Below are positions 1 through 62,358 of a stretch of 62,358 nt of DNA, in pieces. Each line of letters begins with the position of its first letter. Position 1 is the first letter of the stretch. The DNA is from Clostridia bacterium (GTDB lineage: Bacteria; Bacillota; Clostridia; Christensenellales; Aristaeellaceae). The translations under genes and the position numbers were made by a program. The stretch is from contig JAFUDS010000018.1 of the NCBI GenBank assembly GCA_017464305.1, forward strand, positions 1 through 62,358, given 5' to 3'. The notes beneath the pieces were generated by a model. It saw nothing but the letters and a program-made list of their open reading frames with translations. It had not been told where the DNA came from and ran no database searches.

Positions 1-240
1 GCGCAAAAAAGCACCCGGAAAATGATCCCGGATGCATAGTAACACGCTGTGAACCTTGAATTCAATAGGTTTGTATGAGTAACTTCCAGTTTTGAAAGAA
101 TTTGCAATCCGAAGTTCCATTTCTGCATGATTTACTTCTGGCGGGGATACCCTTTACCGGCGCTTACTTCTGCAAAAAAAACAGCGCCGGAAATAACTTT
201 TGCAAACCGGAACTTCAAATTTCTATTGACCCCAAAAAAA
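1..240. repeat. Possible insertion-sequence end with short repeats
   Basis: No open reading frame is convincing here. The stretch holds related short units: TTACTTCTG at 132-140 and 164-172 and ATAACTTTTGCAAA at 193-206, plus an 8-bp inverted repeat (157-164 with 183-190) around an A-rich loop. Clustered units of this kind resemble the multiple transposase-binding repeats at the ends of IS21-like elements, but that assignment is inference and no transposase gene lies in the window. Confidence 0.3.
5..35 (-). terminator. Rho-independent terminator reading leftwards
   Basis: On the minus strand an 8-bp stem (28-35 with 11-18, one G-U pair) is followed by six T residues (positions 10-5). No minus-strand gene precedes it inside the window, so it may belong to the putative insertion-sequence end. 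Confidence 0.4.
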
Positions 241-256
241 CACTCGTCATAGGGGA

Positions 257-285
257 TTGACAGACACAGGGGATGAGGTTACACT
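257..285 (+). promoter_or_regulatory. Sigma-A type promoter for the AAA ATPase gene
   Basis: TTGACA at 257-262, a 17-bp spacer and TACACT at 280-285. The long inverted repeat that follows overlaps the -10 element. Confidence 0.6.
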
Positions 286-337
286 TATTCGTACCAAAAA
301 GTGTTCGCTATACCCACTTTTTGGTACGAATAAGTGT
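281..337. promoter_or_regulatory. Perfect 23-bp inverted repeat at the ATPase promoter
   Basis: Positions 281-303 are the exact reverse complement of 315-337, with an 11-base loop between. The left arm overlaps the -10 box at 280-285, and the transcript should start inside the repeat, so this is either an operator or a stable 5' hairpin in the mRNA. It is not followed by a T tract, which argues against a simple terminator. Confidence 0.6.
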
Positions 338-425
338 GGATTCTCTGTTATAGATTCGCCACTGATTGGAACAGACTTCGATTTGATTGATGTTTCCTTG
401 TACGCCTGAGAAGGGAGAAATGGCC

Positions 426-1736
426 ATGGAGTATATGGAGCGCCAGCTCTATGTAAAGCTGGTAGAATGGAAAAATGGAAGGTCCCGCAAGCCGCTTATG
501 TTGAAGGGAGCCAGACAAGTCGGGAAAACACGTTTGCTGGAGGAATTTGGCCGAAGGGAATTTGATTCCGTCGCGATCCTAAACTGTGACAAGAATGCGG
601 CTGCAGCCGCGTTGTTTCAGAATGATTTCGACATCCAGCGGATTTTGCGCGGAATCAGCGCTTTAACGGGCGTGAATATTCAGCCGGAAAAAACGCTGAT
701 TATTCTGGACGAGATCCAGGAAGTTCCAAGAGCTATTCAAGCCTTAAAGTATTTCTGCGAGGATGCCAGTGAATACCCAGTTTGTGCGGCAGGTTCCCTG
801 CTGGGAATCAGGTTGCGCGGTGAGTATTCTTATCCCGTCGGTAAAGTGAAAGAGTTCACGCTCTATCCGATGAACTTTGAAGAGTTTGTTTGGGCGGTGG
901 AAGGTGAAACGGTCTATTCTGCCCTGAAAAATGGCCCCGTGGAAGAACTGTCTCAATTGTCCGCAAGATGGATCGAATTGTTGAGACAATATTATTATAC
1001 AGGCGGAATGCCTGAGGTGGTCTATCATTATGTCCAGGAGCACAATCTGGAAACAGTTCGAGAGTTGCAACAGCAGATTCTGAGGGATTACAGCGATGAT
1101 ATTTCCAAGCATACAGACCCCCGTACAGCCATCCGGATCCATCAAATCTGGCAATCAATTGCGCAGCAGTTGGCGAAGGAAAACAAGAAGTTTATTTACG
1201 GCCACATCGAGAAAGGCGCTCGGGCGAAGGATTTTGAAATAGCGCTTCAATGGCTGGTGGATGCCGGCCTGATTTATCGGATTTCCCGGGTTAAGAAAGG
1301 GAACCTTCCACTGAAATTTTATGAAGACGCGGAAGCCTTTAAGCTGTATTATCTGGATTGCGGCTTGATGGGCGCGATCACCGAAGCCCCAGCCCGGCAA
1401 ATCCTGATTGGCGATAATATCTTTAAAGAATACAAAGGTGCCTTTACGGAGCAGTATGTGCTGCAGCAGTTGATGACCGTTCACTCCTCCAGTATGTATT
1501 ATTATCACCCGGATAATTCTCAGCAGGAGGTGGACCTTGTCACACAAGCGAACGATAGCGTATATGGGATCGAAGTGAAAGCGGAAGAAAATCTGAAGGC
1601 AAAATCACTAAAGCTGTTCCATGAGGATTATCAGGAATCACAAGCAATTCGTATCTCCATGGCCCCTTATCGTCAGCAGGAATGGCTTACCAATATCCCG
1701 CTCTATCTGGCCCTTCGAATGTTTGAGATTGCCTGA
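426..1736 (+). CDS. AAA ATPase with DUF4143 domain
   Basis: The protein (about 436 aa) has the AAA_14 layout: a Walker A motif GARQVGKT near residues 28-35, a Walker B motif ending LDEIQE, and a C-terminal DUF4143 region with the nuclease-like strand pattern seen as VDLVTQ...GIEVKAEE. Such proteins are widespread in gut Firmicutes and Bacteroidetes; their cellular role is unknown, with roles in defence or toxin-like function only suggested. The start at 426 is chosen because AAGGGAG at 411-417 is well spaced from it; an ATG at 420 is the alternative. It is preceded by its own promoter and inverted repeat and followed convergently by the hicAB remnant. Confidence 0.85.
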   Translation: MEYMERQLYVKLVEWKNGRSRKPLMLKGARQVGKTRLLEEFGRREFDSVAILNCDKNAAAAALFQNDFDIQRILRGISALTGVNIQPEKTLIILDEIQEVPRAIQALKYFCEDASEYPVCAAGSLLGIRLRGEYSYPVGKVKEFTLYPMNFEEFVWAVEGETVYSALKNGPVEELSQLSARWIELLRQYYYTGGMPEVVYHYVQEHNLETVRELQQQILRDYSDDISKHTDPRTAIRIHQIWQSIAQQLAKENKKFIYGHIEKGARAKDFEIALQWLVDAGLIYRISRVKKGNLPLKFYEDAEAFKLYYLDCGLMGAITEAPARQILIGDNIFKEYKGAFTEQYVLQQLMTVHSSSMYYYHPDNSQQEVDLVTQANDSVYGIEVKAEENLKAKSLKLFHEDYQESQAIRISMAPYRQQEWLTNIPLYLALRMFEIA

Positions 1737-1783
1737 TACGGATAGCTGTCTGAGACGGCCATGGCCTGGATGTGGAAGCCTAT

Positions 1784-2180
1784 TTATATGGCAGCATTTG
1801 CGGCTGTGTGTGCAGAATCATTTTTTGACAGCAGGTAAATGCAATACTGGTTCATGCGCGTGCCTTCTTTTTTTGGCATTCATAGCAAGAGTGCGGTGGA
1901 GGCTTCTCGGCATTCTCAGTTTGAACTGTCCAGAATAAGCGGAAAGATCCGACTCGCTTTCGGGTTCTGCAATTTCGACACCCTCTTCAAGAGCGGCGGT
2001 GATCCATGCTTGTTTTGCATCCTGGGCATTTTGAATCAAATCAGTAAACGTTTCTGCGCAGGTCAGGCATCCGGGAAGGTCGGGAAACCTTGCTGTGAAG
2101 CCTCCTTCTTCCATATCGGGAATGACCTCCATGTGGTAAGGAAGCGACATGTAATAATCAATTGTTTTCTTCATTGTCAT
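1784..2180 (-). pseudogene. hicB: HicB antitoxin, frameshifted
   Basis: The N-terminal part is a typical HicB: a partial RNase H fold (residues about 14-70, with the GGFTARFPDLPGC motif) leading into the ribbon-helix-helix segment (YSGQFKLRMPRSLHR). Within a run of seven A residues (minus strand; 1871-1877) the frame shifts. Read with six A residues the minus strand continues as EGTRMNQYCIYLLSKND and ends at 1784, which is the normal HicB tail. As sequenced, translation instead ends at 1818 with an unrelated tail, losing half of the DNA-binding domain. It overlaps the upstream hicA remnant by about 20 bases. A homopolymer sequencing error is the other explanation. Confidence 0.75.
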
Positions 2181-2403
2181 CTTCGCTTTCTACAACTGCT
2201 TTTACATTCTCAACATACGCACGCTTGATGGGGTCATGTTGAGGAATCGTGATCGGCATTTTGCCTGGCTTTCGGTAGGTCTTATGGCTGCTGCCGCTGG
2301 CAGGGCCGTTCATTGTGTACCCGTAATGCTCCAGAACTTTTTGGAGTTCCTCGAAACGCAGGTTCTTATCCAGCGACAGGATTATCCGAGGCGCTTGAAT
2401 CCG
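2158..2403 (-). pseudogene. hicA: HicA toxin, 5'-truncated
   Basis: The minus-strand frame ending at the TGA at 2158-2160 encodes a HicA-type fold: LRFEELQKVLEHYGY, then GSSHKTYRKPGKMPITIP, which contains the catalytic histidine region of HicA mRNA interferases, then HDPIKRAYVENVK. The frame is open back to a stop at 2404-2406 and contains no good start codon or ribosome binding site, so the first 10 or so residues seem to be missing. Position directly upstream of, and overlapping, hicB is the standard hicAB order. With both genes damaged the system is probably dead. Confidence 0.7.
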
Positions 2404-2430
2404 TCAATAAGATGATCAATGAGCTAAATC

Positions 2431-2487
2431 AGAACCGGTGGACAGAAGAGGACTTCAAGCCCTTCCGGTCCGCCGGTTCTTTTTCTT
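2431..2487 (+). terminator. Weak hairpin plus T-tract
   Basis: Arms 2431-2442 and 2469-2480 pair at 11 of 12 positions around a long loop and are followed by TTTTCTT. It lies in a short plus-strand reading fragment left at the hicA truncation point, so it may be the relic terminator of a deleted gene. Confidence 0.3.
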
Positions 2488-3580
2488 AGGCGTTCATATA
2501 TTTCGCGATCTCAAACATCCTCCGGCTTTGCCGAACGCCGAAGGGGCACCGCCTGTCACAATGCCCGCATCGCACGCAGCGTGTCGCGTCCTTCTCCAGC
2601 GTTCTGTAGTGCTCCACGGCAAGGGTGTCGCCAGCCCTGGCCAAGTCGTAATACTTGTTGATCAATCCGATATCCAACCCCACGGGGCAGGGTTTGCAAT
2701 GGTTGCAATACACACACTTTCCAGCTGCCTCGATCGGGGCGAATCCGCCAATGATGCCATACTCTGTTTCCCGATCCGTCTTGTTTTCATAGTCAAGGAG
2801 TGCCTTTACTTCCTCTACGCTCTGAGCTCCTGGCAGCACTGTCATTACGCCAGGCTTGTCCAGAGCGTAACGGATGCACTGGTAAGGCGTCAGCGCCTTT
2901 CCAAAGGGGGACTGGGACGCGCTGAGCAGCTGTCCTCCGGAGAAGGGTTTCATCACCGTGATCCCGACTCGATCACGTTCGCAACGGGTATAGATCTCCG
3001 CGCGTTCATCCACTCCACCGTTGGCAAACTCGCCATGGCCGTAATCATAGGCCGGGTTGATCGAAAACATCAGCATATCCACGGAGATCTCGTCCAGGAT
3101 CCGATTGATTACCAGGGGCGTATGAGAGGACAGCCCGAGATGGCGAACCACGCCCTGCTCATGGAGACTCTGGATGTACTTGTAAATCCCGTTCTTCTGG
3201 TAAGTCTCCCAGTCCTGAACCTCATCCTGACAGTGAATAAATCCATAGTCAATATAATCCGTTTTCAGCTTCTTCAGCTGCCAGGCCACCGAGCGCTTCA
3301 CCGTCTCCAGATCCAGAGACCAGCCATAGGTCCCCTTGCTGTAGTCCGCGCCGAAATGGATTTGATACAAAACTTGGTCGCGGACATCCGCAAGCGCTTC
3401 TCCCCACAGCGTAAAGGCTTTCCCATCCCCGGCCGCCAGATCAAAATAGTTGATCCCGCCTTCATAGGCCGTCCTCAGCGCAGCGATGCCTTCCTTGTGG
3501 TCCGCTTCATACAGATATGCGGATCCCAGCCCGATCTCGCTGATTTTATCTCCGGTTTTCGGATGTATTCTGTACCTCAT
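2486..3580 (-). CDS. Aldo/keto reductase with C-terminal 4Fe-4S domain
   Basis: The protein (about 364 aa) is a TIM-barrel aldo/keto reductase, with the conserved stretch TDYIDYGFIHCQDE, fused to a bacterial ferredoxin-like tail carrying two cysteine sets (CVYCNHCKPCP and CVRCGHCDRRCP), enough for two 4Fe-4S clusters. In this Fe-S subfamily the usual catalytic Tyr/Lys positions are not conserved; here the segment is FDLAAGDGKAF and QIHFG. It is probably a cytoplasmic redox enzyme of unknown substrate. The start at 3580 is chosen over an upstream in-frame ATG because GGAGGG sits 5 bases before it and homology begins there (MRYRIHPKTG). Confidence 0.85.
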   Translation of the reverse strand: MRYRIHPKTGDKISEIGLGSAYLYEADHKEGIAALRTAYEGGINYFDLAAGDGKAFTLWGEALADVRDQVLYQIHFGADYSKGTYGWSLDLETVKRSVAWQLKKLKTDYIDYGFIHCQDEVQDWETYQKNGIYKYIQSLHEQGVVRHLGLSSHTPLVINRILDEISVDMLMFSINPAYDYGHGEFANGGVDERAEIYTRCERDRVGITVMKPFSGGQLLSASQSPFGKALTPYQCIRYALDKPGVMTVLPGAQSVEEVKALLDYENKTDRETEYGIIGGFAPIEAAGKCVYCNHCKPCPVGLDIGLINKYYDLARAGDTLAVEHYRTLEKDATRCVRCGHCDRRCPFGVRQSRRMFEIAKYMNA

Positions 3581-3668
3581 CTTATCCCTCCGCTTCAAGT
3601 ATCTGTAAGGATCGTTGAAAGACTTTGCTGTGGGGTTCATCCCCAGGGTTGAATCATGCTTGCGGGTA

Positions 3669-3878
3669 TTATAAGTCTCCGTTTTCCAAAACGAACTGGT
3701 CAAACAATGGCAATTCAAACTTTACAACGCCATACACCTCTCCGCTGATAATTCCTTTACGTATCAGCCGGGTGCGATAAGGAGTGAATTGGTTGCTGGT
3801 CATATGTAATTTTTCCCTGACATTCTTTACTTTGCCTCCAGGCCAATCATCAAAAAAGCGTATCTTTACAGTTGCAAA
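3669..3878 (-). pseudogene. C-terminal fragment of an ATP-binding protein
   Basis: A start-less minus-strand frame encodes about 69 residues (FATVKIRFFDDWPGG, then REKLHMTSNQFTPYRTRLI, then VVKFELPLFDQFVLE). It resembles the winged-helix-like C-terminus of AAA family ATPases of the archaeal ATPase type. No ATPase core is present upstream: the frame opens at a stop at 3879-3881. I read it as a relic of a deleted gene; the family match is from memory and needs a search. Confidence 0.5.
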
Positions 3879-4109
3879 TTAGTTTTACAACTCTTTACAG
3901 TTTTTGTCAATACGGCAGCTGAAAATCTATCCGAGATCGGGGCGTAGGAGTGGAACGGAGAAAGAGATGGAGCAAGCTGAGCCTATTGAAAAGAAAAGCC
4001 GCATATTGTAAACTTAATCCGTCCAAGAGGGGAGACCGGAAACGCGGCACGCATTACAAGAGGTCAGGAAGGAAGACCTTTTGAACGCCGAGGCGGGAGG
4101 GGGAAGCAG

Positions 4110-4826
4110 ATGAAAATCGCGATTTGCGATGATGATCCGGCGCAGCAGGAATATCTGGAAAGCCTGCTGCGAGTCTGGGGGAAGGAAAGGAGGCTGCCGT
4201 TGGAGATCGCCTGCTTTCCCGGCAGCGAAGCCTTCCTTTTCAGATGGGCGGAGGAAAAGGATTGGGACCTGCTGATTCTGGATATTGTAATGGGCCCCAT
4301 GAACGGCATGGAGCTGGCTCGCCGCCTGCGGAAGGAGAAATTCACGTCTCCGCTGCTGTTCATTACGGGATTCGATGAATTTATGGCACAGGGGTTTGAG
4401 GTAGAGGCGCTGCACTACCTGCTGAAGCCCCTGCGGGAAGACCAATTTACAGCGGTGCTGGATCGGGCCCTGCGGCAAGCGCCTCAGGAGGAGAAGCTGC
4501 TGCTGGCGGCCCGGGAGGGGCAGATCGCGCTGCTGCCCTCTGAAATCTGGTATTTGGAGGCTCAGGGACATCACTGCGTCATCGCCACGGAGGACCGGGA
4601 ATGGAACCTGACGGAGAGCTTCGGCGAAACGGAGAAAAAGCTGACAGGCCCGGCCTTTGTGCTGTGCCGAAGGGGCCTGGTGGTGAATCTGCGGTACGTG
4701 GCCTTCGTGGGGAAAACGGAGCTGGAGATGGATTATGGCATGCGCCTGCCCGTAAGCCGTGGGCTGCGGGAAAAGGTGAACCAGGCTTTTCTGAACTATT
4801 TTCGAAAGCGGGAGGGTAGCCCTTGA
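4110..4826 (+). CDS. LytTR-family response regulator
   Basis: The protein (238 aa) has a receiver domain with the acidic cluster D7-D9, the phospho-acceptor D58 (LLILDIVM) and the conserved lysine K106 (LLKPL), followed by a LytTR DNA-binding domain (about residues 130-232). It belongs with AgrA/ComE-like regulators, which activate promoters through spaced direct repeats. It overlaps the kinase gene by 4 bases and heads an operon with two ABC exporters, so it probably controls their expression. A candidate pair of direct repeats TTTACAGTT lies upstream at 3865-3873 and 3894-3902; their 29-bp spacing is not the canonical one, so this is only a suggestion. The ribosome binding site is GGAGGGGGAAGC. 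Confidence 0.9.
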   Translation: MKIAICDDDPAQQEYLESLLRVWGKERRLPLEIACFPGSEAFLFRWAEEKDWDLLILDIVMGPMNGMELARRLRKEKFTSPLLFITGFDEFMAQGFEVEALHYLLKPLREDQFTAVLDRALRQAPQEEKLLLAAREGQIALLPSEIWYLEAQGHHCVIATEDREWNLTESFGETEKKLTGPAFVLCRRGLVVNLRYVAFVGKTELEMDYGMRLPVSRGLREKVNQAFLNYFRKREGSP

Positions 4827-5548
4827 TTTTCTACGTTGTGTTGATTCTCCTGCTGGCAGCGGGAGCTCTGGCAGGCTGGTTTTTCTTCCTGCCCCGCCAG
4901 GTGGAGAAAAGTCTGCGACGCGTACAAAACGATTTTAGCCAGCAGGTTTGGGAGGAGACGGACCGGGCGTATCAGCAGATGCGCATCTGGCGGCATGATT
5001 ACCGAAACCAGCTGCAAACGCTGAAGGCGTATCTGGCCATGGGCAAAACAGCGGAAGCCCAGGCGTTTCTGGGCCAGCTGGAGCAGAATCTCGCTCAGGC
5101 GGAGCCCACGGCCCGATCCGGGAATCTGGCGGTGGACGCCATGCTGGGGATCAAGATCCGCAGGATGCGAGAGCTGGGTATCCCAGTGGATGTGACCGCC
5201 CATGTGCCAGGGGAGCTGCCCATCTCCGGGGTGGACCTGGCGGCGCTGCTGGGCAACCTGTTGGACAATGCCCTGGAGGCCTGCATGACAGCGCCGGCGG
5301 AGGAAAGATTCGTGCGAATCTATATGGACGTGGTGAAACGGCAGTTCTACATCTCCGTCACCAACGCCATGCAGGGCAAGGCTCGGCGGGAGAATGGGCT
5401 TTTTCGGACCACCAAGGGAAGCAACCGGGGGCTGGGACTGATCCGAATAGACCAGATTGTAGAGCATTACGGCGGCAGCGTGAACCGACAATCCGAACAG
5501 GGTGTCTTCGCCACGGAGATCACGTTGCCAACAACCACTCGTGCATGA
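4823..5548 (+). CDS. GHKL sensor histidine kinase (AgrC/LytS-like)
   Basis: The protein (241 aa) has one N-terminal membrane helix (residues about 3-24), a dimerisation helix with the phosphorylation motif HDYRNQL (H58), and a GHKL ATPase domain with the N-box NLLDNALEA (around N149) and the G-box NRGLGL. It lacks the multi-helix sensor region of AgrC and is very short, so its signal may come through a partner such as the adjacent transporters. The start is a TTG that overlaps the regulator stop codon (TTGA), supported by GGAGG 8 bases upstream. It is the partner of the LytTR regulator. Confidence 0.88.
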   Translation: MIFYVVLILLLAAGALAGWFFFLPRQVEKSLRRVQNDFSQQVWEETDRAYQQMRIWRHDYRNQLQTLKAYLAMGKTAEAQAFLGQLEQNLAQAEPTARSGNLAVDAMLGIKIRRMRELGIPVDVTAHVPGELPISGVDLAALLGNLLDNALEACMTAPAEERFVRIYMDVVKRQFYISVTNAMQGKARRENGLFRTTKGSNRGLGLIRIDQIVEHYGGSVNRQSEQGVFATEITLPTTTRA

Positions 5549-5574
5549 GGGAGAACCACTCGTGCACGTTTTTT
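5540..5574 (+). terminator. Terminator or attenuator between kinase and ABC genes
   Basis: A 10-bp stem (5540-5549 with 5559-5568, one mismatch) is followed by TTTTTT. The arms are part of a 13-base direct repeat AACCACTCGTGCA. It would reduce read-through from the two-component genes into the exporters, or act as an attenuator. Confidence 0.65.
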
Positions 5575-5623
5575 CATATAGCGTTGCAGCTGTGATATCC
5601 TTCGGGACAGGAGGTGAGGGAGG

Positions 5624-7483
5624 ATGAACGAGACTCATCGAATCGTGGCGGAAAAGGCGAAGCGCAAGCGCCCCCTCTGGGCGGTGGTGGCTTTTTTTCT
5701 GCGGGAGATTCGGAGATTTGACCGCCTGCTTTTTCTGTGTATGTTCCTGATTCCTCTGCCCGAAATGCTGTCCGGATACCTATCCGCCCGCTTACCATCG
5801 GATCTGGTGCGAATGCTGGAGCAAAGGCTGAGCGCCTCGGCCACCTTTCTGCCCCTGGCGCTGGAAGGGCTGGCGCTGATGCTGTGTGTCGTGGCGAAAA
5901 ACACCGGGCTGGAATACATGAAACGGATGAGGTACTTCCTGCCGGATTACCTGACAGACCGATTTCTCCGCCAGGTCCAGCGCATGGACAGCGAGCAGGT
6001 GGACGCGCCGGAGAACAAAGAGATGATGAGCAATGCCTGGGGCAGCGCGGAACACGGCCGGGGCTTCTTTGAGGGCACGATGATCACTTCCATCCTGGGA
6101 ACCATCCTTTCCTGCCTGGTTTTCGGATGGGCCATTGGCCGGCGCAGTCTGGCCGTGCTGCTGATCGTTACCCTGTCCGTAGTGGTGAATCTGTACCTGC
6201 TGCAGGTGGCCCGGCGGATGCACAAGAAATATTACGGAACGATCAGCCAATACGCCAAGGGGGAGGCCTACATTACCCATACGGCCATGGACCCGGCGGC
6301 CGGGATGGATATCCGCATCTTTGGCATGCTGGATTTCCTGATACGCAAATATGATCAATACCTGGCGGAGATTGATCAAAACTACCGAAAGATTCATACC
6401 TGGTATTTTCTGCGGAATCTTTCCGGCGCCTTCTTTGGCCTGCTGCGGGATGCGGGGGCGTATCTGTACCTGGTGCTCCTGATGAGCCGGGGAGACATGA
6501 GCGTGGCGGAATTCATCTTCCTGTTCGGCGCCATGGGCCAGATGGCCGCCAGTCTGGAAACAGCGATCCGGCTGGCCATGGACTGGAACGCCCTGGAGGG
6601 ATCCGCGGTTTATTTCCAGGAATTTCTGGAGCGGGAGAGCGCCTGGCGGCAGGAATCCATCCTTTCGACGGCGGAGCTGGAGGCGCTGCGAAGAGGACTG
6701 ATCGTGGAGCTGCGAAACGTATCCTATCGGTATCCAGAGACGGAGAAAACGGCGATTTCCCATGTCAACCTGACGCTGCGCCCCGGGGAAAAGCTGGCAT
6801 TGATCGGGCTCAACGGAGCGGGGAAAACGACTCTGGTGAAACTGATCGCCGGGCTGATTAGCCCCACCGAGGGGGAGATCCTGATTTCCGGGCATCCCAG
6901 AAGCGACTTTACCCGGGAGGAATATACCTCCCTGCTATCGGTCATGTTTCAGGATTCCCTGCTGCTGCCCACGGACTTGGACAGCAACCTGACAGCCGGA
7001 GCGGAGCGACAGCCGGAAAAGCTGCGCCGGGCCCTGTTCCTGGCCGGGGCGGAAGCGCGATACGACACGCTGCCGGCGGGCGGGAAAACCCGGATGGATA
7101 AAACGGTGCACCCGGACGCGATAGACTTTTCCGGCGGGGAGAAGCAGCGCTTCCTCTTCGCTCGGGCGATTTACCGGGAAGCGCCGCTGACCATCCTGGA
7201 CGAGCCCACCGCCGCCCTGGACCCTCTGGCAGAATACGAGATGTATCAGCACTTCGGCGAGGCCATGGCGAAGCGCAGCGTCCTCTTTATCTCCCACCGC
7301 CTGTCCAGCACCCGATTCTGCGACCGGATCCTGCTGATGGAGCAGGGGCGCATCCAGGAGGAGGGCACCCATCAGGAACTGCTGGAAAGGGGTGGAAGAT
7401 ACGCGCAGCTGTTCGAGATGCAGCGCAGGTACTACCAGGAGGAAAAGGAAAAAGCGGAGCGGGTCCGCTTCATGGAGGATTAA
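5624..7483 (+). CDS. ABC half-transporter (permease-ATPase), first of pair
   Basis: The protein (619 aa) has an N-terminal six-helix type IV membrane domain (residues about 25-330) and a C-terminal nucleotide-binding domain with Walker A GLNGAGKTT (around 395), signature FSGGEKQ (around 502), Walker B TILDEPTAALD and the H-loop ISHRLS. The signature Leu/Phe change is minor. It has a strong GGAGGTGAGGGAGG site and is followed 17 bases later by a second half-transporter, so the two probably form a heterodimeric exporter. Next to an Agr-like two-component system, peptide or bacteriocin export or immunity is the likely role, but this is inference. Confidence 0.9.
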   Translation: MNETHRIVAEKAKRKRPLWAVVAFFLREIRRFDRLLFLCMFLIPLPEMLSGYLSARLPSDLVRMLEQRLSASATFLPLALEGLALMLCVVAKNTGLEYMKRMRYFLPDYLTDRFLRQVQRMDSEQVDAPENKEMMSNAWGSAEHGRGFFEGTMITSILGTILSCLVFGWAIGRRSLAVLLIVTLSVVVNLYLLQVARRMHKKYYGTISQYAKGEAYITHTAMDPAAGMDIRIFGMLDFLIRKYDQYLAEIDQNYRKIHTWYFLRNLSGAFFGLLRDAGAYLYLVLLMSRGDMSVAEFIFLFGAMGQMAASLETAIRLAMDWNALEGSAVYFQEFLERESAWRQESILSTAELEALRRGLIVELRNVSYRYPETEKTAISHVNLTLRPGEKLALIGLNGAGKTTLVKLIAGLISPTEGEILISGHPRSDFTREEYTSLLSVMFQDSLLLPTDLDSNLTAGAERQPEKLRRALFLAGAEARYDTLPAGGKTRMDKTVHPDAIDFSGGEKQRFLFARAIYREAPLTILDEPTAALDPLAEYEMYQHFGEAMAKRSVLFISHRLSSTRFCDRILLMEQGRIQEEGTHQELLERGGRYAQLFEMQRRYYQEEKEKAERVRFMED

Positions 7484-7500
7484 GAAAGGAGGGAGTATCC

Positions 7501-9324
7501 ATGGCCGGAAAGGAGACACGAGCGTATTTCACCGTTCTGGGGGACATGTTCCGCCGGATGCCGGGGACCATGACAGCCACGGTGGTCATGAGCCTATTAA
7601 AGGGCGTGACACCGCTGACACTGGTTTATGTGACGGGCCGGGTGGTGGACGCGGCACAGGCGGGGGAGAGCATGGAGAGCATCATCCGACTGGTGCTGGC
7701 GGGCGCCCTCCTGGCCTGTGGAATGACGGTTGGATACAGCCTGATGGAGCGGCGGGTGAACCGGAACCTGGAATACATGCTGGAGCGGCAAAATGGGCCT
7801 GTGGCTCGCCAGAGCATGACCATGGACTATGAGAACCGGGAAAATCCGAGGATTCGGAGCCTCTGGACGGAGATTACCAGTCGATTTCCCCGCTTCGGGC
7901 TGCTGGGCATCGAGATGGATGGGCTGCTGCATCTGGTCCGATGTATCTCCCTCATCGCGGCGGCGCTGGTCATCGTGGGTCCGGGATTGCTCCGGTCGGG
8001 ACGGGCTGCCCAGGGCTTCCTCGGCTCCCTGCCCTGTACGGGGCTGTTCCTGCTGCTGATAATGGGGATGTGCGTATATAATACCCGGAGCAAGCGGCGG
8101 GTGGAGAAGAGGATGTTCCTGATGTATGATCGGGAGATTGTGCCGCTGAACATGGAGCGCCACGCCTGGCTGAGCCTGTTTTCCTCCGGCGATCAGCAGA
8201 AGGATATCCGCGTCAACGGGATGGAACGTGTGGTCAACGGGGCCATGGATCGGCTGTGCCAGGCCCAGGCTGAAAAGCGTCGGAAATACGTAGGCATGGA
8301 CATACGGCAGAATATCCGCTTTGGAGTCGTATATCAGCTGTCTACGGTACTTTCCTATCTTTTCGCCGGGCTGTATGGCTACCTGGGAGTGCTGTCCCTG
8401 GGCAGCGTGATCAGCTTCGCGGAATGCGTGCGCCGCATTGCCCAGTGCATGTTCGACCTGGGGGACGCGATGGGAGAAATGGAGTACACCGGGCTGTACG
8501 CGGAGAAGTATCTGGAATACATGCATTTGCCCTCCCACCGGACGGGGACCCTGCCGGTGGAAAAGCGGCAGGATGACCGATTCTCCGTCTCCTTTGAGCA
8601 TGTCTCCTTCAAGTACCCGGGCAGCGAGGAATATGCGCTGCGGGACCTGAACGTGGATTTCGAAATCGGGGAAAAGATGGCCATCGTCGGACGGAACGGC
8701 TCCGGGAAGAGCACGATGATCAAGCTGCTGACCCGGCTATACGACGCGACGGAAGGGATCATTCGGGTCAACGGCATCGACATTCGTAAATACAATTACC
8801 AGGAGTATAACGCGCTGTTCGGCGTCGTGTTCCAGGATTTTCAGCTGCTGGATTTCCGCATAGGAGAAATCATCTCCTGCGCGGAGGAGACAGAGGAGGA
8901 TCGAGCGCTGGACGCCCTGGACCGGGCGGGGTTACGAGAGCGCTTCGAGGAAATGAGTGAGGGACTGGAGACGCCCATTGGGAACGGATTCTACGGCAGG
9001 GGAGAAAATCTTTCCGGCGGGGAAAGGCAAAAGCTGGCCATGGCCCGGGCCATCTACAAAAACGCCCCCATTGTGATTCTGGATGAGCCAACGGCGAAGC
9101 TGGACCCGGAGGCGGAGTGCGAGGTATTCGAAGGCTTCGACCGCATGGTGGGACGGAAGACCGCCATCTATATTTCCCATCGGCTGGCCAGCTGCCGATT
9201 CTGCGAGGATATCCTGGTGTTCAACGGCGGGAGATTAGTACAGCGGGGAAACCATGAGCAGCTGGCCGGGGAGGAGGGGCTTTATCGGGAGATGTGGCAG
9301 GCCCAGGCACAGTATTACGCGTAG
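7501..9324 (+). CDS. ABC half-transporter (permease-ATPase), second of pair
   Basis: The protein (607 aa) has a membrane domain (about residues 15-340) and an ATPase domain with Walker A GRNGSGKST (around 397), Q-loop VVFQDFQLL, signature LSGGERQ (around 504), Walker B VILDEPTAKLD and H-loop ISHRLA. All catalytic motifs look intact, as they do in the partner, so neither site is obviously degenerate. There is no peptidase C39 domain in either protein, so leader cleavage of an exported peptide would need another protease. It ends the operon; no short precursor peptide gene was recognised around it. Confidence 0.9.
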   Translation: MAGKETRAYFTVLGDMFRRMPGTMTATVVMSLLKGVTPLTLVYVTGRVVDAAQAGESMESIIRLVLAGALLACGMTVGYSLMERRVNRNLEYMLERQNGPVARQSMTMDYENRENPRIRSLWTEITSRFPRFGLLGIEMDGLLHLVRCISLIAAALVIVGPGLLRSGRAAQGFLGSLPCTGLFLLLIMGMCVYNTRSKRRVEKRMFLMYDREIVPLNMERHAWLSLFSSGDQQKDIRVNGMERVVNGAMDRLCQAQAEKRRKYVGMDIRQNIRFGVVYQLSTVLSYLFAGLYGYLGVLSLGSVISFAECVRRIAQCMFDLGDAMGEMEYTGLYAEKYLEYMHLPSHRTGTLPVEKRQDDRFSVSFEHVSFKYPGSEEYALRDLNVDFEIGEKMAIVGRNGSGKSTMIKLLTRLYDATEGIIRVNGIDIRKYNYQEYNALFGVVFQDFQLLDFRIGEIISCAEETEEDRALDALDRAGLRERFEEMSEGLETPIGNGFYGRGENLSGGERQKLAMARAIYKNAPIVILDEPTAKLDPEAECEVFEGFDRMVGRKTAIYISHRLASCRFCEDILVFNGGRLVQRGNHEQLAGEEGLYREMWQAQAQYYA

Positions 9325-9394
9325 GGTTCGAATGAACATGAACCCCGCAAAGGAAGCCCTTCAGGGAGACCTTTCGCTGTTTACCAATCCCATA

Positions 9395-9427
9395 CCAAAA
9401 AGGCAGGGCGATTTTTCGCTCTGCCTT
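9395..9427 (-). terminator. Terminator of the DUF3793-flavodoxin operon
   Basis: A 12-bp stem (9400-9411 with 9416-9427, one G-U pair) is followed on the minus strand by a five-T run (positions 9401-9397), just beyond the flavodoxin stop codon. Confidence 0.75.
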
Positions 9428-9445
9428 CAAAAATGCGTCTGCTCC

Positions 9446-9862
9446 TTACGCCAGGGAAGCACCCAGCGCCTTGCAGGCCGCCAGATCGTCCTCCGTGGGG
9501 GCGTTGTTGGCCTTCAGGCCGTCCGCCACCAGGGTCAGGCCCTTTTCCTCGCAACGGGCCTGCCAGGTCCGCAGCCATTCGCCATCGCCCCAGTCATAGC
9601 TGCCGAAGATGGCCACCTTCTTGCCCACGAGGGAGGGCTCGATGCTGTCCAGCATGGGCTGGAATTCGCCGTCCTCCAGTTCCTCCGCGCCCATGGCGGG
9701 GCAGCCCAGGGCCACCGCGTCATAAGCGGAAACATCGCTCACGTCCGCGCAGGTCAGCAGCGCCACCTCCGCGCCCGCGTCCTTCGCGCCATCCGCCACC
9801 GCATTGGCCATGGCTTCCGTGTTGCCCGTGCCGCTCCAATAAATTACCGCTACCTTGCTCAT
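9446..9862 (-). CDS. Flavodoxin
   Basis: The protein (138 aa) is a short-chain flavodoxin with the phosphate-binding loop WSGTGNTEAM near the N-terminus and the FMN-contacting GSYDWGDGEWL segment around residues 88-98. It carries single electrons in the cytoplasm and commonly replaces ferredoxin when iron is short. The start at 9862 is set by GGAAGG 7 bases upstream and by homology; it overlaps the DUF3793 stop by 4 bases, so the two are translationally coupled. The shared promoter carries metal-box-like operators, which fits an iron-starvation role. Confidence 0.9.
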   Translation of the reverse strand: MSKVAVIYWSGTGNTEAMANAVADGAKDAGAEVALLTCADVSDVSAYDAVALGCPAMGAEELEDGEFQPMLDSIEPSLVGKKVAIFGSYDWGDGEWLRTWQARCEEKGLTLVADGLKANNAPTEDDLAACKALGASLA

Positions 9863-10458
9863 GCTGTTACCTTCCTTTCGAACTCTTTTTGACGATTGTA
9901 TGAAAACTGTCGGGGCTGAATGGTCAGCCGGGACAGGCTCCACCCTTCCTGGTTTCGACGCAAATACGCCCGGGTACACCGCTGACAGCGCTGAAAAATC
10001 ATCTGTGCCTCCGCCGCGTCGCTGTCGTACACCTTCCATAAGCCGGTGTACTTGCATTCCTTGTGTTCCATAAAACCACGGACATCCACCGCGGGATAGC
10101 CGAGAAACAGGCCGATCTCATGGGGAAAACCCTGCTGACTGGAAAGCCGCCCCATGAGGAAGGCGATGCACCGCGTCGGGTTGGCATCCGGATAGCCGCA
10201 TTCCTGCAGAATCTGGCGGGCCAGGGGATCAGAAAGATCCCGGGCCAGCATGGCGGGGCGATAAACATAAATCAGCGCCTTGTGATCCTGCCGGCGAACG
10301 GGGATCGCGCAGACTCCCTTTTGACGCAGGCAACCATTGAGACCGCGCAAATCCTCAAACAATTCCGCCTCACAGCCGTAGGAGAAGTTAAACAGGCTGC
10401 CGGTCTTAATGGCCGCCAGCGTCGGGGCACAGCAGCGGATCAGCAGTTCGTCGGACAT
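9859..10458 (-). CDS. DUF3793 family protein
   Basis: The protein (199 aa) belongs to the DUF3793 family, which is common in Clostridia and often sits next to flavodoxin genes. Conserved features include CCAPTLAAIKTGSLF at the N-terminus, the central FLMGRL and HEIGLFLGYP stretch, and a cysteine pair in QRCQRCTRAY near the C-terminus. No catalytic function is known; association with flavodoxin and metal-controlled promoters suggests a role in iron limitation or redox. It is the first gene of the two-gene unit. Confidence 0.85.
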   Translation of the reverse strand: MSDELLIRCCAPTLAAIKTGSLFNFSYGCEAELFEDLRGLNGCLRQKGVCAIPVRRQDHKALIYVYRPAMLARDLSDPLARQILQECGYPDANPTRCIAFLMGRLSSQQGFPHEIGLFLGYPAVDVRGFMEHKECKYTGLWKVYDSDAAEAQMIFQRCQRCTRAYLRRNQEGWSLSRLTIQPRQFSYNRQKEFERKVTA

Positions 10459-10473
10459 AAACGCCTCCTTCTT

Positions 10474-10592
10474 GTTAGCAAAAGCTAACCACCGTGGGAA
10501 AGAAAAGCCGCTTTTCGGGGAAAAGCCCTCCGGGCGGCGAAGTTAGCACCAACTAACAAATGCATGATACCATGTTCTGCGCTCTGCGTCAA
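10474..10592 (-). promoter_or_regulatory. Promoter with two DtxR/IdeR-like dyad operators
   Basis: On the minus strand TTGACG (10592-10587) and TATCAT (10569-10564) are 17 bp apart. Two 16-bp dyads follow: 10542-10557 (GTTAG-N6-CTAAC), covering the expected start point, and 10474-10489 (GTTAGC-N4-GCTAAC), between promoter and start codon. They resemble TTAG...CTAA boxes bound by DtxR/MntR/IdeR-type metal repressors, so repression by iron or manganese is the likely control. Confidence 0.65.
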
Positions 10593-10612
10593 TATTTTAT
10601 TTTCAAATTCTC

Positions 10613-10641
10613 TTGACAACAGGGATCAGCGGCACTACTGT
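10613..10641 (+). promoter_or_regulatory. Probable promoter for the MATE transporter
   Basis: TTGACA at 10613-10618, a 17-bp spacer and TACTGT at 10636-10641, about 170 bp before the MATE start. It is divergent from, and 20 bp away from, the DUF3793 promoter. The leader between it and the gene contains GC-rich hairpin-forming sequence around 10691-10717 that I could not assign to a riboswitch class. Confidence 0.45.
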
Positions 10642-10755
10642 GTATGCGGCAGGGGAAATCTCGCCGCAAAATAAAGGGATACTTTGATGAAAACGCCCCC
10701 GGGCGCGGGGAAATGGGAAAAACATATGCAAGAGGCGAAGCGAGCAGAGTGCCTT

Positions 10756-10784
10756 GCGTTGATTTGGAATAAATCAGCTTTTCC
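10756..10784. repeat. Hairpin motif shared with the acyltransferase leader
   Basis: GTTGATTT-N5-AAATCAGC can pair (one G-U) and is followed by TTTTCC. A very similar element, with CTGAT and ATCAG arms around GAATAA and the same following TTTCC, lies at 45076-45103. Each sits 30-40 bases before a membrane-protein gene. Confidence 0.45.
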
Positions 10785-10812
10785 TTAGACAAAGATTTCG
10801 GGGTGGAGGAGA

Positions 10813-12162
10813 ATGGGAGAGAATCGTACAGGAGAGATGGCCAAGAAGGCGATTTCGGTTGCCTGGCCCGCGATTACAGAAAGCTTCTTTGTGGTGCTGG
10901 CGGGAATGATCGATACCATGATGGTTTCCGCCATGGGACCCTACGCTGTTTCTGCCGTAGGGCTGACCGTGCAGCCCAAGTTTATCGGCCTGACCCTGTT
11001 CTTTGGCATCAACGTGGCGGTCTCCGCCCTGGTGGCCCGGCGCAAGGGTGAGCAGAATCAGGAGAAGGCCAATGAGATCCTGTTGACGGCCACTGTGCTC
11101 TCCCTGGTGATCTGCGCCGTCGTTTCCGTGGTGTTCACGGTGTTTGCCCCGTGGATGATGCGTCTGTCCGGCAGCAACGCGGACACCCACGAAGCCGCCG
11201 TGGAATACTTCCGAATCATCATGGGCGGCACGGTGTTCAACGTCATCACCATGGTGATCAACGCCGCCCAGCGCGGCAGCGGAAATACCAAGCTGTCCAT
11301 GATTACGAACCTGACCAGCAGCGTCGTGAACGTGATTTTCAATTATCTGCTGATCGATGGTCACTTGGGCTTTCCCGCGTTGGGGATTCGAGGCGCGGCC
11401 ATCGCCACGGTGCTGGGAACCGTCGTTTCCGCGGGCATGGCTGTCGTTTCCCTCTTCCAGCATGGCAGCTATGTCAGCTTGCCCCTGATGCGGGCCCGGC
11501 AGGTGCGAGCCACCTGGACCAGCCTGCGGTCCATCTGGAGCATCGCCTTTACTACCTCCATGGAGAATATCGCTGGCCGGGTGGGCTTTCTGGCCACCGC
11601 GCTGGTGGCCGCGCGGCTGGGCACGGATGAATTCGCGGCTCATAACATCGGCATGAACCTGCTGAGCCTGGGCTTTTCCTTCGCGGACGGCATGCAGGTG
11701 GCAGCGGTGGCGCTGGCAGGAGAAGCATTGGGGGCCGGGGATAAAGAAAACGCCCGCCGCTATGGCTCCATCTGCCAGCGGATCGGGCTGCTGATTTCTT
11801 TGATTCTTTCCCTGCTGTTGTTCGTAGGGGGAAAATGGTTCTTTGGGCTCTATTTCCAGGAGCCGCACATCCTGGAGATGGGTGTGGTGATTACGCGATA
11901 CACCATGGTGATCGTGCTGCTGCAGATTTCGCAGATTATCTTTGGCGGCTGTCTGCGGGCGGCGGGGGATGTACGGTATACGCTGCTGGCGGCGACGGTG
12001 AGCATAGCCTTTATTCGAACCATCTCCACCGTGGTGTTGGTGAATGTGTTTCATCTGGGCCTGGATGGGGTTTGGCTGGGCATATTGGCGGATCAGTTCT
12101 CCCGCTTCTGCATGATGGCGATTCGCTTTAAACAGGGCAATTGGGTGAATTTGAAAATCTGA
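10813..12162 (+). CDS. MATE family efflux transporter
   Basis: The protein (449 aa) has the twelve-helix pattern and two homologous halves of MATE exporters (DinF/NorM type), with the first-half motif GMIDTMMVSAMGPYAVSAVGL and its counterpart in the second half (ARLGTDEFAAHNIGMNLLSL). Members export cationic drugs or metabolites in exchange for sodium or protons. GGAGGAG lies 2-8 bases before the chosen ATG. It seems to be a single-gene unit between its own promoter and that of the XRE gene downstream. Confidence 0.9.
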   Translation: MGENRTGEMAKKAISVAWPAITESFFVVLAGMIDTMMVSAMGPYAVSAVGLTVQPKFIGLTLFFGINVAVSALVARRKGEQNQEKANEILLTATVLSLVICAVVSVVFTVFAPWMMRLSGSNADTHEAAVEYFRIIMGGTVFNVITMVINAAQRGSGNTKLSMITNLTSSVVNVIFNYLLIDGHLGFPALGIRGAAIATVLGTVVSAGMAVVSLFQHGSYVSLPLMRARQVRATWTSLRSIWSIAFTTSMENIAGRVGFLATALVAARLGTDEFAAHNIGMNLLSLGFSFADGMQVAAVALAGEALGAGDKENARRYGSICQRIGLLISLILSLLLFVGGKWFFGLYFQEPHILEMGVVITRYTMVIVLLQISQIIFGGCLRAAGDVRYTLLAATVSIAFIRTISTVVLVNVFHLGLDGVWLGILADQFSRFCMMAIRFKQGNWVNLKI

Positions 12163-12176
12163 GATTTTGGATTGCC

Positions 12177-12205
12177 TTGCCATTCCCCCGGGGCTGAGAT
12201 ATAAT
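12177..12205 (+). promoter_or_regulatory. Strong promoter for the XRE/histone-like gene
   Basis: TTGCCA at 12177-12182, a 17-bp spacer and TATAAT at 12200-12205, 58 bp before the start codon. Confidence 0.75.
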
Positions 12206-12263
12206 AAAGCCAATCTAACAGATCTCCAGCGGAGCGAACGAAAAATAAGGAGGCAGAAGAATC

Positions 12264-12938
12264 ATGGCGGCGAAAAAGGTAGGCGTATTGGTGAAGGAAG
12301 CCCGGACGGCGGCGGGCCTGACCCAGGAGAAGCTGGCGAAGGCGGCTGGGGAGAACCTGACCGCGAATGATATCAGCAAGTGCGAGCGGGGCGAGATCGA
12401 TTTGACAACGGCCCAATTAAAAAAGATCGCCGTGGCTTGCGGCGTGACCCAGACATCCCTGGTGAACGCGCCGAAGAACCTGAGCGCCGCCGCGGCGAAG
12501 AAGGCGGCCGCCGCGAAGACGGCCGCCACAGCCAAGAAGACGGAGTCCAAGACCACCACGGCGAAAAAGACCAGCGCCAGCGGGAAAACGAGTTCCGCGA
12601 AGACGTCGAGTGCGGCAAAAACATCCACGGCCAAGACCTCTACGGCAGCGAAAACCACTGCGAAGAAGACTGCCGCCGCGACGCCGGCCAATGCCAATAT
12701 TTCTTTGAAGGTAACCTCCACGGAGCAGAAGCTGATCCAGGCCTATCGGGCCTCCACCTCCGATCGGAAGAAGGCTGCCCTGAAGCTGCTGAACGGGGAC
12801 TATGGCGACGCGGTGGACAAGCTGCTGTCCGTCACCAATGGCTCCTCCAGCTCTTCTTCCTCCTCCTCTTCCTCGTCAGGGGATGTGCTGGGTGATCTGA
12901 TCGGCAACGTGCTGGGCGGAATTCTTGGGGGAAAATAA
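12264..12938 (+). CDS. XRE helix-turn-helix protein with Lys/Ala/Ser/Thr-rich tail
   Basis: The protein (224 aa) has four parts. Residues 5-68 form an XRE-type helix-turn-helix (EARTAAGLTQEKLA, then DISKCERGEIDL). Residues about 73-142 are a low-complexity stretch of Ala, Lys, Ser and Thr resembling the basic tails of histone H1 and bacterial HU extensions. Residues about 150-191 are a predicted helical segment (STEQKLIQAYRASTSDRKKA). A run of twelve serines leads into a Gly-rich hydrophobic end (GNVLGGILGGK). DNA binding is likely at both the helix-turn-helix and the basic region, suggesting a nucleoid-associated or multivalent DNA-binding protein; this is inference. It has a strong promoter and an AAGGAGG site. 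Confidence 0.8.
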   Translation: MAAKKVGVLVKEARTAAGLTQEKLAKAAGENLTANDISKCERGEIDLTTAQLKKIAVACGVTQTSLVNAPKNLSAAAAKKAAAAKTAATAKKTESKTTTAKKTSASGKTSSAKTSSAAKTSTAKTSTAAKTTAKKTAAATPANANISLKVTSTEQKLIQAYRASTSDRKKAALKLLNGDYGDAVDKLLSVTNGSSSSSSSSSSSSGDVLGDLIGNVLGGILGGK

Positions 12939-12957
12939 GAGGAAAGTCATGGAACGC

Positions 12958-13602
12958 CTATCCCTTCAAGACAGCTCGGAGCCCCTTATATTTCTCTTTC
13001 CATTCATCTGAAATACGATAGGAATCGCAGATCTTCTGAATGGCCTTTCCATTGATGCTGTAGGAAAGACCGTTTTCTGGGAACCAGGCGTATACCTTTT
13101 CCGGTTCATTGACGGCCAGCTCAGCAATCAACCAAGCTTCTCCCATCTGCACATAATACTCCGGATCATCATGAAAGTATTGGAGTAAGCGGTCCGCATG
13201 GCCGCAGCAGAGCTTGGAGATAAACATCACGTAGCCCCATCGCCGGATAAAGGGATCCTCGTGATAGATATAGTTTTGCATAAGCGCTATGGCTTTCTCA
13301 AAATCCAAGATCGCCACAAACTTGATCAGCTGATCCGTGTGCCACCAGTCGCTGAAGAGCAGATTGCTATCGATGAAGGCAGCCCGCTCCTCCACATTCC
13401 GGATTTGTTTCAAGGACACATAATAATAAACCCGGTGAAGATCCTGCTCGCTCAGAATGTAGGGACGAAGACAGGATACATCCGCCTTTTCCCGCACATA
13501 TCGGGCAATCAAATGATCCACATCCGCCGTTTTATAATTCGCTGGCAGCGCATCTATATCTTCCCTGATCTGTTCCTTCGTCAATATCTTTCTTGATTCC
13601 AT
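12958..13602 (-). CDS. AlkD-like DNA alkylation repair protein (HEAT repeat)
   Basis: The protein (214 aa) matches the AlkD/AlkC HEAT-repeat DNA glycosylase family: the FSDWWHTDQL segment around residue 84 corresponds to the catalytic WDxxD-type region, followed by DPFIRRWGYVMFIS and YYVQMGEAWLIAEL, both typical AlkD helices. Such enzymes excise 3-methyladenine or bulky N-alkylated bases without base flipping. It converges with the XRE gene (20-bp gap). It has no clear operon partner. Whether the catalytic acidic residue is retained needs an alignment. Confidence 0.75.
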   Translation of the reverse strand: MESRKILTKEQIREDIDALPANYKTADVDHLIARYVREKADVSCLRPYILSEQDLHRVYYYVSLKQIRNVEERAAFIDSNLLFSDWWHTDQLIKFVAILDFEKAIALMQNYIYHEDPFIRRWGYVMFISKLCCGHADRLLQYFHDDPEYYVQMGEAWLIAELAVNEPEKVYAWFPENGLSYSINGKAIQKICDSYRISDEWKEKYKGLRAVLKG

Positions 13603-13697
13603 TCCTATTGCAACTCCATTTCCTATCCCAAATAATGATACTCAACGATCATTGGTTATCGAGGTGTGAATAGACAGGAAGATTTGGAAAAGGCGTC

Positions 13698-14585
13698 TTA
13701 GCCCTGATGAATGACGCTGGGGTCCATGCGATCCAGCGTGACACAGCCCGTATATGCCATCGCCTTGGCCAGCTGATCCCGAGCCTTCAGCAGGTAATCA
13801 CGAACCCCGTTTTCGGGATCGTTCTTAATCGCAGTCATAAGAGGCCGCCCAATGCATACCGCATTTGCCCCCAGCGCCAACGCTTTGAAGACATCCATGC
13901 CGGTCCGGATTTCTCCGTCCACGAAGATCGGAATCGAGGCGGGAAGCAGCTGCTTGATTTCCGGCAGAATCTTCAGCGGCGGCAGGGCGTATTCAATCCG
14001 GTTGTTGTGATGGGAAAGCACGATTCCTTGCGCGCCGGCCTTCACCGCCTCTTTGGCATCCTGGGCGCTCAACACGCCCTTCAGGATGACTGGAAGCTTT
14101 GTGGCGGCGCAAATATCCCGGATTTCATCCGTAGTCATGGGATACATGGGAATCCCGTGTACCATATCCTGCTGCCCATTGTCCGCGAAGGGATGATCGA
14201 TATCGATTCCAACGGCCAGCAAGCCCAGGCCTTCCGCATGCCGAATTTTCCGATAAATCTCTTCCCTGTCCTGATAGGGCTTGACGATCTCAATCATCGG
14301 CGCACCGTAGGAAGCGAGCGCTTCTATCTCAGCGTCCTCCGCCATGCCGTACCACAGAATCGTCCCGGTCTCTGTGGCGCCTTTCGCCAAAGCCTTCGCG
14401 GCTCCTTCCATCATGAACTGATCCAAATGGGACAGCGCGGCGGTCATAATCGGGGATGGGAATTTCTGCCCATACAGTGAGACCGCCTGATCCGGAAAAG
14501 CGGAATTGATATACCGGGTTTCGATCAGCAGCGAATCCAGATAATCTCTTGTAATTCTGTTGGAATTTCCTACGTTCTCAGCCAT
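13698..14585 (-). CDS. FMN-dependent alpha-hydroxy-acid dehydrogenase family protein
   Basis: The protein (295 aa) is a TIM-barrel FMN enzyme of the lactate/glycolate oxidase family, seen in PIMTAALSHLDQF, the FMN-phosphate lysine in LPVILKGVLSAQDA and the barrel end PIFVDGEIRTGMDVFKALALGA. It is shorter than the usual 350 aa because the N-terminal helical segment is reduced. The catalytic loop, normally SNHGGRQ, reads SHHNNRIEY here, so substrate and chemistry may differ. The start at 14585 follows GGAGGGC with 10-base spacing and fits homology better than the ATG at 14618. Confidence 0.8.
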   Translation of the reverse strand: MAENVGNSNRITRDYLDSLLIETRYINSAFPDQAVSLYGQKFPSPIMTAALSHLDQFMMEGAAKALAKGATETGTILWYGMAEDAEIEALASYGAPMIEIVKPYQDREEIYRKIRHAEGLGLLAVGIDIDHPFADNGQQDMVHGIPMYPMTTDEIRDICAATKLPVILKGVLSAQDAKEAVKAGAQGIVLSHHNNRIEYALPPLKILPEIKQLLPASIPIFVDGEIRTGMDVFKALALGANAVCIGRPLMTAIKNDPENGVRDYLLKARDQLAKAMAYTGCVTLDRMDPSVIHQG

Positions 14586-14704
14586 TTGTCTTTGCCCTCC
14601 AATCAAGTAAAGTCGCATGTGCTATTTCGTGTTCAGGGAGAAACCCGTTCATGGGGGATTATAACTGAACTATTACACAATATCAATCGCCTCGAGCTAT
14701 CCTT

Positions 14705-15493
14705 TCATTTTCCGCCACGATTCAGCCGCCTGTGAATGCGCGCGAAGTCAATGCTGCATGCGCCGTGGGAGATGTGGATGGGAATCTGTGAATCAAAGGA
14801 ATAGACTTCCGGGCGAAAGGAAGTATTCTCGAAATCGTAGACAAGAACCTCCTCATTCTCCGGATCGACGATCCAGTATTCCCGAACTTTGGCGAAGAAA
14901 TATTTGTTCAGCTTCAGCACCAAATCCCGAGAGCGGGAGGACGGGGAAAGAATTTCCACGACCAGATCCGGCTCGCCGAAAAGAGCGCGGGCCTTTCGGT
15001 CATACTCCCGGCAGATGACAAAAAGATCGGGCTGCAGCATGGTTTTTTCATCCTGATCCAGCTGTACATCGCAAGGGGAAAGATAGACATCGCAGCCTTC
15101 GCCGTGAGCATCCGCGCACGCGCGAAACTGGAGATGAAGCTCCCCCAGAATCGTCTGATGCGTAAGGGATGGGGCGGCCATATCATAGAATACCCCATCG
15201 ATGAGCTCCACCCGGCGATCGTCAGGCAGGGCATAATAATCCTCTACGGTGTATTTTCCTGGCGGATGAAGGGAATAGGGAAGCGGAGCAGTTTCCCGCA
15301 GCACCCGGGAGGATGATTCCGCAAATGCGCGAAGCGTACTTTCCAGCGCGATCAGCGTCTCCATCCGGGGAGACTGGGTGCTGCCGGAAAAAATGCGCTG
15401 AATGGTGCTGACGGGCAGACCGGTCCGCTTAGACAATTCCTGATTGGAAAGCCCATATTCCTGCTTGATGGCCCTCATTTCCTGGATGGTCAT
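14705..15493 (-). CDS. Uma2-family restriction-like protein with N-terminal HTH
   Basis: The protein (262 aa) starts with an XRE helix-turn-helix (LSNQELSKRTGLPVSTIQR, residues about 14-35), then a Uma2 domain (DUF820) from about residue 75. The PD-(D/E)XK-like core is visible in MLQPDLFVIC, EPDLVVEILSPSS and the lysine-rich KLNKYFFAKVREYWIVDP strand. Uma2 proteins have a nuclease fold and unknown targets, and multiply in cyanobacteria and some Clostridia. The fused helix-turn-helix suggests it recognises a DNA site or represses itself. The start at 15493 is set by AGGAGGGAG. Confidence 0.85.
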   Translation of the reverse strand: MTIQEMRAIKQEYGLSNQELSKRTGLPVSTIQRIFSGSTQSPRMETLIALESTLRAFAESSSRVLRETAPLPYSLHPPGKYTVEDYYALPDDRRVELIDGVFYDMAAPSLTHQTILGELHLQFRACADAHGEGCDVYLSPCDVQLDQDEKTMLQPDLFVICREYDRKARALFGEPDLVVEILSPSSRSRDLVLKLNKYFFAKVREYWIVDPENEEVLVYDFENTSFRPEVYSFDSQIPIHISHGACSIDFARIHRRLNRGGK

Positions 15494-15519
15494 GCAAATC
15501 TCCCTCCTTTGATACCAAA

Positions 15520-15548
15520 ATAGTACCATAATCATATCATTTTTGCAA
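15520..15548 (-). promoter_or_regulatory. Promoter for the Uma2 gene
   Basis: Minus strand TTGCAA (15548-15543), 17-bp spacer, TACTAT (15525-15520), 27 bp before the start codon. Confidence 0.6.
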
Positions 15549-15571
15549 CTTTTTTGCGCGCGTTTTTGCAG

Positions 15572-15600
15572 TTGAAAATTTATCTTTGATAAGATATAAT
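15572..15600 (+). promoter_or_regulatory. Promoter for the short flavodoxin gene
   Basis: TTGAAA at 15572-15577, 17-bp spacer, TATAAT at 15595-15600. It is divergent from the Uma2 promoter only 24 bp away, so a regulator bound here could affect both. Confidence 0.7.
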
Positions 15601-15655
15601 TCTTCCGAAGAGAGCGCAAGGCTCAGTATGATAACCATTTTAGGGGGCATGATTT

Positions 15656-16042
15656 ATGACGAAGGCGGTACGATATTTTTCCAAGTCCGGCAATACCAAG
15701 ACCATCGCAGAGGCCATTGCGGAGGGCGCGGGAGTTTCAGCGGTATCCATTACGGAGGAACCGGAGTTGAAGACTTATGTGGATGTGTTGTTCCTCGGCG
15801 GCGCGCCCTATGCCAACATCATGGCTCCCGAGCTCAAAGCCTACGCGGAAAAGCTGGAAGCCTCCAAGGTGGGGAAGGTAATCCTGTTTACCACCTCCAA
15901 TTGGAGCAGGAGGACGGTGAAGGCCCTGAAGAAAACCTTGACGGAAAAACAGATTCCCGTGGCGGAGGATTACTTTTACGCCCATATGCTCCACGTTCAA
16001 GGGAGAACGGAAGCAGCCCGGGAATTTGGCAGGAAAGCATAA
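15656..16042 (+). CDS. Flavodoxin family protein
   Basis: The protein (128 aa) is a small flavodoxin-like domain with the FMN phosphate loop FSKSGNTKTIAEAI and the second loop LGGAPYANIMAPELKAY. It keeps the five-stranded flavodoxin order, but the FMN isoalloxazine-binding aromatic loops are not obvious. It is probably a cytoplasmic electron carrier or an NADPH-quinone-type oxidoreductase domain. It stands alone behind its own promoter, with a GGGGG site before ATG, and is unlike the other flavodoxin at 9446-9862 in sequence. Confidence 0.8.
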   Translation: MTKAVRYFSKSGNTKTIAEAIAEGAGVSAVSITEEPELKTYVDVLFLGGAPYANIMAPELKAYAEKLEASKVGKVILFTTSNWSRRTVKALKKTLTEKQIPVAEDYFYAHMLHVQGRTEAAREFGRKA

Positions 16043-16112
16043 CATAGACTGATAAGAAAGGCGGGGGAATATAGCGCCCCGTGCCGCAGAATAAGGTGGA
16101 GGAAAACTAAGA

Positions 16113-17162
16113 ATGTCAATATACAATGCGCAGTTACCCAATGTGCTAAAGACTGACGCGGGCGATTTGGTAACCACTCCGCAGGAATGGGCCAGACGGC
16201 GGGAGGAAATTAAAAACCTGCTCATGACGCAATTCCTGGGAACCTATCCGGATCAAGTATCCATGACCCACAAAGTCATCGAAGAGGGCGAGGCACTGGG
16301 TGGAAAAGCAAATTGCCAGAAGATTCAGATCCATCTGGGCAGTGACACCCATGAAACAGACTTCTCTTTTCAGTTGATTTTTTCTCAGAGAAAACGCCCA
16401 GCTTCCATCATCCTGCACTTGGATTTCACCGAGCAGTATCCTGCTATCACGGAGGAGCTGATCGATGAAGGTTTTGGGTTGGCTCATGTCAATTACAACG
16501 ACATCGAGAAGGATATCAGCGAGGAACGATTTGACGGCATGCAGGGTCTATGCCCGGAACGGAACGGCAGCCGCTGGGGGAAAATCGGATGCTGGGCCTT
16601 CGGCACCAACCGAATCGTGGATGTGCTGAAGGACCACCTCCACGTAGAGCATATTATCCTGGCGGGGCACTCCCGCCTGGCCATGACCGCGCTCTGGGCC
16701 GGAGCGATGGATGAACGAATCGACGTAATTGCAGCGATCAATTCGGGCGGCCTATACCGGGGAACCCAGGCGGAAACCTTTCATGACCTCTCCAGAGAAT
16801 ACACCAAATACTGGTTCTGCCATGATCTGTTCCTGAACTATCAGGCGGAAGAGGAGTTGCCCTTTGACATGCACTTTGTCCTGGCGCTGATTGCTCCCAG
16901 ACTGATTTTCCTGGACGGCGCGACCAGGGATCAATGGTGCGATCCTTACGCGTTATATGCCTGCGGAAAAGCAGTTTCCCCTGTCTATGAGGCGCTGGGG
17001 CTGCCTGGATTAGCGGGGCCGGATCGGCCAGCGCCGGAATCGGCCTATTTAACAGGACAAATTGGCTATTATTTGCGGGAGGGCACGCATTATTTCGGCA
17101 GGGATGACTGGCGTCAGTTGATCCGATTCGTGCGAGAACATATTCAATCAGAAGATCGGTGA
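16113..17162 (+). CDS. Alpha/beta hydrolase resembling CE15 glucuronoyl esterases
   Basis: The protein (349 aa) carries an alpha/beta-hydrolase nucleophile elbow GHSRLAMTALWAGA that matches the GxSRxGK-type motif of CE15 glucuronoyl esterases, and a catalytic-histidine-like motif GTHYFGRDDW near the C-terminus. CE15 enzymes cleave ester links between lignin and glucuronoxylan. There is no signal peptide, so this one would act inside the cell, perhaps on imported acetylated or esterified oligosaccharides. The usual lysine after the SR motif is replaced (RLAMT), so activity is uncertain. GGTGGAGG precedes the start. Confidence 0.7.
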   Translation: MSIYNAQLPNVLKTDAGDLVTTPQEWARRREEIKNLLMTQFLGTYPDQVSMTHKVIEEGEALGGKANCQKIQIHLGSDTHETDFSFQLIFSQRKRPASIILHLDFTEQYPAITEELIDEGFGLAHVNYNDIEKDISEERFDGMQGLCPERNGSRWGKIGCWAFGTNRIVDVLKDHLHVEHIILAGHSRLAMTALWAGAMDERIDVIAAINSGGLYRGTQAETFHDLSREYTKYWFCHDLFLNYQAEEELPFDMHFVLALIAPRLIFLDGATRDQWCDPYALYACGKAVSPVYEALGLPGLAGPDRPAPESAYLTGQIGYYLREGTHYFGRDDWRQLIRFVREHIQSEDR

Positions 17163-17277
17163 ATCCTATCAGATATCAGATGAACGGAAAGAAAAGATAT
17201 AGAGCTACGAGCGAGCTTGAAGAAGTAGTAATTACGTGGACGGGATGGCTGAAAGATGGTCCAAGATAAGTTAGGGG

Positions 17278-17306
17278 TTGCGTGGTACGTTATCCGGTGA
17301 TATAAT
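17278..17306 (+). promoter_or_regulatory. Promoter of the thiT transcript
   Basis: TTGCGT at 17278-17283, 17-bp spacer, TATAAT at 17301-17306, about 25 bp upstream of the TPP aptamer. Confidence 0.75.
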
Positions 17307-17330
17307 GCCTCCGTCCTGAAGAAGGACCAG

Positions 17331-17413
17331 CGCTGGGGGAGCCGCAAAGGCGGCTGAGAGGGCAAGAGTCCGACCCTTAGAACCTGTGTAGATCATCCTA
17401 CCGGAGGGAAGCG
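17331..17413 (+). promoter_or_regulatory. TPP riboswitch aptamer (THI element)
   Basis: The conserved TPP-sensing core is present: GGGGGAGCC, the P2-P3 junction GGCTGAGAGGG, then GACCCTTAGAACCTG and the closing GGAGGGAAGCG. P1 can form between 17331-17334 and 17410-17413. The P4/P5 arm (TAGATCATCCTA) departs from the usual sequence but keeps pairing. Its position before thiT shows that thiamin pyrophosphate represses thiamin uptake. Confidence 0.93.
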
Positions 17414-17580
17414 AGCCGAGCGTCTCCCCAGTGGGGAGTTGCCGAAGGCAAAGCGAGGTGAGCTTCTCGCCCGAAACAAGCCATGGCGCCGCACCAAGGC
17501 GTCAGGACGACGATTGAGGGCGCGGAAAGCGAGCCGCAGTTGCTTCTACTCCCCCTGAGGCGTGTATGCTGGATGTCTTA
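17414..17580 (+). other. Unusually long GC-rich leader after the TPP aptamer
   Basis: About 170 bases separate the aptamer from the terminator, whereas expression platforms are normally adjacent. The stretch has several potential short stems (CTCCCC..GGGGAG near 17424, and others around 17480-17540). I recognise no second riboswitch. An ATG frame (17483-17668) crosses it but has no codon pattern or ribosome binding site, so I do not call a gene. Confidence 0.5.
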
Positions 17581-17584
17581 TCCT

Positions 17585-17611
17585 CCCGCGGTTTTCGCGG
17601 GTTTTTGTTTT
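17585..17611 (+). terminator. Intrinsic terminator of the TPP-controlled leader
   Basis: CCCGCG (17585-17590), five-base loop, CGCGGG (17596-17601), then TTTTTGTTTT. The TCCTCC just before the stem is also complementary to the thiT ribosome binding site GGAGGA at 17621-17626, giving a possible second level of control. Confidence 0.8.
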
Positions 17612-17633
17612 GCGCTGAAAGGAGGAAAAGCCT

Positions 17634-18359
17634 ATGTGGAACCTGTTGTTTGCTGGAGCTCTGGCTGACGAGGCCGTGGAGGCCGCCGCGGAAGCGGTGG
17701 AGGAAGTGGCGGAGGAAGCGGCTAAGTCCTCTCCCACCTGGGGGCAGGATCTGGTCAAGAAATTCGTTGAAACGCCCGGAACGGTATGGATCGCCGTAGT
17801 GGTAATCGCTGCGCTGGCGCTGGCGTTCCTGGTCATTCGGCGTACTTCCAAGCAGTGGACCGCCAAGACCGTGGCCTATGGCGCGCTGTGCATCGCCCTG
17901 AGCTTCGTACTGTCCTGCTTCCGGCTGTTCCGGATGCCCCAGGGCGGCTCCGTCACTCCTGGCAGCATGCTGCCCATCATGCTCTTCTCCGCCACCTTTG
18001 GCGTGGGCCCCGGCCTGCTGGCGGGCTTGACCTACGGCGTGCTGCAGTATTTCCAGGGCGGCTGGTTTGCCAATGTATGGCAGTTCGCGCTGGATTATCT
18101 GCTGGCCTTTGCGGCCCTGGGTCTGGCGGGTCTGGCCAAGTATTTCCCGAAGAAATGGGGCCTGTATCTGGCCATGATCATCGCCGCGCTGGGACGGGCG
18201 CTGTCCGCCACCTTGGCCGGCATTATGTTCTGGGATACCGCGCCCTGGGCCAGCCTGGTGTATAACGGAACCTATCTGATTCCGGACACCCTGATCTGCA
18301 TCCTGCTGGCGTTGCTGGTGGGCGAACGGCTGATGAAGCTGATGCGCGCGGATCGGTGA
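17634..18359 (+). CDS. thiT: ECF thiamin transporter S component ThiT
   Basis: The protein (241 aa) contains the ThiT signature (RMPQGGSVTPGSMLPIMLFS) and six predicted helices from about residue 75 on, ending in a Lys/Arg-rich tail. ThiT binds thiamin with high affinity and works with a shared EcfAAT energising module, which is not in this window. The N-terminus is unusual: about 70 extra residues with a signal-like first helix (MWNLLFAGALA), a Glu/Ala-rich stretch (EAVEAAAEAVEEVAEEA) and an additional membrane helix around residues 50-68. Regulation by the TPP riboswitch upstream is clear. Confidence 0.9.
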   Translation: MWNLLFAGALADEAVEAAAEAVEEVAEEAAKSSPTWGQDLVKKFVETPGTVWIAVVVIAALALAFLVIRRTSKQWTAKTVAYGALCIALSFVLSCFRLFRMPQGGSVTPGSMLPIMLFSATFGVGPGLLAGLTYGVLQYFQGGWFANVWQFALDYLLAFAALGLAGLAKYFPKKWGLYLAMIIAALGRALSATLAGIMFWDTAPWASLVYNGTYLIPDTLICILLALLVGERLMKLMRADR

Positions 18360-18431
18360 TGACGGCGGAATGCTGATGGTAGATCATCAACAAAAAGGAT
18401 TCTGCTTGTGTATAGCTGTGGAACATTCCTG

Positions 18432-18457
18432 ATCCTCCCCTCGGGGAGGATTTTTTT
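18432..18457 (+). terminator. Terminator of thiT
   Basis: ATCCTCCCC..GGGGAGGAT stem with a two-base apex, followed by seven T residues. Confidence 0.85.
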
Positions 18458-18461
18458 CATG

Positions 18462-18512
18462 AGAAAAGCACAGGGGCGGTTCAAACGAAATGAACCGCCC
18501 CTGTGCTTTTCT
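18462..18512 (-). terminator. 22-bp hairpin ending the DUF4097 gene
   Basis: Positions 18462-18483 and 18491-18512 are exact reverse complements with a 7-base loop; the arms start with AGAAAAG, so a short T-rich run is built into each end of the stem. It lies between two convergent genes and probably terminates the minus-strand gene. Confidence 0.65.
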
Positions 18513-18536
18513 TGCCCCCATAAATGGGGATCAATC

Positions 18537-19721
18537 TTAATGCAGAATCTTCAAATCTCCGGAGAGGGAGTTGGCCTCCACCCGGATGGGCGCCACCTCC
18601 ACCAGGTCCAGCCCCCGGGTTCGCAGGCTGCCGCTGCGGGTGTTCAGCTCCGCGGAGATTTCCTGTACCCCCATGGGCAGGCGAATCTCCACATCGCCGG
18701 AGACCGTGTTCATGGTGATGTGCGTATCCTCCTCCTTGGTCAGCTTCAAACGCAGATCACCGCTGGTGCTGTTCATATGCAGCTCCGGAACGCGGCCCGT
18801 GACCTCCACGTCGCCGCTGGTGCTGTTCATCTCCAGCACGCCGGCGTCCCCCTCCCAGGTTAGATCGCCGCTGACGGTGTTGATGAACACCTCCTCGGCG
18901 CTGAGCCGCAGCTCCGCATCGCCGCTGGTGGTGGAAACCTCCACCCGGGGCAGCAGGAAGCTGTCGTCAATGTCCACCTGGATGTCGCCGCTGGTGCAGC
19001 CCAGCTGGAAGCTGCGGCCGGGGAGGACGTCCTTCCAGGTAATCGCGCCGCTGGTGGTCCGAATTCGGACATCGGGATGAAGATCGGCGGGAATCCGCAG
19101 CACCGCCCGCTTCTCGACCACTTCTATATCCAGGGATCCGGCTTCCCGGTTGATGTTCAGGCTGCGATTCACCAATTGGGACAGGTTCTGCCCCAGCTTG
19201 CTCATGGCGTCCCCAAAGCTATCGAAGCTCTTGTCCCAGGAGATGCCCTTGAACAGATTTTCCGAGGCCCGCTCCTGCCAGATTCGCAGGGTGCCATCCG
19301 GCTCCAGATGGGAGTACACCGGCCCCCGGGTTTCCAGAATGAAATCCCCTTCATGGGGAAGCACCTCTACCTCGCAGGAGGTTAGGTTGGCATCAATGGC
19401 CTTGATCTTCTCTGGGTCCAGGTGCGTAAAGATGGGCTCCTTCGGCGGGAGGGGCTGGGATTCCGGATCTTTTGCAGCCTCTTCCGCTTCGAGGACGGGC
19501 GCCGCTTCCTTCTGGGGATACTCCTTCAGCACGTCCTCCATGCCCTTCAGGCTTTCCATCACGGCGGCCAGGGCTTCCTCCTCCCCCAGGCCGTTCCTGG
19601 TCAGGTCCGCGAAACGATCCTGACAGTTGTTCAGCACTTCATCGTGCAGGGCCTGCACTTCCTCCGAAACCTGCACATCCCGAAACAGCAGGGCAACCAT
19701 TTGTGTTACCTTCTCGTTCAT
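18537..19721 (-). CDS. DUF1700-like / DUF4097 beta-helix protein
   Basis: The protein (394 aa) begins with a helical region typical of DUF1700 or permease-prefix domains (residues about 1-65, NCQDRFADLTRNGLGEEEALAAVMESL), followed by an acidic/proline linker and a DUF4097 right-handed beta-helix (from about residue 200) in which TSGD or VSGD recurs at least eight times, about once per turn. Such proteins pair with PadR repressors and respond to envelope stress in many Firmicutes. The start at 19721 is preferred because GGAGGT sits 6 bases before it. The PadR gene lies 59 bp upstream on the same strand, so both are probably one operon. Confidence 0.85.
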   Translation of the reverse strand: MNEKVTQMVALLFRDVQVSEEVQALHDEVLNNCQDRFADLTRNGLGEEEALAAVMESLKGMEDVLKEYPQKEAAPVLEAEEAAKDPESQPLPPKEPIFTHLDPEKIKAIDANLTSCEVEVLPHEGDFILETRGPVYSHLEPDGTLRIWQERASENLFKGISWDKSFDSFGDAMSKLGQNLSQLVNRSLNINREAGSLDIEVVEKRAVLRIPADLHPDVRIRTTSGAITWKDVLPGRSFQLGCTSGDIQVDIDDSFLLPRVEVSTTSGDAELRLSAEEVFINTVSGDLTWEGDAGVLEMNSTSGDVEVTGRVPELHMNSTSGDLRLKLTKEEDTHITMNTVSGDVEIRLPMGVQEISAELNTRSGSLRTRGLDLVEVAPIRVEANSLSGDLKILH

Positions 19722-19780
19722 CGTCATACCTCCGTTGCATGTATGGGATCGAGGAAATCATCTCGATCCTTGAAAGATAT

Positions 19781-20173
19781 TCAGCTCTTGATCCGGAGCA
19801 CCGGGATTTCGTTCCCCTCCCGGTCCCGCAATACCGGCCCTTGCCCCTGGGGGGCCAGGAGGGTATTCAAGGCGCCGCGGGTTTCCTTCCAGGCGGCCAA
19901 ATCCTCCGCCAGCCGGTCCCGCCCCTCCGGGGTGATGGAATAATACCTCCGGCGAGCGCCGGACGCCTCGTCCCCCCAGTAGCTGATGATGAAGCCGGCC
20001 TTTTCCATCCGGCGGAAGGCGGTGTACAGCGTCGCCTCCTTCAGCTCCAGCGCGCCGCGGGACAAATCGCTGATCCGCTTATTGATCTCGTATCCATAGC
20101 TGTCCGCCGAGGCCAGCTGGTTCAGAATGATGGTATCCGTGTACCCTCGCAGCAAATCCGATGATAATGCCAT
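19781..20173 (-). CDS. PadR family transcriptional regulator
   Basis: The protein (130 aa) is a PadR winged helix: N-terminal MALSSDLLRGYTDTIILNQL, the GYEINKRISDLS helix, the LKEATLYTAFRRMEKAGFI recognition helix and wing (ARRRYYSITPEGR), then a short dimerisation helix. PadR proteins repress genes for stress or efflux functions and usually their own operon. GAAAGGAGG lies before the chosen ATG. It is the first gene of the padR-DUF4097 unit. Confidence 0.92.
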   Translation of the reverse strand: MALSSDLLRGYTDTIILNQLASADSYGYEINKRISDLSRGALELKEATLYTAFRRMEKAGFIISYWGDEASGARRRYYSITPEGRDRLAEDLAAWKETRGALNTLLAPQGQGPVLRDREGNEIPVLRIKS

Positions 20174-20203
20174 GGGCAAGCCTCCTTTCGCTTGATTGAG
20201 TAT

Positions 20204-20232
20204 ACCATAACACATAATACATCGCCTGTCAA
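20204..20232 (-). promoter_or_regulatory. Promoter of padR operon
   Basis: Minus strand TTGACA (20232-20227), 17-bp spacer, TATGGT (20209-20204). The AT-rich repeat ATGTATTATGTGTTATGGTATAC inside is a plausible PadR operator (ATGT-type half-sites), which would give autoregulation. Confidence 0.55.
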
Positions 20233-20255
20233 GGTATCTTATCTCAAAAAATGGA

Positions 20256-20284
20256 TTGCGTCGAAAATCGGTCTGGGATATAAT
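20256..20284 (+). promoter_or_regulatory. Promoter of the alpha/beta hydrolase gene
   Basis: TTGCGT at 20256-20261, 17-bp spacer, TATAAT at 20279-20284. Confidence 0.7.
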
Positions 20285-20355
20285 AAACGCAGCGAAGCGC
20301 CCGTCGGCGCTCAGGTAGATGTGGAGAGATGTATTTCGCAAGGAGGTATATTTCC

Positions 20356-21333
20356 ATGGGCTTTTATTCCAATGGTTTGGTGCTTTCCCAGGGGTACGCG
20401 GACACGATGAACCAGCAGGTGCTGCCTTTTCTGCGCCAGAGGGGGAAGGAAATTATCGTCTCCGGCGCGGAGGGGAAGCCCATCGCGGCCTTCCGGTATG
20501 ACGCGGAGGCGCCCCGGGGGACGGTGGTGGTGCTGCACGGGTTTACGGAGTGCGCGGAAAAATTCAGCGAGCTGATTTACAGCCTGCTGCAGAACCAGTA
20601 CAGCGTCTTGGCCTATGACCAGCGGGGCCATGGGGCTTCCTGGCGGGATCCCCGGATTCAGGATCTTTCCCTGACCCATGTGGATCGCTTCGATGAATAT
20701 GTGGAGGATCTGGCGGCAGCGGTGGATCAGGTGTTGCAATCCATGCCCCAGCCCTGGCTCTTGTTTGCCCATTCCATGGGCGGCGCAGTTTCCTGCGCCT
20801 TCCTGGAGGATCACCCCGGCGTTTTTGCCCGGGCGGCCCTGTGCGCCCCCATGATCGCGCCCCAGCGGGGCGGCATGTCCCTGGCCCAGGGGAAGGCTCT
20901 GTGCAAGGGCGCGAAAGTCATGGGGCAGGGAAGGAAGCGCATCCCCATGAGCAAGCCCTGGGCCGGGCCGGAGGAGTTCGAAACCTCCTGCGCTACGGGC
21001 CGGGAGCGGTTTGACTGGTACGACGAGATCCGGGTCCGCACGGAAAAATACCATAACAATGGGCCCACCTTCTCCTGGACCCTGGAGGCCTTCTCCGTCA
21101 CGGAGCGGCTGCTGGCCCCCGGCGCGCCGGAGAAGGTTCGAGTCCCTGTGATGATCTACACCGCAGAGGATGATAACCAGGTGATCCCGGAGGAGCAGGA
21201 AAAGATGGCCGCCCGCCTGCCCCAGGGGGATCGGAAGGTGATCTATGGCGCGAAGCACGAGATCTACCGTTCCCCGGACGAGGTGCTCTTCCCCTGGTGG
21301 GATGAGATTCTGGAATTCTTCCAGCAGGCGTGA
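20356..21333 (+). CDS. Alpha/beta hydrolase (monoacylglycerol lipase-like)
   Basis: The protein (325 aa) is a serine hydrolase of the Hydrolase_4 or lysophospholipase type. It has the oxyanion segment LHGFTECAEKF, the nucleophile elbow AHSMGG (S140), the acid in IYTAEDDNQV and the catalytic histidine in GAKHEIY. It probably hydrolyses monoglycerides or lysophospholipids in the cytoplasm. The start at 20356 is set by AAGGAGG 9 bases upstream; the in-frame ATG at 20329 has no site. It is monocistronic between its own promoter and a bidirectional terminator. Confidence 0.88.
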   Translation: MGFYSNGLVLSQGYADTMNQQVLPFLRQRGKEIIVSGAEGKPIAAFRYDAEAPRGTVVVLHGFTECAEKFSELIYSLLQNQYSVLAYDQRGHGASWRDPRIQDLSLTHVDRFDEYVEDLAAAVDQVLQSMPQPWLLFAHSMGGAVSCAFLEDHPGVFARAALCAPMIAPQRGGMSLAQGKALCKGAKVMGQGRKRIPMSKPWAGPEEFETSCATGRERFDWYDEIRVRTEKYHNNGPTFSWTLEAFSVTERLLAPGAPEKVRVPVMIYTAEDDNQVIPEEQEKMAARLPQGDRKVIYGAKHEIYRSPDEVLFPWWDEILEFFQQA

Positions 21334-21394
21334 TAACACGAATCAAAGGAAGCAGGGCCTCCAGGACATTCCCTTGCGTTTCCAGGAACATATA

Positions 21395-21433
21395 AAAACT
21401 CCCCCGGAGCATTAGCTCCGGGGGAAAGTTTTA
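21395..21433. terminator. Bidirectional terminator
   Basis: A 10-bp GC stem (21401-21410 with 21415-21424), flanked by A-run and T-run, between the convergent hydrolase and rhaM genes. Confidence 0.8.
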
Positions 21434-21748
21434 TTCCATCTTGAACATCATTTGCAGCTTGGGCTGGGCGCCGGTTTCCGGGTCCATGACCAGGTCCAGC
21501 ACATCCTCCATGTAATCATTCCACTTATCCACGATGGGGCTTTGGGCCTGGGTCTTTTCCGCGTAGGCGATGCCTTTTTCGCATTCATAATAGCCGAACA
21601 CATCCCGGCCGTCGCTCCAGATGGTGTAGTTTTGGATGCCGGCTTCCTTCAAGAGTGCCAGCATCTCTGGCCAAATCTCATCATGCCGGCGCTTATATTC
21701 CGCCTGCATGCCGGGCTTGATGCGCCCTTTCCAAGCAAAACGTTCCAT
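21431..21748 (-). CDS. rhaM: L-rhamnose mutarotase
   Basis: The protein (105 aa, the usual length) belongs to the L-rhamnose mutarotase/DUF718 family, with the conserved N-terminus KGRIKPGMQAEYKRRHDEIWPEM, the central NYTIWSDGRDVFGYYE and the catalytic tyrosine/histidine surroundings intact. It interconverts alpha and beta L-rhamnose before isomerisation. No other rhamnose gene is next to it, so it may serve scavenging of plant or mucin sugars with genes elsewhere. Confidence 0.9.
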   Translation of the reverse strand: MERFAWKGRIKPGMQAEYKRRHDEIWPEMLALLKEAGIQNYTIWSDGRDVFGYYECEKGIAYAEKTQAQSPIVDKWNDYMEDVLDLVMDPETGAQPKLQMMFKME

Positions 21749-21936
21749 TTTGTGCTTCCTCCTGTGTGTTGTGTTTTGGTGAACGATGATTCATTCAGAC
21801 CAGCGTGAAAGCATACGACCAGCCTCGTTGATCATACGAGCGCTTTCAGCAGCGTTTCCACAGCCGAAGAATCGTCCTCTTCTGGGGAGTATAGTAATGC
21901 ATCTGGGGTCCAAAAGCAAGCGATTCCAGAGGAGAT

Positions 21937-22785
21937 TCATCCTTCCAGCAATGCGCAAGCTTCGTGATACAGCCGTTTTTCTTCCGCAGAGGGGAGCATG
22001 CTTCTTTCAATTTTTCCCAGCACTCGGCCAATCACGTCCGCGCCGTCCTCAAAGGGCAGGATATCGTCATAATCCGGGTTCAGGGAATGAAGACGATCGT
22101 AGGCCTTTTGTTTGATGACCCCGCCTACGCCGCGGACGAAGAAGATCCCGATATCTCCGTTGTGAAGTTCGGAACAGTGCTCGACCAGTACTTTATCTCC
22201 ATCGAAATACTGGGGCTCCATGCTGCTGCCGTTGACAGTAATGATTTCATCGGCTTGCGCAACCAGGGAACTATTGAACAGGAGCACCTCTGTCTCGTCA
22301 GCGTAATCCGGCCAGTCAACGCCATTTCCAGCGGCGGCGCACCTGCCATAGTCCGGAAGGCGGGCGATCCGGTGATAAATCCCGCGCATTTTCCGCCCCT
22401 GAGCCTGGATGGACATGGCTTCGGCGATGGCGTTCAAATCTTCTTTGCCCGTGTCATCCAGGGCACGATAATGCTCCAGAAGGGCCTTTTCCGAGGGGGA
22501 AAGGAGGGTACCTATCCCTTGAAAACCGAAGAATTCGTTTGGTTCCACATCCAGAATGGAGAACATCCGATACAGATATTCGGGATCAGGACGGGTTAAG
22601 CCGCATTCCCAATTCCGGATGGAGCTTTTGGAAATCTGCAGCGCTTCCGCGAGCTGATCTACGCTCATGCCGGCCTTGGCGCGGTATTTCCGGATATTTG
22701 ATCCGTAGGTTTCGAGATTTCGCTGCTTGATTTCTTCCGGCGTCAGTTTTTCCAACCCAGAGATCGCGCTGTACCCCTTGTTCAT
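21937..22785 (-). CDS. XRE/S24 LexA-like repressor
   Basis: The protein (282 aa) has an N-terminal XRE helix-turn-helix (residues about 29-66, SVDQLAEALQISKSSIRNWE) and a C-terminal S24 peptidase domain. The self-cleavage pattern is present: AAAGNG around residues 151-155, the nucleophile in NGSSMEP (S188) and the lysine in VIKQKAYDR (K225). It is a phage-cI or LexA-like repressor that could cleave itself when RecA is active. No phage or umuC gene lies next to it, so its target is unknown; self-repression is likely. GGAGGG precedes the ATG at 22785. Confidence 0.88.
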   Translation of the reverse strand: MNKGYSAISGLEKLTPEEIKQRNLETYGSNIRKYRAKAGMSVDQLAEALQISKSSIRNWECGLTRPDPEYLYRMFSILDVEPNEFFGFQGIGTLLSPSEKALLEHYRALDDTGKEDLNAIAEAMSIQAQGRKMRGIYHRIARLPDYGRCAAAGNGVDWPDYADETEVLLFNSSLVAQADEIITVNGSSMEPQYFDGDKVLVEHCSELHNGDIGIFFVRGVGGVIKQKAYDRLHSLNPDYDDILPFEDGADVIGRVLGKIERSMLPSAEEKRLYHEACALLEG

Positions 22786-22832
22786 CCTGAATCCCTCCAA
22801 CCATCATATAGATCACTGCCGTCAGCATGCTT

Positions 22833-22862
22833 ATTGTAAGCCAGTTACTATGGCATTGTCAA
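22833..22862 (-). promoter_or_regulatory. Promoter of the S24 repressor gene
   Basis: Minus strand TTGACA (22862-22857), 18-bp spacer, TACAAT (22838-22833), 48 bp before the start codon. Confidence 0.65.
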
Positions 22863-22884
22863 TATGCTATCGTTCAACAAAAGG

Positions 22885-22913
22885 TTGAAAGCATCTGGAG
22901 GATGGTGTACAAT
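22885..22913 (+). promoter_or_regulatory. Promoter of the Gfo/Idh/MocA gene
   Basis: TTGAAA at 22885-22890, 17-bp spacer, TACAAT at 22908-22913; divergent from the S24 promoter 22 bp away. Confidence 0.65.
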
Positions 22914-23015
22914 AGGGCCTGCACAGAGAGGGGAGGAGTTCTCGGGTTGGCCGGGATGTTCCCTCCATCCATTCGAGACGGAGCGAAGGAACAAAAGAAA
23001 GCTACGGAGGTTCAC

Positions 23016-24122
23016 ATGAAAGTAGGAGTTATTGGCGCAGGCGCTATTTCAGGAATCTATCTTCAGAACATGATTCATCGTTTTCCGGATTTGGACGTCG
23101 TTGCCATCTCTTCCGCGCATATGGAAAACGCCCAGAAGAAAGCCGCGGAGCATCACCTTCGAGCCTGCACAACGGAGGAGATCATGGACGATCCGGAAAT
23201 TGAGATGGTGGTCGTCTTGACTCCTGTCGGCAGCCACGAACAGCTGATCCGGGCGGCCCTGGAGCATGGGAAGCATGTGTATACGGAAAAGACGCTGACG
23301 GATGATCCCGCCACCGCGCTGTCGCTTTTGAAGCTGGCGGAGGAGAAAGGGCTCTACCTGGGCAGCGCGCCGGATACCTTCCTGGGCGCCGCGCTGCAGA
23401 CGGCCCGCAAAGCCATTGAGGAGGGCAAACTGGGGGAGATTCATTCCTTTGCTATTTCCGCCACGAGGTGCAATGATCTGCTGCTGTCGCTGTTCTCCTT
23501 TCTGCGGGAGCCCGGCGCAGGGATTCTCTATGATTACGCGGTATACTATGTTACCGCGCTGGTGAGCCTGCTTGGCCCCGTTCAGCGAGTGGCGGCCTGC
23601 ACCAGCACGCCCTATCCAACGCATGTTGGAATCATTCCGGGGAGACCGGAATTTGGGAAGGAATTTGCATCGCCCAATGAAAGCCAGGTCTCCGCGATTC
23701 TGCAGATGAAGAGTGGCGTTGCGGGCACGCTGCATATCGATGCGGATACGATCTCGACAGATGAAGCTTATTTTACCATTTACGGAACCAAAGGATATTT
23801 GAAGCTGACGGACCCGAATCAGTTCGGCGGGGATGTGCTCTTCTTCCCGACGATAAGGGATAAATGGGAGACGCCGACGCCAGAAATCCTGCAGGCAGTA
23901 TCTGATTTGACGGATAATTGCAGGGGGATCGGCCCACAGGAAATGGCCCAGGCCATCCGGGAGGGAAGGCCAAACCGGGCCAGCAAGGAGATGGCGTATC
24001 ATGTCTTGGATACCCTGTCCGCCATTCTGGCCAGCGGTAAAGACGGCGCGTTCCATGAAGTGAAGTCCACCTGCGAACTGCCCGAACCGATGTTTTCGAC
24101 AGAATCTGAGCGTGGAAATTAA
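23016..24122 (+). CDS. Gfo/Idh/MocA family oxidoreductase
   Basis: The protein (368 aa) has the N-terminal Rossmann fold with GAGAISGIY, the conserved EK catalytic region in GKHVYTEKTLTDD (lysine proposed for hydride transfer) and a C-terminal Gfo/Idh/MocA substrate domain. Members oxidise sugars or cyclitols with NAD(P). The start at 23016 is set by GGAGG 5 bases upstream and by the MKVGVIG beginning; an upstream ATG at 22827 would precede the promoter. Neighbours do not reveal the substrate. Confidence 0.9.
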   Translation: MKVGVIGAGAISGIYLQNMIHRFPDLDVVAISSAHMENAQKKAAEHHLRACTTEEIMDDPEIEMVVVLTPVGSHEQLIRAALEHGKHVYTEKTLTDDPATALSLLKLAEEKGLYLGSAPDTFLGAALQTARKAIEEGKLGEIHSFAISATRCNDLLLSLFSFLREPGAGILYDYAVYYVTALVSLLGPVQRVAACTSTPYPTHVGIIPGRPEFGKEFASPNESQVSAILQMKSGVAGTLHIDADTISTDEAYFTIYGTKGYLKLTDPNQFGGDVLFFPTIRDKWETPTPEILQAVSDLTDNCRGIGPQEMAQAIREGRPNRASKEMAYHVLDTLSAILASGKDGAFHEVKSTCELPEPMFSTESERGN

Positions 24123-24211
24123 GAAAGGCTTCGACGCTCATAGAAAAACGGAAGAAGCTGCAGTAATATAGGTGTGGATTAACGATGCTGGTGGATAGGA
24201 GATGACGGAGT

Positions 24212-24766
24212 ATGGCGAAACTCAAGGATGTAGCAGATTTTTTCATTGCGCTGGCGCAAGACATGGCAGAACTGGAGATGGGGGACGCCATGACGAATCT
24301 GCGGCTTCAAAAGATGCTTTATTTTGCCCAAGGGTGGATGCTGAAGAGAACGGGAAAACCGCTTTTTGATGAGAACATCGAGGCATGGCAATATGGGCCT
24401 GTGGTGCCGGAATGCTATGAATGGTACAAGGGATGCGGGAGCAATCCGCTAAAAGCGGAAATGCCTGCAAGAGATAAGTTTTCACCCGAAGAATATGCAC
24501 TTCTGCTGGATGTATGGGCAGAGCTTTCCAAATATTCCACGTCTCAACTGGTCTCCATGACCCACGAAAAGGGAACCCCTTGGTACGAGGTATGGAATTA
24601 CACAAAACAGCGGGAAATTGATCGAGAAGCGATTAAAAGTTTCTTTATCAATAGCGAGCTCCCTGGAAGCAAGGAGAAACTCGCCGCGATACCGACAATA
24701 AAGCCCCTCTTCAGAGAGAATGGCATTCCTGTATTCTCTGCTAAGGAAGTGTTCAATAATGAGTAA
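24212..24766 (+). CDS. Panacea (DUF4065/SocA-like) antitoxin
   Basis: The protein (184 aa) has a Panacea domain, seen in MTNLRLQKMLYFAQGWML, the ENIEAWQYGPVVPECY core and the PWYEVWN end. Panacea domains neutralise many unrelated toxins and normally stand directly before or after the toxin gene. Here the next gene, overlapping by 8 bases, encodes a PemK/MazF-like protein, giving an antitoxin-toxin order. The C-terminal 30 residues (SELPGSKEKLAAIPTIKPLF) may be the toxin-binding part; this is inference. GACGGAG is the likely ribosome binding site. Confidence 0.85.
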   Translation: MAKLKDVADFFIALAQDMAELEMGDAMTNLRLQKMLYFAQGWMLKRTGKPLFDENIEAWQYGPVVPECYEWYKGCGSNPLKAEMPARDKFSPEEYALLLDVWAELSKYSTSQLVSMTHEKGTPWYEVWNYTKQREIDREAIKSFFINSELPGSKEKLAAIPTIKPLFRENGIPVFSAKEVFNNE

Positions 24767-25067
24767 GGCACAGCCTTGGGAGATTTGGTGGGCTTACGTG
24801 GCTTTTGACGAAGGGGATGGCGGTAAGGAACGTCCTGTTCTCGTTTTAGAGGATGGAACGGTTTATGTTATTGCGCTGATGATTACATCCCATGAGCAGC
24901 GCAATGTATATGGTGAATATGATATTACAAAATGGCAGTCAGCGGGGCTGAAAAAGCCATCAACGATTCGAGTGACAAGAAAGCTGGAATTATCAGAGGA
25001 TGATTTAATCTATAAGATGGGAGAGCTTCAGCCCTTCGACATCGTATTGCTTATGAAGTATCTGTAG
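24759..25067 (+). CDS. PemK/MazF-like toxin
   Basis: The protein (102 aa) has the SH3-like beta fold of PemK/MazF: WEIWWAYVAFDEGDGGKERPVLVLED at the N-terminus carries the RPV/RPA-type loop arginine, and the middle strand ends with IRVTRKLELSEDDLI, like the conserved SxV region before the last helix. Family members cut RNA or act as kinase-like toxins on the ribosome. The start at 24759 overlaps the antitoxin stop; the earlier in-frame codon is inside the antitoxin. Divergent sequence keeps the exact activity open. Confidence 0.7.
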   Translation: MSKAQPWEIWWAYVAFDEGDGGKERPVLVLEDGTVYVIALMITSHEQRNVYGEYDITKWQSAGLKKPSTIRVTRKLELSEDDLIYKMGELQPFDIVLLMKYL

Positions 25068-25129
25068 AAGGTTATTCGAAAAAGCTGAGCAGATAAAAAG
25101 ACAGATTTCAGTGCGTGGGACAAGTGCAG

Positions 25130-25175
25130 AACGTGAAAGAACGTACAGGGGTAAACCGGTACGTTCTTTCACGTT
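25130..25175. repeat. 17-bp perfect inverted repeat after the toxin gene
   Basis: 25130-25146 and 25159-25175 are exact reverse complements with a 12-base spacer. No T-tract follows, so it is not a simple terminator. Confidence 0.55.
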
Positions 25176-25199
25176 ATCCTTCAAAACTGAGCTTGGATC

Positions 25200-25223
25200 G
25201 GTCAAAAGGTACACCTTTTGACC
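25200..25223. promoter_or_regulatory. Upstream copy of a 24-bp dyad site
   Basis: GGTCAAAAGGT and ACCTTTTGACC arms separated by only 2 bases; the symmetry extends to 15 bp per arm (25196-25210 with 25213-25227). The same site recurs, imperfectly, at 25362-25385. Confidence 0.6.
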
Positions 25224-25310
25224 GATCGACTTTTTCACCCCTTTTTGAAGGGAACGGGAATGAAAAGCTATTAAAATGATAGGAAATTTGGGCGAATTCG
25301 TTCAAAATCA

Positions 25311-25339
25311 TTGCAAAAGGCTTGAAAATGTGATAAATT
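25311..25339 (+). promoter_or_regulatory. Probable promoter of the peptide-import operon
   Basis: TTGCAA at 25311-25316, 17-bp spacer, TAAATT at 25334-25339. It is weak and flanked by the two dyad sites. Confidence 0.45.
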
Positions 25340-25361
25340 TACTAACGTATGCTCGGCGGGT

Positions 25362-25385
25362 GGTCAGAAGGTGTACTTTTTGACC
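25362..25385. promoter_or_regulatory. Downstream copy of the 24-bp dyad site
   Basis: GGTCAGAAG-GTGTAC-TTTTTGACC, matching the site at 25200-25223 in outer bases and central GTAC/TAC spacing. It lies just after the expected start point, as expected of a repressor site. Confidence 0.55.
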
Positions 25386-25421
25386 CAGGACTGAGTAAAA
25401 ATTTAGAAAGGAAGATGCAAA

Positions 25422-27566
25422 ATGACCAAGTTTGCAAAGATCCTGTCCCTGGTTCTGGCCCTGGCTATGCTGTGCAGCGTGGCGCTGGGCGAAGGCGCTC
25501 AGCTGGCAGCGGAAGCGCAGACCGAAGTGGATACCGACGCTTATGAAGCGGCTTCTACCGAGATCTACGACGCTGTGCTGGGCGATTTTTATTCCTATTA
25601 TTCCGAAGCGAAGCAGGAGGTTGAGAACCTCAGCCTGCGGTACGCCCTGATGGCGATTTCCGAGGCGAAGATTCTGGGCTCCGCCGTGATGATCCCCCTG
25701 GAGAGCCGGGGCGGCAACTATGCCATCACCCGGATCGCTCCCCGTTCCGCGAACACCACCCTGTGGGGCAACGACGCGGATCGTGTGCATCAGATGATCA
25801 TCGTCAAGGAAGGCATCCTGAAGGCCTCCGAAGTCGAAGATCTGCGCAACCTGTGGAACGAAGTCCATGGCACCGGCGAATATGACGCCAAGGCCAAGGA
25901 ATATCTGGCCAGCAAGGGTTACGAGCTGACTGACGTATACAACTACGCCTATTCCAGCGATCCCAACACCTGGGACGTGCTGGCCACCTCCAAGCAGGCG
26001 GACTCCCGGGCCATCATCAACACCTATGACGGCCTGTATGAGTACGACGAGGAGAACATCCAGCAGCCCGCTCTGGCCACTGGTTACACCGTGTCCGAAG
26101 ATAACCTGGTTTACACCTTTACCATCCGGGAAGGCGTGGCTTGGGTGGACAGCCAGGGCCGGAAGGTCGCCGACGTGAAGGCGGACGACTGGGTTGCCGG
26201 TATGCAGCACATGATGGACGCCGCCGAGGGCCTGGAATACCTGGTGGGCCCCGAAGGCTGCAACATCGCTGGCGCCGAAGCTTACATGAACGGCGAGACC
26301 ACCGATTTCAGCACCGTGGGCGTGAAAGCGCTGGATGACTACACGCTGGAGTATACTCTGGCTGGCCCCAGCCCCTTCTTCACCACCATGCTGGGCTATG
26401 GTGTGTTCGCTCCTCTGAGCCGTGACTATTACACCTCTCAGGGCGGTCAGTTCGGCGCGGATTACAACGCCGAGGCGGAGACCTACCTGTACGGCAAGGA
26501 TCCTGACCACATCGCCTACAATGGTCCCTATCTGGTGACCAACTCCACCAAGGAGAACACCATCGTGTTCCAGGCCAACGACAGCTACTGGAACAAGGAT
26601 CACATCAACATCCACACCGTGAACTGGTACTACAATGAAGGAACCGACGCTCTGAAGCCCTACAACGACTTCAAGGCTGGCATTCTGTCCAGTACCGGAT
26701 TGAATTCCTCCTCTGCGGAGCAGGCGAAGGCGGATGGCCTGTTCGATGAGCATGCTTACACCGCGCAGACCGACGCTACCTCCTTCATGGGCTTCTTCAA
26801 CGTGAACCGTACTGCGTTTGCCAACTTCAACGACGCCACCACCGCTGTTTCCAGCCAGACCGTGGAAGACGCTGCCCGGACCAAGCAGGCCATGAGCAAC
26901 ATCAACTTCCGTCGGGCCCTGCTGATGAGCTTGGACCGCGGCGCCTATGAAGCCCAGAGCGTGGGCGAGGAGCTGAAGTATGCTTCCCTGATCAACAGCT
27001 ACACCCCCGGCAACTTCGTGTCCCTGCCGGACGAAGTGACCGTGCAGATCAACGGTGAAGACAAGACCTATCCCGCCGGCACCTACTATGGTCAGATCAT
27101 GCAGGATCAGCTGGATGCTGACGGCGTGACCGCCAAGGTTTGGGACGCTGAGACCGAGATGAGCTCCGGCTTCGACGGATGGTACAACGTGGAGAACGCC
27201 AAGGCCTATCTGGACAAGGCGATTGAAGAACTGGCGGCGGAAGGCCTGGTCATCGATGCGGATCATCCGATCTACCTGGATGTGCCCACCTTCACCGGCA
27301 GCGAAGTGTACAACAACCGTGAGGAAGCCCTGAAGCAGTCCGTGGCTGCCGCTTCTGATAACCGGATCGTCATCAACAAGGTAGACTGCCCCACCAGCAG
27401 CGACTGGTACTACGCGGGCTATTACTACAACACCGGATACGAAGCCAACTTCGATATCTGCGACCTGAGCGGCTGGGGTCCCGACTACGGCGATCCGCAG
27501 AGCTATCTGGACACCATGCTGCCCGACTACGCCGGATACATGGTCAAGGCTCTGGGTATCTTCTAA
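25422..27566 (+). CDS. Peptide-binding protein (SBP_bac_5), apparently circularly permuted
   Basis: The 714-aa protein starts with a Sec signal peptide (cleavage after about residue 23, ALG|EG) without a lipobox cysteine. Residues about 36-128 resemble the normal C-terminal end of these proteins (SLRYALMAISEAKILGSAVM, then NYAITRIAPRSANTTLWG). The usual mature N-terminus follows only from about residue 172 (YNYAYSSDPNTWDV), and the protein stops right after the WGPDYGDPQSYLDTMLPDY segment, where normal members continue with the RYA...EA...IP tail. The order of parts is therefore changed, like a circular permutant. It heads an operon with OppBCDF and should capture oligopeptides outside the cell. 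Confidence 0.88.
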   Translation: MTKFAKILSLVLALAMLCSVALGEGAQLAAEAQTEVDTDAYEAASTEIYDAVLGDFYSYYSEAKQEVENLSLRYALMAISEAKILGSAVMIPLESRGGNYAITRIAPRSANTTLWGNDADRVHQMIIVKEGILKASEVEDLRNLWNEVHGTGEYDAKAKEYLASKGYELTDVYNYAYSSDPNTWDVLATSKQADSRAIINTYDGLYEYDEENIQQPALATGYTVSEDNLVYTFTIREGVAWVDSQGRKVADVKADDWVAGMQHMMDAAEGLEYLVGPEGCNIAGAEAYMNGETTDFSTVGVKALDDYTLEYTLAGPSPFFTTMLGYGVFAPLSRDYYTSQGGQFGADYNAEAETYLYGKDPDHIAYNGPYLVTNSTKENTIVFQANDSYWNKDHINIHTVNWYYNEGTDALKPYNDFKAGILSSTGLNSSSAEQAKADGLFDEHAYTAQTDATSFMGFFNVNRTAFANFNDATTAVSSQTVEDAARTKQAMSNINFRRALLMSLDRGAYEAQSVGEELKYASLINSYTPGNFVSLPDEVTVQINGEDKTYPAGTYYGQIMQDQLDADGVTAKVWDAETEMSSGFDGWYNVENAKAYLDKAIEELAAEGLVIDADHPIYLDVPTFTGSEVYNNREEALKQSVAAASDNRIVINKVDCPTSSDWYYAGYYYNTGYEANFDICDLSGWGPDYGDPQSYLDTMLPDYAGYMVKALGIF

Positions 27567-27669
27567 TTCCCAGCAGACTCGGCGAAGGAAAGACATTTGG
27601 AGGTTCTCCCCGCTCCGCGGAGGGGCGGGAGAACTTTACGAATTCGCCTTTCCCTAAATGAACGAGGAT

Positions 27670-27708
27670 GGGGATGACGGTTTCCGTCATCCCCTTTCCC
27701 GCTTTTTT
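27670..27708 (+). terminator. Intercistronic hairpin after the binding-protein gene
   Basis: GGGGATGACGG / CCGTCATCCCC, 11-bp perfect stem with a 3-base loop, and T-rich sequence 7 bases later. Together with a second hairpin (27706-27762) it would favour higher expression of the binding protein than of the membrane genes, as in maltose and oligopeptide operons. Confidence 0.6.
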
Positions 27709-27794
27709 CTTGTTCGGACGGGACAGCCCCCTCAAAGAAGGAGACTTTTCCGTCCGGACAAGGAGATTCCCATGATGAAAGGAAATGCGCCGCT

Positions 27795-29363
27795 ATGACG
27801 AAATACCTGATTCGGCGATTGGTGCACGGGCTGGTGTCCGTGATCATCGTGGTTGCCATCGTCATGATTCTGATCTATTCCTGCCTGGACCGGCAGCTGA
27901 TTTTTGCCCAGGACCCGGTGTTCACCCAATTGGGCAACAACCAGAAGATAGTCTATCAGTATCGGAAATGGGAGGATTACGGCTACATCGATTATGTGCC
28001 CTATCCTGAATGGTTGCAGTCCATCGCCGCGGAGGAGAACCTGTCCCAGGAAGAGGTGACCGCCCTGTCCGCCTTCGCCCAGAAGGCCACGGGGGATTCC
28101 GAGGAAGTGGCGGCCTATGTGGCCCGATTCACCGAATACTACGAGAGCCAGGGCTACACCGTGACCCGGCTGGACGCCAAGATGAGCAAGAAGAAGGTGG
28201 CGCCCGGCGGCCAGCAGCAGCTTTATGCCTACAAGGATAAGCCTCTGCTGGGCCGGCTGTGGAACTATTTGACGGGCCTGATCAGCGTGGACAACATCCA
28301 CTTTGTGCAGGAGGACATCGGGGAGCGGGGCTTGACCTTCACCCTGCATGATCCGCTCTACGGCGGGAAGACCTTCGCGCCGGCCATCATCGGTAACGGC
28401 ACGCTGCACAAGTACCTGCTGTACACGGATGGGAAATTCCCCTTCATTCACCAGAACCTGGTGACCATCAACCTGGGCAAATCCTACACCGTCAACAGCG
28501 GGGTGGATGTGTTCCAGAGCATGAACGCGCCCCAGGGCTCCTATGTGTCCTCCGTGATCACCTATCCCACCGGGCACACGGAATCCAGCGCGGACGACTT
28601 GCACAGCGCCACCTACGCGTACGGCTCCCGGGAGGCGAACCTGGTGAACCGGGATCGGTTTACCGACGATTACACCAATGTGGTGACGGTGAAGGGCGGA
28701 CTGAGCCAGATCGGCTACTCCTTCGTCATCGGCATTATCGCTTCCGCCCTGGCTTATCTGCTGGGGGTGCCCCTGGGCATCATCATGGCCCGGAAGAAGG
28801 ACAAGCTGGTGGACCGGATCGGTACGATCTACATCGTGTTCATCCTGGCCGTGCCCTCCCTGGCCTACATTTTCCTGTTCAAGGCCATCGGCTACAGCCT
28901 GGGCCTGCCCACCACCTTCAACATGGACTCCAATGACTGGCGGATGTACGCCCTGCCCATCGTCTCCCTGGCGCTGCCCTCGGTGGCCAACCTGATGAAA
29001 TGGCTGCGGCGGTACATGATCGACCAGATGAACTCCGACTATGTGAAGTTCGCCCGCAGCGGTGGCCTTTCCGAGCGGGAGATCTTCACCCGGCATATTC
29101 TGAAAAACGCCATTATCCCCCTGGTGCACGGCATCCCCGGCACGGTGCTGGGCGCGCTGATTGGCGCCATCATCACCGAGCGGGTGTACGTGGTGCCTGG
29201 CGCCGGTAACCTGCTGACCAAGGCCATCAATATGTACGACAATGGCGTCATCGTGGGCGTGACCTTGTTCTATGCCCTGTTGAGCGTGATTTCCATCATT
29301 CTGGGCGACGTGCTGATGTCCATGGTGGATCCCAGAATTTCCTTTACATCGAAAGCGAGGTGA
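27795..29363 (+). CDS. oppB: OppB/AmiC-type permease with large extracytoplasmic domain
   Basis: The protein (522 aa) has one N-terminal helix (about residues 12-32), then an outside region of about 265 residues, then five helices with the binding-protein-dependent transport motif (YVKFARSGGLSEREIFTRH). Usual OppB proteins are about 300-320 aa; only streptococcal AmiC types are about 500, with a comparable domain. The outside domain may contact the permuted binding protein. It lies 228 bp after the binding-protein gene and 7 bp before oppC. Confidence 0.88.
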   Translation: MTKYLIRRLVHGLVSVIIVVAIVMILIYSCLDRQLIFAQDPVFTQLGNNQKIVYQYRKWEDYGYIDYVPYPEWLQSIAAEENLSQEEVTALSAFAQKATGDSEEVAAYVARFTEYYESQGYTVTRLDAKMSKKKVAPGGQQQLYAYKDKPLLGRLWNYLTGLISVDNIHFVQEDIGERGLTFTLHDPLYGGKTFAPAIIGNGTLHKYLLYTDGKFPFIHQNLVTINLGKSYTVNSGVDVFQSMNAPQGSYVSSVITYPTGHTESSADDLHSATYAYGSREANLVNRDRFTDDYTNVVTVKGGLSQIGYSFVIGIIASALAYLLGVPLGIIMARKKDKLVDRIGTIYIVFILAVPSLAYIFLFKAIGYSLGLPTTFNMDSNDWRMYALPIVSLALPSVANLMKWLRRYMIDQMNSDYVKFARSGGLSEREIFTRHILKNAIIPLVHGIPGTVLGALIGAIITERVYVVPGAGNLLTKAINMYDNGVIVGVTLFYALLSVISIILGDVLMSMVDPRISFTSKAR

Positions 29364-29370
29364 TCCCGAG

Positions 29371-30348
29371 ATGAATGAGAACCTGATTGATCTGAAGGAT
29401 CTGAACATGAGCGAGGAGGAGCTGTTCTCCCATGTGGACCATTCCTCCCTGGAATCGGAAAAGATCACCGCGCCTCGCTATTCCTACTGGCGCAGCGTGT
29501 TTCGGGTGTTCTTCCGGAAGCGGATCAACATCGTGATCCTGAGTCTTTTTGCGGTGATCCTGGCCTTTACCTACATCTATCCCCTGCTGGTGGACTACGA
29601 TCCCTTCGCCAATTTGATGAACTCCTCGGCCAAGCATCTGCTGCCCGGGGTGGCCATGGAGCGGCTGGGGAAGAACATCCACTGGATTTTAGGCGCTGGG
29701 GCCTCCGGCCAGTCCACCTTTGATGCAGTTTGGTTCGGCAGCCGTATCTCCGTCACCATGGCCTTTATCTGCGCCGCCATCAACCTGATCGTGGGCGTGG
29801 TCATCGGCGCGGTGTGGGGCTTCTCCAAGAAGGTGGATATCATCATGACCGAGGTGTACAACATCATCGGCAACGTGCCCTACATTCTGTTCATCTCCGT
29901 GCTGGTGCTGATTTTCTCCGCCGGCTTCTGGACCATGGTTTTCGCCCTGACCATCACGGGATGGCTGGGCATCGCCTACTTCATCCGGACCCAGGTGGTC
30001 ATCATCCGGGACCGGGAATATAACCTGGCCTCCCGCTGCCTGGGGACGCCCATCATGCGGATCGCCATGAAGAACATTCTGCCCTTCATGACCTCCGTCA
30101 TCGTGACCCTGGCGGCTACGGAAATCCCCTCCTACATCTCCTACGAGGTGTTCCTGTCCTACATCGGCATGGGTATGTCCGATATGTCCCTGGGCCGGCT
30201 GATCTATCAGGCGGAAAACGCCATGCTGACGCCGGGATGGCAGTTTGAGTTCTGGTCTCCGGTGGCGGTAGCCTCCATCATTACGATCGTGCTCTATGTG
30301 GTGGGTCAGAATCTGGGCGACGCCTCTGATCCCCGGACCCATATGTGA
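29371..30348 (+). CDS. oppC: OppC-type peptide permease
   Basis: The protein (325 aa) has the extended cytoplasmic N-terminus of OppC proteins, a first helix (residues about 48-68), a periplasmic loop and five more helices with the EAA-like loop REYNLASRCLGTPIMRIAMK that docks on the ATPases. Normal family length. It overlaps nothing and is 8 bases from the OppD start. Confidence 0.9.
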   Translation: MNENLIDLKDLNMSEEELFSHVDHSSLESEKITAPRYSYWRSVFRVFFRKRINIVILSLFAVILAFTYIYPLLVDYDPFANLMNSSAKHLLPGVAMERLGKNIHWILGAGASGQSTFDAVWFGSRISVTMAFICAAINLIVGVVIGAVWGFSKKVDIIMTEVYNIIGNVPYILFISVLVLIFSAGFWTMVFALTITGWLGIAYFIRTQVVIIRDREYNLASRCLGTPIMRIAMKNILPFMTSVIVTLAATEIPSYISYEVFLSYIGMGMSDMSLGRLIYQAENAMLTPGWQFEFWSPVAVASIITIVLYVVGQNLGDASDPRTHM

Positions 30349-30356
30349 GGTGGCCT

Positions 30357-32117
30357 ATGGAGAAGATGCAAAATGAGCAGCATGTGCTGCTGAGCGTAAA
30401 GGACCTGGAGGTAAAATTCCGGGTACGGGGCCGGATTTTGACGGCCATTCGGAACATTTCCCTGGATATCTATGAAAACGAGTCCATCGCCATTGTGGGC
30501 GAATCCGGCTCCGGCAAATCCGTATTCACCAAGACCTTCGCGGGTATGCTGGATTCCAACGGCTTCATCGAGCATGGGGACATCCTGTTCGACGATGCGG
30601 AGCTGGCGGATACCACCGTGGCCCTGACCCCGGCCATCCGGCGGGAGCTGGCGGCGGCGGAAAAGAAGCTGAACGAGCACAGTCGCCTGGAGGCGGGAGC
30701 CGCCACCTGGCGGGAGATGCAGGCCCTGGAGACGGAGAAGGAGCGCCGGGCCACGCTGTCGGAGGAAGAGCTGGAAAAGCTGGAGGGCAGCCTGAGCGAG
30801 CTGGTGTTCCAGCGGACGGAGCTGTTTAACCTGCGGCAAACTTACGACCCGAACCGGGAGAAGGACAAGATTCGCCAGGCGGGGCAGCAGCTGAAGGAAA
30901 TGGACGCCCGGATTAAGCAGATGCAGGCGGACAAGAAGGAAAAGATCGCGGCCCGGAAGCGGGAAGCCGCGGCGGATCACGATTTTCAGCAGCGGACGGC
31001 GGAGCGGATTCACGCCCTGCAGACCCAGTATAAGGAAGAAACCAGCCGGGAGATCACGGCGGACCAGCGGCAGCGGAATGCCCGGCTGGCCCGGGAGATC
31101 GTGCTGTCCGTGGGCCGCTACGGCGCGGTGAAGCGGCGGCAGGCCACGGGAAAGCTGCTGGAAGAGCTGAAGAAGGCCATGCGGGAAGGGAAGAACCTGG
31201 CGGAAGAGTCGGTGTGCAACGCCGTTTTCGAGCCGGTGACCTTCCGGGTCCGCTTCCTGGACGAAAATGGAGACCGGCTCCACGGCACCTGCGTGCTGGA
31301 CCTGGCTAAGATCAAGGACGCCACGGACTGGACCAAGGTCCGGGGAACCCGTATCGCCACGGTGTTCCAGGATCCCATGACCAGCCTGAACCCCATCATT
31401 ACCATCGGCAAGCAGATCACCTCCGTCATTCTGAAGCATCAGGACTGCTCCGAGGTGGAGGCCCGGAAGCGGGCCCTGGAGCTGATGAAGAAGGTGGGTA
31501 TTCCCAACGCGGAAAAGCGCTTTGATGATTATCCCTTCCAGTATTCTGGCGGCATGCGCCAGCGCATCGTCATCGCCATCGCCCTGAGCTGCCAGCCGAA
31601 GATCCTGATCTGCGACGAGCCCACCACGGCCCTGGACGTGACCATTCAGGCCCAGATTCTGAAACTGCTGAAGGATCTGCAGAAGGAATTCCAGTACACC
31701 ATCGTGTTCATTACCCATGACCTGGGGGTGGTGGCCAACATCGCGGACCGGGTGGCGGTGATGTACGCTGGGCAGATCGTGGAATACGGCGAGGTGGAGG
31801 AGGTCTTCTACGACCCGCGGCATCCCTATACCTGGGCTCTGCTGTCCTCCCTGCCCCAGCTGGCGAAGAAGGACACCGTGCTCTATTCCATCACGGGCAC
31901 GCCGCCCTCCCTGTACAACAAGATTGTGGGGGATCCCTTCGCGCCCCGGAACCCCTATTGCATGAAGATTGACACCCTGAAGGAGCCGCCCATGTTCCAG
32001 GTTTCGAACACCCATTTTGCCAAGACCTGGCTGGAGGATCCAAGATCCCCGAAGGTGAAGAAGCCGGAGATCATCGAGAATATTCACGAGAAGCTGGTAG
32101 AGGCTTTTAATATTTAA
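30357..32117 (+). CDS. oppD: OppD ATPase with roughly 235-residue insertion
   Basis: The protein (586 aa) is a peptide ABC ATPase with Walker A GESGSGKS (48-55), Q-loop [11 protein letters not shown] (about 336-346), signature YSGGMRQR, Walker [13 protein letters not shown] and the oligopeptide C-terminal region. Between the strand GDILFDD (residues 74-80) and [11 protein letters not shown] (about 315), where normal OppD has only a few residues, it has an extra highly charged, mostly helical region with many E, K, R and Q residues (30597-31301). The usual length is about 330-360 aa. Catalytic motifs look intact, so it should still drive peptide uptake. The chosen ATG at 30357 has GAGGTGG upstream. 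Confidence 0.87.
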
Positions 32118-32134
32118 GACAGAGGAAATTCAAC

Positions 32135-33424
32135 ATGGCAAATCAAGCAAACAACGCGGCGCATCTGCCGGAGCACGGGGAGATCAACCAGGAGGGCCGG
32201 GAAATCCTGCTGAGCCTGAAGAATGTGGATATCACCTTCGGCAAGGACGAGAACGCCGTTCGGGCGGTGAAAAACGCCTCCTTTGATATTTTCAAGGGGG
32301 AGACCTTCTCCCTGGTGGGGGAATCTGGATCCGGCAAGACCACCATCGGCCGGGCGGTGATCCGGGTGAATCCCTGCGCGGCGGGCGAGATTCAGTATAA
32401 GGGAGTTCGCATCTCCGGAAAGATCCCCCGCAGCCTGGACCGGGAAGTGATCCGGAACATCCAGATGGTTTTCCAGGACCCCGCCGCCTCCCTGAACGAG
32501 CGGGCCACGGTGGATTACATCATCTCCGAGGGGCTGTATAACTTCCACCTGTTCGAGAACGAAGCGGACCGGGTGAAGAAGGTGGAGACCATCATCGACG
32601 AGGTGGGCCTGCTGCCGGAGCATCTGACCCGCTATCCCCACGAGTTCTCCGGCGGACAGCGGCAGCGCATCGGTCTGGCCCGGGCCATGGTCATGGAGCC
32701 GGAGCTGGTCATCGCCGACGAGCCCATCTCCGCCCTGGACGTGTCCATTCGGGCCCAGGTGCTGAACCTGATGAAGAAATTCCAGAAGGAGCGGGATATC
32801 ACCTACCTCTTCATTGCCCATGACCTGTCCATCGTCCGGTTCATCTCCGACCGCATTGCTGTCATTTACAAGGGAGATATTGTGGAGATCGCTGAGACGG
32901 ACGAGCTGTTCAATTATCCCCTGCATCCCTATACCCGGTCCCTGATTTCCGCCATTCCCATTCCGGACCCGAAGCTGGAAAAGCACAAGGCGCTGTTTAC
33001 CTACGACCCTTCTGTGCATGATTATTCCACGGATAAGCCCTCCCTGCAGGACATCGGGCATAATCACTTCGTCTTCGGCAACGCCAAGGAAATCGAAGCC
33101 TACAAGGCCCAGCGGGAATCCGGCACGCCCCTGAAATCCATCACCATCCTGCCGGAGGGGGAGGAAGCGCCCTCCAGCGTGGAGACGGACACCACCGTGG
33201 ACGAGGACTTCCTGCAGACCCCGGTGCATGACACGGGAAACATCTGGCTGGCGGTGCTGGCCTTCTTCCTGCCGGTCTTAGGCTTGGTGGGGACGCTGCT
33301 GTTCAAAAAATATCACCATTTCCGGAACTATAAGGTCTGCAAGAAGGGGACCATCGCGGGCTTCGCGGTGATCGGCGTGATCATCGCGCTGTTCGGCCTC
33401 TTCTTGCTGCTATCGGTGCTATAG
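32135..33424 (+). CDS. oppF: OppF ATPase with C-terminal membrane hairpin
   Basis: The protein (429 aa) is the partner ATPase, with Walker A GESGSGKT (near residue 70), Q-loop [11 protein letters not shown], signature [10 protein letters not shown], Walker [13 protein letters not shown] and the usual oligopeptide C-terminal domain to about residue 335. After an acidic linker the last 60 residues form two hydrophobic helices (about 370-390 and 406-428) joined by a Lys/Arg/His-rich turn ([15 protein letters not shown]). Normal OppF proteins end without membrane helices. The tail would tether the ATPase to the membrane. Confidence 0.88.
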
Positions 33425-33442
33425 CCTTCCTGGAGCAAACGG

Positions 33443-34654
33443 ATGAAACGGGAAGCGAGAGATATCAGAGAACGAATGCCCAGACCGGTAAAGCGCATTC
33501 CCCTGGAGGAAAACCCCACGGGAAAGCGAATCGCCGGCGCCCTGGTGGCGCTGGCGGTGGCCGGTCTGGCGCTTTTCTTTGCCCTGCGGGGATTGACGCA
33601 GGTGGACGCGGGATGGACCTGGATCGAAGGGGATTCCGCGGAGGGACCCGTGACGGAGGTGCGCCTGTGGGCGGAGCTGGGGGCCGAGAGCGACAGCCCC
33701 CTGACGGAGCGGAGATATTTGACGAAGCTCTTCTCCCAAGCCTCCCGGGAGCTGTACACCCTGTTCACCCCCTATGAGATCGTCTCCGGGGTGCAGAATC
33801 TATGGTGGATCAATCATCACCCCAATGAGGAGATTCAGGTGGATCCTCGATTGTACGGCGCCCTGCGGGAAAGCGCGGAGGCCGGACGGCAGATTTTCTT
33901 GGGGCCGGTTTATGAAATCTGGGACGGGGTTTTTTTCAGCGAAAGCGACGGGGAAGCCCAGGAAGCGGATCCCCTGCTGAACCCGGAGACGGGGGCAGTG
34001 CTGGCGGAAATGATGGCGCTGCTGGGCCGGGAGGATCAGATTTCCCTGGATTTTCTGGCGGAAAACAAGGTGCGGCTGAACCTGGCGCCGGAGCTGGCGG
34101 CCCTGGGCGCGGAAATGGGGACGGACCGATACCTGGACTTTGGATGGACTCAGAATGCCTATATCGCGGATTTGCTGGCGGAGGCGCTGGGGCAGGCGGG
34201 ATGGACCCGGGGCATCCTTTCCAGCCCGGATGGATTCATCCGGTGCCTGGATGACCGGGGGCCCTTTACCCTGGAGGTGCTGACATCGGAGACGGGAAAA
34301 ATCTCCCAGGCCGCCCTGGCGGAATATGAGGGCCCGGCGGCGGCGCTGCAGCTGCTGCCCACGCCCCAGGGCACCCGACGTCGGTTTTACCAATACGGGG
34401 ACGGAACGCTGCGAACGACCTGGATCTCAACGGAGGACGGGCAGCCCCATCAGGGGGCGGACAGCTGGACGGTGCTCTCTCCCGGCGGAACCTGCGGCGG
34501 AGCGCTGCGGGCGACGCTGGAGCTGATCACCGCGGAGAAGCTGGGTGCGAGTCAGATGGAGACGCTGGCCCAGGAAGGAATCAGTGCCCTGGTCCAGCAA
34601 GGGGACAACATGTATTTGATTGGCGATGGCCTCCGGCTGATGGAGGGACCATAA
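33443..34654 (+). CDS. Membrane-anchored ApbE-like protein, probably degenerate
   Basis: The protein (403 aa) has a short basic N-terminus, one membrane helix (about residues 28-48) and an extracytoplasmic domain. It follows the layout of FAD:protein FMN transferase (ApbE): WWINHHPNEEIQVDPRLYGA, then PVYEIWD, then LDFGWTQNAYIADLLAEAL, lining up with the ApbE stretches VDP..., ...LW and LDxGAIAKGYAVD. The lysine/glycine active-site positions of the last motif are changed, and no HIIDPRTG motif is visible, so it may be a pseudoenzyme. It starts 18 bp after oppF, so it is in the peptide-import operon. Confidence 0.65.
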   Translation: MKREARDIRERMPRPVKRIPLEENPTGKRIAGALVALAVAGLALFFALRGLTQVDAGWTWIEGDSAEGPVTEVRLWAELGAESDSPLTERRYLTKLFSQASRELYTLFTPYEIVSGVQNLWWINHHPNEEIQVDPRLYGALRESAEAGRQIFLGPVYEIWDGVFFSESDGEAQEADPLLNPETGAVLAEMMALLGREDQISLDFLAENKVRLNLAPELAALGAEMGTDRYLDFGWTQNAYIADLLAEALGQAGWTRGILSSPDGFIRCLDDRGPFTLEVLTSETGKISQAALAEYEGPAAALQLLPTPQGTRRRFYQYGDGTLRTTWISTEDGQPHQGADSWTVLSPGGTCGGALRATLELITAEKLGASQMETLAQEGISALVQQGDNMYLIGDGLRLMEGP

Positions 34655-34683
34655 AACAGGAGAACCCATCTCCTGTTTTTTAT
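34654..34683 (+). terminator. Terminator of the first peptide-import operon
   Basis: AAACAGGAGA / TCTCCTGTTT, 10-bp perfect stem, 5-base loop, T-tract. Confidence 0.9.
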
Positions 34684-34719
34684 TTGTCTCTGGGGAGCAT
34701 CGAAAAAACATTGTGGACA

Positions 34720-34749
34720 TTGAAAAAGGGAAGAAAAGGGTGATAAGAT
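34720..34749 (+). promoter_or_regulatory. Promoter of the hydratase gene
   Basis: TTGAAA at 34720-34725, 18-bp spacer, TAAGAT at 34744-34749. Confidence 0.55.
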
Positions 34750-34785
34750 AGGCTCATGCGTCAGGAAAGGAAGGAAGGCGTAAAA

Positions 34786-37083
34786 ATGATCAAGCTATAT
34801 GAAAGTGGAATATATCTGGCAGCGGGCCGGGAGATCGTGCCCGAAGGGGAGGCGGAAGCCTATTTTTCCGCCCAGGGAAAGACGGTGGACAAGGAGGCGG
34901 CCCGGCGCGGGACCATCGCCTGGTCCATCCTGCAGCAGCACAACCAGTCCGACAGCATGGAGAAGTTGCGGCTGCGGTTCGACGCCATGGCCTCCCATGA
35001 CATTACCTTCGTGGGCATTATCCAGACGGCCAAGGCCTCGGGCATGGATCATTTTCCCATGCCCTATGTGCTGACCAACTGTCATAATACCCTGTGCGCC
35101 GTGGGCGGGACCATCAACGAGGACGACCATATGTTCGGCCTCTCTGCGGCGAAGAAATACGGCGGCATCTATGTGCCCCCGCATATCGCGGTCATCCATC
35201 AATACATGCGGGAGATGCACGCCGGATGCGGCAAGATGATCCTGGGCTCCGACAGCCATACCCGTTATGGTGCCCTGGGGACCATGGCCATTGGCGAGGG
35301 TGGCGGTGAACTGGTGAAGCAGCTGCTGGAGGACACCTATGATGTGAACTATCCTGGGGTGGTCTGCGTCTATCTGGACGGCGCGCCCCAGCCCTTCGTG
35401 GGGCCCCAGGATATCGCCCTGGCCATCGTGGGGGCGGTGTTCAAGAACGGCTATGTGAAAAACAAGGTGATGGAATTCGTGGGGCCTGGCGTAGCGGCCA
35501 TGAGCACGGACTATCGCAACGGCGTGGACGTCATGACCACGGAAACCACCTGCCTTTCCTCCATCTGGCGGACGGATGAGGAAACCCGCGCCTTCCTGAA
35601 GGCCCATGGCCGGGAGGAGGATTATCGGGAGCTGAACCCGGCGGAGGTGGCTTATTATGACGGGTGCGTCTACATCGACTTGAGCCAGATCAAGCCCATG
35701 ATTGCCTTGCCCTTCCATCCCTCCAACACCTATACCATCGACGAATTGAACGCCAATTTGGAAGATATCCTGGCGGAGACGGAGAAGGAAGCGGCGAAGG
35801 TGGCCGGAGGCCGGGCGGAATTCACCCTGCGGGACAAGATCGAAAACGGCCGGCTGCGGGTGCAGCAGGGGGTCATTGCCGGATGCGCCGGCGGCAACTA
35901 TACCAACGTGGTAGAGGCGGCCCGGCTGCTGAAGGGGAAGAACATCGGGGACGGGGAATTCTCCCTGTCCGTCTATCCCTCCTCCCAGCCGGTGTTCATC
36001 AACCTGACCCGCCAGGGCTACGCGGCGGATCTGATGGAGGCCGGCGCCATCGTGCGCACCGCCTTCTGCGGCCCCTGCTTCGGAGCAGGGGATACGCCCT
36101 GCAACAACGGTCTGTCCATCCGGCATACCACGCGGAACTTCCCCAACCGGGAGGGCTCCAAGCCTGGCAACAGCCAGATGGCGGCGGTGGCCCTGATGGA
36201 CGCCCGGTCCATCGCGGCCACGGCTGCCAACGGTGGTATTCTGACCTCGGCGGAGACCTTCGACGGATGGGGTGATACGCCGGAATACACCTTTGATCCC
36301 ACGGTCTATCAGCGGCGGGTGTATCAGGGATTTGGGAAGGCCACGGGGGAGAACCTGGTGTTCGGCCCCAATATCAAGGACTGGCCCCGGATGAGCGCCC
36401 TGACGGAGAACATCCTGCTGCGGGTTTGCTCCAAGATTCTGGACCCGGTGACCACCACGGACGAGTTGATCCCCTCCGGGGAGACCTCCTCCTACCGCTC
36501 CAATCCCCTGGGCCTGGCGGAATTCACCCTGAGCCGCCGGGATCCGGAATATGTGGGCCGCTCCAAGGAAGTGGATCGGATAGAAAAAGCCCGGGCCGCA
36601 GGAGAGGATGTGCTGGCGGCGGAGCCGGCGCTGAAGGAGATCTACGATCGGATTCACGCCCTGCCCGGCCAGGAAGCGGTGGACCCCCAGGGGACGGAGA
36701 TCGGCTCCCTGGTGTACGCGGTGAAGCCCGGGGACGGCTCCGCCCGGGAACAGGCGGCCTCTTGCCAGCGAGTGCTGGGCGGGCTGGCGAACATTACGAA
36801 GGAATATGCCACCAAGCGGTACCGCTCCAACGTCATCAACTGGGGCATGTTGCCCTTCCAGATGGCGGCGGAGCCCACGGATCTGGAGGTAGGGGATTAC
36901 ATCTACGTACCCGGGGCGTTGTCCGCTCTGGCGGGAGACATGAAGGAGATTCCCGCCTATGTGCTGAAGGCGGAGGGAGCCCGGGAGCTGAAGCTGTTCA
37001 TCGCCGAAATGACGGAGGACGAAAAGAACATCGTCCGGGCGGGATGCCTCATCAACTATAACCGGCAGAGGAAAGGGCTGTAA
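34786..37083 (+). CDS. Aconitase-family hydratase (YbhJ-like)
   Basis: The protein (765 aa) matches the YbhJ hydratase branch of the aconitase superfamily: an N-terminal domain with the substrate stretch [21 protein letters not shown], three Fe-S-cluster-type cysteines in [10 protein letters not shown] and [12 protein letters not shown], and a C-terminal swivelling domain ending near [18 protein letters not shown]. Aconitases use a 4Fe-4S cluster for dehydration and rehydration of hydroxy acids. The substrate of this branch is unknown. The start is the ATG after GGAAGGCG. It is followed by a separately promoted phosphoribosyltransferase-like gene. Confidence 0.85.
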
Positions 37084-37089
37084 AATCCA

Positions 37090-37119
37090 TTGACGGGAAG
37101 CGCGGAAAAGTTGTACAAT
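37090..37119 (+). promoter_or_regulatory. Promoter of the phosphoribosyltransferase-like gene
   Basis: TTGACG at 37090-37095, 18-bp spacer, TACAAT at 37114-37119. Confidence 0.6.
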
Positions 37120-37181
37120 ATCCCCAGGGAGAACCGCCGTGGAGCGGCGGGAGCATAAATAAGGGAAAGGGATGATTTACG

Positions 37182-37820
37182 ATGGCGATCAATCTGACCA
37201 AGCTGCCCACCCGGAAGCACGGGCTGGCGCTGCGGGTGGCGAAGGGGCATTTTGCCACCAACCATAGCCACACCAATTATTATATCGACGTGACGGCGCA
37301 GAAATTCCGCCTCAGCGAGGCCAAGGCCGTGGCCCATGAGCTGACGGCGGAATACAAGTACCGCGGCGCGGTGGATACCATCCTCTGCCTGGATGGCACG
37401 GAGGTGATCGGAGCCTGCATGGCCAGCGACATGATGAAGGCCCAGGTGCTGACCAGCAACGAGCATGGCAGCCTGTACGTGGTGACGCCGGAGCATACCA
37501 CCGGCAGCCAGCTGATCTTCCGGGAGAATACCATGCCCATGATTACGGGGAAGCATGTGCTGATTCTGCTGGCCAGCGTCAGCACCGGCTATACCGCCGA
37601 CGCCGCCATGCAGGCCATTCAATACTACGGTGGCCAGGTGGTAGGGATCGCCTCCATCTTCGCCTCGGTGAAGGAATGCGGCGGCGTGCCGGTGACCCAT
37701 ATTTTCGACACCAACGATCTGCATGATTATGGCAGCTGGGAGGCCCATTCCTGCCCCCTGTGTCAGCAAGGGAAGAAGATCGAGGCCCTGGTGAACTCCT
37801 ACGGGTATTCTAATTTGTAA
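37182..37820 (+). CDS. Phosphoribosyltransferase-fold protein (PyrE-like)
   Basis: The protein (212 aa) has a type I phosphoribosyltransferase fold with hood (residues 1-60) and Rossmann core; the region TGKHVLILLASVSTGYTADA occupies the place of the PRPP loop, normally VLLVDDVxTTGxT. The two adjacent acidic residues that bind PRPP ribose hydroxyls are replaced by LAS, so it may not use PRPP or may be regulatory. A cysteine pair (SCPLCQQGKK) near the C-terminus could bind a metal. Neighbours give no pathway. Confidence 0.7.
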   Translation: MAINLTKLPTRKHGLALRVAKGHFATNHSHTNYYIDVTAQKFRLSEAKAVAHELTAEYKYRGAVDTILCLDGTEVIGACMASDMMKAQVLTSNEHGSLYVVTPEHTTGSQLIFRENTMPMITGKHVLILLASVSTGYTADAAMQAIQYYGGQVVGIASIFASVKECGGVPVTHIFDTNDLHDYGSWEAHSCPLCQQGKKIEALVNSYGYSNL

Positions 37821-37870
37821 TGATGTGTGCGTGTGGGAGTGAAACACCCTTCGCACGAGCTGAGAAATGT

Positions 37871-37898
37871 AGAGAAGCGAAAGCTTCTCTCTTTTTTA
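37871..37898 (+). terminator. Terminator
   Basis: AGAGAAGC-N4-GCTTCTCT stem followed by CTTTTTT. Confidence 0.88.
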
Positions 37899-37926
37899 TA
37901 GTACAAAAGGAATACAATCTTCGCTA

Positions 37927-37954
37927 TTGCATTCCGGGAGATTTGTGATAGGAT
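37927..37954 (+). promoter_or_regulatory. Promoter of the lysine-riboswitch operon
   Basis: TTGCAT at 37927-37932, 16-bp spacer, TAGGAT at 37949-37954, just before the aptamer. Confidence 0.55.
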
Positions 37955-37956
37955 AA

Positions 37957-38140
37957 AACCTGTTTAGAGGCGCGGTTGACAAGAGTAGCGCGGAGGAGCC
38001 CGGCCGGGGCGAGGAGGACGCGTGAAAGGGGAGGCCGCCGAAATGAGACCCAAGGGCAAGGGGGCTTGTTGGGCAGGGGGAGAAGATCCCTCTGACTGTC
38101 ACAGCCGCAAGGCTGTGGAGCGCTATTCACTGAAACCGGG
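37957..38140 (+). promoter_or_regulatory. Lysine riboswitch (L box)
   Basis: The L-box core is well conserved: TTTAGAGGCGCG, the kink-turn and loop AAGAGTAGCG, the P2/P3 strand GTGAAAGGGGAGGCCGCCGAAA, then GACTGTCACAGCC and CTGTGGAGCGCTATTCACTG. Around these, the P2-P4 arms are GC-rich variants. It is followed by a terminator and an amino-acid ABC operon, so lysine represses the importer by premature termination. Confidence 0.93.
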
Positions 38141-38170
38141 ATTTGTCCTCCTTGTGTGGGGGAAAAGCGG

Positions 38171-38196
38171 GCAGCGATAGCGTCGTTGCTTTTTTC
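38171..38196 (+). terminator. Terminator of the lysine riboswitch
   Basis: GCAGCGA / TCGTTGC (one G-U) around a short loop, followed by a six-T run. Confidence 0.8.
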
Positions 38197-38233
38197 TTTA
38201 TTTTGGGATGGAAACAGAAGGAGGACAAGAAGA

Positions 38234-39067
38234 ATGAGAAAGTGGATTGCAATGCTGATGGTGGCCATGCTGCTGATGGGCTCCCTGGCCTTGGCGGATG
38301 TTCCCTCCGGGGTGGAGGATGGGGTGCTGACCGTGGCCATGGAATGCGCCTACGCCCCCTACAACTGGGCGCAGCCTGATGATTCCAATGGCGCGGTGCC
38401 GATTAAGGATCATCCCGGCCTGTACGCCAATGGATATGACGTCATGATGGCTAAGGCCATTGCCGAGGCCAATGGATGGGAGCTGGAAGTGGCTCAGCTG
38501 GATTGGGACAGCCTGATCCCCGCCGTGCAGAGCGGCATTGTGGACGCGGTCATCGCCGGCCAGAGCATGACGGCGGAGCGGATGGAAGCGGTGGATTTCG
38601 CCGGCCCCTATCTGTACGCCACCATCGTGGTGCTGGCCAAGGAAGGCAACCCCAACACGGAAGCCACGGGCATTAGCCAGCTGAAGGGTACCGCCACCAG
38701 CCAGAGCGGTACCATCTGGTATGACACCTGCCTGCCCCAGGTGGCGGGCGCGACGGTGATTCCCCCGGCGGAATCCGCCCCGGCCATGCTGATGGCGGTG
38801 GAGAGCGGCACGGTGGACTTTGTGTGCACCGATATGCCCACGGCCCAGGGCGCCCTGATCGCCTATCCGGATCTGAAGCTGCTGGACTTCGCGGGCAGCG
38901 GGGATGATTTCGAGGTGTCCGACGAGGATATCAATATCGGTATTTCCATCCAGAAGGGGAACACCGTGCTGCTGGACGCGCTGAATGCTTATCTGGCGGA
39001 CAAGACGGCGGAGGACTTCAATGCCCTGATGGCCCAGGCCATTGCGGTGCAGCCCCTGAGTGAGTAA
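38234..39067 (+). CDS. Lysine-type ABC importer: binding protein
   Basis: The protein (277 aa) is a SBP_bac_3 amino-acid-binding protein with signal peptide (MRKWIAMLMVAMLLMGSLALA|D) and no lipobox cysteine. The ligand-site region follows the family (ECAYAPYNW, GYDVMMAKAIAEANG, AVIAGQSMTAERMEAVDFAGPY). Control by a lysine riboswitch assigns lysine as the most likely ligand. The start at 38234 is set by AGAAGGAGG; an earlier frame overlaps the terminator. It overlaps the permease start by 8 bases. Confidence 0.9.
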   Translation: MRKWIAMLMVAMLLMGSLALADVPSGVEDGVLTVAMECAYAPYNWAQPDDSNGAVPIKDHPGLYANGYDVMMAKAIAEANGWELEVAQLDWDSLIPAVQSGIVDAVIAGQSMTAERMEAVDFAGPYLYATIVVLAKEGNPNTEATGISQLKGTATSQSGTIWYDTCLPQVAGATVIPPAESAPAMLMAVESGTVDFVCTDMPTAQGALIAYPDLKLLDFAGSGDDFEVSDEDINIGISIQKGNTVLLDALNAYLADKTAEDFNALMAQAIAVQPLSE

Positions 39068-39899
39068 AATCAAAATGCTTACACAGTTATTTTCAGACAT
39101 TGGGTCCATCTGGGCCAAATATGGCACGGTATATCTGACGGGCATCGGGAACACCCTGATCCTGGCCACGGTGGCTACCTTGATTGGCTGCGTCATCGGG
39201 TTTTTCTGCGGTATTCTGCAGACCATTCCCTATGGGCCTGGGGACGCCTGGATCAAAAAGGCACTGCTGAAGCTGCTGCGGGCGGTGATCCGGATCTATG
39301 TGGAGGTATTCCGGGGAACGCCCATGATCCTGCAGGCGGTGTTCATCTATTACGGCATGCCTTATTTCTTCGGCGTGTCCTTCAAGGATATCTGGACGGT
39401 GAGCATCCTGGTGGTCTCCATCAACACGGGAGCTTACATGGCGGAATCCGTCCGGGGCGGCATCATGAGCATCGATGCGGGCCAGTTCGAGGGGGCCCGG
39501 GCCATCGGCATGAATCATTTCCAGACCATGCTGTACATCGTTTTGCCCCAGACCCTGCGGAACATCATGCCCCAGATTGGCAACAACTACATCATCAACG
39601 TGAAGGATACCTCCGTTATGTTCATCATCGGCTTCCAGGATTTCTTCGCCGTGCACAAGATGGTCAGCGGAGCGGTGTTCAAATATTTCCCCTCCGCGTT
39701 CCTGGAAATGGGCGGATATCTCTTCCTGACGCTGCTGGCCAGCTTCCTCCTGCGGAAGCTGGAGAAGAAGCTGGCGGGGGAAAGCAATTACGAGCTGGTG
39801 AACACGGATCAGCTGGTGATGACCGCTGGCACCTATCAGTTCTCCGGTAGCGCGCCCTACGAGGAGAAGAATAAGGATTATCAGGGGGAGAAGCCATGA
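39060..39899 (+). CDS. Lysine-type ABC importer: permease
   Basis: The protein (279 aa) is a HisMQ/GlnP-type polar amino-acid permease: five to six helices, the N-terminal [20 protein letters not shown] and the cytoplasmic EAA loop ([21 protein letters not shown]). It probably starts with GTG at 39060; an ATG at 39075 is an alternative. It overlaps the binding-protein gene and, by 4 bases, the ATPase gene, so the three are coupled. Confidence 0.92.
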
Positions 39900-40642
39900 G
39901 TGAAGCGATTTTAGAGATTCGGCATCTCTCCAAGACCTTCGGGACCCACGCGGTGCTGAAGGATGTGGATTTCACCGTCAACAAGGGGGACGTGACTTCC
40001 ATCATCGGCGCCAGCGGCAGCGGCAAGAGCACGCTGCTGCGGTGTGTCAACCTGCTGGAAACCCTGACCACAGGGGAGATTTTGTTCCATGGGGACAGCG
40101 TTACCGGGGGCAAGATCAACCAGAGCGCCTATCGGGCCCGGGTGGGCATGGTGTTCCAGAGCTTTAACCTGTTCAACAACCTGACGGTGCTGGACAACTG
40201 CGTCATCGGCCAGCGGAAGGTGAACAAAGCACCGAAAAATGAGGCCCGGGATCGGGCGCTGTACTACCTGAACAAGGTGGGTATGCTGCCTTACATCAAT
40301 GCCCGGCCGGCCCAGATCTCCGGCGGACAGAAGCAGCGGGTGGCCATCGCCCGGGCCCTGGCCATGGAGCCGGAGGTGCTGCTGTTCGACGAGCCCACCT
40401 CGGCCCTGGATCCGGAAATGGTGGGAGAGGTGCTGGACGTTATGAAGAGCCTGGCGGCGGAGAAGATGACCATGCTGGTGGTGACCCATGAGATGAGCTT
40501 CGCCCGGGATGTCAGCACCCAGGTGGTATACATGGCGGACGGGGTCATCGTGGAGGAAGGGCCTCCCGGCCAGGTGCTGACCAATCCCCAGGATGCCCGG
40601 ACCAGGGAATTCCTGAAACGATTCCTGGGCCAAAGTAATTAA
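39896..40642 (+). CDS. Lysine-type ABC importer: ATPase
   Basis: The protein (248 aa) is a GlnQ/HisP-like ATPase with Walker [10 protein letters not shown], signature [12 protein letters not shown], Walker [16 protein letters not shown] and H-loop VVTHEMSFA. Usual family length. It closes the three-gene riboswitch-controlled operon. Confidence 0.95.
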
Positions 40643-40647
40643 AAATC

Positions 40648-40680
40648 GCTCCCTCGCTTGGCGGGGGAGCTTTTGTTGTC
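40648..40680 (+). terminator. Terminator of the lysine-import operon
   Basis: GCTCCCTCGC-N3-GCGGGGGAGC (one G-U) followed by TTTTGTTGTCGTTTTTT. Confidence 0.85.
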
Positions 40681-40686
40681 GTTTTT

Positions 40687-41685
40687 TCAGGGGCTGATGA
40701 GCCGCAGCAGCGGGGAGGAGGCCTCCGACAGGGGCCAGAGCAACCGTCCGGCCAGCCGGGGGGTGATTCCTACTGCGGGGGTCATCCGCAATCTTCTCCA
40801 AGGGAAACGGGAGGAGAAGATGGGATAGAGGGCCAGATTCCGGCCAGAGGTGGGCAGGGCGGAAATGCTGCCAGAAGCGCTTGGAACAGCGGCGGAGGAG
40901 CTGACTCCAGCGCTGTAGGATCCGAAGTTGGAGGTATCCTCTGGGAAGGAGCCTTCAGGGAAGGCATAGAAGCCTGCGTAGTCATAAGCCTGAGTGAGGT
41001 CCGGCTGCGCCGTAGGGACGGAGCTGGGATTCAATAGGTCAAAATAATCATTATATGTAGGGTCGGTGGTCGTGACCGGGGTGGGAACAGCGGTGGGGGC
41101 CTGCGTCGGCGGGGCGGTCACCTGAGGCGGAACCGCCGTGGGCTCCTGGGTAGGCACCGGGGAAGGAACCAAGGTGGGCTCGGGAGTGACATAGATGATG
41201 ATGGGAGTGGGAGAAATAAAATAATAATCCGTTGAAATGGGGGTTGAGGTGGGGACTATTGTCGGAGAAACCGTAGCAGAAGGAATGGTGGTGGGTGTGG
41301 GAGTAGGCGTTGCCGTAGGAACGGGCGTGGCTGTGGGAACAGGCGTAGCGGTGGGCACGGGCGTGGGCACCGCGGTGGGGGTGGCGGTAGGCACAGAGGT
41401 AATCACCGGCGTGGCGGTGGACGCGGGCAGGGAGGTGGCAGGGGGCGGATTATTCACCCCTCTTTGCTCCGAGAGGCTGGGAATGCGCGTAGCGGGGACG
41501 ATGACTTCCCCACAGACGGAGCAGGTGCCCGGCCCGGTGGTCCCATCCTGGGTTTCCGTAGGGCCTACATAGCTATTGTAGAGCACATATCCCTCGCCGG
41601 ATTCGAGATGGCTGTGGGCCAGGGCCCCGGAGCACACCATCAGCCCCAACAGCAGGATCATCCAAAAGCGTTTCTTCATCATCAT
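40687..41685 (-). CDS. Secreted Thr/Pro/Val-repeat protein
   Basis: The protein (332 aa) has a signal peptide (MMMKKRFWMILLLGLMVCSGALA), a short head region with a cysteine pair (CSVC), then about 170 residues of Pro/Thr/Val/Ala repeats (units like PVPTATP and PTAPPTQ) typical of extended wall-spanning linkers, then a tail rich in aromatic, Ser and Arg residues. No enzymatic domain is recognisable. Simple coding repeats around 41283-41400 could vary in number by slippage. It starts after AAGGAGCGG at 41685; the longer frame to 41781 lies within a different gene context without a site. Confidence 0.65.
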   Translation of the reverse strand: MMMKKRFWMILLLGLMVCSGALAHSHLESGEGYVLYNSYVGPTETQDGTTGPGTCSVCGEVIVPATRIPSLSEQRGVNNPPPATSLPASTATPVITSVPTATPTAVPTPVPTATPVPTATPVPTATPTPTPTTIPSATVSPTIVPTSTPISTDYYFISPTPIIIYVTPEPTLVPSPVPTQEPTAVPPQVTAPPTQAPTAVPTPVTTTDPTYNDYFDLLNPSSVPTAQPDLTQAYDYAGFYAFPEGSFPEDTSNFGSYSAGVSSSAAVPSASGSISALPTSGRNLALYPIFSSRFPWRRLRMTPAVGITPRLAGRLLWPLSEASSPLLRLISP

Positions 41686-41881
41686 ATTCCGCTCCTTGCA
41701 CGAGAAGACGCCCAGGGGAGGGCGCGTTCTTTGTTCCTTTTCAGCCCCTGTATTATACCCGCAGCCAGGAAGCATAGACAAGGTGGAGAATCATATACCC
41801 TGGGGGTTCCGGTTGCGCCAAATTCCCGGGAGTGTTATACTGTGTCTCATCCAATGGACGGAAGAAAGGAAGGAAAATGCC

Positions 41882-43051
41882 ATGCGGAAAAGCAGGATTT
41901 TCGGAATGATATTGATCGTAGCCCTTCTCCTGGGCACCCTGGCTCAGGCGGAAACAGCGGCCCTGACGGGGGATGAAATTCGAGGGCTGGCGGAGCAGGC
42001 TCGCGCCCTGGCGGAGAAATCCCCGGTGCTGAACGACCCCGCTGCGGAGGAGGCCGCTTCCGAGGATGGATTTGCCTTCCAGTTCGATTTCGGCGTCATC
42101 TATGGCGATCAGCCGACATGGCAGGCGGAAACGGGAATCAATGCCTTCCTGATCATGGACGAGGAAGCGGCCGGGCCCCGGGGGCTCGCCATTGACTGGG
42201 AAGTGAACCGGGTGATGGCTGCCATCCCTAGCGACAACCAGGAAATGAACGGCAGCTATGAGGAGGCCGTGCTCTATCTGGAAGGGGAGGCGGAGGGCCT
42301 GTTCCGCTATGGATTGGTGGAGCGGGATGGACAGCGAATCGCCGCCATGGAATATGGCGAGGTGGATGTGGCTCAGGGCATCAAGATCTCCCTGACCCTG
42401 CAGATCAGCGGGGATGGCGTCAGCGGGATTCGGGCGGAGGGCTTTCAGGAGACCTTCGACGCGGCCGCGCTGCGGGATTTATACGGGGAGTTGGAGGCGC
42501 TGACCCATCATTATGAATACGCCCGCGTGCCCCGGAGCCAGAATGGGCTGGAGCTGGCGCCCTTCTCGGAGGCGGATCTGGATTTCCCCAGCCTCAGCTT
42601 CCGGACGGCGGAGCCGGAGATCTTCGGCAGCAACGTGGATACCCTGATGATGGACAATGAGGATGGCACCTGGCTGCGCCGGGTGGATGGGGACGGCTTT
42701 GAGGCGGTGTTCTCCTGCGACAGCGAAGGAAAGAATGCCACGTTGAAGAGCTACGCCATTCTCTCCCCCGAACTGGAGGGCCCCCGGTGCGTGCGGCTGG
42801 GAGACCTGTTCCATGAGGACTTCACCCGTTTCCGTAGCGGAGAGGGGGACCTGGACGAGGCGGGCCTGGTGGAGGTGCTCTACGGCCAGGTTGGAAAAGC
42901 GCCCTACGGCGTCGCGGAATACGGAGATGGCACGGAAATGACCCTGCGCTATGTGACGGAAACCCTGGGCGGGCCGGATGTGGAGCTGATTCTTAGATAT
43001 CAGGATACTGTGCTGACAGAGATCATTTTGCACACCGTGGATGAGGAATAA
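41882..43051 (+). CDS. Secreted protein of unknown function
   Basis: The protein (389 aa) has a signal peptide (MRKSRIFGMILIVALLLGTLAQA|ET) and a globular acidic domain of mixed alpha/beta character without a family I recognise. Segments such as EVDVAQGIKISLTLQISG and ELEGPRCVRLGDLFHEDFTRFRSGEG are conserved-looking. The start at 41882 is set by AGGAAGG. It is 6 bp before the TPR protein gene, so both probably act together on the outside face or at the membrane. Confidence 0.75.
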   Translation: MRKSRIFGMILIVALLLGTLAQAETAALTGDEIRGLAEQARALAEKSPVLNDPAAEEAASEDGFAFQFDFGVIYGDQPTWQAETGINAFLIMDEEAAGPRGLAIDWEVNRVMAAIPSDNQEMNGSYEEAVLYLEGEAEGLFRYGLVERDGQRIAAMEYGEVDVAQGIKISLTLQISGDGVSGIRAEGFQETFDAAALRDLYGELEALTHHYEYARVPRSQNGLELAPFSEADLDFPSLSFRTAEPEIFGSNVDTLMMDNEDGTWLRRVDGDGFEAVFSCDSEGKNATLKSYAILSPELEGPRCVRLGDLFHEDFTRFRSGEGDLDEAGLVEVLYGQVGKAPYGVAEYGDGTEMTLRYVTETLGGPDVELILRYQDTVLTEIILHTVDEE

Positions 43052-43057
43052 GGAGAA

Positions 43058-44986
43058 ATGCGGATAGATCTGAACTGCCCTGCGGAGCTGGCAGGGGCGG
43101 AGCTGGACGAGGGAGCGAATGAGATTCGGCTGATTCTGCGAAACCTGACGGATCGGGACATCAATTCCTGCGAGGCTACCGCCCGGGTGCTGGACCGGGA
43201 GGGAAGGGAGCTGGGCCGGACGGTACATCGGGCCCGGGCGCTGAAGGGGAGAGCCCACAGCGCCTTTTCCATGACCCTGCCCATGCTGCTGCCGGAGGGG
43301 GCAGCCCGAACGGAAGCCACCATAGACAAGGTTTGGTTCGTGGATAACGAGGTCTGGCGGCGCAGCCCGGATCGGGAAATAGAATACGAGGAGAATGCCC
43401 TGCCGCCGGGAAACGATTTGAACGCCCTGAGATACGTGGCGGGGCAGGGGGCCGAGGGCTTTCCCAGCCAACAGGCAGCGGTCTGGGTCTGTGTGTGCGG
43501 CCGGGCTAACGGAAACGGAGAGGCCCTTTGTGCCCGATGCCGGCGGCAAAAGGATGCCATTTTTCAGCAATATAATCGCAACGCGGTGCTGCGCCAGGTG
43601 AACCAGCGGGAGCGGCAGCTGGATTTGCAAACCCGGGGCGCCCGGGAGGAGGCAGCTCAGCTGCAGCGAGTTCGGGAGGCGGAATATGATCAGCGGCGGG
43701 CCCGGCGGCGCCGAGCGAAGCGGATCGTAGCGGTTGGCTGTGTCATCGCGGTGCTGGCAGTGGCTGGGGTTTATGTTATTGCGCCGGGGATTCGCCTGTG
43801 GCAGGCGGACACCGCCCTGCGGGAGGAGCGCCTGGAGGAGGCCCACCAGATGCTGACTGAGCTGGGAAGCTTCCCGGGGGCGGAAAGCCGCCTGGCGGAG
43901 ACGGAGGCTCGCATGGACTGGCGGGATGGAGAAAAGGCTGCGGAGGCTTCCGATGCGTTTTCCCCGGAGGAGATGCGGGCGCTGGCAGCGCGCCTGCGGG
44001 CTACCGAGGGGGCAGAGGAGATCGCCCTGGCGGAGAAGGTAGAGCTTTCCCTGGGCCGGGCGCTGCTGCAGGCGGGAGACCTGGAGGGCGTGGAAACGCT
44101 GCTGCAGGGGCTGCCGGAGGAGCTGGCCGGCCGGGATGCTTTGGCGGCGGATTGCGCCTTTGCCCGAGGGCAGGAAGCCATGGCGGCCCGGGAATATGAA
44201 AAGGCCAGAGAAATCTTTCTGGCCTTAGGGGATTATCCTGGCGCGGCGGAACTGGCAACGGAAGCCCTGTACGCCCCAGCCCTGGGGCTTATGGAGGCAG
44301 GAGAGTATGACCAGGCGATTGATATTTTTCAGCAGATTTCTGGCTATCAGGACAGTGAAGCGCTGATCTCCCAGTGCTGGTATCTCAAGGGATACACCCT
44401 GGAAACCCAGGGGGAGGCGGAGGAGGCCCGGTTGGCCTATCTGGCGGCTGGGGATTTTGAGGACGCGGCGGAGCGGGCCCTGGCCATTCGCTGGCCCCAG
44501 GCGGAGGCCCTCCTGGCGGCCCAGGATTATGAAGGCGCCCTGCCGCTCTATCGGGAGCTGGATGGTCAGGGGGACGCCCGGGCGAAATGGATCCAATGCG
44601 CGACAGCACTGGCTAGGGCGGATTATCGAAAGCGGGATTACGCGGCGGCGGCAGCCTGGCTGGAGGATTTGCCGGAGGATACGAAGGATACCACCCAGAT
44701 TCGTACTCGGGCCCTGTACCTGGGGGCGAAGGCGGCGGCCAATCGAGGAGAGCTGGAGACCGCCATCGAGATGATCGAGCGGGTGATTACCTACAGCGAT
44801 TCCGCCCGGAATGCCCGAAACTGGCGGCTGACCCTGGCCCGGCAGCAAATGGACGCGGAGGATTACGACGGGGCCAGAGAGATCCTGGCGCCCATCGCGG
44901 AAAACTATAATGCTCAGCGGCTGATGCGGGAGATTGAGGAAAAGACAGCGGTGCAGGAATCCGCGGAGGAAGCGGAGCAGGAATGA
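43058..44986 (+). CDS. Membrane protein with zinc ribbon and TPR repeats
   Basis: The protein (642 aa) has an N-terminal beta-rich domain (about residues 1-135), a zinc-ribbon-like cysteine set (CVCGRANGNGEALCARC, about 149-165), a charged helical linker, one membrane helix (about 227-247) and then a long array of TPR-like helical hairpins (from about residue 255; motif pattern ALGLMEAGEYDQAIDIFQQI). The N-terminus would be inside and the TPR part outside. It likely scaffolds a complex with the secreted protein encoded upstream. No exact homologue recognised. Confidence 0.75.
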   Translation: MRIDLNCPAELAGAELDEGANEIRLILRNLTDRDINSCEATARVLDREGRELGRTVHRARALKGRAHSAFSMTLPMLLPEGAARTEATIDKVWFVDNEVWRRSPDREIEYEENALPPGNDLNALRYVAGQGAEGFPSQQAAVWVCVCGRANGNGEALCARCRRQKDAIFQQYNRNAVLRQVNQRERQLDLQTRGAREEAAQLQRVREAEYDQRRARRRRAKRIVAVGCVIAVLAVAGVYVIAPGIRLWQADTALREERLEEAHQMLTELGSFPGAESRLAETEARMDWRDGEKAAEASDAFSPEEMRALAARLRATEGAEEIALAEKVELSLGRALLQAGDLEGVETLLQGLPEELAGRDALAADCAFARGQEAMAAREYEKAREIFLALGDYPGAAELATEALYAPALGLMEAGEYDQAIDIFQQISGYQDSEALISQCWYLKGYTLETQGEAEEARLAYLAAGDFEDAAERALAIRWPQAEALLAAQDYEGALPLYRELDGQGDARAKWIQCATALARADYRKRDYAAAAAWLEDLPEDTKDTTQIRTRALYLGAKAAANRGELETAIEMIERVITYSDSARNARNWRLTLARQQMDAEDYDGAREILAPIAENYNAQRLMREIEEKTAVQESAEEAEQE

Positions 44987-45008
44987 GCCGAAGGAAATGA
45001 TGATGAAA

Positions 45009-45031
45009 GCTCCCCCGGGTCGCGGGGGAGC
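45009..45031. terminator. GC hairpin after the TPR gene
   Basis: GCTCCCCCG / CGGGGGAGC stem with a 5-base loop; the T-tract is missing on the plus strand and weak on the minus strand. Confidence 0.4.
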
Positions 45032-45075
45032 GAGAAAACGTTTGTAAAATCAACAAAGTAAGCAAAATGCTTTTA

Positions 45076-45103
45076 CGCTGATATGAATAAATCAGCGTTT
45101 CCC
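45076..45103. repeat. Hairpin motif shared with the MATE leader
   Basis: CGCTGAT-N8-ATCAGCG followed by TTTCCC; related to the element at 10756-10784. It lies 36 bases before the acyltransferase start. Confidence 0.45.
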
Positions 45104-45138
45104 GAAAACCAAAAAATGTAGAGGGGAGGGAGCGGACC

Positions 45139-46389
45139 GTGACAGGGAAAAGGCAGTGGATTCCAGAGTTGGATGGCCTGCGAGTGCTGATGATCTTCCT
45201 GGTCAGCTGGTATCACATCTGGCAACAGAGCTGGCTGACGCCGGTGATCGGTGGGACCTCCCTGGACCCCCTGCTGCGCAGCGGATACCTATGGGTGGAT
45301 GGCACAGTGCTGATGAGCGCCTTCCTGCTGTATCGGCCCTATGCCGCGGCCCGGCTTCGGCAGGCTCCCTTGCCGGAGATTCGCGCCTTTTATCATCGGC
45401 GGGCCCGGAGAATTCTCCCCGGGTATTACACCATTTTGGCCCTGACCTTCTTTGGCATCTGTCTGCCCTATGGCCTGTACAGCTCCCCGCAATTTATGGT
45501 GAAGGATCTGGCGACGCACCTGACCTTTCTTTTCCCCTTCTTTGGGGACACCTATCTGAGCACGCCCCTGGGGGCGGCCTGCTGGACGCTGGCCATCGAG
45601 GTACAGGCCTATGTGCTGTTCCCCTGGGTGGCGCGGGCTTCCCTGAAGCATCCAGGGCGAGTTTTTGGCGGCATGGTGGCGCTATGCCTGGGCTTCCGGG
45701 CCTGGTGCCTATGGAGCCTGACCGATTTCAACCTGGTCGTGAATCAGCTGATCAACTTCCTGGATCTGTACGCCCTGGGATGCGGATTGGCCTGGACCTA
45801 TGAAAGGCTGCAGGCCCGGGAGCAGGAAAGGGGCAGCCTGTTCCGGGGTTCCGGATGGGTGGCGACGGCGGTCTTCCTGCTGGCCTGCGGGGGCATGTGC
45901 CGGATGATCCAGATCCAGGCGGCCTCCAGCGTTTACACGGTGGGGTACGGCCTGGGCGGATGGATCAGCCGGGGGCTGCGCATGGCGGTTCCTTCCAGCA
46001 ATTATCCTGTGATCCAGCGGAACCAAATGATCTATCGGCCGGCTTATGGGCTGCTCTTTGGCGCCATGATGCTCTCCGCACCCTTTAGCCTGAAGCCGCT
46101 GCGGAAGCTGCTGGGGAACCGGGTGACCCATTTTCTGGCGGGGGTCAGCATGAATTATTATCTGGTCCACCAGACCGTGATCGTGCATATGCGCCGGATC
46201 GGCTTCCCGAATAGCGAATATGAGTATCCCAACCAGGCGGGGGATCGGCCCTGGCAGCTGCAATATACCCTCTGGGCCTTTGGCCTGAGCCTGGCAGCCG
46301 CCATCGCAATCACTTATCTGGCGGAAAAGCCGATCCAGCGATGGCTGGACCGACGGGCAGCAAAAAACCTCCCTTTGCAGGGAGGTTAA
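45139..46389 (+). CDS. Membrane acyltransferase (acyltransferase 3 family)
   Basis: The protein (416 aa) has about ten helices and the acyltransferase-3 features: LDGLRVLMIFLVSWYHIW with the catalytic histidine, the RRARRILPGYYTILAL motif and the AEKPIQRWL end. Such enzymes transfer acetyl or other acyl groups to cell-surface polysaccharides or peptidoglycan. It uses a GTG start after GAGGGGAGGGAG. No SGNH domain is fused. Next genes are an AraC regulator and a glycosyltransferase, consistent with surface-sugar modification. Confidence 0.88.
   Translation: MTGKRQWIPELDGLRVLMIFLVSWYHIWQQSWLTPVIGGTSLDPLLRSGYLWVDGTVLMSAFLLYRPYAAARLRQAPLPEIRAFYHRRARRILPGYYTILALTFFGICLPYGLYSSPQFMVKDLATHLTFLFPFFGDTYLSTPLGAACWTLAIEVQAYVLFPWVARASLKHPGRVFGGMVALCLGFRAWCLWSLTDFNLVVNQLINFLDLYALGCGLAWTYERLQAREQERGSLFRGSGWVATAVFLLACGGMCRMIQIQAASSVYTVGYGLGGWISRGLRMAVPSSNYPVIQRNQMIYRPAYGLLFGAMMLSAPFSLKPLRKLLGNRVTHFLAGVSMNYYLVHQTVIVHMRRIGFPNSEYEYPNQAGDRPWQLQYTLWAFGLSLAAAIAITYLAEKPIQRWLDRRAAKNLPLQGG
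46360..46387 (-). terminator. Terminator of the AraC gene, inside the acyltransferase end
   Basis: AACCTCCC / GGGAGGTT stem followed on the minus strand by TTTTTT. It overlaps the last codons of the convergent acyltransferase gene. Confidence 0.7.
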
Positions 46390-46405
46390 GGGATCAAAAG
46401 ATTGC

Positions 46406-47314
46406 TTATTTCTTTTCCTTCCGGGCGGAGCCACGGATGGTGGCATTGGGGGCGGAGGCCTGCTTCATGAAGGCGCTGGGGCTGATGCCCACAATGTTCT
46501 TAAACTGCTTGGAAAAATGGTAGGGATCCTGCATGCCGACCTCGATCCCCGCCTGGCGGACGGAATAGTTCTGATCCCGCAGCAGCTCCTTGGCCCGCTC
46601 CATCTTGCAATGGAGCACATAGCTCAGGGGCGGCATGCCCACCTCGGCGACAAAGCGCTTGCGGAAGGTTTCCATGGGCATGCGGGAGATGGCCGCCATC
46701 TCCGCCAGAGAGAAATTATCGCGATACTGATTGGCGCGCAGGGTATCCACCACCTTGGCGATTTCGTGGCTCAGCATGGCATCCATGGCCACGGGCTGGC
46801 CCCAATGGCTGGCGATCATGCCATAGAGCAGATGCTGGAGCTGATAGGTGGCGTCCGAGCTGCCGGAATGGCGAACGATGACCTGCACGATCTGGGCGGC
46901 AAGGTACAGCTGGCTGGGCAGCGCGCCCTGGCGCAGGGGCATATGGAGCAGCGCCCCCATCTTCCGGACCACCAGAGGGCTCAGGGGGCCCTCCAGGGCG
47001 ATCCAGAGGCAACGGGCATGCCCGGCCGTTTCCACCTCGCAGGGGCGATTCCCCCCGGGGAGGAAGCAAGTAGAACCAGTTTTCAGGGCCAGTTCGTGCT
47101 GATCCCACCGGAGCAGCACATCGCCGGCCTCCACCGCCAGCCAGACCCATTGCTCGTGTTCCCGAAGGGGATAAACCCCTTTTTCCAGCACAAAGCTGCC
47201 GGCGGCGTGAATCCAGGCGCCGCTGGCCAGGGTAAGACTCCCCGGCTTGTGGAAGCCCTCCACCGCCAGGGAAGCCAGTTCGTCGGGGATGTTTTGCAGT
47301 AAGTAGGCGTCCAT
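46406..47314 (-). CDS. AraC family transcriptional regulator
   Basis: The protein (302 aa) has an N-terminal cupin-like sensing domain (about residues 1-160) and a C-terminal pair of helix-turn-helix motifs (SLAEMAAISRMPMETFRKRF, then SVRQAGIEVGMQDPYHFSKQF), the AraC/XylS signature. It probably senses a small molecule, often a sugar. The start at 47314 is set by GGAGGGAACGCC. It is divergent from the glycosyltransferase gene, which it may control. Confidence 0.9.
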   Translation of the reverse strand: MDAYLLQNIPDELASLAVEGFHKPGSLTLASGAWIHAAGSFVLEKGVYPLREHEQWVWLAVEAGDVLLRWDQHELALKTGSTCFLPGGNRPCEVETAGHARCLWIALEGPLSPLVVRKMGALLHMPLRQGALPSQLYLAAQIVQVIVRHSGSSDATYQLQHLLYGMIASHWGQPVAMDAMLSHEIAKVVDTLRANQYRDNFSLAEMAAISRMPMETFRKRFVAEVGMPPLSYVLHCKMERAKELLRDQNYSVRQAGIEVGMQDPYHFSKQFKNIVGISPSAFMKQASAPNATIRGSARKEKK

Positions 47315-47429
47315 GGCGTTCCCTCCGTTCCTTTTGACCATTTTAGACAAATCCAATGGTAGTATAATCTGATTTGTCAAGAATGTCAATGGTTTTGGAC
47401 AAAAAAATAGTCAGGAGATTTTCAAAAAA

Positions 47430-48914
47430 ATGAGCAGAATCGGCAGACTGAGGACCTACGCGGAGACCCATGGCTGGGGATATACCCTGCGCCGGCTGGG
47501 GGAGAAGGCGGGGCAGGAGATTTTCGGAACCTGGGACCGGCAGTGGCGCCGGGAACGGGTGACGGAGGAGGAGCTGCAGCGCCAGCGGGAAAACCCGCCC
47601 GCTGCCGGGCTCCTCAGCGTGGTGATTCCCGTATATAATACGAAGGAGATTTATTTGCGGGAGCTGCTATCCAGCCTGCGGGCCCAAAGCTACGAAAACT
47701 GGGAGGCCATTCTGTACGACGGGGGCAGCGACCGGCCGGAGACCATCGGGCTGCTGGACCGGGCGGCGGGGGAGGAGCCCCGATTCCGGGTGGTTCATGG
47801 GAAAGAAAATTTGGGCATCGCCGGGAACACCAACGCCGCCATCGCCATGGCCCGGGGGGAATACATCGCCCTGTGCGATCATGACGACGTGCTGACGCCG
47901 GACGCCCTGTGGCGGATGGGGGAGGCCATCGCCCGGGAGCATCCGGATCTGCTGTACTCAGATGAGGACATGATGACGGAAAATGGCCGGCGGCATATGG
48001 ATCCTCACCGGAAGCCGGAATTCCAGCCGGAAACCCTGGCGGCGGATAATTACCTGAGCCATTTGGGGGTCATCCGCGCGGAAACCCTGCGGCAGGTGGG
48101 CGGTTTCCGGGAAGGATATGACGGCAGCCAGGATCATGAGCTGTATCTGCGCATTGCGGCCCATACGGATCGCATTGCCCATGTGCCCTACATTCTATAT
48201 AGCTGGCGGAAGCTGAGTACCTCCCTGAGCCGGCAGCATCTGGATCAATGCCTGTGGGCGGGATGCCGGGCCAATGAGGATCTCTCCCCCCTCCCAGTGG
48301 TGGCCATCCCGGTGGATCAAAAGATTCGGCTCTGGTATGATTTCCCCCGGGGAAAAAAGGTGGAGGCGATTATCTTCTGCAGCGATGAGGGGGGCTGTCG
48401 GGCCGCCTGGGAGGATTTGAACGCCCAGGCTCCCTGGCCCAATTTGCAGGCCACCCTGGCGGTGACGGATCTGGAAGGACTATATGATACCCTGAACCAG
48501 GCGGCGGCGGAAAGCGAAGCTGATTATCTGCTTTTCCTGGATGCGGCGGGCATGGTGGAAACCCGGCATTTTTTCCGGGAGTTGCTCATGTACGCCCAGA
48601 AGGATGGAGTGGCCGGAGTGACGCCGGTGTTGGTGGACGGTAAGAACCGAATCTCCTTCGGCGGATGGGTGAATGGCCGGAACGACCAGATGGGGCTGAA
48701 AAATGGAGCAGGAGGGCCCCGGGATCGGATGAATAAGGTGCATAACGTGGAGGGCTGCTGCCCTTGCTGCATGATGGTTCGCCGGGATCAATTTGTGCCC
48801 TTCGGCACCCGGGACGAAAGCAAGCGATATGTCTATACGCCCCATGCGGTCTTTCTCTGCGAAGACATGGCGGTGATTCAAAGATCCCCTTTTGATGACG
48901 ATGGACGCGAATGA
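47430..48914 (+). CDS. Family 2 glycosyltransferase
   Basis: The protein (494 aa) has a GT-A domain from about residue 62 (LLSVVIPVYNTKEIYLRELL), with the metal-binding acidic motif CDHDD (about residues 150-154) and the acceptor-region acidic loop GSQDHELYLR. About 200 residues follow that look like a second, degenerate GT-A domain without a DxD motif (EADYLLFLDAAGMVETRHFF). It probably adds sugars to surface polymers. The spacing of AGGAGA to ATG (10 bases) is slightly long. No membrane helix. Confidence 0.85.
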   Translation: MSRIGRLRTYAETHGWGYTLRRLGEKAGQEIFGTWDRQWRRERVTEEELQRQRENPPAAGLLSVVIPVYNTKEIYLRELLSSLRAQSYENWEAILYDGGSDRPETIGLLDRAAGEEPRFRVVHGKENLGIAGNTNAAIAMARGEYIALCDHDDVLTPDALWRMGEAIAREHPDLLYSDEDMMTENGRRHMDPHRKPEFQPETLAADNYLSHLGVIRAETLRQVGGFREGYDGSQDHELYLRIAAHTDRIAHVPYILYSWRKLSTSLSRQHLDQCLWAGCRANEDLSPLPVVAIPVDQKIRLWYDFPRGKKVEAIIFCSDEGGCRAAWEDLNAQAPWPNLQATLAVTDLEGLYDTLNQAAAESEADYLLFLDAAGMVETRHFFRELLMYAQKDGVAGVTPVLVDGKNRISFGGWVNGRNDQMGLKNGAGGPRDRMNKVHNVEGCCPCCMMVRRDQFVPFGTRDESKRYVYTPHAVFLCEDMAVIQRSPFDDDGRE

Positions 48915-49014
48915 GTGTTGCTTTATAACGCATCTGCTCTTTCGATTTGCAAGGGAGCTTTCATATAATAAATTTCCCGGCCGAAAGGCCGGGGATAAAG
49001 AGAACGAAACAGCG

Positions 49015-49050
49015 AAACGCCCTCCCCGGCAGGGGAGGGCGAGCGTTTTT
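49015..49050. terminator. Hairpin between convergent genes
   Basis: GCCCTCCCC-GGCA-GGGGAGGGC, 9-bp perfect stem; GAGCGTTTTT follows on the plus strand and a T-containing run on the minus strand. Confidence 0.6.
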
Positions 49051-49055
49051 GGGGA

Positions 49056-51416
49056 TTACTTATGCCCGTTGGGGGCGTTGTCGATGGCATACTGGATGGC
49101 TTCCGTGTGCAGGCTATCCACCTTCTTGCTGCCGTGGGTCCAGCTGTTGGTGAAGTGCAGACAAACCTGACCCTTCATGTCGTTGGTGGCGATGGTGTCA
49201 CCTTCGGGATAGTTATGCGGGATGCCATACAGGGAGCAGGCGAAGGTCCGATTCCCAATGGTGACCAGGGAGGGCCGACGCTGGTACAGGTTCTTGTTGG
49301 CGATCTCCTGGGCGGTGGTGACGCCATAGGCCTTGCACAGCCGGGCGGTGTCCGCCGCCGTCAGAGGCTCGCAGTCCACGTGGTAGCCGCCGCTCCAGCG
49401 GTGGGCCCACCAGACGATGCCGGTCTTTACGTCATAAACCTTATAGTTGGCGCCCTTGGCCCACATCTCGTTGATGCCGCCGGTCCACCAGTCGATCTTT
49501 TCCGCGGGATAGATGGTCATGGTCAGATTGCTGGAATCCGCCGCGCCCACGGGCACGGTGCCATAAAGGGCGTGCTGGGTCGCCGCGCCGGCGATGCCAT
49601 CCACGCTGAGCCCAGCGGCTCGCTGGAAAGCCCGAACCGCCTTTTCCACGGCGGAGGTGTATTTGCTGGTAACGGTGCCGGTGAAATATCCCCGATCCTT
49701 CAGGGCCTGCACCAGCTCCGTAACAGCGGTGCCAGTGGAGCCCAGCTTCAGGGTCGTGTAGGTCGCCTCCGTCTGGGAGGTGGTGGCGGTCACTACGGCG
49801 CCGGTGGGCGCTTCCGTGGGTTCCGGCGTGGGGGTGGAGGATCCATCGGCGTTGACGATGGTCACATAGCTGCCATGCACGTAGCCATAGCCCAGGTTCG
49901 AGGTATAAACCCGATACCAGGTGACGCCGTTGACTGTGGTAGGCTCCCCATAGTAAGCCAGCACGGTTCCCTTCGTGGAGATGCGTCCCAGGAGGGAGGT
50001 GTAGCCCGCCTTGATCCGCAGATTGACGTCGGAGGAGGTGGTTTTTACATATCCAGTAGCGTTGCTGTCCGCGACGGCTGCCGGGGCCTGGGTGACGTTG
50101 GCATCCGCCGGGGAATCGCTGCTGGTGTTATCGCTGGTGTTCTCGGTAGTGGAGGTGACCTTCACCACATCGCTGCGCAGATAGCCGCGATTGCCGTCCG
50201 CATCCACATAATACCAGGTGTAGCCGCTCTTTTGTACTGGTGCCAGTAGATAGGGCAGCGTTACATTCTTGGCGATTTGCTTAATGGTGGTTCCCGCCGG
50301 GGTGGCCCGCAGGTTGCATCCGCTCTTGGTGGTGGTCACATAGCCCAGAATGCTGGTTGTGACCGGAGCGGTCGTGGTGGTGGGTTCAGCGGTGATGATG
50401 GGGGCCGCCGTGGGGGTGGGGGTAGCGGAGATGGAAACGGAAGAGGAGCTTACCAGCTTCACGCAGTCATTCCGCACATAATAGGTCCGGCCATCCTTTT
50501 CCACGGGATACCAGGTGTATCCAGCGGCGTTGGTGGCGGCCCCTGCCAGGGGTAGCACGGAGCCCATGCCCTCCCAGTCGTTCTCCCGGTTATAGGTTCC
50601 GTTGGGAGAGGTCCGCAGATGAGCGGAGGTCAGAATCAGCTGCACCGCGTTGTAACCCGTGGTGCTGGGCGGCGCGGCCGTGGGGGTGGGGGTGGCGGTG
50701 GGACTGATGGTCACCGCGGCGGCAGCGTTGCCGGAAAGGATCCGGACAAACTCGCTGTTTACGTAGCCCTTCAGCCCCGCGTAGCTGACGCCGTACCAGT
50801 AATCATCGCCAATGCCGTCAGGCACGGAGGTAATGTTGACCACCGTTCCCCGGTCCAGCTTCATCATGCTGCGATATTTTTTGCCAGGCCCCTCCCGGAA
50901 ATTGGTGCCGCCGCTGGAGATGGAACCGGTGGTTCCAGTCACGGTGGTGGAGGTAGAGCTGGAAGAGGCGGAATCGGAGGTAGTGGTTGTGGTGGCGACA
51001 GTGGTGGTCGTGGTGGCGCCCGTGTTATTGGACACGGTGGCCGTAACCGCCTTTCCCGCCAGATAATCAGCCGTTTCCTGTTCCGTCAGGGGGCGGAAAT
51101 ATTGATCCGTAATATAGCCCCAATAGGTCCGGGCGGTGGAAGGATCCGTGGCCTCCGGATGGGGGGCGATGACCCGATACCAGTGGTTGCCGCCGGCGTT
51201 GGTTTCGCTGTGAATTTCACAGACCCAGCCTACGGGCAGCACAAACCAGTAGGCAGAATTGGTGGAAGCCTCCCGGCGGAGGCGAACGCTCCCGTTAATC
51301 ACCATCCCGTAGCTTTCCGCCTTGGCGGAGGACAAAAAGACCCCGCTGGGAATCAGAGAGACCCCCAGGCACAGGGCCAGGAACAGCGATAAAACTCGGC
51401 TGCGCTTTCTCGTCAT
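49056..51416 (-). CDS. Secreted SH3-repeat cell-wall protein
   Basis: The protein (786 aa) has a signal peptide (about 33 residues, SSAKA|ES), five to six bacterial SH3-like modules (e.g. GSVRLRREASTNSAYWF, TNFREGPGKKYRSMM, LRTSPNGTYNREN, CNLRATPAG, VNLRIKAGYTSLLGR) separated by Thr/Ser/Pro linkers, a peptidoglycan-binding domain (LKLGSTGTAVTELVQALKDR) and a conserved C-terminal domain with CLHFTNSWTHGSKKVD. The last domain is common in Clostridia; its His/Cys motif suggests an enzyme or wall-binding role, but I do not know its function. It is a typical envelope or spore-coat-like architecture. Confidence 0.82.
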   Translation of the reverse strand: MTRKRSRVLSLFLALCLGVSLIPSGVFLSSAKAESYGMVINGSVRLRREASTNSAYWFVLPVGWVCEIHSETNAGGNHWYRVIAPHPEATDPSTARTYWGYITDQYFRPLTEQETADYLAGKAVTATVSNNTGATTTTTVATTTTTSDSASSSSTSTTVTGTTGSISSGGTNFREGPGKKYRSMMKLDRGTVVNITSVPDGIGDDYWYGVSYAGLKGYVNSEFVRILSGNAAAAVTISPTATPTPTAAPPSTTGYNAVQLILTSAHLRTSPNGTYNRENDWEGMGSVLPLAGAATNAAGYTWYPVEKDGRTYYVRNDCVKLVSSSSVSISATPTPTAAPIITAEPTTTTAPVTTSILGYVTTTKSGCNLRATPAGTTIKQIAKNVTLPYLLAPVQKSGYTWYYVDADGNRGYLRSDVVKVTSTTENTSDNTSSDSPADANVTQAPAAVADSNATGYVKTTSSDVNLRIKAGYTSLLGRISTKGTVLAYYGEPTTVNGVTWYRVYTSNLGYGYVHGSYVTIVNADGSSTPTPEPTEAPTGAVVTATTSQTEATYTTLKLGSTGTAVTELVQALKDRGYFTGTVTSKYTSAVEKAVRAFQRAAGLSVDGIAGAATQHALYGTVPVGAADSSNLTMTIYPAEKIDWWTGGINEMWAKGANYKVYDVKTGIVWWAHRWSGGYHVDCEPLTAADTARLCKAYGVTTAQEIANKNLYQRRPSLVTIGNRTFACSLYGIPHNYPEGDTIATNDMKGQVCLHFTNSWTHGSKKVDSLHTEAIQYAIDNAPNGHK

Positions 51417-51528
51417 CGTGAATCACCTCGATAAAATAGCATTTCACAGACTCATTTTATTTCAAAATTATTACGATGTCAAGATTTCTTTTTAAGAAAT
51501 TATGTCGAAATTATGCAAAAGTTCAATC

Positions 51529-51557
51529 TTTACACCACCCCTGTTTTTTGCTATACT
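51529..51557 (+). promoter_or_regulatory. Promoter of leuS
   Basis: TTTACA at 51529-51534, 17-bp spacer, TATACT at 51552-51557, 36 bp before the start codon. The leader is too short for a T-box. Confidence 0.65.
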
Positions 51558-51592
51558 TCTTTCTGTTTCAAGGAACAGGAGGTTTTTTTGTC

Positions 51593-54010
<2,418 letters not shown>

Positions 54011-54029
54011 AGTCCATAAAATGTAAGAC

Positions 54030-54068
54030 GCCCCTGAAGCGAAAAGGATCTCGCTTCAGGGGCATTTT
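54030..54068 (+). terminator. Terminator of leuS
   Basis: GCCCCTGAAGCGA / TCGCTTCAGGGGC, 13-bp perfect stem, then ATTTTGC. Confidence 0.85.
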
Positions 54069-54100
54069 GCGTCAGAAGGTGGGGTGCTGTATAGGAGAAA

Positions 54101-54517
54101 TCAAAGAATTAAGGAAATGATGCAGAAAATCAGGGCGCAGAGGAGATCCGCCAGCGCCAGCACCAGATAGCGCTCCTCGTCGGACAGACTTTCGTAGCTT
54201 TGAATCTCCTCATCCACAAAATCAATCATATCTCCAGCCCCCCGGGCAGGGCGCTTGCGGTCGATCTTCGTCCGCAGCCAATCCAGCCGGGGGAGCTTGA
54301 GCCCATCCATCTGCAGACGGCTGAGCCAGGCGAAGAGGAGGCAGAGGATCCCATAGAGCAGCATGAGCTCGCTCCGCAGATCCCGCCCGCCGGCCCGGGC
54401 CAGGAGAAAGGCCAAAAACAGGGTCAGGAACAGCCCCCAGACCAGGCGGGTAAAGGCGCGATGAATCAGAGGCCGAATCAGATCGGAACTCCAGGTTTGC
54501 CGAAACTTCTTGAACAA
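54101..54517 (-). CDS. Small membrane protein of unknown function
   Basis: The protein (138 aa) has a basic N-terminus, two helices around residues 25-40 and 50-65 and a C-terminal helix (about 118-138), separated by a charged segment (DWLRTKIDRKRPARG). No family recognised. It is encoded alone between leuS (convergent) and the second peptide-import operon (divergent). The start ATG at 54517 follows a GGAGG-type site. Confidence 0.6.
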   Translation of the reverse strand: MFKKFRQTWSSDLIRPLIHRAFTRLVWGLFLTLFLAFLLARAGGRDLRSELMLLYGILCLLFAWLSRLQMDGLKLPRLDWLRTKIDRKRPARGAGDMIDFVDEEIQSYESLSDEERYLVLALADLLCALIFCIISLIL

Positions 54518-54630
54518 GGGTGCAACCTCCCAGGAGATGAAATATGGACTATTTTACATCAAACGGAGGGAAATATCATCCTGTGTTCTGTATACATTGT
54601 GAAAAGATTGTTTTTTTGGTGTATTTTGCT

Positions 54631-54658
54631 TTGAAATGGTAGCAAGGCAGGGTATAAT
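54631..54658 (+). promoter_or_regulatory. Promoter of the second peptide-import operon
   Basis: TTGAAA at 54631-54636, 16-bp spacer, TATAAT at 54653-54658. No dyad like those upstream of the first operon is present. Confidence 0.6.
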
Positions 54659-54721
54659 TCCGTTATCTGCCAAAGGCAGCGCGGGTGTGCCCGCAGAACA
54701 AAATAAGGAGGATATCCCACC

Positions 54722-56635
54722 ATGAAAAAGTTTCTCGCCCTGGTAATGGCGCTGTGCATGGTTTTGACCATGGCGTCCTTTGCCTCCGCAGAAGAGCTGA
54801 CCGAGCTGAACACCTATGAGACGCAGGCTCGTGAGCTGGAGACCTGGAATGTGCATTATTCCCAGGCTGCGGTTGACCTGAATGTGCTGTGCAATCTGTT
54901 CGACGGCCTGCTGACCAACGACAACCACGGCAACCTGAAGCCCAACGCCGCCAAGTCCTACGAGACTCCCGATGACGGCCAGACCTGGATCTTCACCCTG
55001 AACGAGGGGATGAACTGGATCACCAACGACGGCGAAGTGCAGGCTCCTGTGCTGGCTTCTGACTGGGCCACCGGTCTGGAGTGGGTGCTGAACTATGCGA
55101 AGAACGCGTCCTACAACGTGTCTATGCCTGCCGAGATGATCGCTGGCGCCAATGATTACTACGAGTACACCAAGACCCTTGCGGAGACTGATGAAGACGC
55201 CGCCAAGGCCCTGACCGCCGACGCGGACAGCAAGTTCGCCGAAATGGTGGGCGTTGCTGTGGATGACGAAGCTGGCACCATCACCTATTCTCTGGTGGAC
55301 AAGCTGCCCTACTTCCCCTCTGTGGCCACCTATAACTGCCTGTATCCCCTGTCTGCCGACCTGGTGGAAGAAGTGGGTGTGGACGGATATCGTGACATCA
55401 CCTGGGAAGATATGTGGTACAACGGCGCCTATGTGGTGACCTATTATGAATTCCAGAACCAGAAGGTGCTGGAGAAGGCCCCCAACTACTGGAACGATGC
55501 CAATGCCAAGCGGTTCGACAAGGTGACCATCAAGATGGTGGAATCCGCTGCGACTGCCTATCAGCTGTTTAAGGAAGGTCAGCTGGATCACGTGTCTCTG
55601 GACACCGCCACCCTGCAGGCCATCTATAACGAGACGGAAGACGCCGAGCTGAAGGCCAATCTGGTTGAATCCCGGCCCACTAAGTATTCCTATCAGATTC
55701 ACCTGGTGTATGCGAAGAACCTGGAAGACGGCGAGACCCCGGACACCAACTGGAACACTGCCGCCGCCAACGAGAATTTCCGCAAGAGCCTGTACTATGG
55801 CCTGGATCTGACCGGCTATTTCGCCCGGACCAATGCCATCAACCCCCTGAGCTGCCAGAACTATGTGTACACTGGAAACGGCGTATCCTTCACCTCTGAC
55901 GGCACCGATTATACGCAGCTGGTTCGCGACGAGCTGGGCCTGCAGTATGACTACGAGAACTACACCCGTTTTGATGCCGAGAAGGCCGCTGAATACAAGG
56001 CCAAGGCCATCGAAGAGCTGACCGCCAAGGGCGTTACCTTCCCCATCGAAGCGGATTACTACATCTCTGGCGCTTCCACCGTGGCTGCCGAGACTGCCAA
56101 GGTGCTGGAGAACATCTTCTCCGAAGGCCTGGGCGATGATTACATCAAGCTGGTTACCAAGACCTACACCAGTATTGGGCCGGAAGTGCGTACTCCCCGG
56201 AAGGCTTCCTTCTACATCAACGGCTGGGGCGCTGACTTCGCCGATCCCATCAACTTCCTGGGCCAGGAGACCTATGATGATCCTCAGGCCTACTATGCCA
56301 ACAACTACAGCCACTGCAACGAGAACGACGATCCTGATTTGATCGCGGCCTACAAGGAATTCACCGACCTGGTGGTGGAAGCCAAGGCCATCACCGGCGA
56401 TCTGGATGCTCGTTACGCTGCCTTCGCCAAGGCGGAAGCCAGCTTCATCAACCATGCGCTGGCCATCCCCTGCAACTATGAAGTGGCTTGGGAGTTGACC
56501 AAGATCAACAACTACAGCAAGGTTTACAGCATGTATGGCATGCAGGGCTATCGCTACGTGGATTGGGAAACCAGCACGGAAGCTTACACCACTGAGCAGA
56601 TGGAAGCCCTGGCTGCTGCCTATGCCGCGGAATAA
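54722..56635 (+). CDS. Peptide-binding protein (SBP_bac_5), conventional order
   Basis: The protein (637 aa) has a signal peptide (MKKFLALVMALCMVLTMASFASA|EE) without a lipobox cysteine at the cleavage point. The mature part starts as in usual family members (NVHYSQAAVDLNVLCNLFDGL) and ends with the typical C-terminal segment (LDARYAAFAKAEASFINHAL, then YSMYGMQGYRYVDW). This makes it the reference for the permuted protein encoded at 25422. It should bind oligopeptides outside the cell and feed the OppBC-DF system encoded downstream. Ribosome binding site AAGGAGG. Confidence 0.95.
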   Translation: MKKFLALVMALCMVLTMASFASAEELTELNTYETQARELETWNVHYSQAAVDLNVLCNLFDGLLTNDNHGNLKPNAAKSYETPDDGQTWIFTLNEGMNWITNDGEVQAPVLASDWATGLEWVLNYAKNASYNVSMPAEMIAGANDYYEYTKTLAETDEDAAKALTADADSKFAEMVGVAVDDEAGTITYSLVDKLPYFPSVATYNCLYPLSADLVEEVGVDGYRDITWEDMWYNGAYVVTYYEFQNQKVLEKAPNYWNDANAKRFDKVTIKMVESAATAYQLFKEGQLDHVSLDTATLQAIYNETEDAELKANLVESRPTKYSYQIHLVYAKNLEDGETPDTNWNTAAANENFRKSLYYGLDLTGYFARTNAINPLSCQNYVYTGNGVSFTSDGTDYTQLVRDELGLQYDYENYTRFDAEKAAEYKAKAIEELTAKGVTFPIEADYYISGASTVAAETAKVLENIFSEGLGDDYIKLVTKTYTSIGPEVRTPRKASFYINGWGADFADPINFLGQETYDDPQAYYANNYSHCNENDDPDLIAAYKEFTDLVVEAKAITGDLDARYAAFAKAEASFINHALAIPCNYEVAWELTKINNYSKVYSMYGMQGYRYVDWETSTEAYTTEQMEALAAAYAAE

Positions 56636-56683
56636 GCCGGCAGAAACCGGACTGTTTTCCTGAGCGATCAGGAGCCTGAAGCT

Positions 56684-56785
56684 GGTCCGGGGCGGCCCTC
56701 ACAGACTGCCCCGGACCTTTCTTTTTCCGGAAAAGCGGAATATCCGTTTGAGTGATCGGTGCCTCCGGCATTCAAACGAATATTC
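56684..56785 (+). terminator. Two intercistronic hairpins after the binding-protein gene
   Basis: GGTCCGGGGC / GCCCCGGACC (56684-56693 with 56708-56717) plus TTTCTTTTT forms an attenuator-like terminator. A second imperfect 16-bp inverted repeat lies at 56738-56753 and 56770-56785. They should lower expression of the membrane genes relative to the binding protein. Confidence 0.7.
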
Positions 56786-56825
56786 GGCGCAAAAAATGAT
56801 TGAGAGAGGAAAGGAGCTGGAAGCG

Positions 56826-58025
56826 ATGGTCAAATACATTATTAAACGGTTGCTGCAATCCCTGCTGACCATTTTGCTGGTGGTATGCCTGGTGTTCTTC
56901 CTGATGCGGCTGATGCCCAAGGAGTACTTCTTTACGGAAGAAGAGCTGATGAAGTTCACCGATCAGCAGAAGTTCTCCAAACTGGAAGCCCTGGGAATTA
57001 TGGATATTTGCCCCACCTGTCATGGGACAGGTTTGCTGGAGGTGGGGGAGAAGTGTCCAGACTGTATGACATACTCCACCAACCCCAATCAGGGCACGGG
57101 ATATGTGGATCGGCCCATCCTGGCCCAATTGGGTGATTTCCTGGGCAATTTGCTGGAATTCCGGGTATTCAACGCCAAGGGGAAGGAAGTAAAGACCATC
57201 GATCCCATCAACTTCTGGACCTGGGTAGGCGCGAAATTCCGCGGAGAGAATGCCTTCGGCGAATTGAAGGAGGGATATGGCGCTCGGCTGTGCTTCAACC
57301 TGGGCAAGAGTATCCGGCTGGAAAAGGGCCAATACGTGACGGATGTGATCGCCGCCAAGATGAGCGTATCCATGGAAATCGGGCTGTTTTCGCTGGCGGT
57401 TTCCCTGGTGCTGGGCGTAATCCTGGGGGTGCTGCAGGCGCGGTATAAGGACGGCCTGTTGGATCATATTGGCACGGGATACACCGTGCTGGTCAACGCG
57501 GTACCTCATCTGGTGATCTATACCATCATCATGATCGGCGGCGCCTCTCTTTTCGGACTGCCCATGCGCTATGACGCCACGGCGGCGAACCCCGGGCTGA
57601 CGAAGATTCTGCCTGTGGTTTGCCTTAGCATCGGCTCCACGGCCGGATATATGCTTTGGACTCGTCGTTATATGGTGGATGAGCTGAACAAGGATTATAT
57701 TCGACTGGCCAAGTTGAAGGGACTCAGCGATCGGAAGGTCATGTTCCGCCATGTGCTGAAGAATGCCTTTGTTCCTCTGGCTCAGTATCTGCCCTATTCC
57801 ATCCTGCTGACAGTGGGCGGCAGCCTGCTGGTGGAGCGGTTCTTTGCCGTGCCCGGCATGGGGCCGGAGCTGACCAACGCGATCAACCGGTACGACCTGA
57901 ACCTGGTGCAGGGTATCGTGCTGCTCTATGCGACCATGGGTATTTTAGGGGTTTTCCTGGGAGATTTGTTGATGACCCTGATTGATCCTCGGATCAAGCT
58001 GACCGGAAAGGGGGATGTACGGTAG
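56826..58025 (+). CDS. oppB: OppB-type permease with CxxC/CxxC outside loop
   Basis: The protein (399 aa) has the first helix at about residues 10-30, an outside region to about residue 185 and five further helices with the transport motif DYIRLAKLKGLSDRKVMFRH. The outside region carries CPTCHGTGLLEVGEKCPDC (residues 62-80), a cysteine arrangement like DnaJ zinc modules. OppB proteins usually have no cysteines here. The ATG at 56826 follows GGAGC with 8-base spacing; the earlier frame start lies inside the hairpin. It overlaps oppC by 1 base. Confidence 0.88.
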   Translation: MVKYIIKRLLQSLLTILLVVCLVFFLMRLMPKEYFFTEEELMKFTDQQKFSKLEALGIMDICPTCHGTGLLEVGEKCPDCMTYSTNPNQGTGYVDRPILAQLGDFLGNLLEFRVFNAKGKEVKTIDPINFWTWVGAKFRGENAFGELKEGYGARLCFNLGKSIRLEKGQYVTDVIAAKMSVSMEIGLFSLAVSLVLGVILGVLQARYKDGLLDHIGTGYTVLVNAVPHLVIYTIIMIGGASLFGLPMRYDATAANPGLTKILPVVCLSIGSTAGYMLWTRRYMVDELNKDYIRLAKLKGLSDRKVMFRHVLKNAFVPLAQYLPYSILLTVGGSLLVERFFAVPGMGPELTNAINRYDLNLVQGIVLLYATMGILGVFLGDLLMTLIDPRIKLTGKGDVR

Positions 58026-59077
58026 TGAGTAAGAAAAATGTGAAGAAAACCGTGCAGGAGATGGAAGCGCCGGTGGTCAATCTGAGTGCTGACCCCAGCT
58101 CCATTGATCAGGAGCCCAAGGTGCAGCGGCCCATGGGGCGGGAATACCCCAAGGCCCGGAATCGGATGCCGGAGAAACAGTTGTTTGAGTTCGCGGAATA
58201 TCATGCACAGGATGCTGAAAAGATTGGTTATTCCAATTATTCCTACTGGAAGAGTGTCTGGCAGAATTTCTTGAAAAACAAGCCGGCTGTCATCATGGCC
58301 TGCGTATTCGTATTACTGTTTATCTTCACCTTCGTGGCCAGCGCCATTGGGAAATATGACATCTATATGACGCCGGATCCCCAAAACCGATCCTATCTGC
58401 CTCCCAGCGGGGAGTTCTGGTTTGGTACTAATGCCATTGGTCAGGACTACTGGGCCCAGGTTTGGTATGCCACCCGGGCATCCATCCTGCTGGCGGTGCT
58501 GGTATCCTTCGGACAGATTATCGTGGGAGTGCTGATTGGACTGGTATGGGGCTATGTGCGAAAGCTGGATCGATTCTTTACGGAAGTGTATAACCTGATC
58601 GACAATATTCCCACCATTATCTATATGACCCTGATTGCTCTGATGGTGGGCAAGAGCATGCTGACCATGGGCATCACCATGGTGGCCTTCGGTTGGCTGG
58701 CTACCGCCCGGAATGTGCGAAACCTGGTGTTCATGTATCGCGACCGGGAATATAACCTGGCCTCCCGCTGCTTGGGCACGAAGCTGGGACGAATTCTGTT
58801 CCGCAACATCTTCCCCTATCTGGTCAGTGTCATCATTCTTCGGCTGGCCCTGGCCATCCCTAACACTATTGCCTATGAAACGACCCTGACCTATCTGGGG
58901 CTAATGGACATCATGCTGCCCTCCCTGGGCAACCTGCTGGCTTCCGCGCGGGCAGTATTCCCCCGGGCCAGCTATACCCTTTGGTTCCCGGCGGCGATTG
59001 TCAGCATCATTACCATTACTTTCTACCTGGTAGGCAACGCCTTCTCCGATGCCTGCGACCCCCGGAATCATGTGTAA
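58025..59077 (+). CDS. oppC: OppC-type peptide permease
   Basis: The protein (350 aa) has a long charged cytoplasmic N-terminus, a first helix at about residues 88-110 and five further helices, with the ATPase-docking loop REYNLASRCLGTKLGRILFR. This loop is nearly the same as in the OppC of the first operon, so the two importers are paralogous. Starts with GTG overlapping the oppB stop. Confidence 0.9.
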   Translation: MSKKNVKKTVQEMEAPVVNLSADPSSIDQEPKVQRPMGREYPKARNRMPEKQLFEFAEYHAQDAEKIGYSNYSYWKSVWQNFLKNKPAVIMACVFVLLFIFTFVASAIGKYDIYMTPDPQNRSYLPPSGEFWFGTNAIGQDYWAQVWYATRASILLAVLVSFGQIIVGVLIGLVWGYVRKLDRFFTEVYNLIDNIPTIIYMTLIALMVGKSMLTMGITMVAFGWLATARNVRNLVFMYRDREYNLASRCLGTKLGRILFRNIFPYLVSVIILRLALAIPNTIAYETTLTYLGLMDIMLPSLGNLLASARAVFPRASYTLWFPAAIVSIITITFYLVGNAFSDACDPRNHV

Positions 59078-59092
59078 GGAGGGAGGACGGAC

Positions 59093-61189
59093 ATGAGCGA
59101 AACCAGTGAAAAGATCAGCACCCGCATGCGGGATCAGATCGAGGAAATGGGAAGGAATGTGGATTTTGACGCCAAGGCGAAAAGAATCCTGTCCCAGGAG
59201 CCCATTCTTTCCGCCCAGGAGGTGGAGGTAACCTTCTCCCTGCGGGGAAACAAGCTGACCGCCATCCGGCGGACATCCCTGGACCTGTACGAAGGGGAGA
59301 CCCTGGCCATCGTGGGCGAGTCCGGGTCCGGAAAGAGCGTGTTCACGAAATGCTTCGTGGGCATGCTGGACAAGAACGGTTCTATCACTCACGGTTCCAT
59401 CATGTATGATGGGCAGGATCTGACCAAGCTGACGGAGAAGCAGTGGCTGCAGATTCGCGGCAAAAAGATCGCCATGGTGACCCAGGATCCTATGACCAGC
59501 CTGAACCCTCTGAAGACCATTGGCTATCAGATTCAGGAGAGCGTGGAGCTGCATCAGGGGTTGAAAGGCAAAGCGGCCCGGGAGGAGACCTACCGGATCC
59601 TGCGGGAGGTGGGCATTTCCGAACCGGAGCGGCGCTACAAGCAGTACCCCCACGAGTTTTCCGGCGGCATGCGCCAGCGGGTGGTGATCGCCATCGCCGT
59701 GGCTTGCAAACCCCAGATTCTGATATGCGACGAGCCCACCACGGCCCTGGATGTGACCATTCAGGCTCAGATTTTGGACCTGATTCGTCGGCTGCAAAAA
59801 GAGCAGAACATGACCATCATCTATATCACCCATGATCTGGGGGTGGTGGCCAATGTGGCGGACCGGGTAGCCGTGATGTACGCCGGGCAGATCATCGAGG
59901 TGGGCATGTGCAACGAGGTCTTCTTCGATGCTTGGCATCCTTATACATGGGCTTTGCTGCAAGCGCTGCCGCAGCTGGGCGTCAAGGGGGAGAAACTGCC
60001 CGCCATCGACGGTACGCCACCCAACCTGTTCAACCAGATTCAGGGCGATGCCTTTGCGCCCCGGAACAAGAAGGCCCTGAACATCGATTTCCTGGAAGAA
60101 CCGCCCATGTACGAAGTGACGGCGACGCACATGGTGAAGGCCTGGATCCGTGATCCCCGGGCGCCAAAGGTAGAGCAGCCCACAGCCATCGCTCGCCTGG
60201 CGGAGGCGAAGGAAGAGACGGGGACAGACCCGAACGTGATTCACCCTCATCAGGATCCTAACCGGGAGACGCTGATCCAGGTGAAAAATATGCAGGTCAC
60301 CTTCGGTACCGGACGGCATAAGTTCGTGGCGGTGGACGACGTCAACTTTGAAATCTATAAGGGCGAAACCTTCTCCCTGGTAGGGGAGTCCGGCTCTGGA
60401 AAAACCACCATTGGCCGGGCCATTGTTCGGATCAACCCCATCACGAATGGTGAGGTGCTGTTCCGGGGTGAACGGGTCAGCGGTAAGATCAGTAAGGAAC
60501 TGGACACCAAGGTGATCCGCTCCATGCAGATGATTTTCCAAGATCCCATGGCCTCCCTGAACGAGCGGGCCAAGGTGGACTACATCGTGTCTGAAGGGCT
60601 GATGAATTTCCACCTGTATGAAAACGAGCACGATCGGCAGGACAAGGTGCAGGCCGCGCTGCAGGAAGTGGGATTGCTGCCGGAATTCTCCAGCAGATTC
60701 CCCCATGAGTTCTCCGGCGGTCAGCGGCAGCGCATCGGCATTGCCCGCAGCCTGATCATGCAGCCGGAATTCATCGTGGCGGACGAGCCCATCTCCGCCC
60801 TGGACGTTTCCATCCGGGCCCAGGTGTTGAACCTGCTGAACGACATGAAGAAGAAGCGGGGCTTGACCTACCTCTTCATCGCGCATGACCTGAGCGTGGT
60901 GCGGTTCATTTCTGACCGCATCGCGGTCATTCACAAGGGGCGGATCGTGGAGCTTGCGGAGGCGGAGGAGCTGTTCTATCGGCCCATGCATCCTTACACT
61001 AAGGCGCTGCTGTCCGCGGTGCCCAACCCCAACCCCTATCTGGAGCGCAGCAAGAAGCTGCTGGTGTACGATCCCTCGATTCATGACTATTCCACCGAGA
61101 AACCGGTCTGGTGCGAGCTGCTGCCGGGTCACTTTGTGTACGGCAACGAGCGGGAGCTGGATGGCTATCGGAAGGAGTTTAAACTGTAA
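59093..61189 (+). CDS. Fused OppD-OppF ATPase
   Basis: The protein (698 aa) contains two complete ATPases. The OppD half has Walker A GESGSGKS (75-82), [12 protein letters not shown], signature FSGGMRQR and [12 protein letters not shown]. The OppF half has Walker A GESGSGKT (431-438), [11 protein letters not shown], signature [10 protein letters not shown] and [11 protein letters not shown]. Both halves end with the oligopeptide C-terminal region (the OppF half with YDPSIHDYS). It has no coiled-coil insertion and no membrane tail, unlike the separate OppD and OppF of the first operon. It completes the second importer. Confidence 0.95.
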
Positions 61190-61194
61190 AAGAA

Positions 61195-61226
61195 CAAGCG
61201 CCATGCCAATCGCGGCATGGCGCTTG
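61195..61226 (+). terminator. Hairpin at the end of the second import operon
   Basis: A 13-bp perfect stem (61195-61207 with 61214-61226). The following bases are not T-rich, so it may be a stabilising hairpin as well as a terminator. Confidence 0.55.
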
Positions 61227-61230
61227 CTTC

Positions 61231-61275
61231 AAAACTGGCTAAATCGTGCTATTTTTGACACATTTAGCCAGTTTT
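61231..61275. repeat. 14-bp inverted repeat in an AT-rich gap
   Basis: AAAACTGGCTAAAT and ATTTAGCCAGTTTT with a 17-base spacer. The 314-bp gap holds no gene; it is AT-richer than its surroundings and contains the promoter of the next gene. Confidence 0.5.
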
Positions 61276-61430
61276 AAGCTTTCAATAGAGGCCGTATTCA
61301 TATTTCTAGCCAGACGTCGGGGTTGTCTTGTCTCGGATTGCAAAGTAGGCAGGAATTTGACGATTGTTCAATTGAGGTAATTGAAAAATAGGGTATGAAG
61401 GAGAAAAAACAGAGTTGTAAAAATAAACTA

Positions 61431-61459
61431 TTGTTTTTCTTCTGACACTAATTTACAAT
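61431..61459 (+). promoter_or_regulatory. Promoter of the truncated AAA-ATPase gene
   Basis: TTGTTT at 61431-61436, 17-bp spacer, TACAAT at 61454-61459. Confidence 0.5.
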
Positions 61460-61502
61460 AAAGAGGAATTGAATCAGGGAGAAGAGAGGGGTGGGGGAAA
61501 GC

Positions 61503-62255
61503 ATGGTTCAAACAAATGCGACAAATACGATCGCTATCGGGGTAGATAGCTTCGAGACATTACGGAAGGGTCACTTGTTCTATATTGACAAGACGGATTT
61601 TATCCTGGATTGGTGGAACAAAGGAGATAAAGTTTCCCTGATCACTCGCCCCCGCCGTTTCGGAAAAACACTAAACATGTCCATGATGGAGTGCTTCTTC
61701 TCTGTAAAATTCCATGAACGTGCTGACCTTTTTGATGGACTGAAGGTATGGGAAAATCAAGAGATTCGGAGGGAGCAAGGAACATGGCCGGTTCTGTTTC
61801 TAACCTTTGCCAATGTGAAACAGGCTACGTGGCCCCAAACAAAGAAACTTATCAACACGATGATCTGGATCCTCTACAATTCCTATGATTGGATGATTCA
61901 GGACAGCATGTTTACTGATGTGGATCGGAAGCTTTTCTATCGGGTAAACGATGAAATGGATGATGAAACAGCAGCGCTTTCCCTCCATAATTTGTGCGGA
62001 TGGATGGAAAAGTATTATGGGAAAAAGGTGCTGATCTTTCTGGATGAGTACGATACGCCGATGCAGGAGGCGTGGATTAATGGATTTTGGGACAAAATGG
62101 TTGCTTACATGCGAAGCCTGTTCAGCAGCACTTTTAAGACCAATCCTCATTTGAGTCGCGCTATCATGACAGGGATTACCCGAATCAGCAAGGAATCCAT
62201 TTTTTCAGACATGAATAACCTAACCCAGATAAACTGGAAGAGTTTTCGCTTTTAG
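61503..62255 (+). pseudogene. AAA-ATPase-like/PD-(D/E)XK protein, interrupted
   Basis: The frame begins like PF09820 proteins (IGVDSFETLRKGHLFYIDKT), has the conserved SLITRPRRFGKTLNMSM nucleotide-binding segment and VLIFLDEYDTPMQEA, and matches up to GITRISKESIFSDMNNL. It then diverges at about 62224 and stops at 62255 (TQINWKSFRF), about 250 codons in, whereas family members run to about 500-570 aa with a C-terminal nuclease domain. The simplest reading is insertion of a mobile element at the break. Confidence 0.75.
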
Positions 62256-62318
62256 TATAGCAAAATCCGTCAGAATATGCTATTGTGATCCCAGAATAAA
62301 ATGGTTGGAGGGATCATC

Positions 62319-62358
62319 GTGGCATTGATTACAGAACGCTATCAAGATCAGATCGACA
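62319..62358 (+). mobile_element. Start of a probable transposase-like gene, cut by the window edge
   Basis: A GTG codon at 62319 follows GGAGGGATCATC with good spacing and opens a frame (VALITERYQDQID) that runs off the window. Its position right after the break in the ATPase gene suggests the first gene of an inserted element. The family cannot be set from 13 residues. Confidence 0.4.

What the first reader, a model, noticed from the sequence alone, without database searches (positions are those of the whole stretch)
25422..27566. Peptide-binding protein that looks circularly permuted
Seen: residues about 36-128 hold the motif order expected at the C-terminus of SBP_bac_5 proteins (RYA..A..EA....A.MIP, then YAITRIAPRS...WG), which in the paralogue encoded at 54722 lie near the end (RYAAFAKAEASFINHALAIP). 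The usual mature N-terminus starts only near residue 172, and the protein ends right after the segment that normally precedes the displaced part. Both ends of the fold lie in the same lobe in known structures, so a permutation is topologically possible. I know of no described circularly permuted oligopeptide-binding protein.
Basis: partly seen in the sequence, partly recalled or inferred. Interest (0 to 1): 0.78.

Follow-up and report, generated by a model that had tools for sequence, protein, structure and literature searches.

The report
Circularly permuted peptide-binding protein family
A peptide-catching protein of a gut bacterium has its last fifth moved to the front, joined end to start, and a whole family in related gut bacteria shares this rearranged order; a similar rearrangement was known in one group of sugar-binding proteins but I found none described for peptide-binding proteins.

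Summary
After its signal peptide, the 714-aa SBP_bac_5 protein at 25422-27566 begins with residues ~37-165, homologous to the C-terminal end of canonical Ami-type peptide-binding proteins. Residues ~171-714 match everything before that end. Swapping the pieces gives one end-to-end match: 96 of 96 distinct permuted proteins (window included) gain, median +57 bits, against a canonical-only profile. The segment's profile finds the four solved pneumococcal Ami-type proteins, at their C-termini. No ORF examined carries both copies. The permuted proteins form one clade beside AmiA-like ones, so one old event is simplest. The predicted structure is confident (pLDDT 92.8, pTM 0.89), but no topology-independent alignment could be run.

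Most likely it is a working oligopeptide receptor of an Ami/Opp-type importer. By inference the new ends lie in lobe 2, the old, fused ends in lobe 1. A permuted binding protein is known for glucose (Treponema MglB-2, PMC4990184); my searches of an open-licence library listed none for peptides. Permuted loci mostly also have an OppD ATPase with a ~230-residue insert (77 of 80 measured) and an OppF with a hydrophobic tail (68 of 77 measured).

The parts
25422..27566 (+). Circularly permuted SBP_bac_5 oligopeptide-binding protein, 714 aa
   Evidence: ORF; PF00496 on residues 215-701 at 133.9 bits (cut-off 32.4); permutation
25422..25493 (+). Signal peptide, about residues 1-24; no lipobox in the window protein
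   Evidence: read from the sequence; cleavage site not computed; lipobox by own pattern
25530..25916 (+). Displaced segment, residues 37-165, homologous to the C-terminus of canonical Ami-type SBPs
25530..25709 (+). Part of the segment (residues ~37-96) equivalent to the end of Domain III, lobe 2
   Evidence: inferred by mapping the alignment onto AliD domain limits in PMC11192437, assuming a chain-to-residue offset of about 25
25710..25805 (+). Part of the segment (residues ~97-128) equivalent to the last strip of Domain I, lobe 1
   Evidence: same inference
25818..25913 (+). Helices (model H135-148, H154-164) at the place of the Ami-type C-terminal helix alpha-19
   Evidence: secondary structure; mapping inferred as above
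25917..25934 (+). Short joint between old C-terminus and old N-terminus, residues ~166-171
   Evidence: limits (164 | 171); (helix ends 164, strand starts 172)
25932..27563 (+). Body, residues ~171-714, equivalent to canonical residues from the mature N-terminus to the cut
   Evidence: 171-699 = AmiA chain 14-497; hhalign of the body profile E 4.5e-96
27474..27497 (+). WGPDYGDP motif (residues 685-692), place of the Trp and Asp that bind the peptide N-terminus in AliB
   Evidence: W685, P687, D688, G690, D691, P692 invariant in 66 rows; pattern in 95 of 96 permuted proteins (the exception, L096, has WGPDYGDA); role from PMC11192437; equivalence inferred from alignment
27534..27563 (+). New C-terminal tail, residues 705-714; in 84 of 96 permuted proteins the chain ends at the 30th residue counted from the motif Trp
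27795..29363 (+). OppB/AmiC-type permease, 522 aa; about 300 residues precede the permease domain, as in the large AmiC
   Evidence: BPD_transp_1 at 324-516; 42% identity over residues 4-521 to the OppB beside a canonical AmiA-like SBP, L090
29371..30348 (+). OppC/AmiD-type permease, 325 aa
   Evidence: BPD_transp_1 and OppC_N
30345..32117 (+). OppD-type ATPase, 590 aa, with about 230 extra residues between Walker A and Q-loop (roughly 30597-31300)
   Evidence: limits of the insert estimated by eye
32135..33424 (+). OppF-type ATPase, 429 aa, with a C-terminal hydrophobic tail (about 33230-33421)
   Evidence: tail read from the sequence
54722..56635 (+). Canonical-order paralogue (comparison): segment counterpart at its C-terminus, 56354-56629

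Best explanation
A natural circular permutation of an Ami/Ali-type oligopeptide-binding protein. Shown: residues 37-165 are the homologue of the canonical C-terminal ~100-120 residues, the rest is the homologue of everything before, each present once; the permuted form is one clade in the tree. Inferred: an ancestral AmiA-like gene was duplicated in tandem in frame, or otherwise fused tail to head, and a new start (with a signal peptide) and stop were fixed inside a lobe-2 loop just after the peptide-binding WGPDYxDP motif; the old ends, both in lobe 1, are joined by about 6 residues. Inferred: the protein folds to the usual two-lobed clam, grips the peptide's free amino end through the kept Trp/Asp motif, closes, and delivers to the OppBCDF importer encoded directly downstream. 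What changes is where the chain leaves the fold: the secretion signal (and, in the lipoprotein members, the membrane tether) now hangs from lobe 2 instead of lobe 1.
For: Out-of-order double match to AmiA and AliC. Segment profile hits the C-terminus of canonical relatives: hhalign 98.3%, E 1.7e-14; the four Ami-type proteins of the PDB at E 7.9e-9 to 2.9e-7; by HMM over the ORFs of all loci then held, 104 permuted, 41 canonical (one of them, L006, weak at 1.1e-2), 0 with both copies, 13 with no detectable segment (some regions were fetched twice). Rotation gains 56.9 bits (median; least 0.5 in the frameshifted L076) in 96 of 96 against a canonical-only profile and extends coverage from 466 to 584 of 591 positions; with a shuffled segment the gain disappears (rotated better in 95 of 96). 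One clade, SH-aLRT 99, joined to AmiA-like proteins at 96. 78 of the 80 loci hold an intact ORF in this order (L072 is cut by the contig end, L076 is split over two frames). AF2 model pLDDT 92.8, pTM 0.89, residues 41-170 in blocks of 83-98; Foldseek best hit AmiA, 549 columns, TM 0.75 by target length. The segment folded alone falls to 67-74 over fragment residues 51-90 (protein 87-126) and has no strand of 3 or more residues, against strands 90-94 and 100-103 in the whole protein, as expected for a piece that needs the body.
Against: No coordinates and no topology-independent aligner, so it was not seen directly that the segment fills the vacated place. Foldseek of the isolated segment found no SBP (best E 3.2). 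Single-sequence match of the segment to AmiA is weak (i-E 0.077), and the segment alone matched only 1 of 5 canonical relatives by phmmer. No intermediate with both copies was found, so the route is inferred. The tether idea does not apply to the window protein itself, which has no lipobox.
Confidence: 0.93

Rival explanations
1. The front segment came from another SBP gene: the C-terminal end of a neighbouring SBP was fused in front and the host protein's own end was lost. The product is permuted in order but chimaeric in origin.
For: The tree of the short segment is poorly resolved (125 columns for 131 rows; AmiA-like canonical rows need 2 changes, other canonical rows 3); segment HMM scores of AmiA-like and other canonical proteins overlap.
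Against: Permuted segments plus AmiA-like C-termini as one clade is not rejected (p-AU 0.953, held tree higher in likelihood); body and segment trees do not contradict each other as far as they resolve.
Confidence: 0.1
2. Ordinary SBP with an unrelated extra N-terminal domain and a truncated C-terminus; the motif resemblance is chance.
For: Pfam gives the segment no match above cut-off; the isolated segment model finds no SBP fold.
Against: Profile significance and position specificity, rotation gain in 96 of 96, conserved C-terminal end point.
Confidence: 0.02
3. Gene-model or assembly artefact (wrong start, frameshift, chimaeric contig).
For: The window is from a draft genome in 51 contigs, 68.6% complete.
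Against: Same order in 78 of 80 loci from other assemblies, including isolates of Roseburia and Butyrivibrio; signal peptide sits directly before the segment; apart from the canonical paralogue, only one copy in six frames of the window.
Confidence: 0.01
4. The permutation was kept because it moves the membrane tether to lobe 2, improving docking or reducing strain on the binding site, rather than by drift. (A reading of why it persists; it does not exclude the best explanation.)
For: 65 of 96 permuted proteins have a lipobox by my pattern (a stricter pattern on 82 of them gave 55); the authors of the MglB-2 paper raised a tethering role for their permuted protein; derived ATPases in the same operons.
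Against: 23 of 96, including the window, have neither lipobox nor twin-Arg signal, 7 have a twin-Arg-like signal, although Lgt matches occur in 21 of 21 genomes of the genus; the early-branching permuted group L093-L103 includes members without a lipobox. No functional data.
Confidence: 0.25

Closest known systems
Pneumococcal AmiA / AliB / AliC / AliD (SBP cluster C; PDB 8a42, 8qlj, 8qlh, 8qlc; PMC11192437)
   Same: Related by sequence over both pieces, best four Foldseek hits, WGPDYxDP motif, OppB next door large like AmiC (AmiC size)
   Different: Order of the two pieces is swapped; window protein lacks the lipobox; operon ATPases carry an insert (OppD) and a hydrophobic tail (OppF)
TpMglB-2 (Tp0684) of Treponema, proposed 'Type Ic / Cluster Bc' (PMC4990184; abstract and passages seen)
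   Same: A natural circularly permuted ligand-binding protein of an ABC importer, with relatives in Gram-positive gut bacteria
   Different: Sugar binder of Type I/cluster B fold; there strands near the N-terminus of E. coli MglB lie near the C-terminus, here the C-terminal end lies at the N-terminus; taken to be an independent event
Mycoplasma OppD (NCBIfam NF043079, MMSYN1_0167; that the name denotes a Mycoplasma gene is recalled)
   Same: Window OppD matches it end to end, 724 bits, 15-586 = 1-557, just under the 740 cut-off; OppD of genome G175, which has a permuted SBP, passes it with 756
   Different: Concerns the ATPase; in the OppA model of the same set (NF043077) the SBP body starts near position 34-50, i.e. 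it looks canonical (stretches); no Mycoplasma genome was examined

Membership tests
SBP_bac_5 (PF00496) | Pfam model above gathering score | tested here: met
   133.9 bits against 32.4, residues 215-701
Cluster C SBP, canonical | Linear order with Domain I strips at N-terminus and C-terminus of one chain | tested here: not met
   order swapped
Ami/Ali-type oligopeptide-binding protein | Closest relatives by sequence and fold | tested here: met
Ami/Ali-type oligopeptide-binding protein | C-terminal helix alpha-19 packing on lobe 1 | tested here: inconclusive
   helices 135-148 and 154-164 at the equivalent place; packing not visible
Ami/Ali-type oligopeptide-binding protein | Trp/Asp that bind the peptide amino end | tested here: met
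   residues in window and invariant in 66 rows, full motif in 95 of 96; binding itself not tested
Ami/Ali-type oligopeptide-binding protein | Lipobox | tested here: not met
   absent in window; present in 65 of 96 permuted proteins (own pattern)
Natural circular permutant | Both pieces homologous to a canonical protein, swapped, each once | tested here: met
Natural circular permutant | Same three-dimensional fold apart from connectivity | tested here: inconclusive
   confident model and AmiA as best hit; topology-independent alignment not available
Cluster Bc (MglB-2) permuted LBP | Type I/cluster B sugar-binding fold | tested here: not met
   sequence and fold hits are SBP family 5 / cluster C proteins (first 50 rows)

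The most novel reading that the evidence does not exclude
A permuted 'cluster C' class of peptide receptors, in which signal or tether emerge from lobe 2, defines a derived Ami-type importer that evolved as a unit with an OppD carrying a ~230-residue insert beside its ATP site and an OppF with a membrane tail, so that docking and ATPase coupling differ from known Opp/Ami systems.
Probability: 0.3. Interest if true: 0.75.

Novelty: new variant of a known kind. Interest (0 to 1): 0.6.

Why it matters
Peptide-binding proteins of the OppA/AmiA kind are well-studied bacterial receptors, yet a whole clade in common gut genera (Roseburia, Butyrivibrio, rumen Clostridia) has its ends in another place. 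Profile annotation hides this: Pfam reports an ordinary SBP_bac_5. It gives a natural experiment on whether the position of the tether matters for delivery to the importer, and a second case, in another structural cluster, of permuted binding proteins in Gram-positive gut bacteria.

Tried and rejected
Plasmid collection tblastn: 1133 records match, none over 80% of the query; the 20 rows listed match only within residues 163-704, at most 24.7% identity. Isolated-segment structure and its Foldseek search: no SBP hit; taken as lack of an autonomous fold, not as support. Mycoplasma OppA as a possible second permuted group (hint): rejected, because body stretches start near position 34-50 of that model. 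Strict coupling of OppD insert and permutation: rejected as a rule, 3 of 80 measured permuted loci lack it (L063, L064, L069), and on the body tree these sit inside the permuted clade in two places, so the insert looks lost there. Origin of the segment from another gene's C-terminus could not be excluded.

Literature: ten searches of an open-licence PMC library, of which sought AmiA structures and MglB-2; listings only were seen (one search listed 20 of 34 papers), and passages of two papers (PMC4990184; PMC11192437). No circularly permuted OppA-type protein stood out in the listings. Subscription papers and preprints are not covered.

Full report
Observation. The gene at 25422-27566 encodes 714 residues. 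PF00496 covers 215-701. A single-sequence PDB search matched AmiA in two pieces in swapped order: 171-699 to chain 14-497 and 49-164 to chain 520-635, the latter weakly (i-E 0.077); AliC gave the same order (i-E 0.4 for the second piece). In six frames of the whole window the segment profile matches only the front of this gene and the end of the paralogue at 54722.

Profile tests. The segment profile aligned with 27 canonical relatives at their C-terminus (prob 98.3, E 1.7e-14); alternative placements were at E 0.021 and 0.65. Against the PDB it found AliB, AliD, AliC and AmiA, all within chain 504-628, and one further hit at E 0.36. Plain BLAST of the segment found 7 of 34 canonical-type ORFs, at their C-termini. 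By HMM over the ORFs of the loci then held: 104 permuted, 41 canonical (one weak), 0 with both, 13 without a detectable segment; some regions were fetched more than once, and the sample was gathered by similarity to the window protein.

Rotation test. A profile was built from 36 canonical rows alone (591 positions). Swapping the pieces raised the best-domain score in 96 of 96 distinct permuted proteins, the window's included (median 56.9 bits, least 0.5 in the frameshifted L076), and median coverage from 2-466 to 2-584; for the window 344.7 to 398.3 bits. With a shuffled segment the score was like that of the body alone (rotated better in 95 of 96). The window protein alone against five canonical relatives: rotation joined the two pieces into one match for L090, L091 and L092, and lengthened the second match for L099 and L100.

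Distribution. Of 153 pattern matches in the genome collection 113 were relatives and the best 80 were kept; 78 of 80 hold an intact ORF in the permuted order, among them Roseburia inulinivorans and Butyrivibrio isolates. In whole genomes, matches that run from near the start (residue 22 or earlier) to residue 713-714 occurred in 22 of 150 of the window's family (read from the table) and 5 of 391 of the class (E <= 1e-45); with the alignment as query, 2 of 299 of the phylum matched nearly the whole model (E <= 1e-60). The window's own genome is counted each time. Only a few candidates per genome were scored (up to 7, 2 and 3), so these are lower bounds. In one search three more genomes passed the threshold: G822 and G827 are canonical, G765 has no detectable segment.

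History. On a body-only tree (96 permuted, 35 canonical, 3 ungrouped rows; quick method) the permuted rows are one side of a branch (SH-aLRT 99) and join AmiA-like canonical proteins (96). Some long branches meet in that tree, L127 among the AmiA-like rows, and the root is drawn at the midpoint. The segment-only tree has few columns; there the permuted rows again form one side (96), and permuted plus AmiA-like as one clade is not rejected (p-AU 0.953).

Structure. AF2 with 66 rows (window plus 65 of the 80 loci): mean pLDDT 92.8, pTM 0.89. Foldseek, which aligns in sequence order, put AmiA first with 549 columns of a 627-residue target, TM 0.75 by target length, rmsd 2.7; about the length of the body, which fits the segment being out of order but does not show where it lies. 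The segment folded alone loses its strands (pLDDT 67-74 there, pTM 0.48) and finds no SBP in the PDB.

Anatomy. From AliD's published domain limits (PMC11192437, passages) and the alignments, with an inferred numbering offset of about 25, the cut falls near AliD 524-529, inside Domain III (lobe 2). The segment then runs through the rest of lobe 2, crosses to the last Domain I strip and ends in helices at the place of alpha-19; a short joint leads to the old N-terminus in lobe 1. The Trp and Asp of WGPDYGDP, which in AliB hold the peptide's amino end according to that paper, are invariant in 66 rows (equivalence inferred) and lie just before the new C-terminus, which is the 30th residue counted from that Trp in 84 of 96.

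Operon. The SBP is followed by OppB (522 aa), OppC (325 aa), OppD (590 aa) and OppF (429 aa). Of 93 permuted loci, 80 had a measurable OppD and 77 of these carry an insert between Walker A and Q-loop (largest gap in the locus counted); 0 of 6 canonical operons measured do (L090, L091, L127, L131, L150, L152). Of 77 permuted loci with a measurable OppF, 68 have a hydrophobic C-terminal tail. The window OppD also fits the model NF043079 end to end. In 249 genomes of the phylum (up to 5 candidates scored in each), 14 passed E <= 1e-130 with that model, and only the window's genome and G175, both with permuted SBPs, matched it over its full length.

Anchoring. 65 of 96 permuted proteins have a lipobox by my pattern, 7 a twin-Arg-like signal, 23 neither (the window among them), 1 is truncated; an earlier, stricter pattern on 82 proteins gave 55, 7 and 20. 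Lgt matches occur in 21 of 21 genomes of the genus. So a tether argument cannot be general.

Verdict. Natural circular permutation of an Ami-type peptide-binding protein, most simply one old event, spread in gut Clostridia. The precedent is MglB-2 in another SBP cluster (PMC4990184, abstract and passages). Whether the new ends matter for function is open.

Noticed in passing
window 30345-32117 (about 30597-31300): OppD-type ATPase with ~230 extra residues, mostly charged and helix-like by eye, between Walker A and Q-loop; fits model NF043079 end to end; absent from the six canonical-SBP operons measured.
   Followed up: partly
window 33230-33421: OppF-type ATPase ends in a hydrophobic tail that looks like two membrane helices; such a tail in 68 of 77 permuted loci with a measurable OppF.
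   Followed up: partly
L054, L056, L057, L084: Permuted SBPs with a twin-Arg-like signal (RRDFLK); L056, L057 and L084 carry two permuted SBP genes in the same locus.
   Followed up: no
window 25422-25493 and 54722; L090, L091: Several SBPs of the window's bacterial family, permuted or canonical, lack a lipobox although each of 21 genomes of the genus has 2 to 7 Lgt matches.
   Followed up: partly
window 33443-34654: Gene directly after OppF with a borderline ApbE match, 26.8 bits against 25.6, before a terminator-like hairpin at 34653-34679.
   Followed up: no
window 59093-61189: Two ABC_tran and two oligo_HPY stretches in one 698-aa ORF, apparently fused OppD and OppF, near the canonical paralogue at 54722.
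   Followed up: no
window 24212-24766: SocA/Panacea antitoxin-like protein upstream (PF13274).
   Followed up: no
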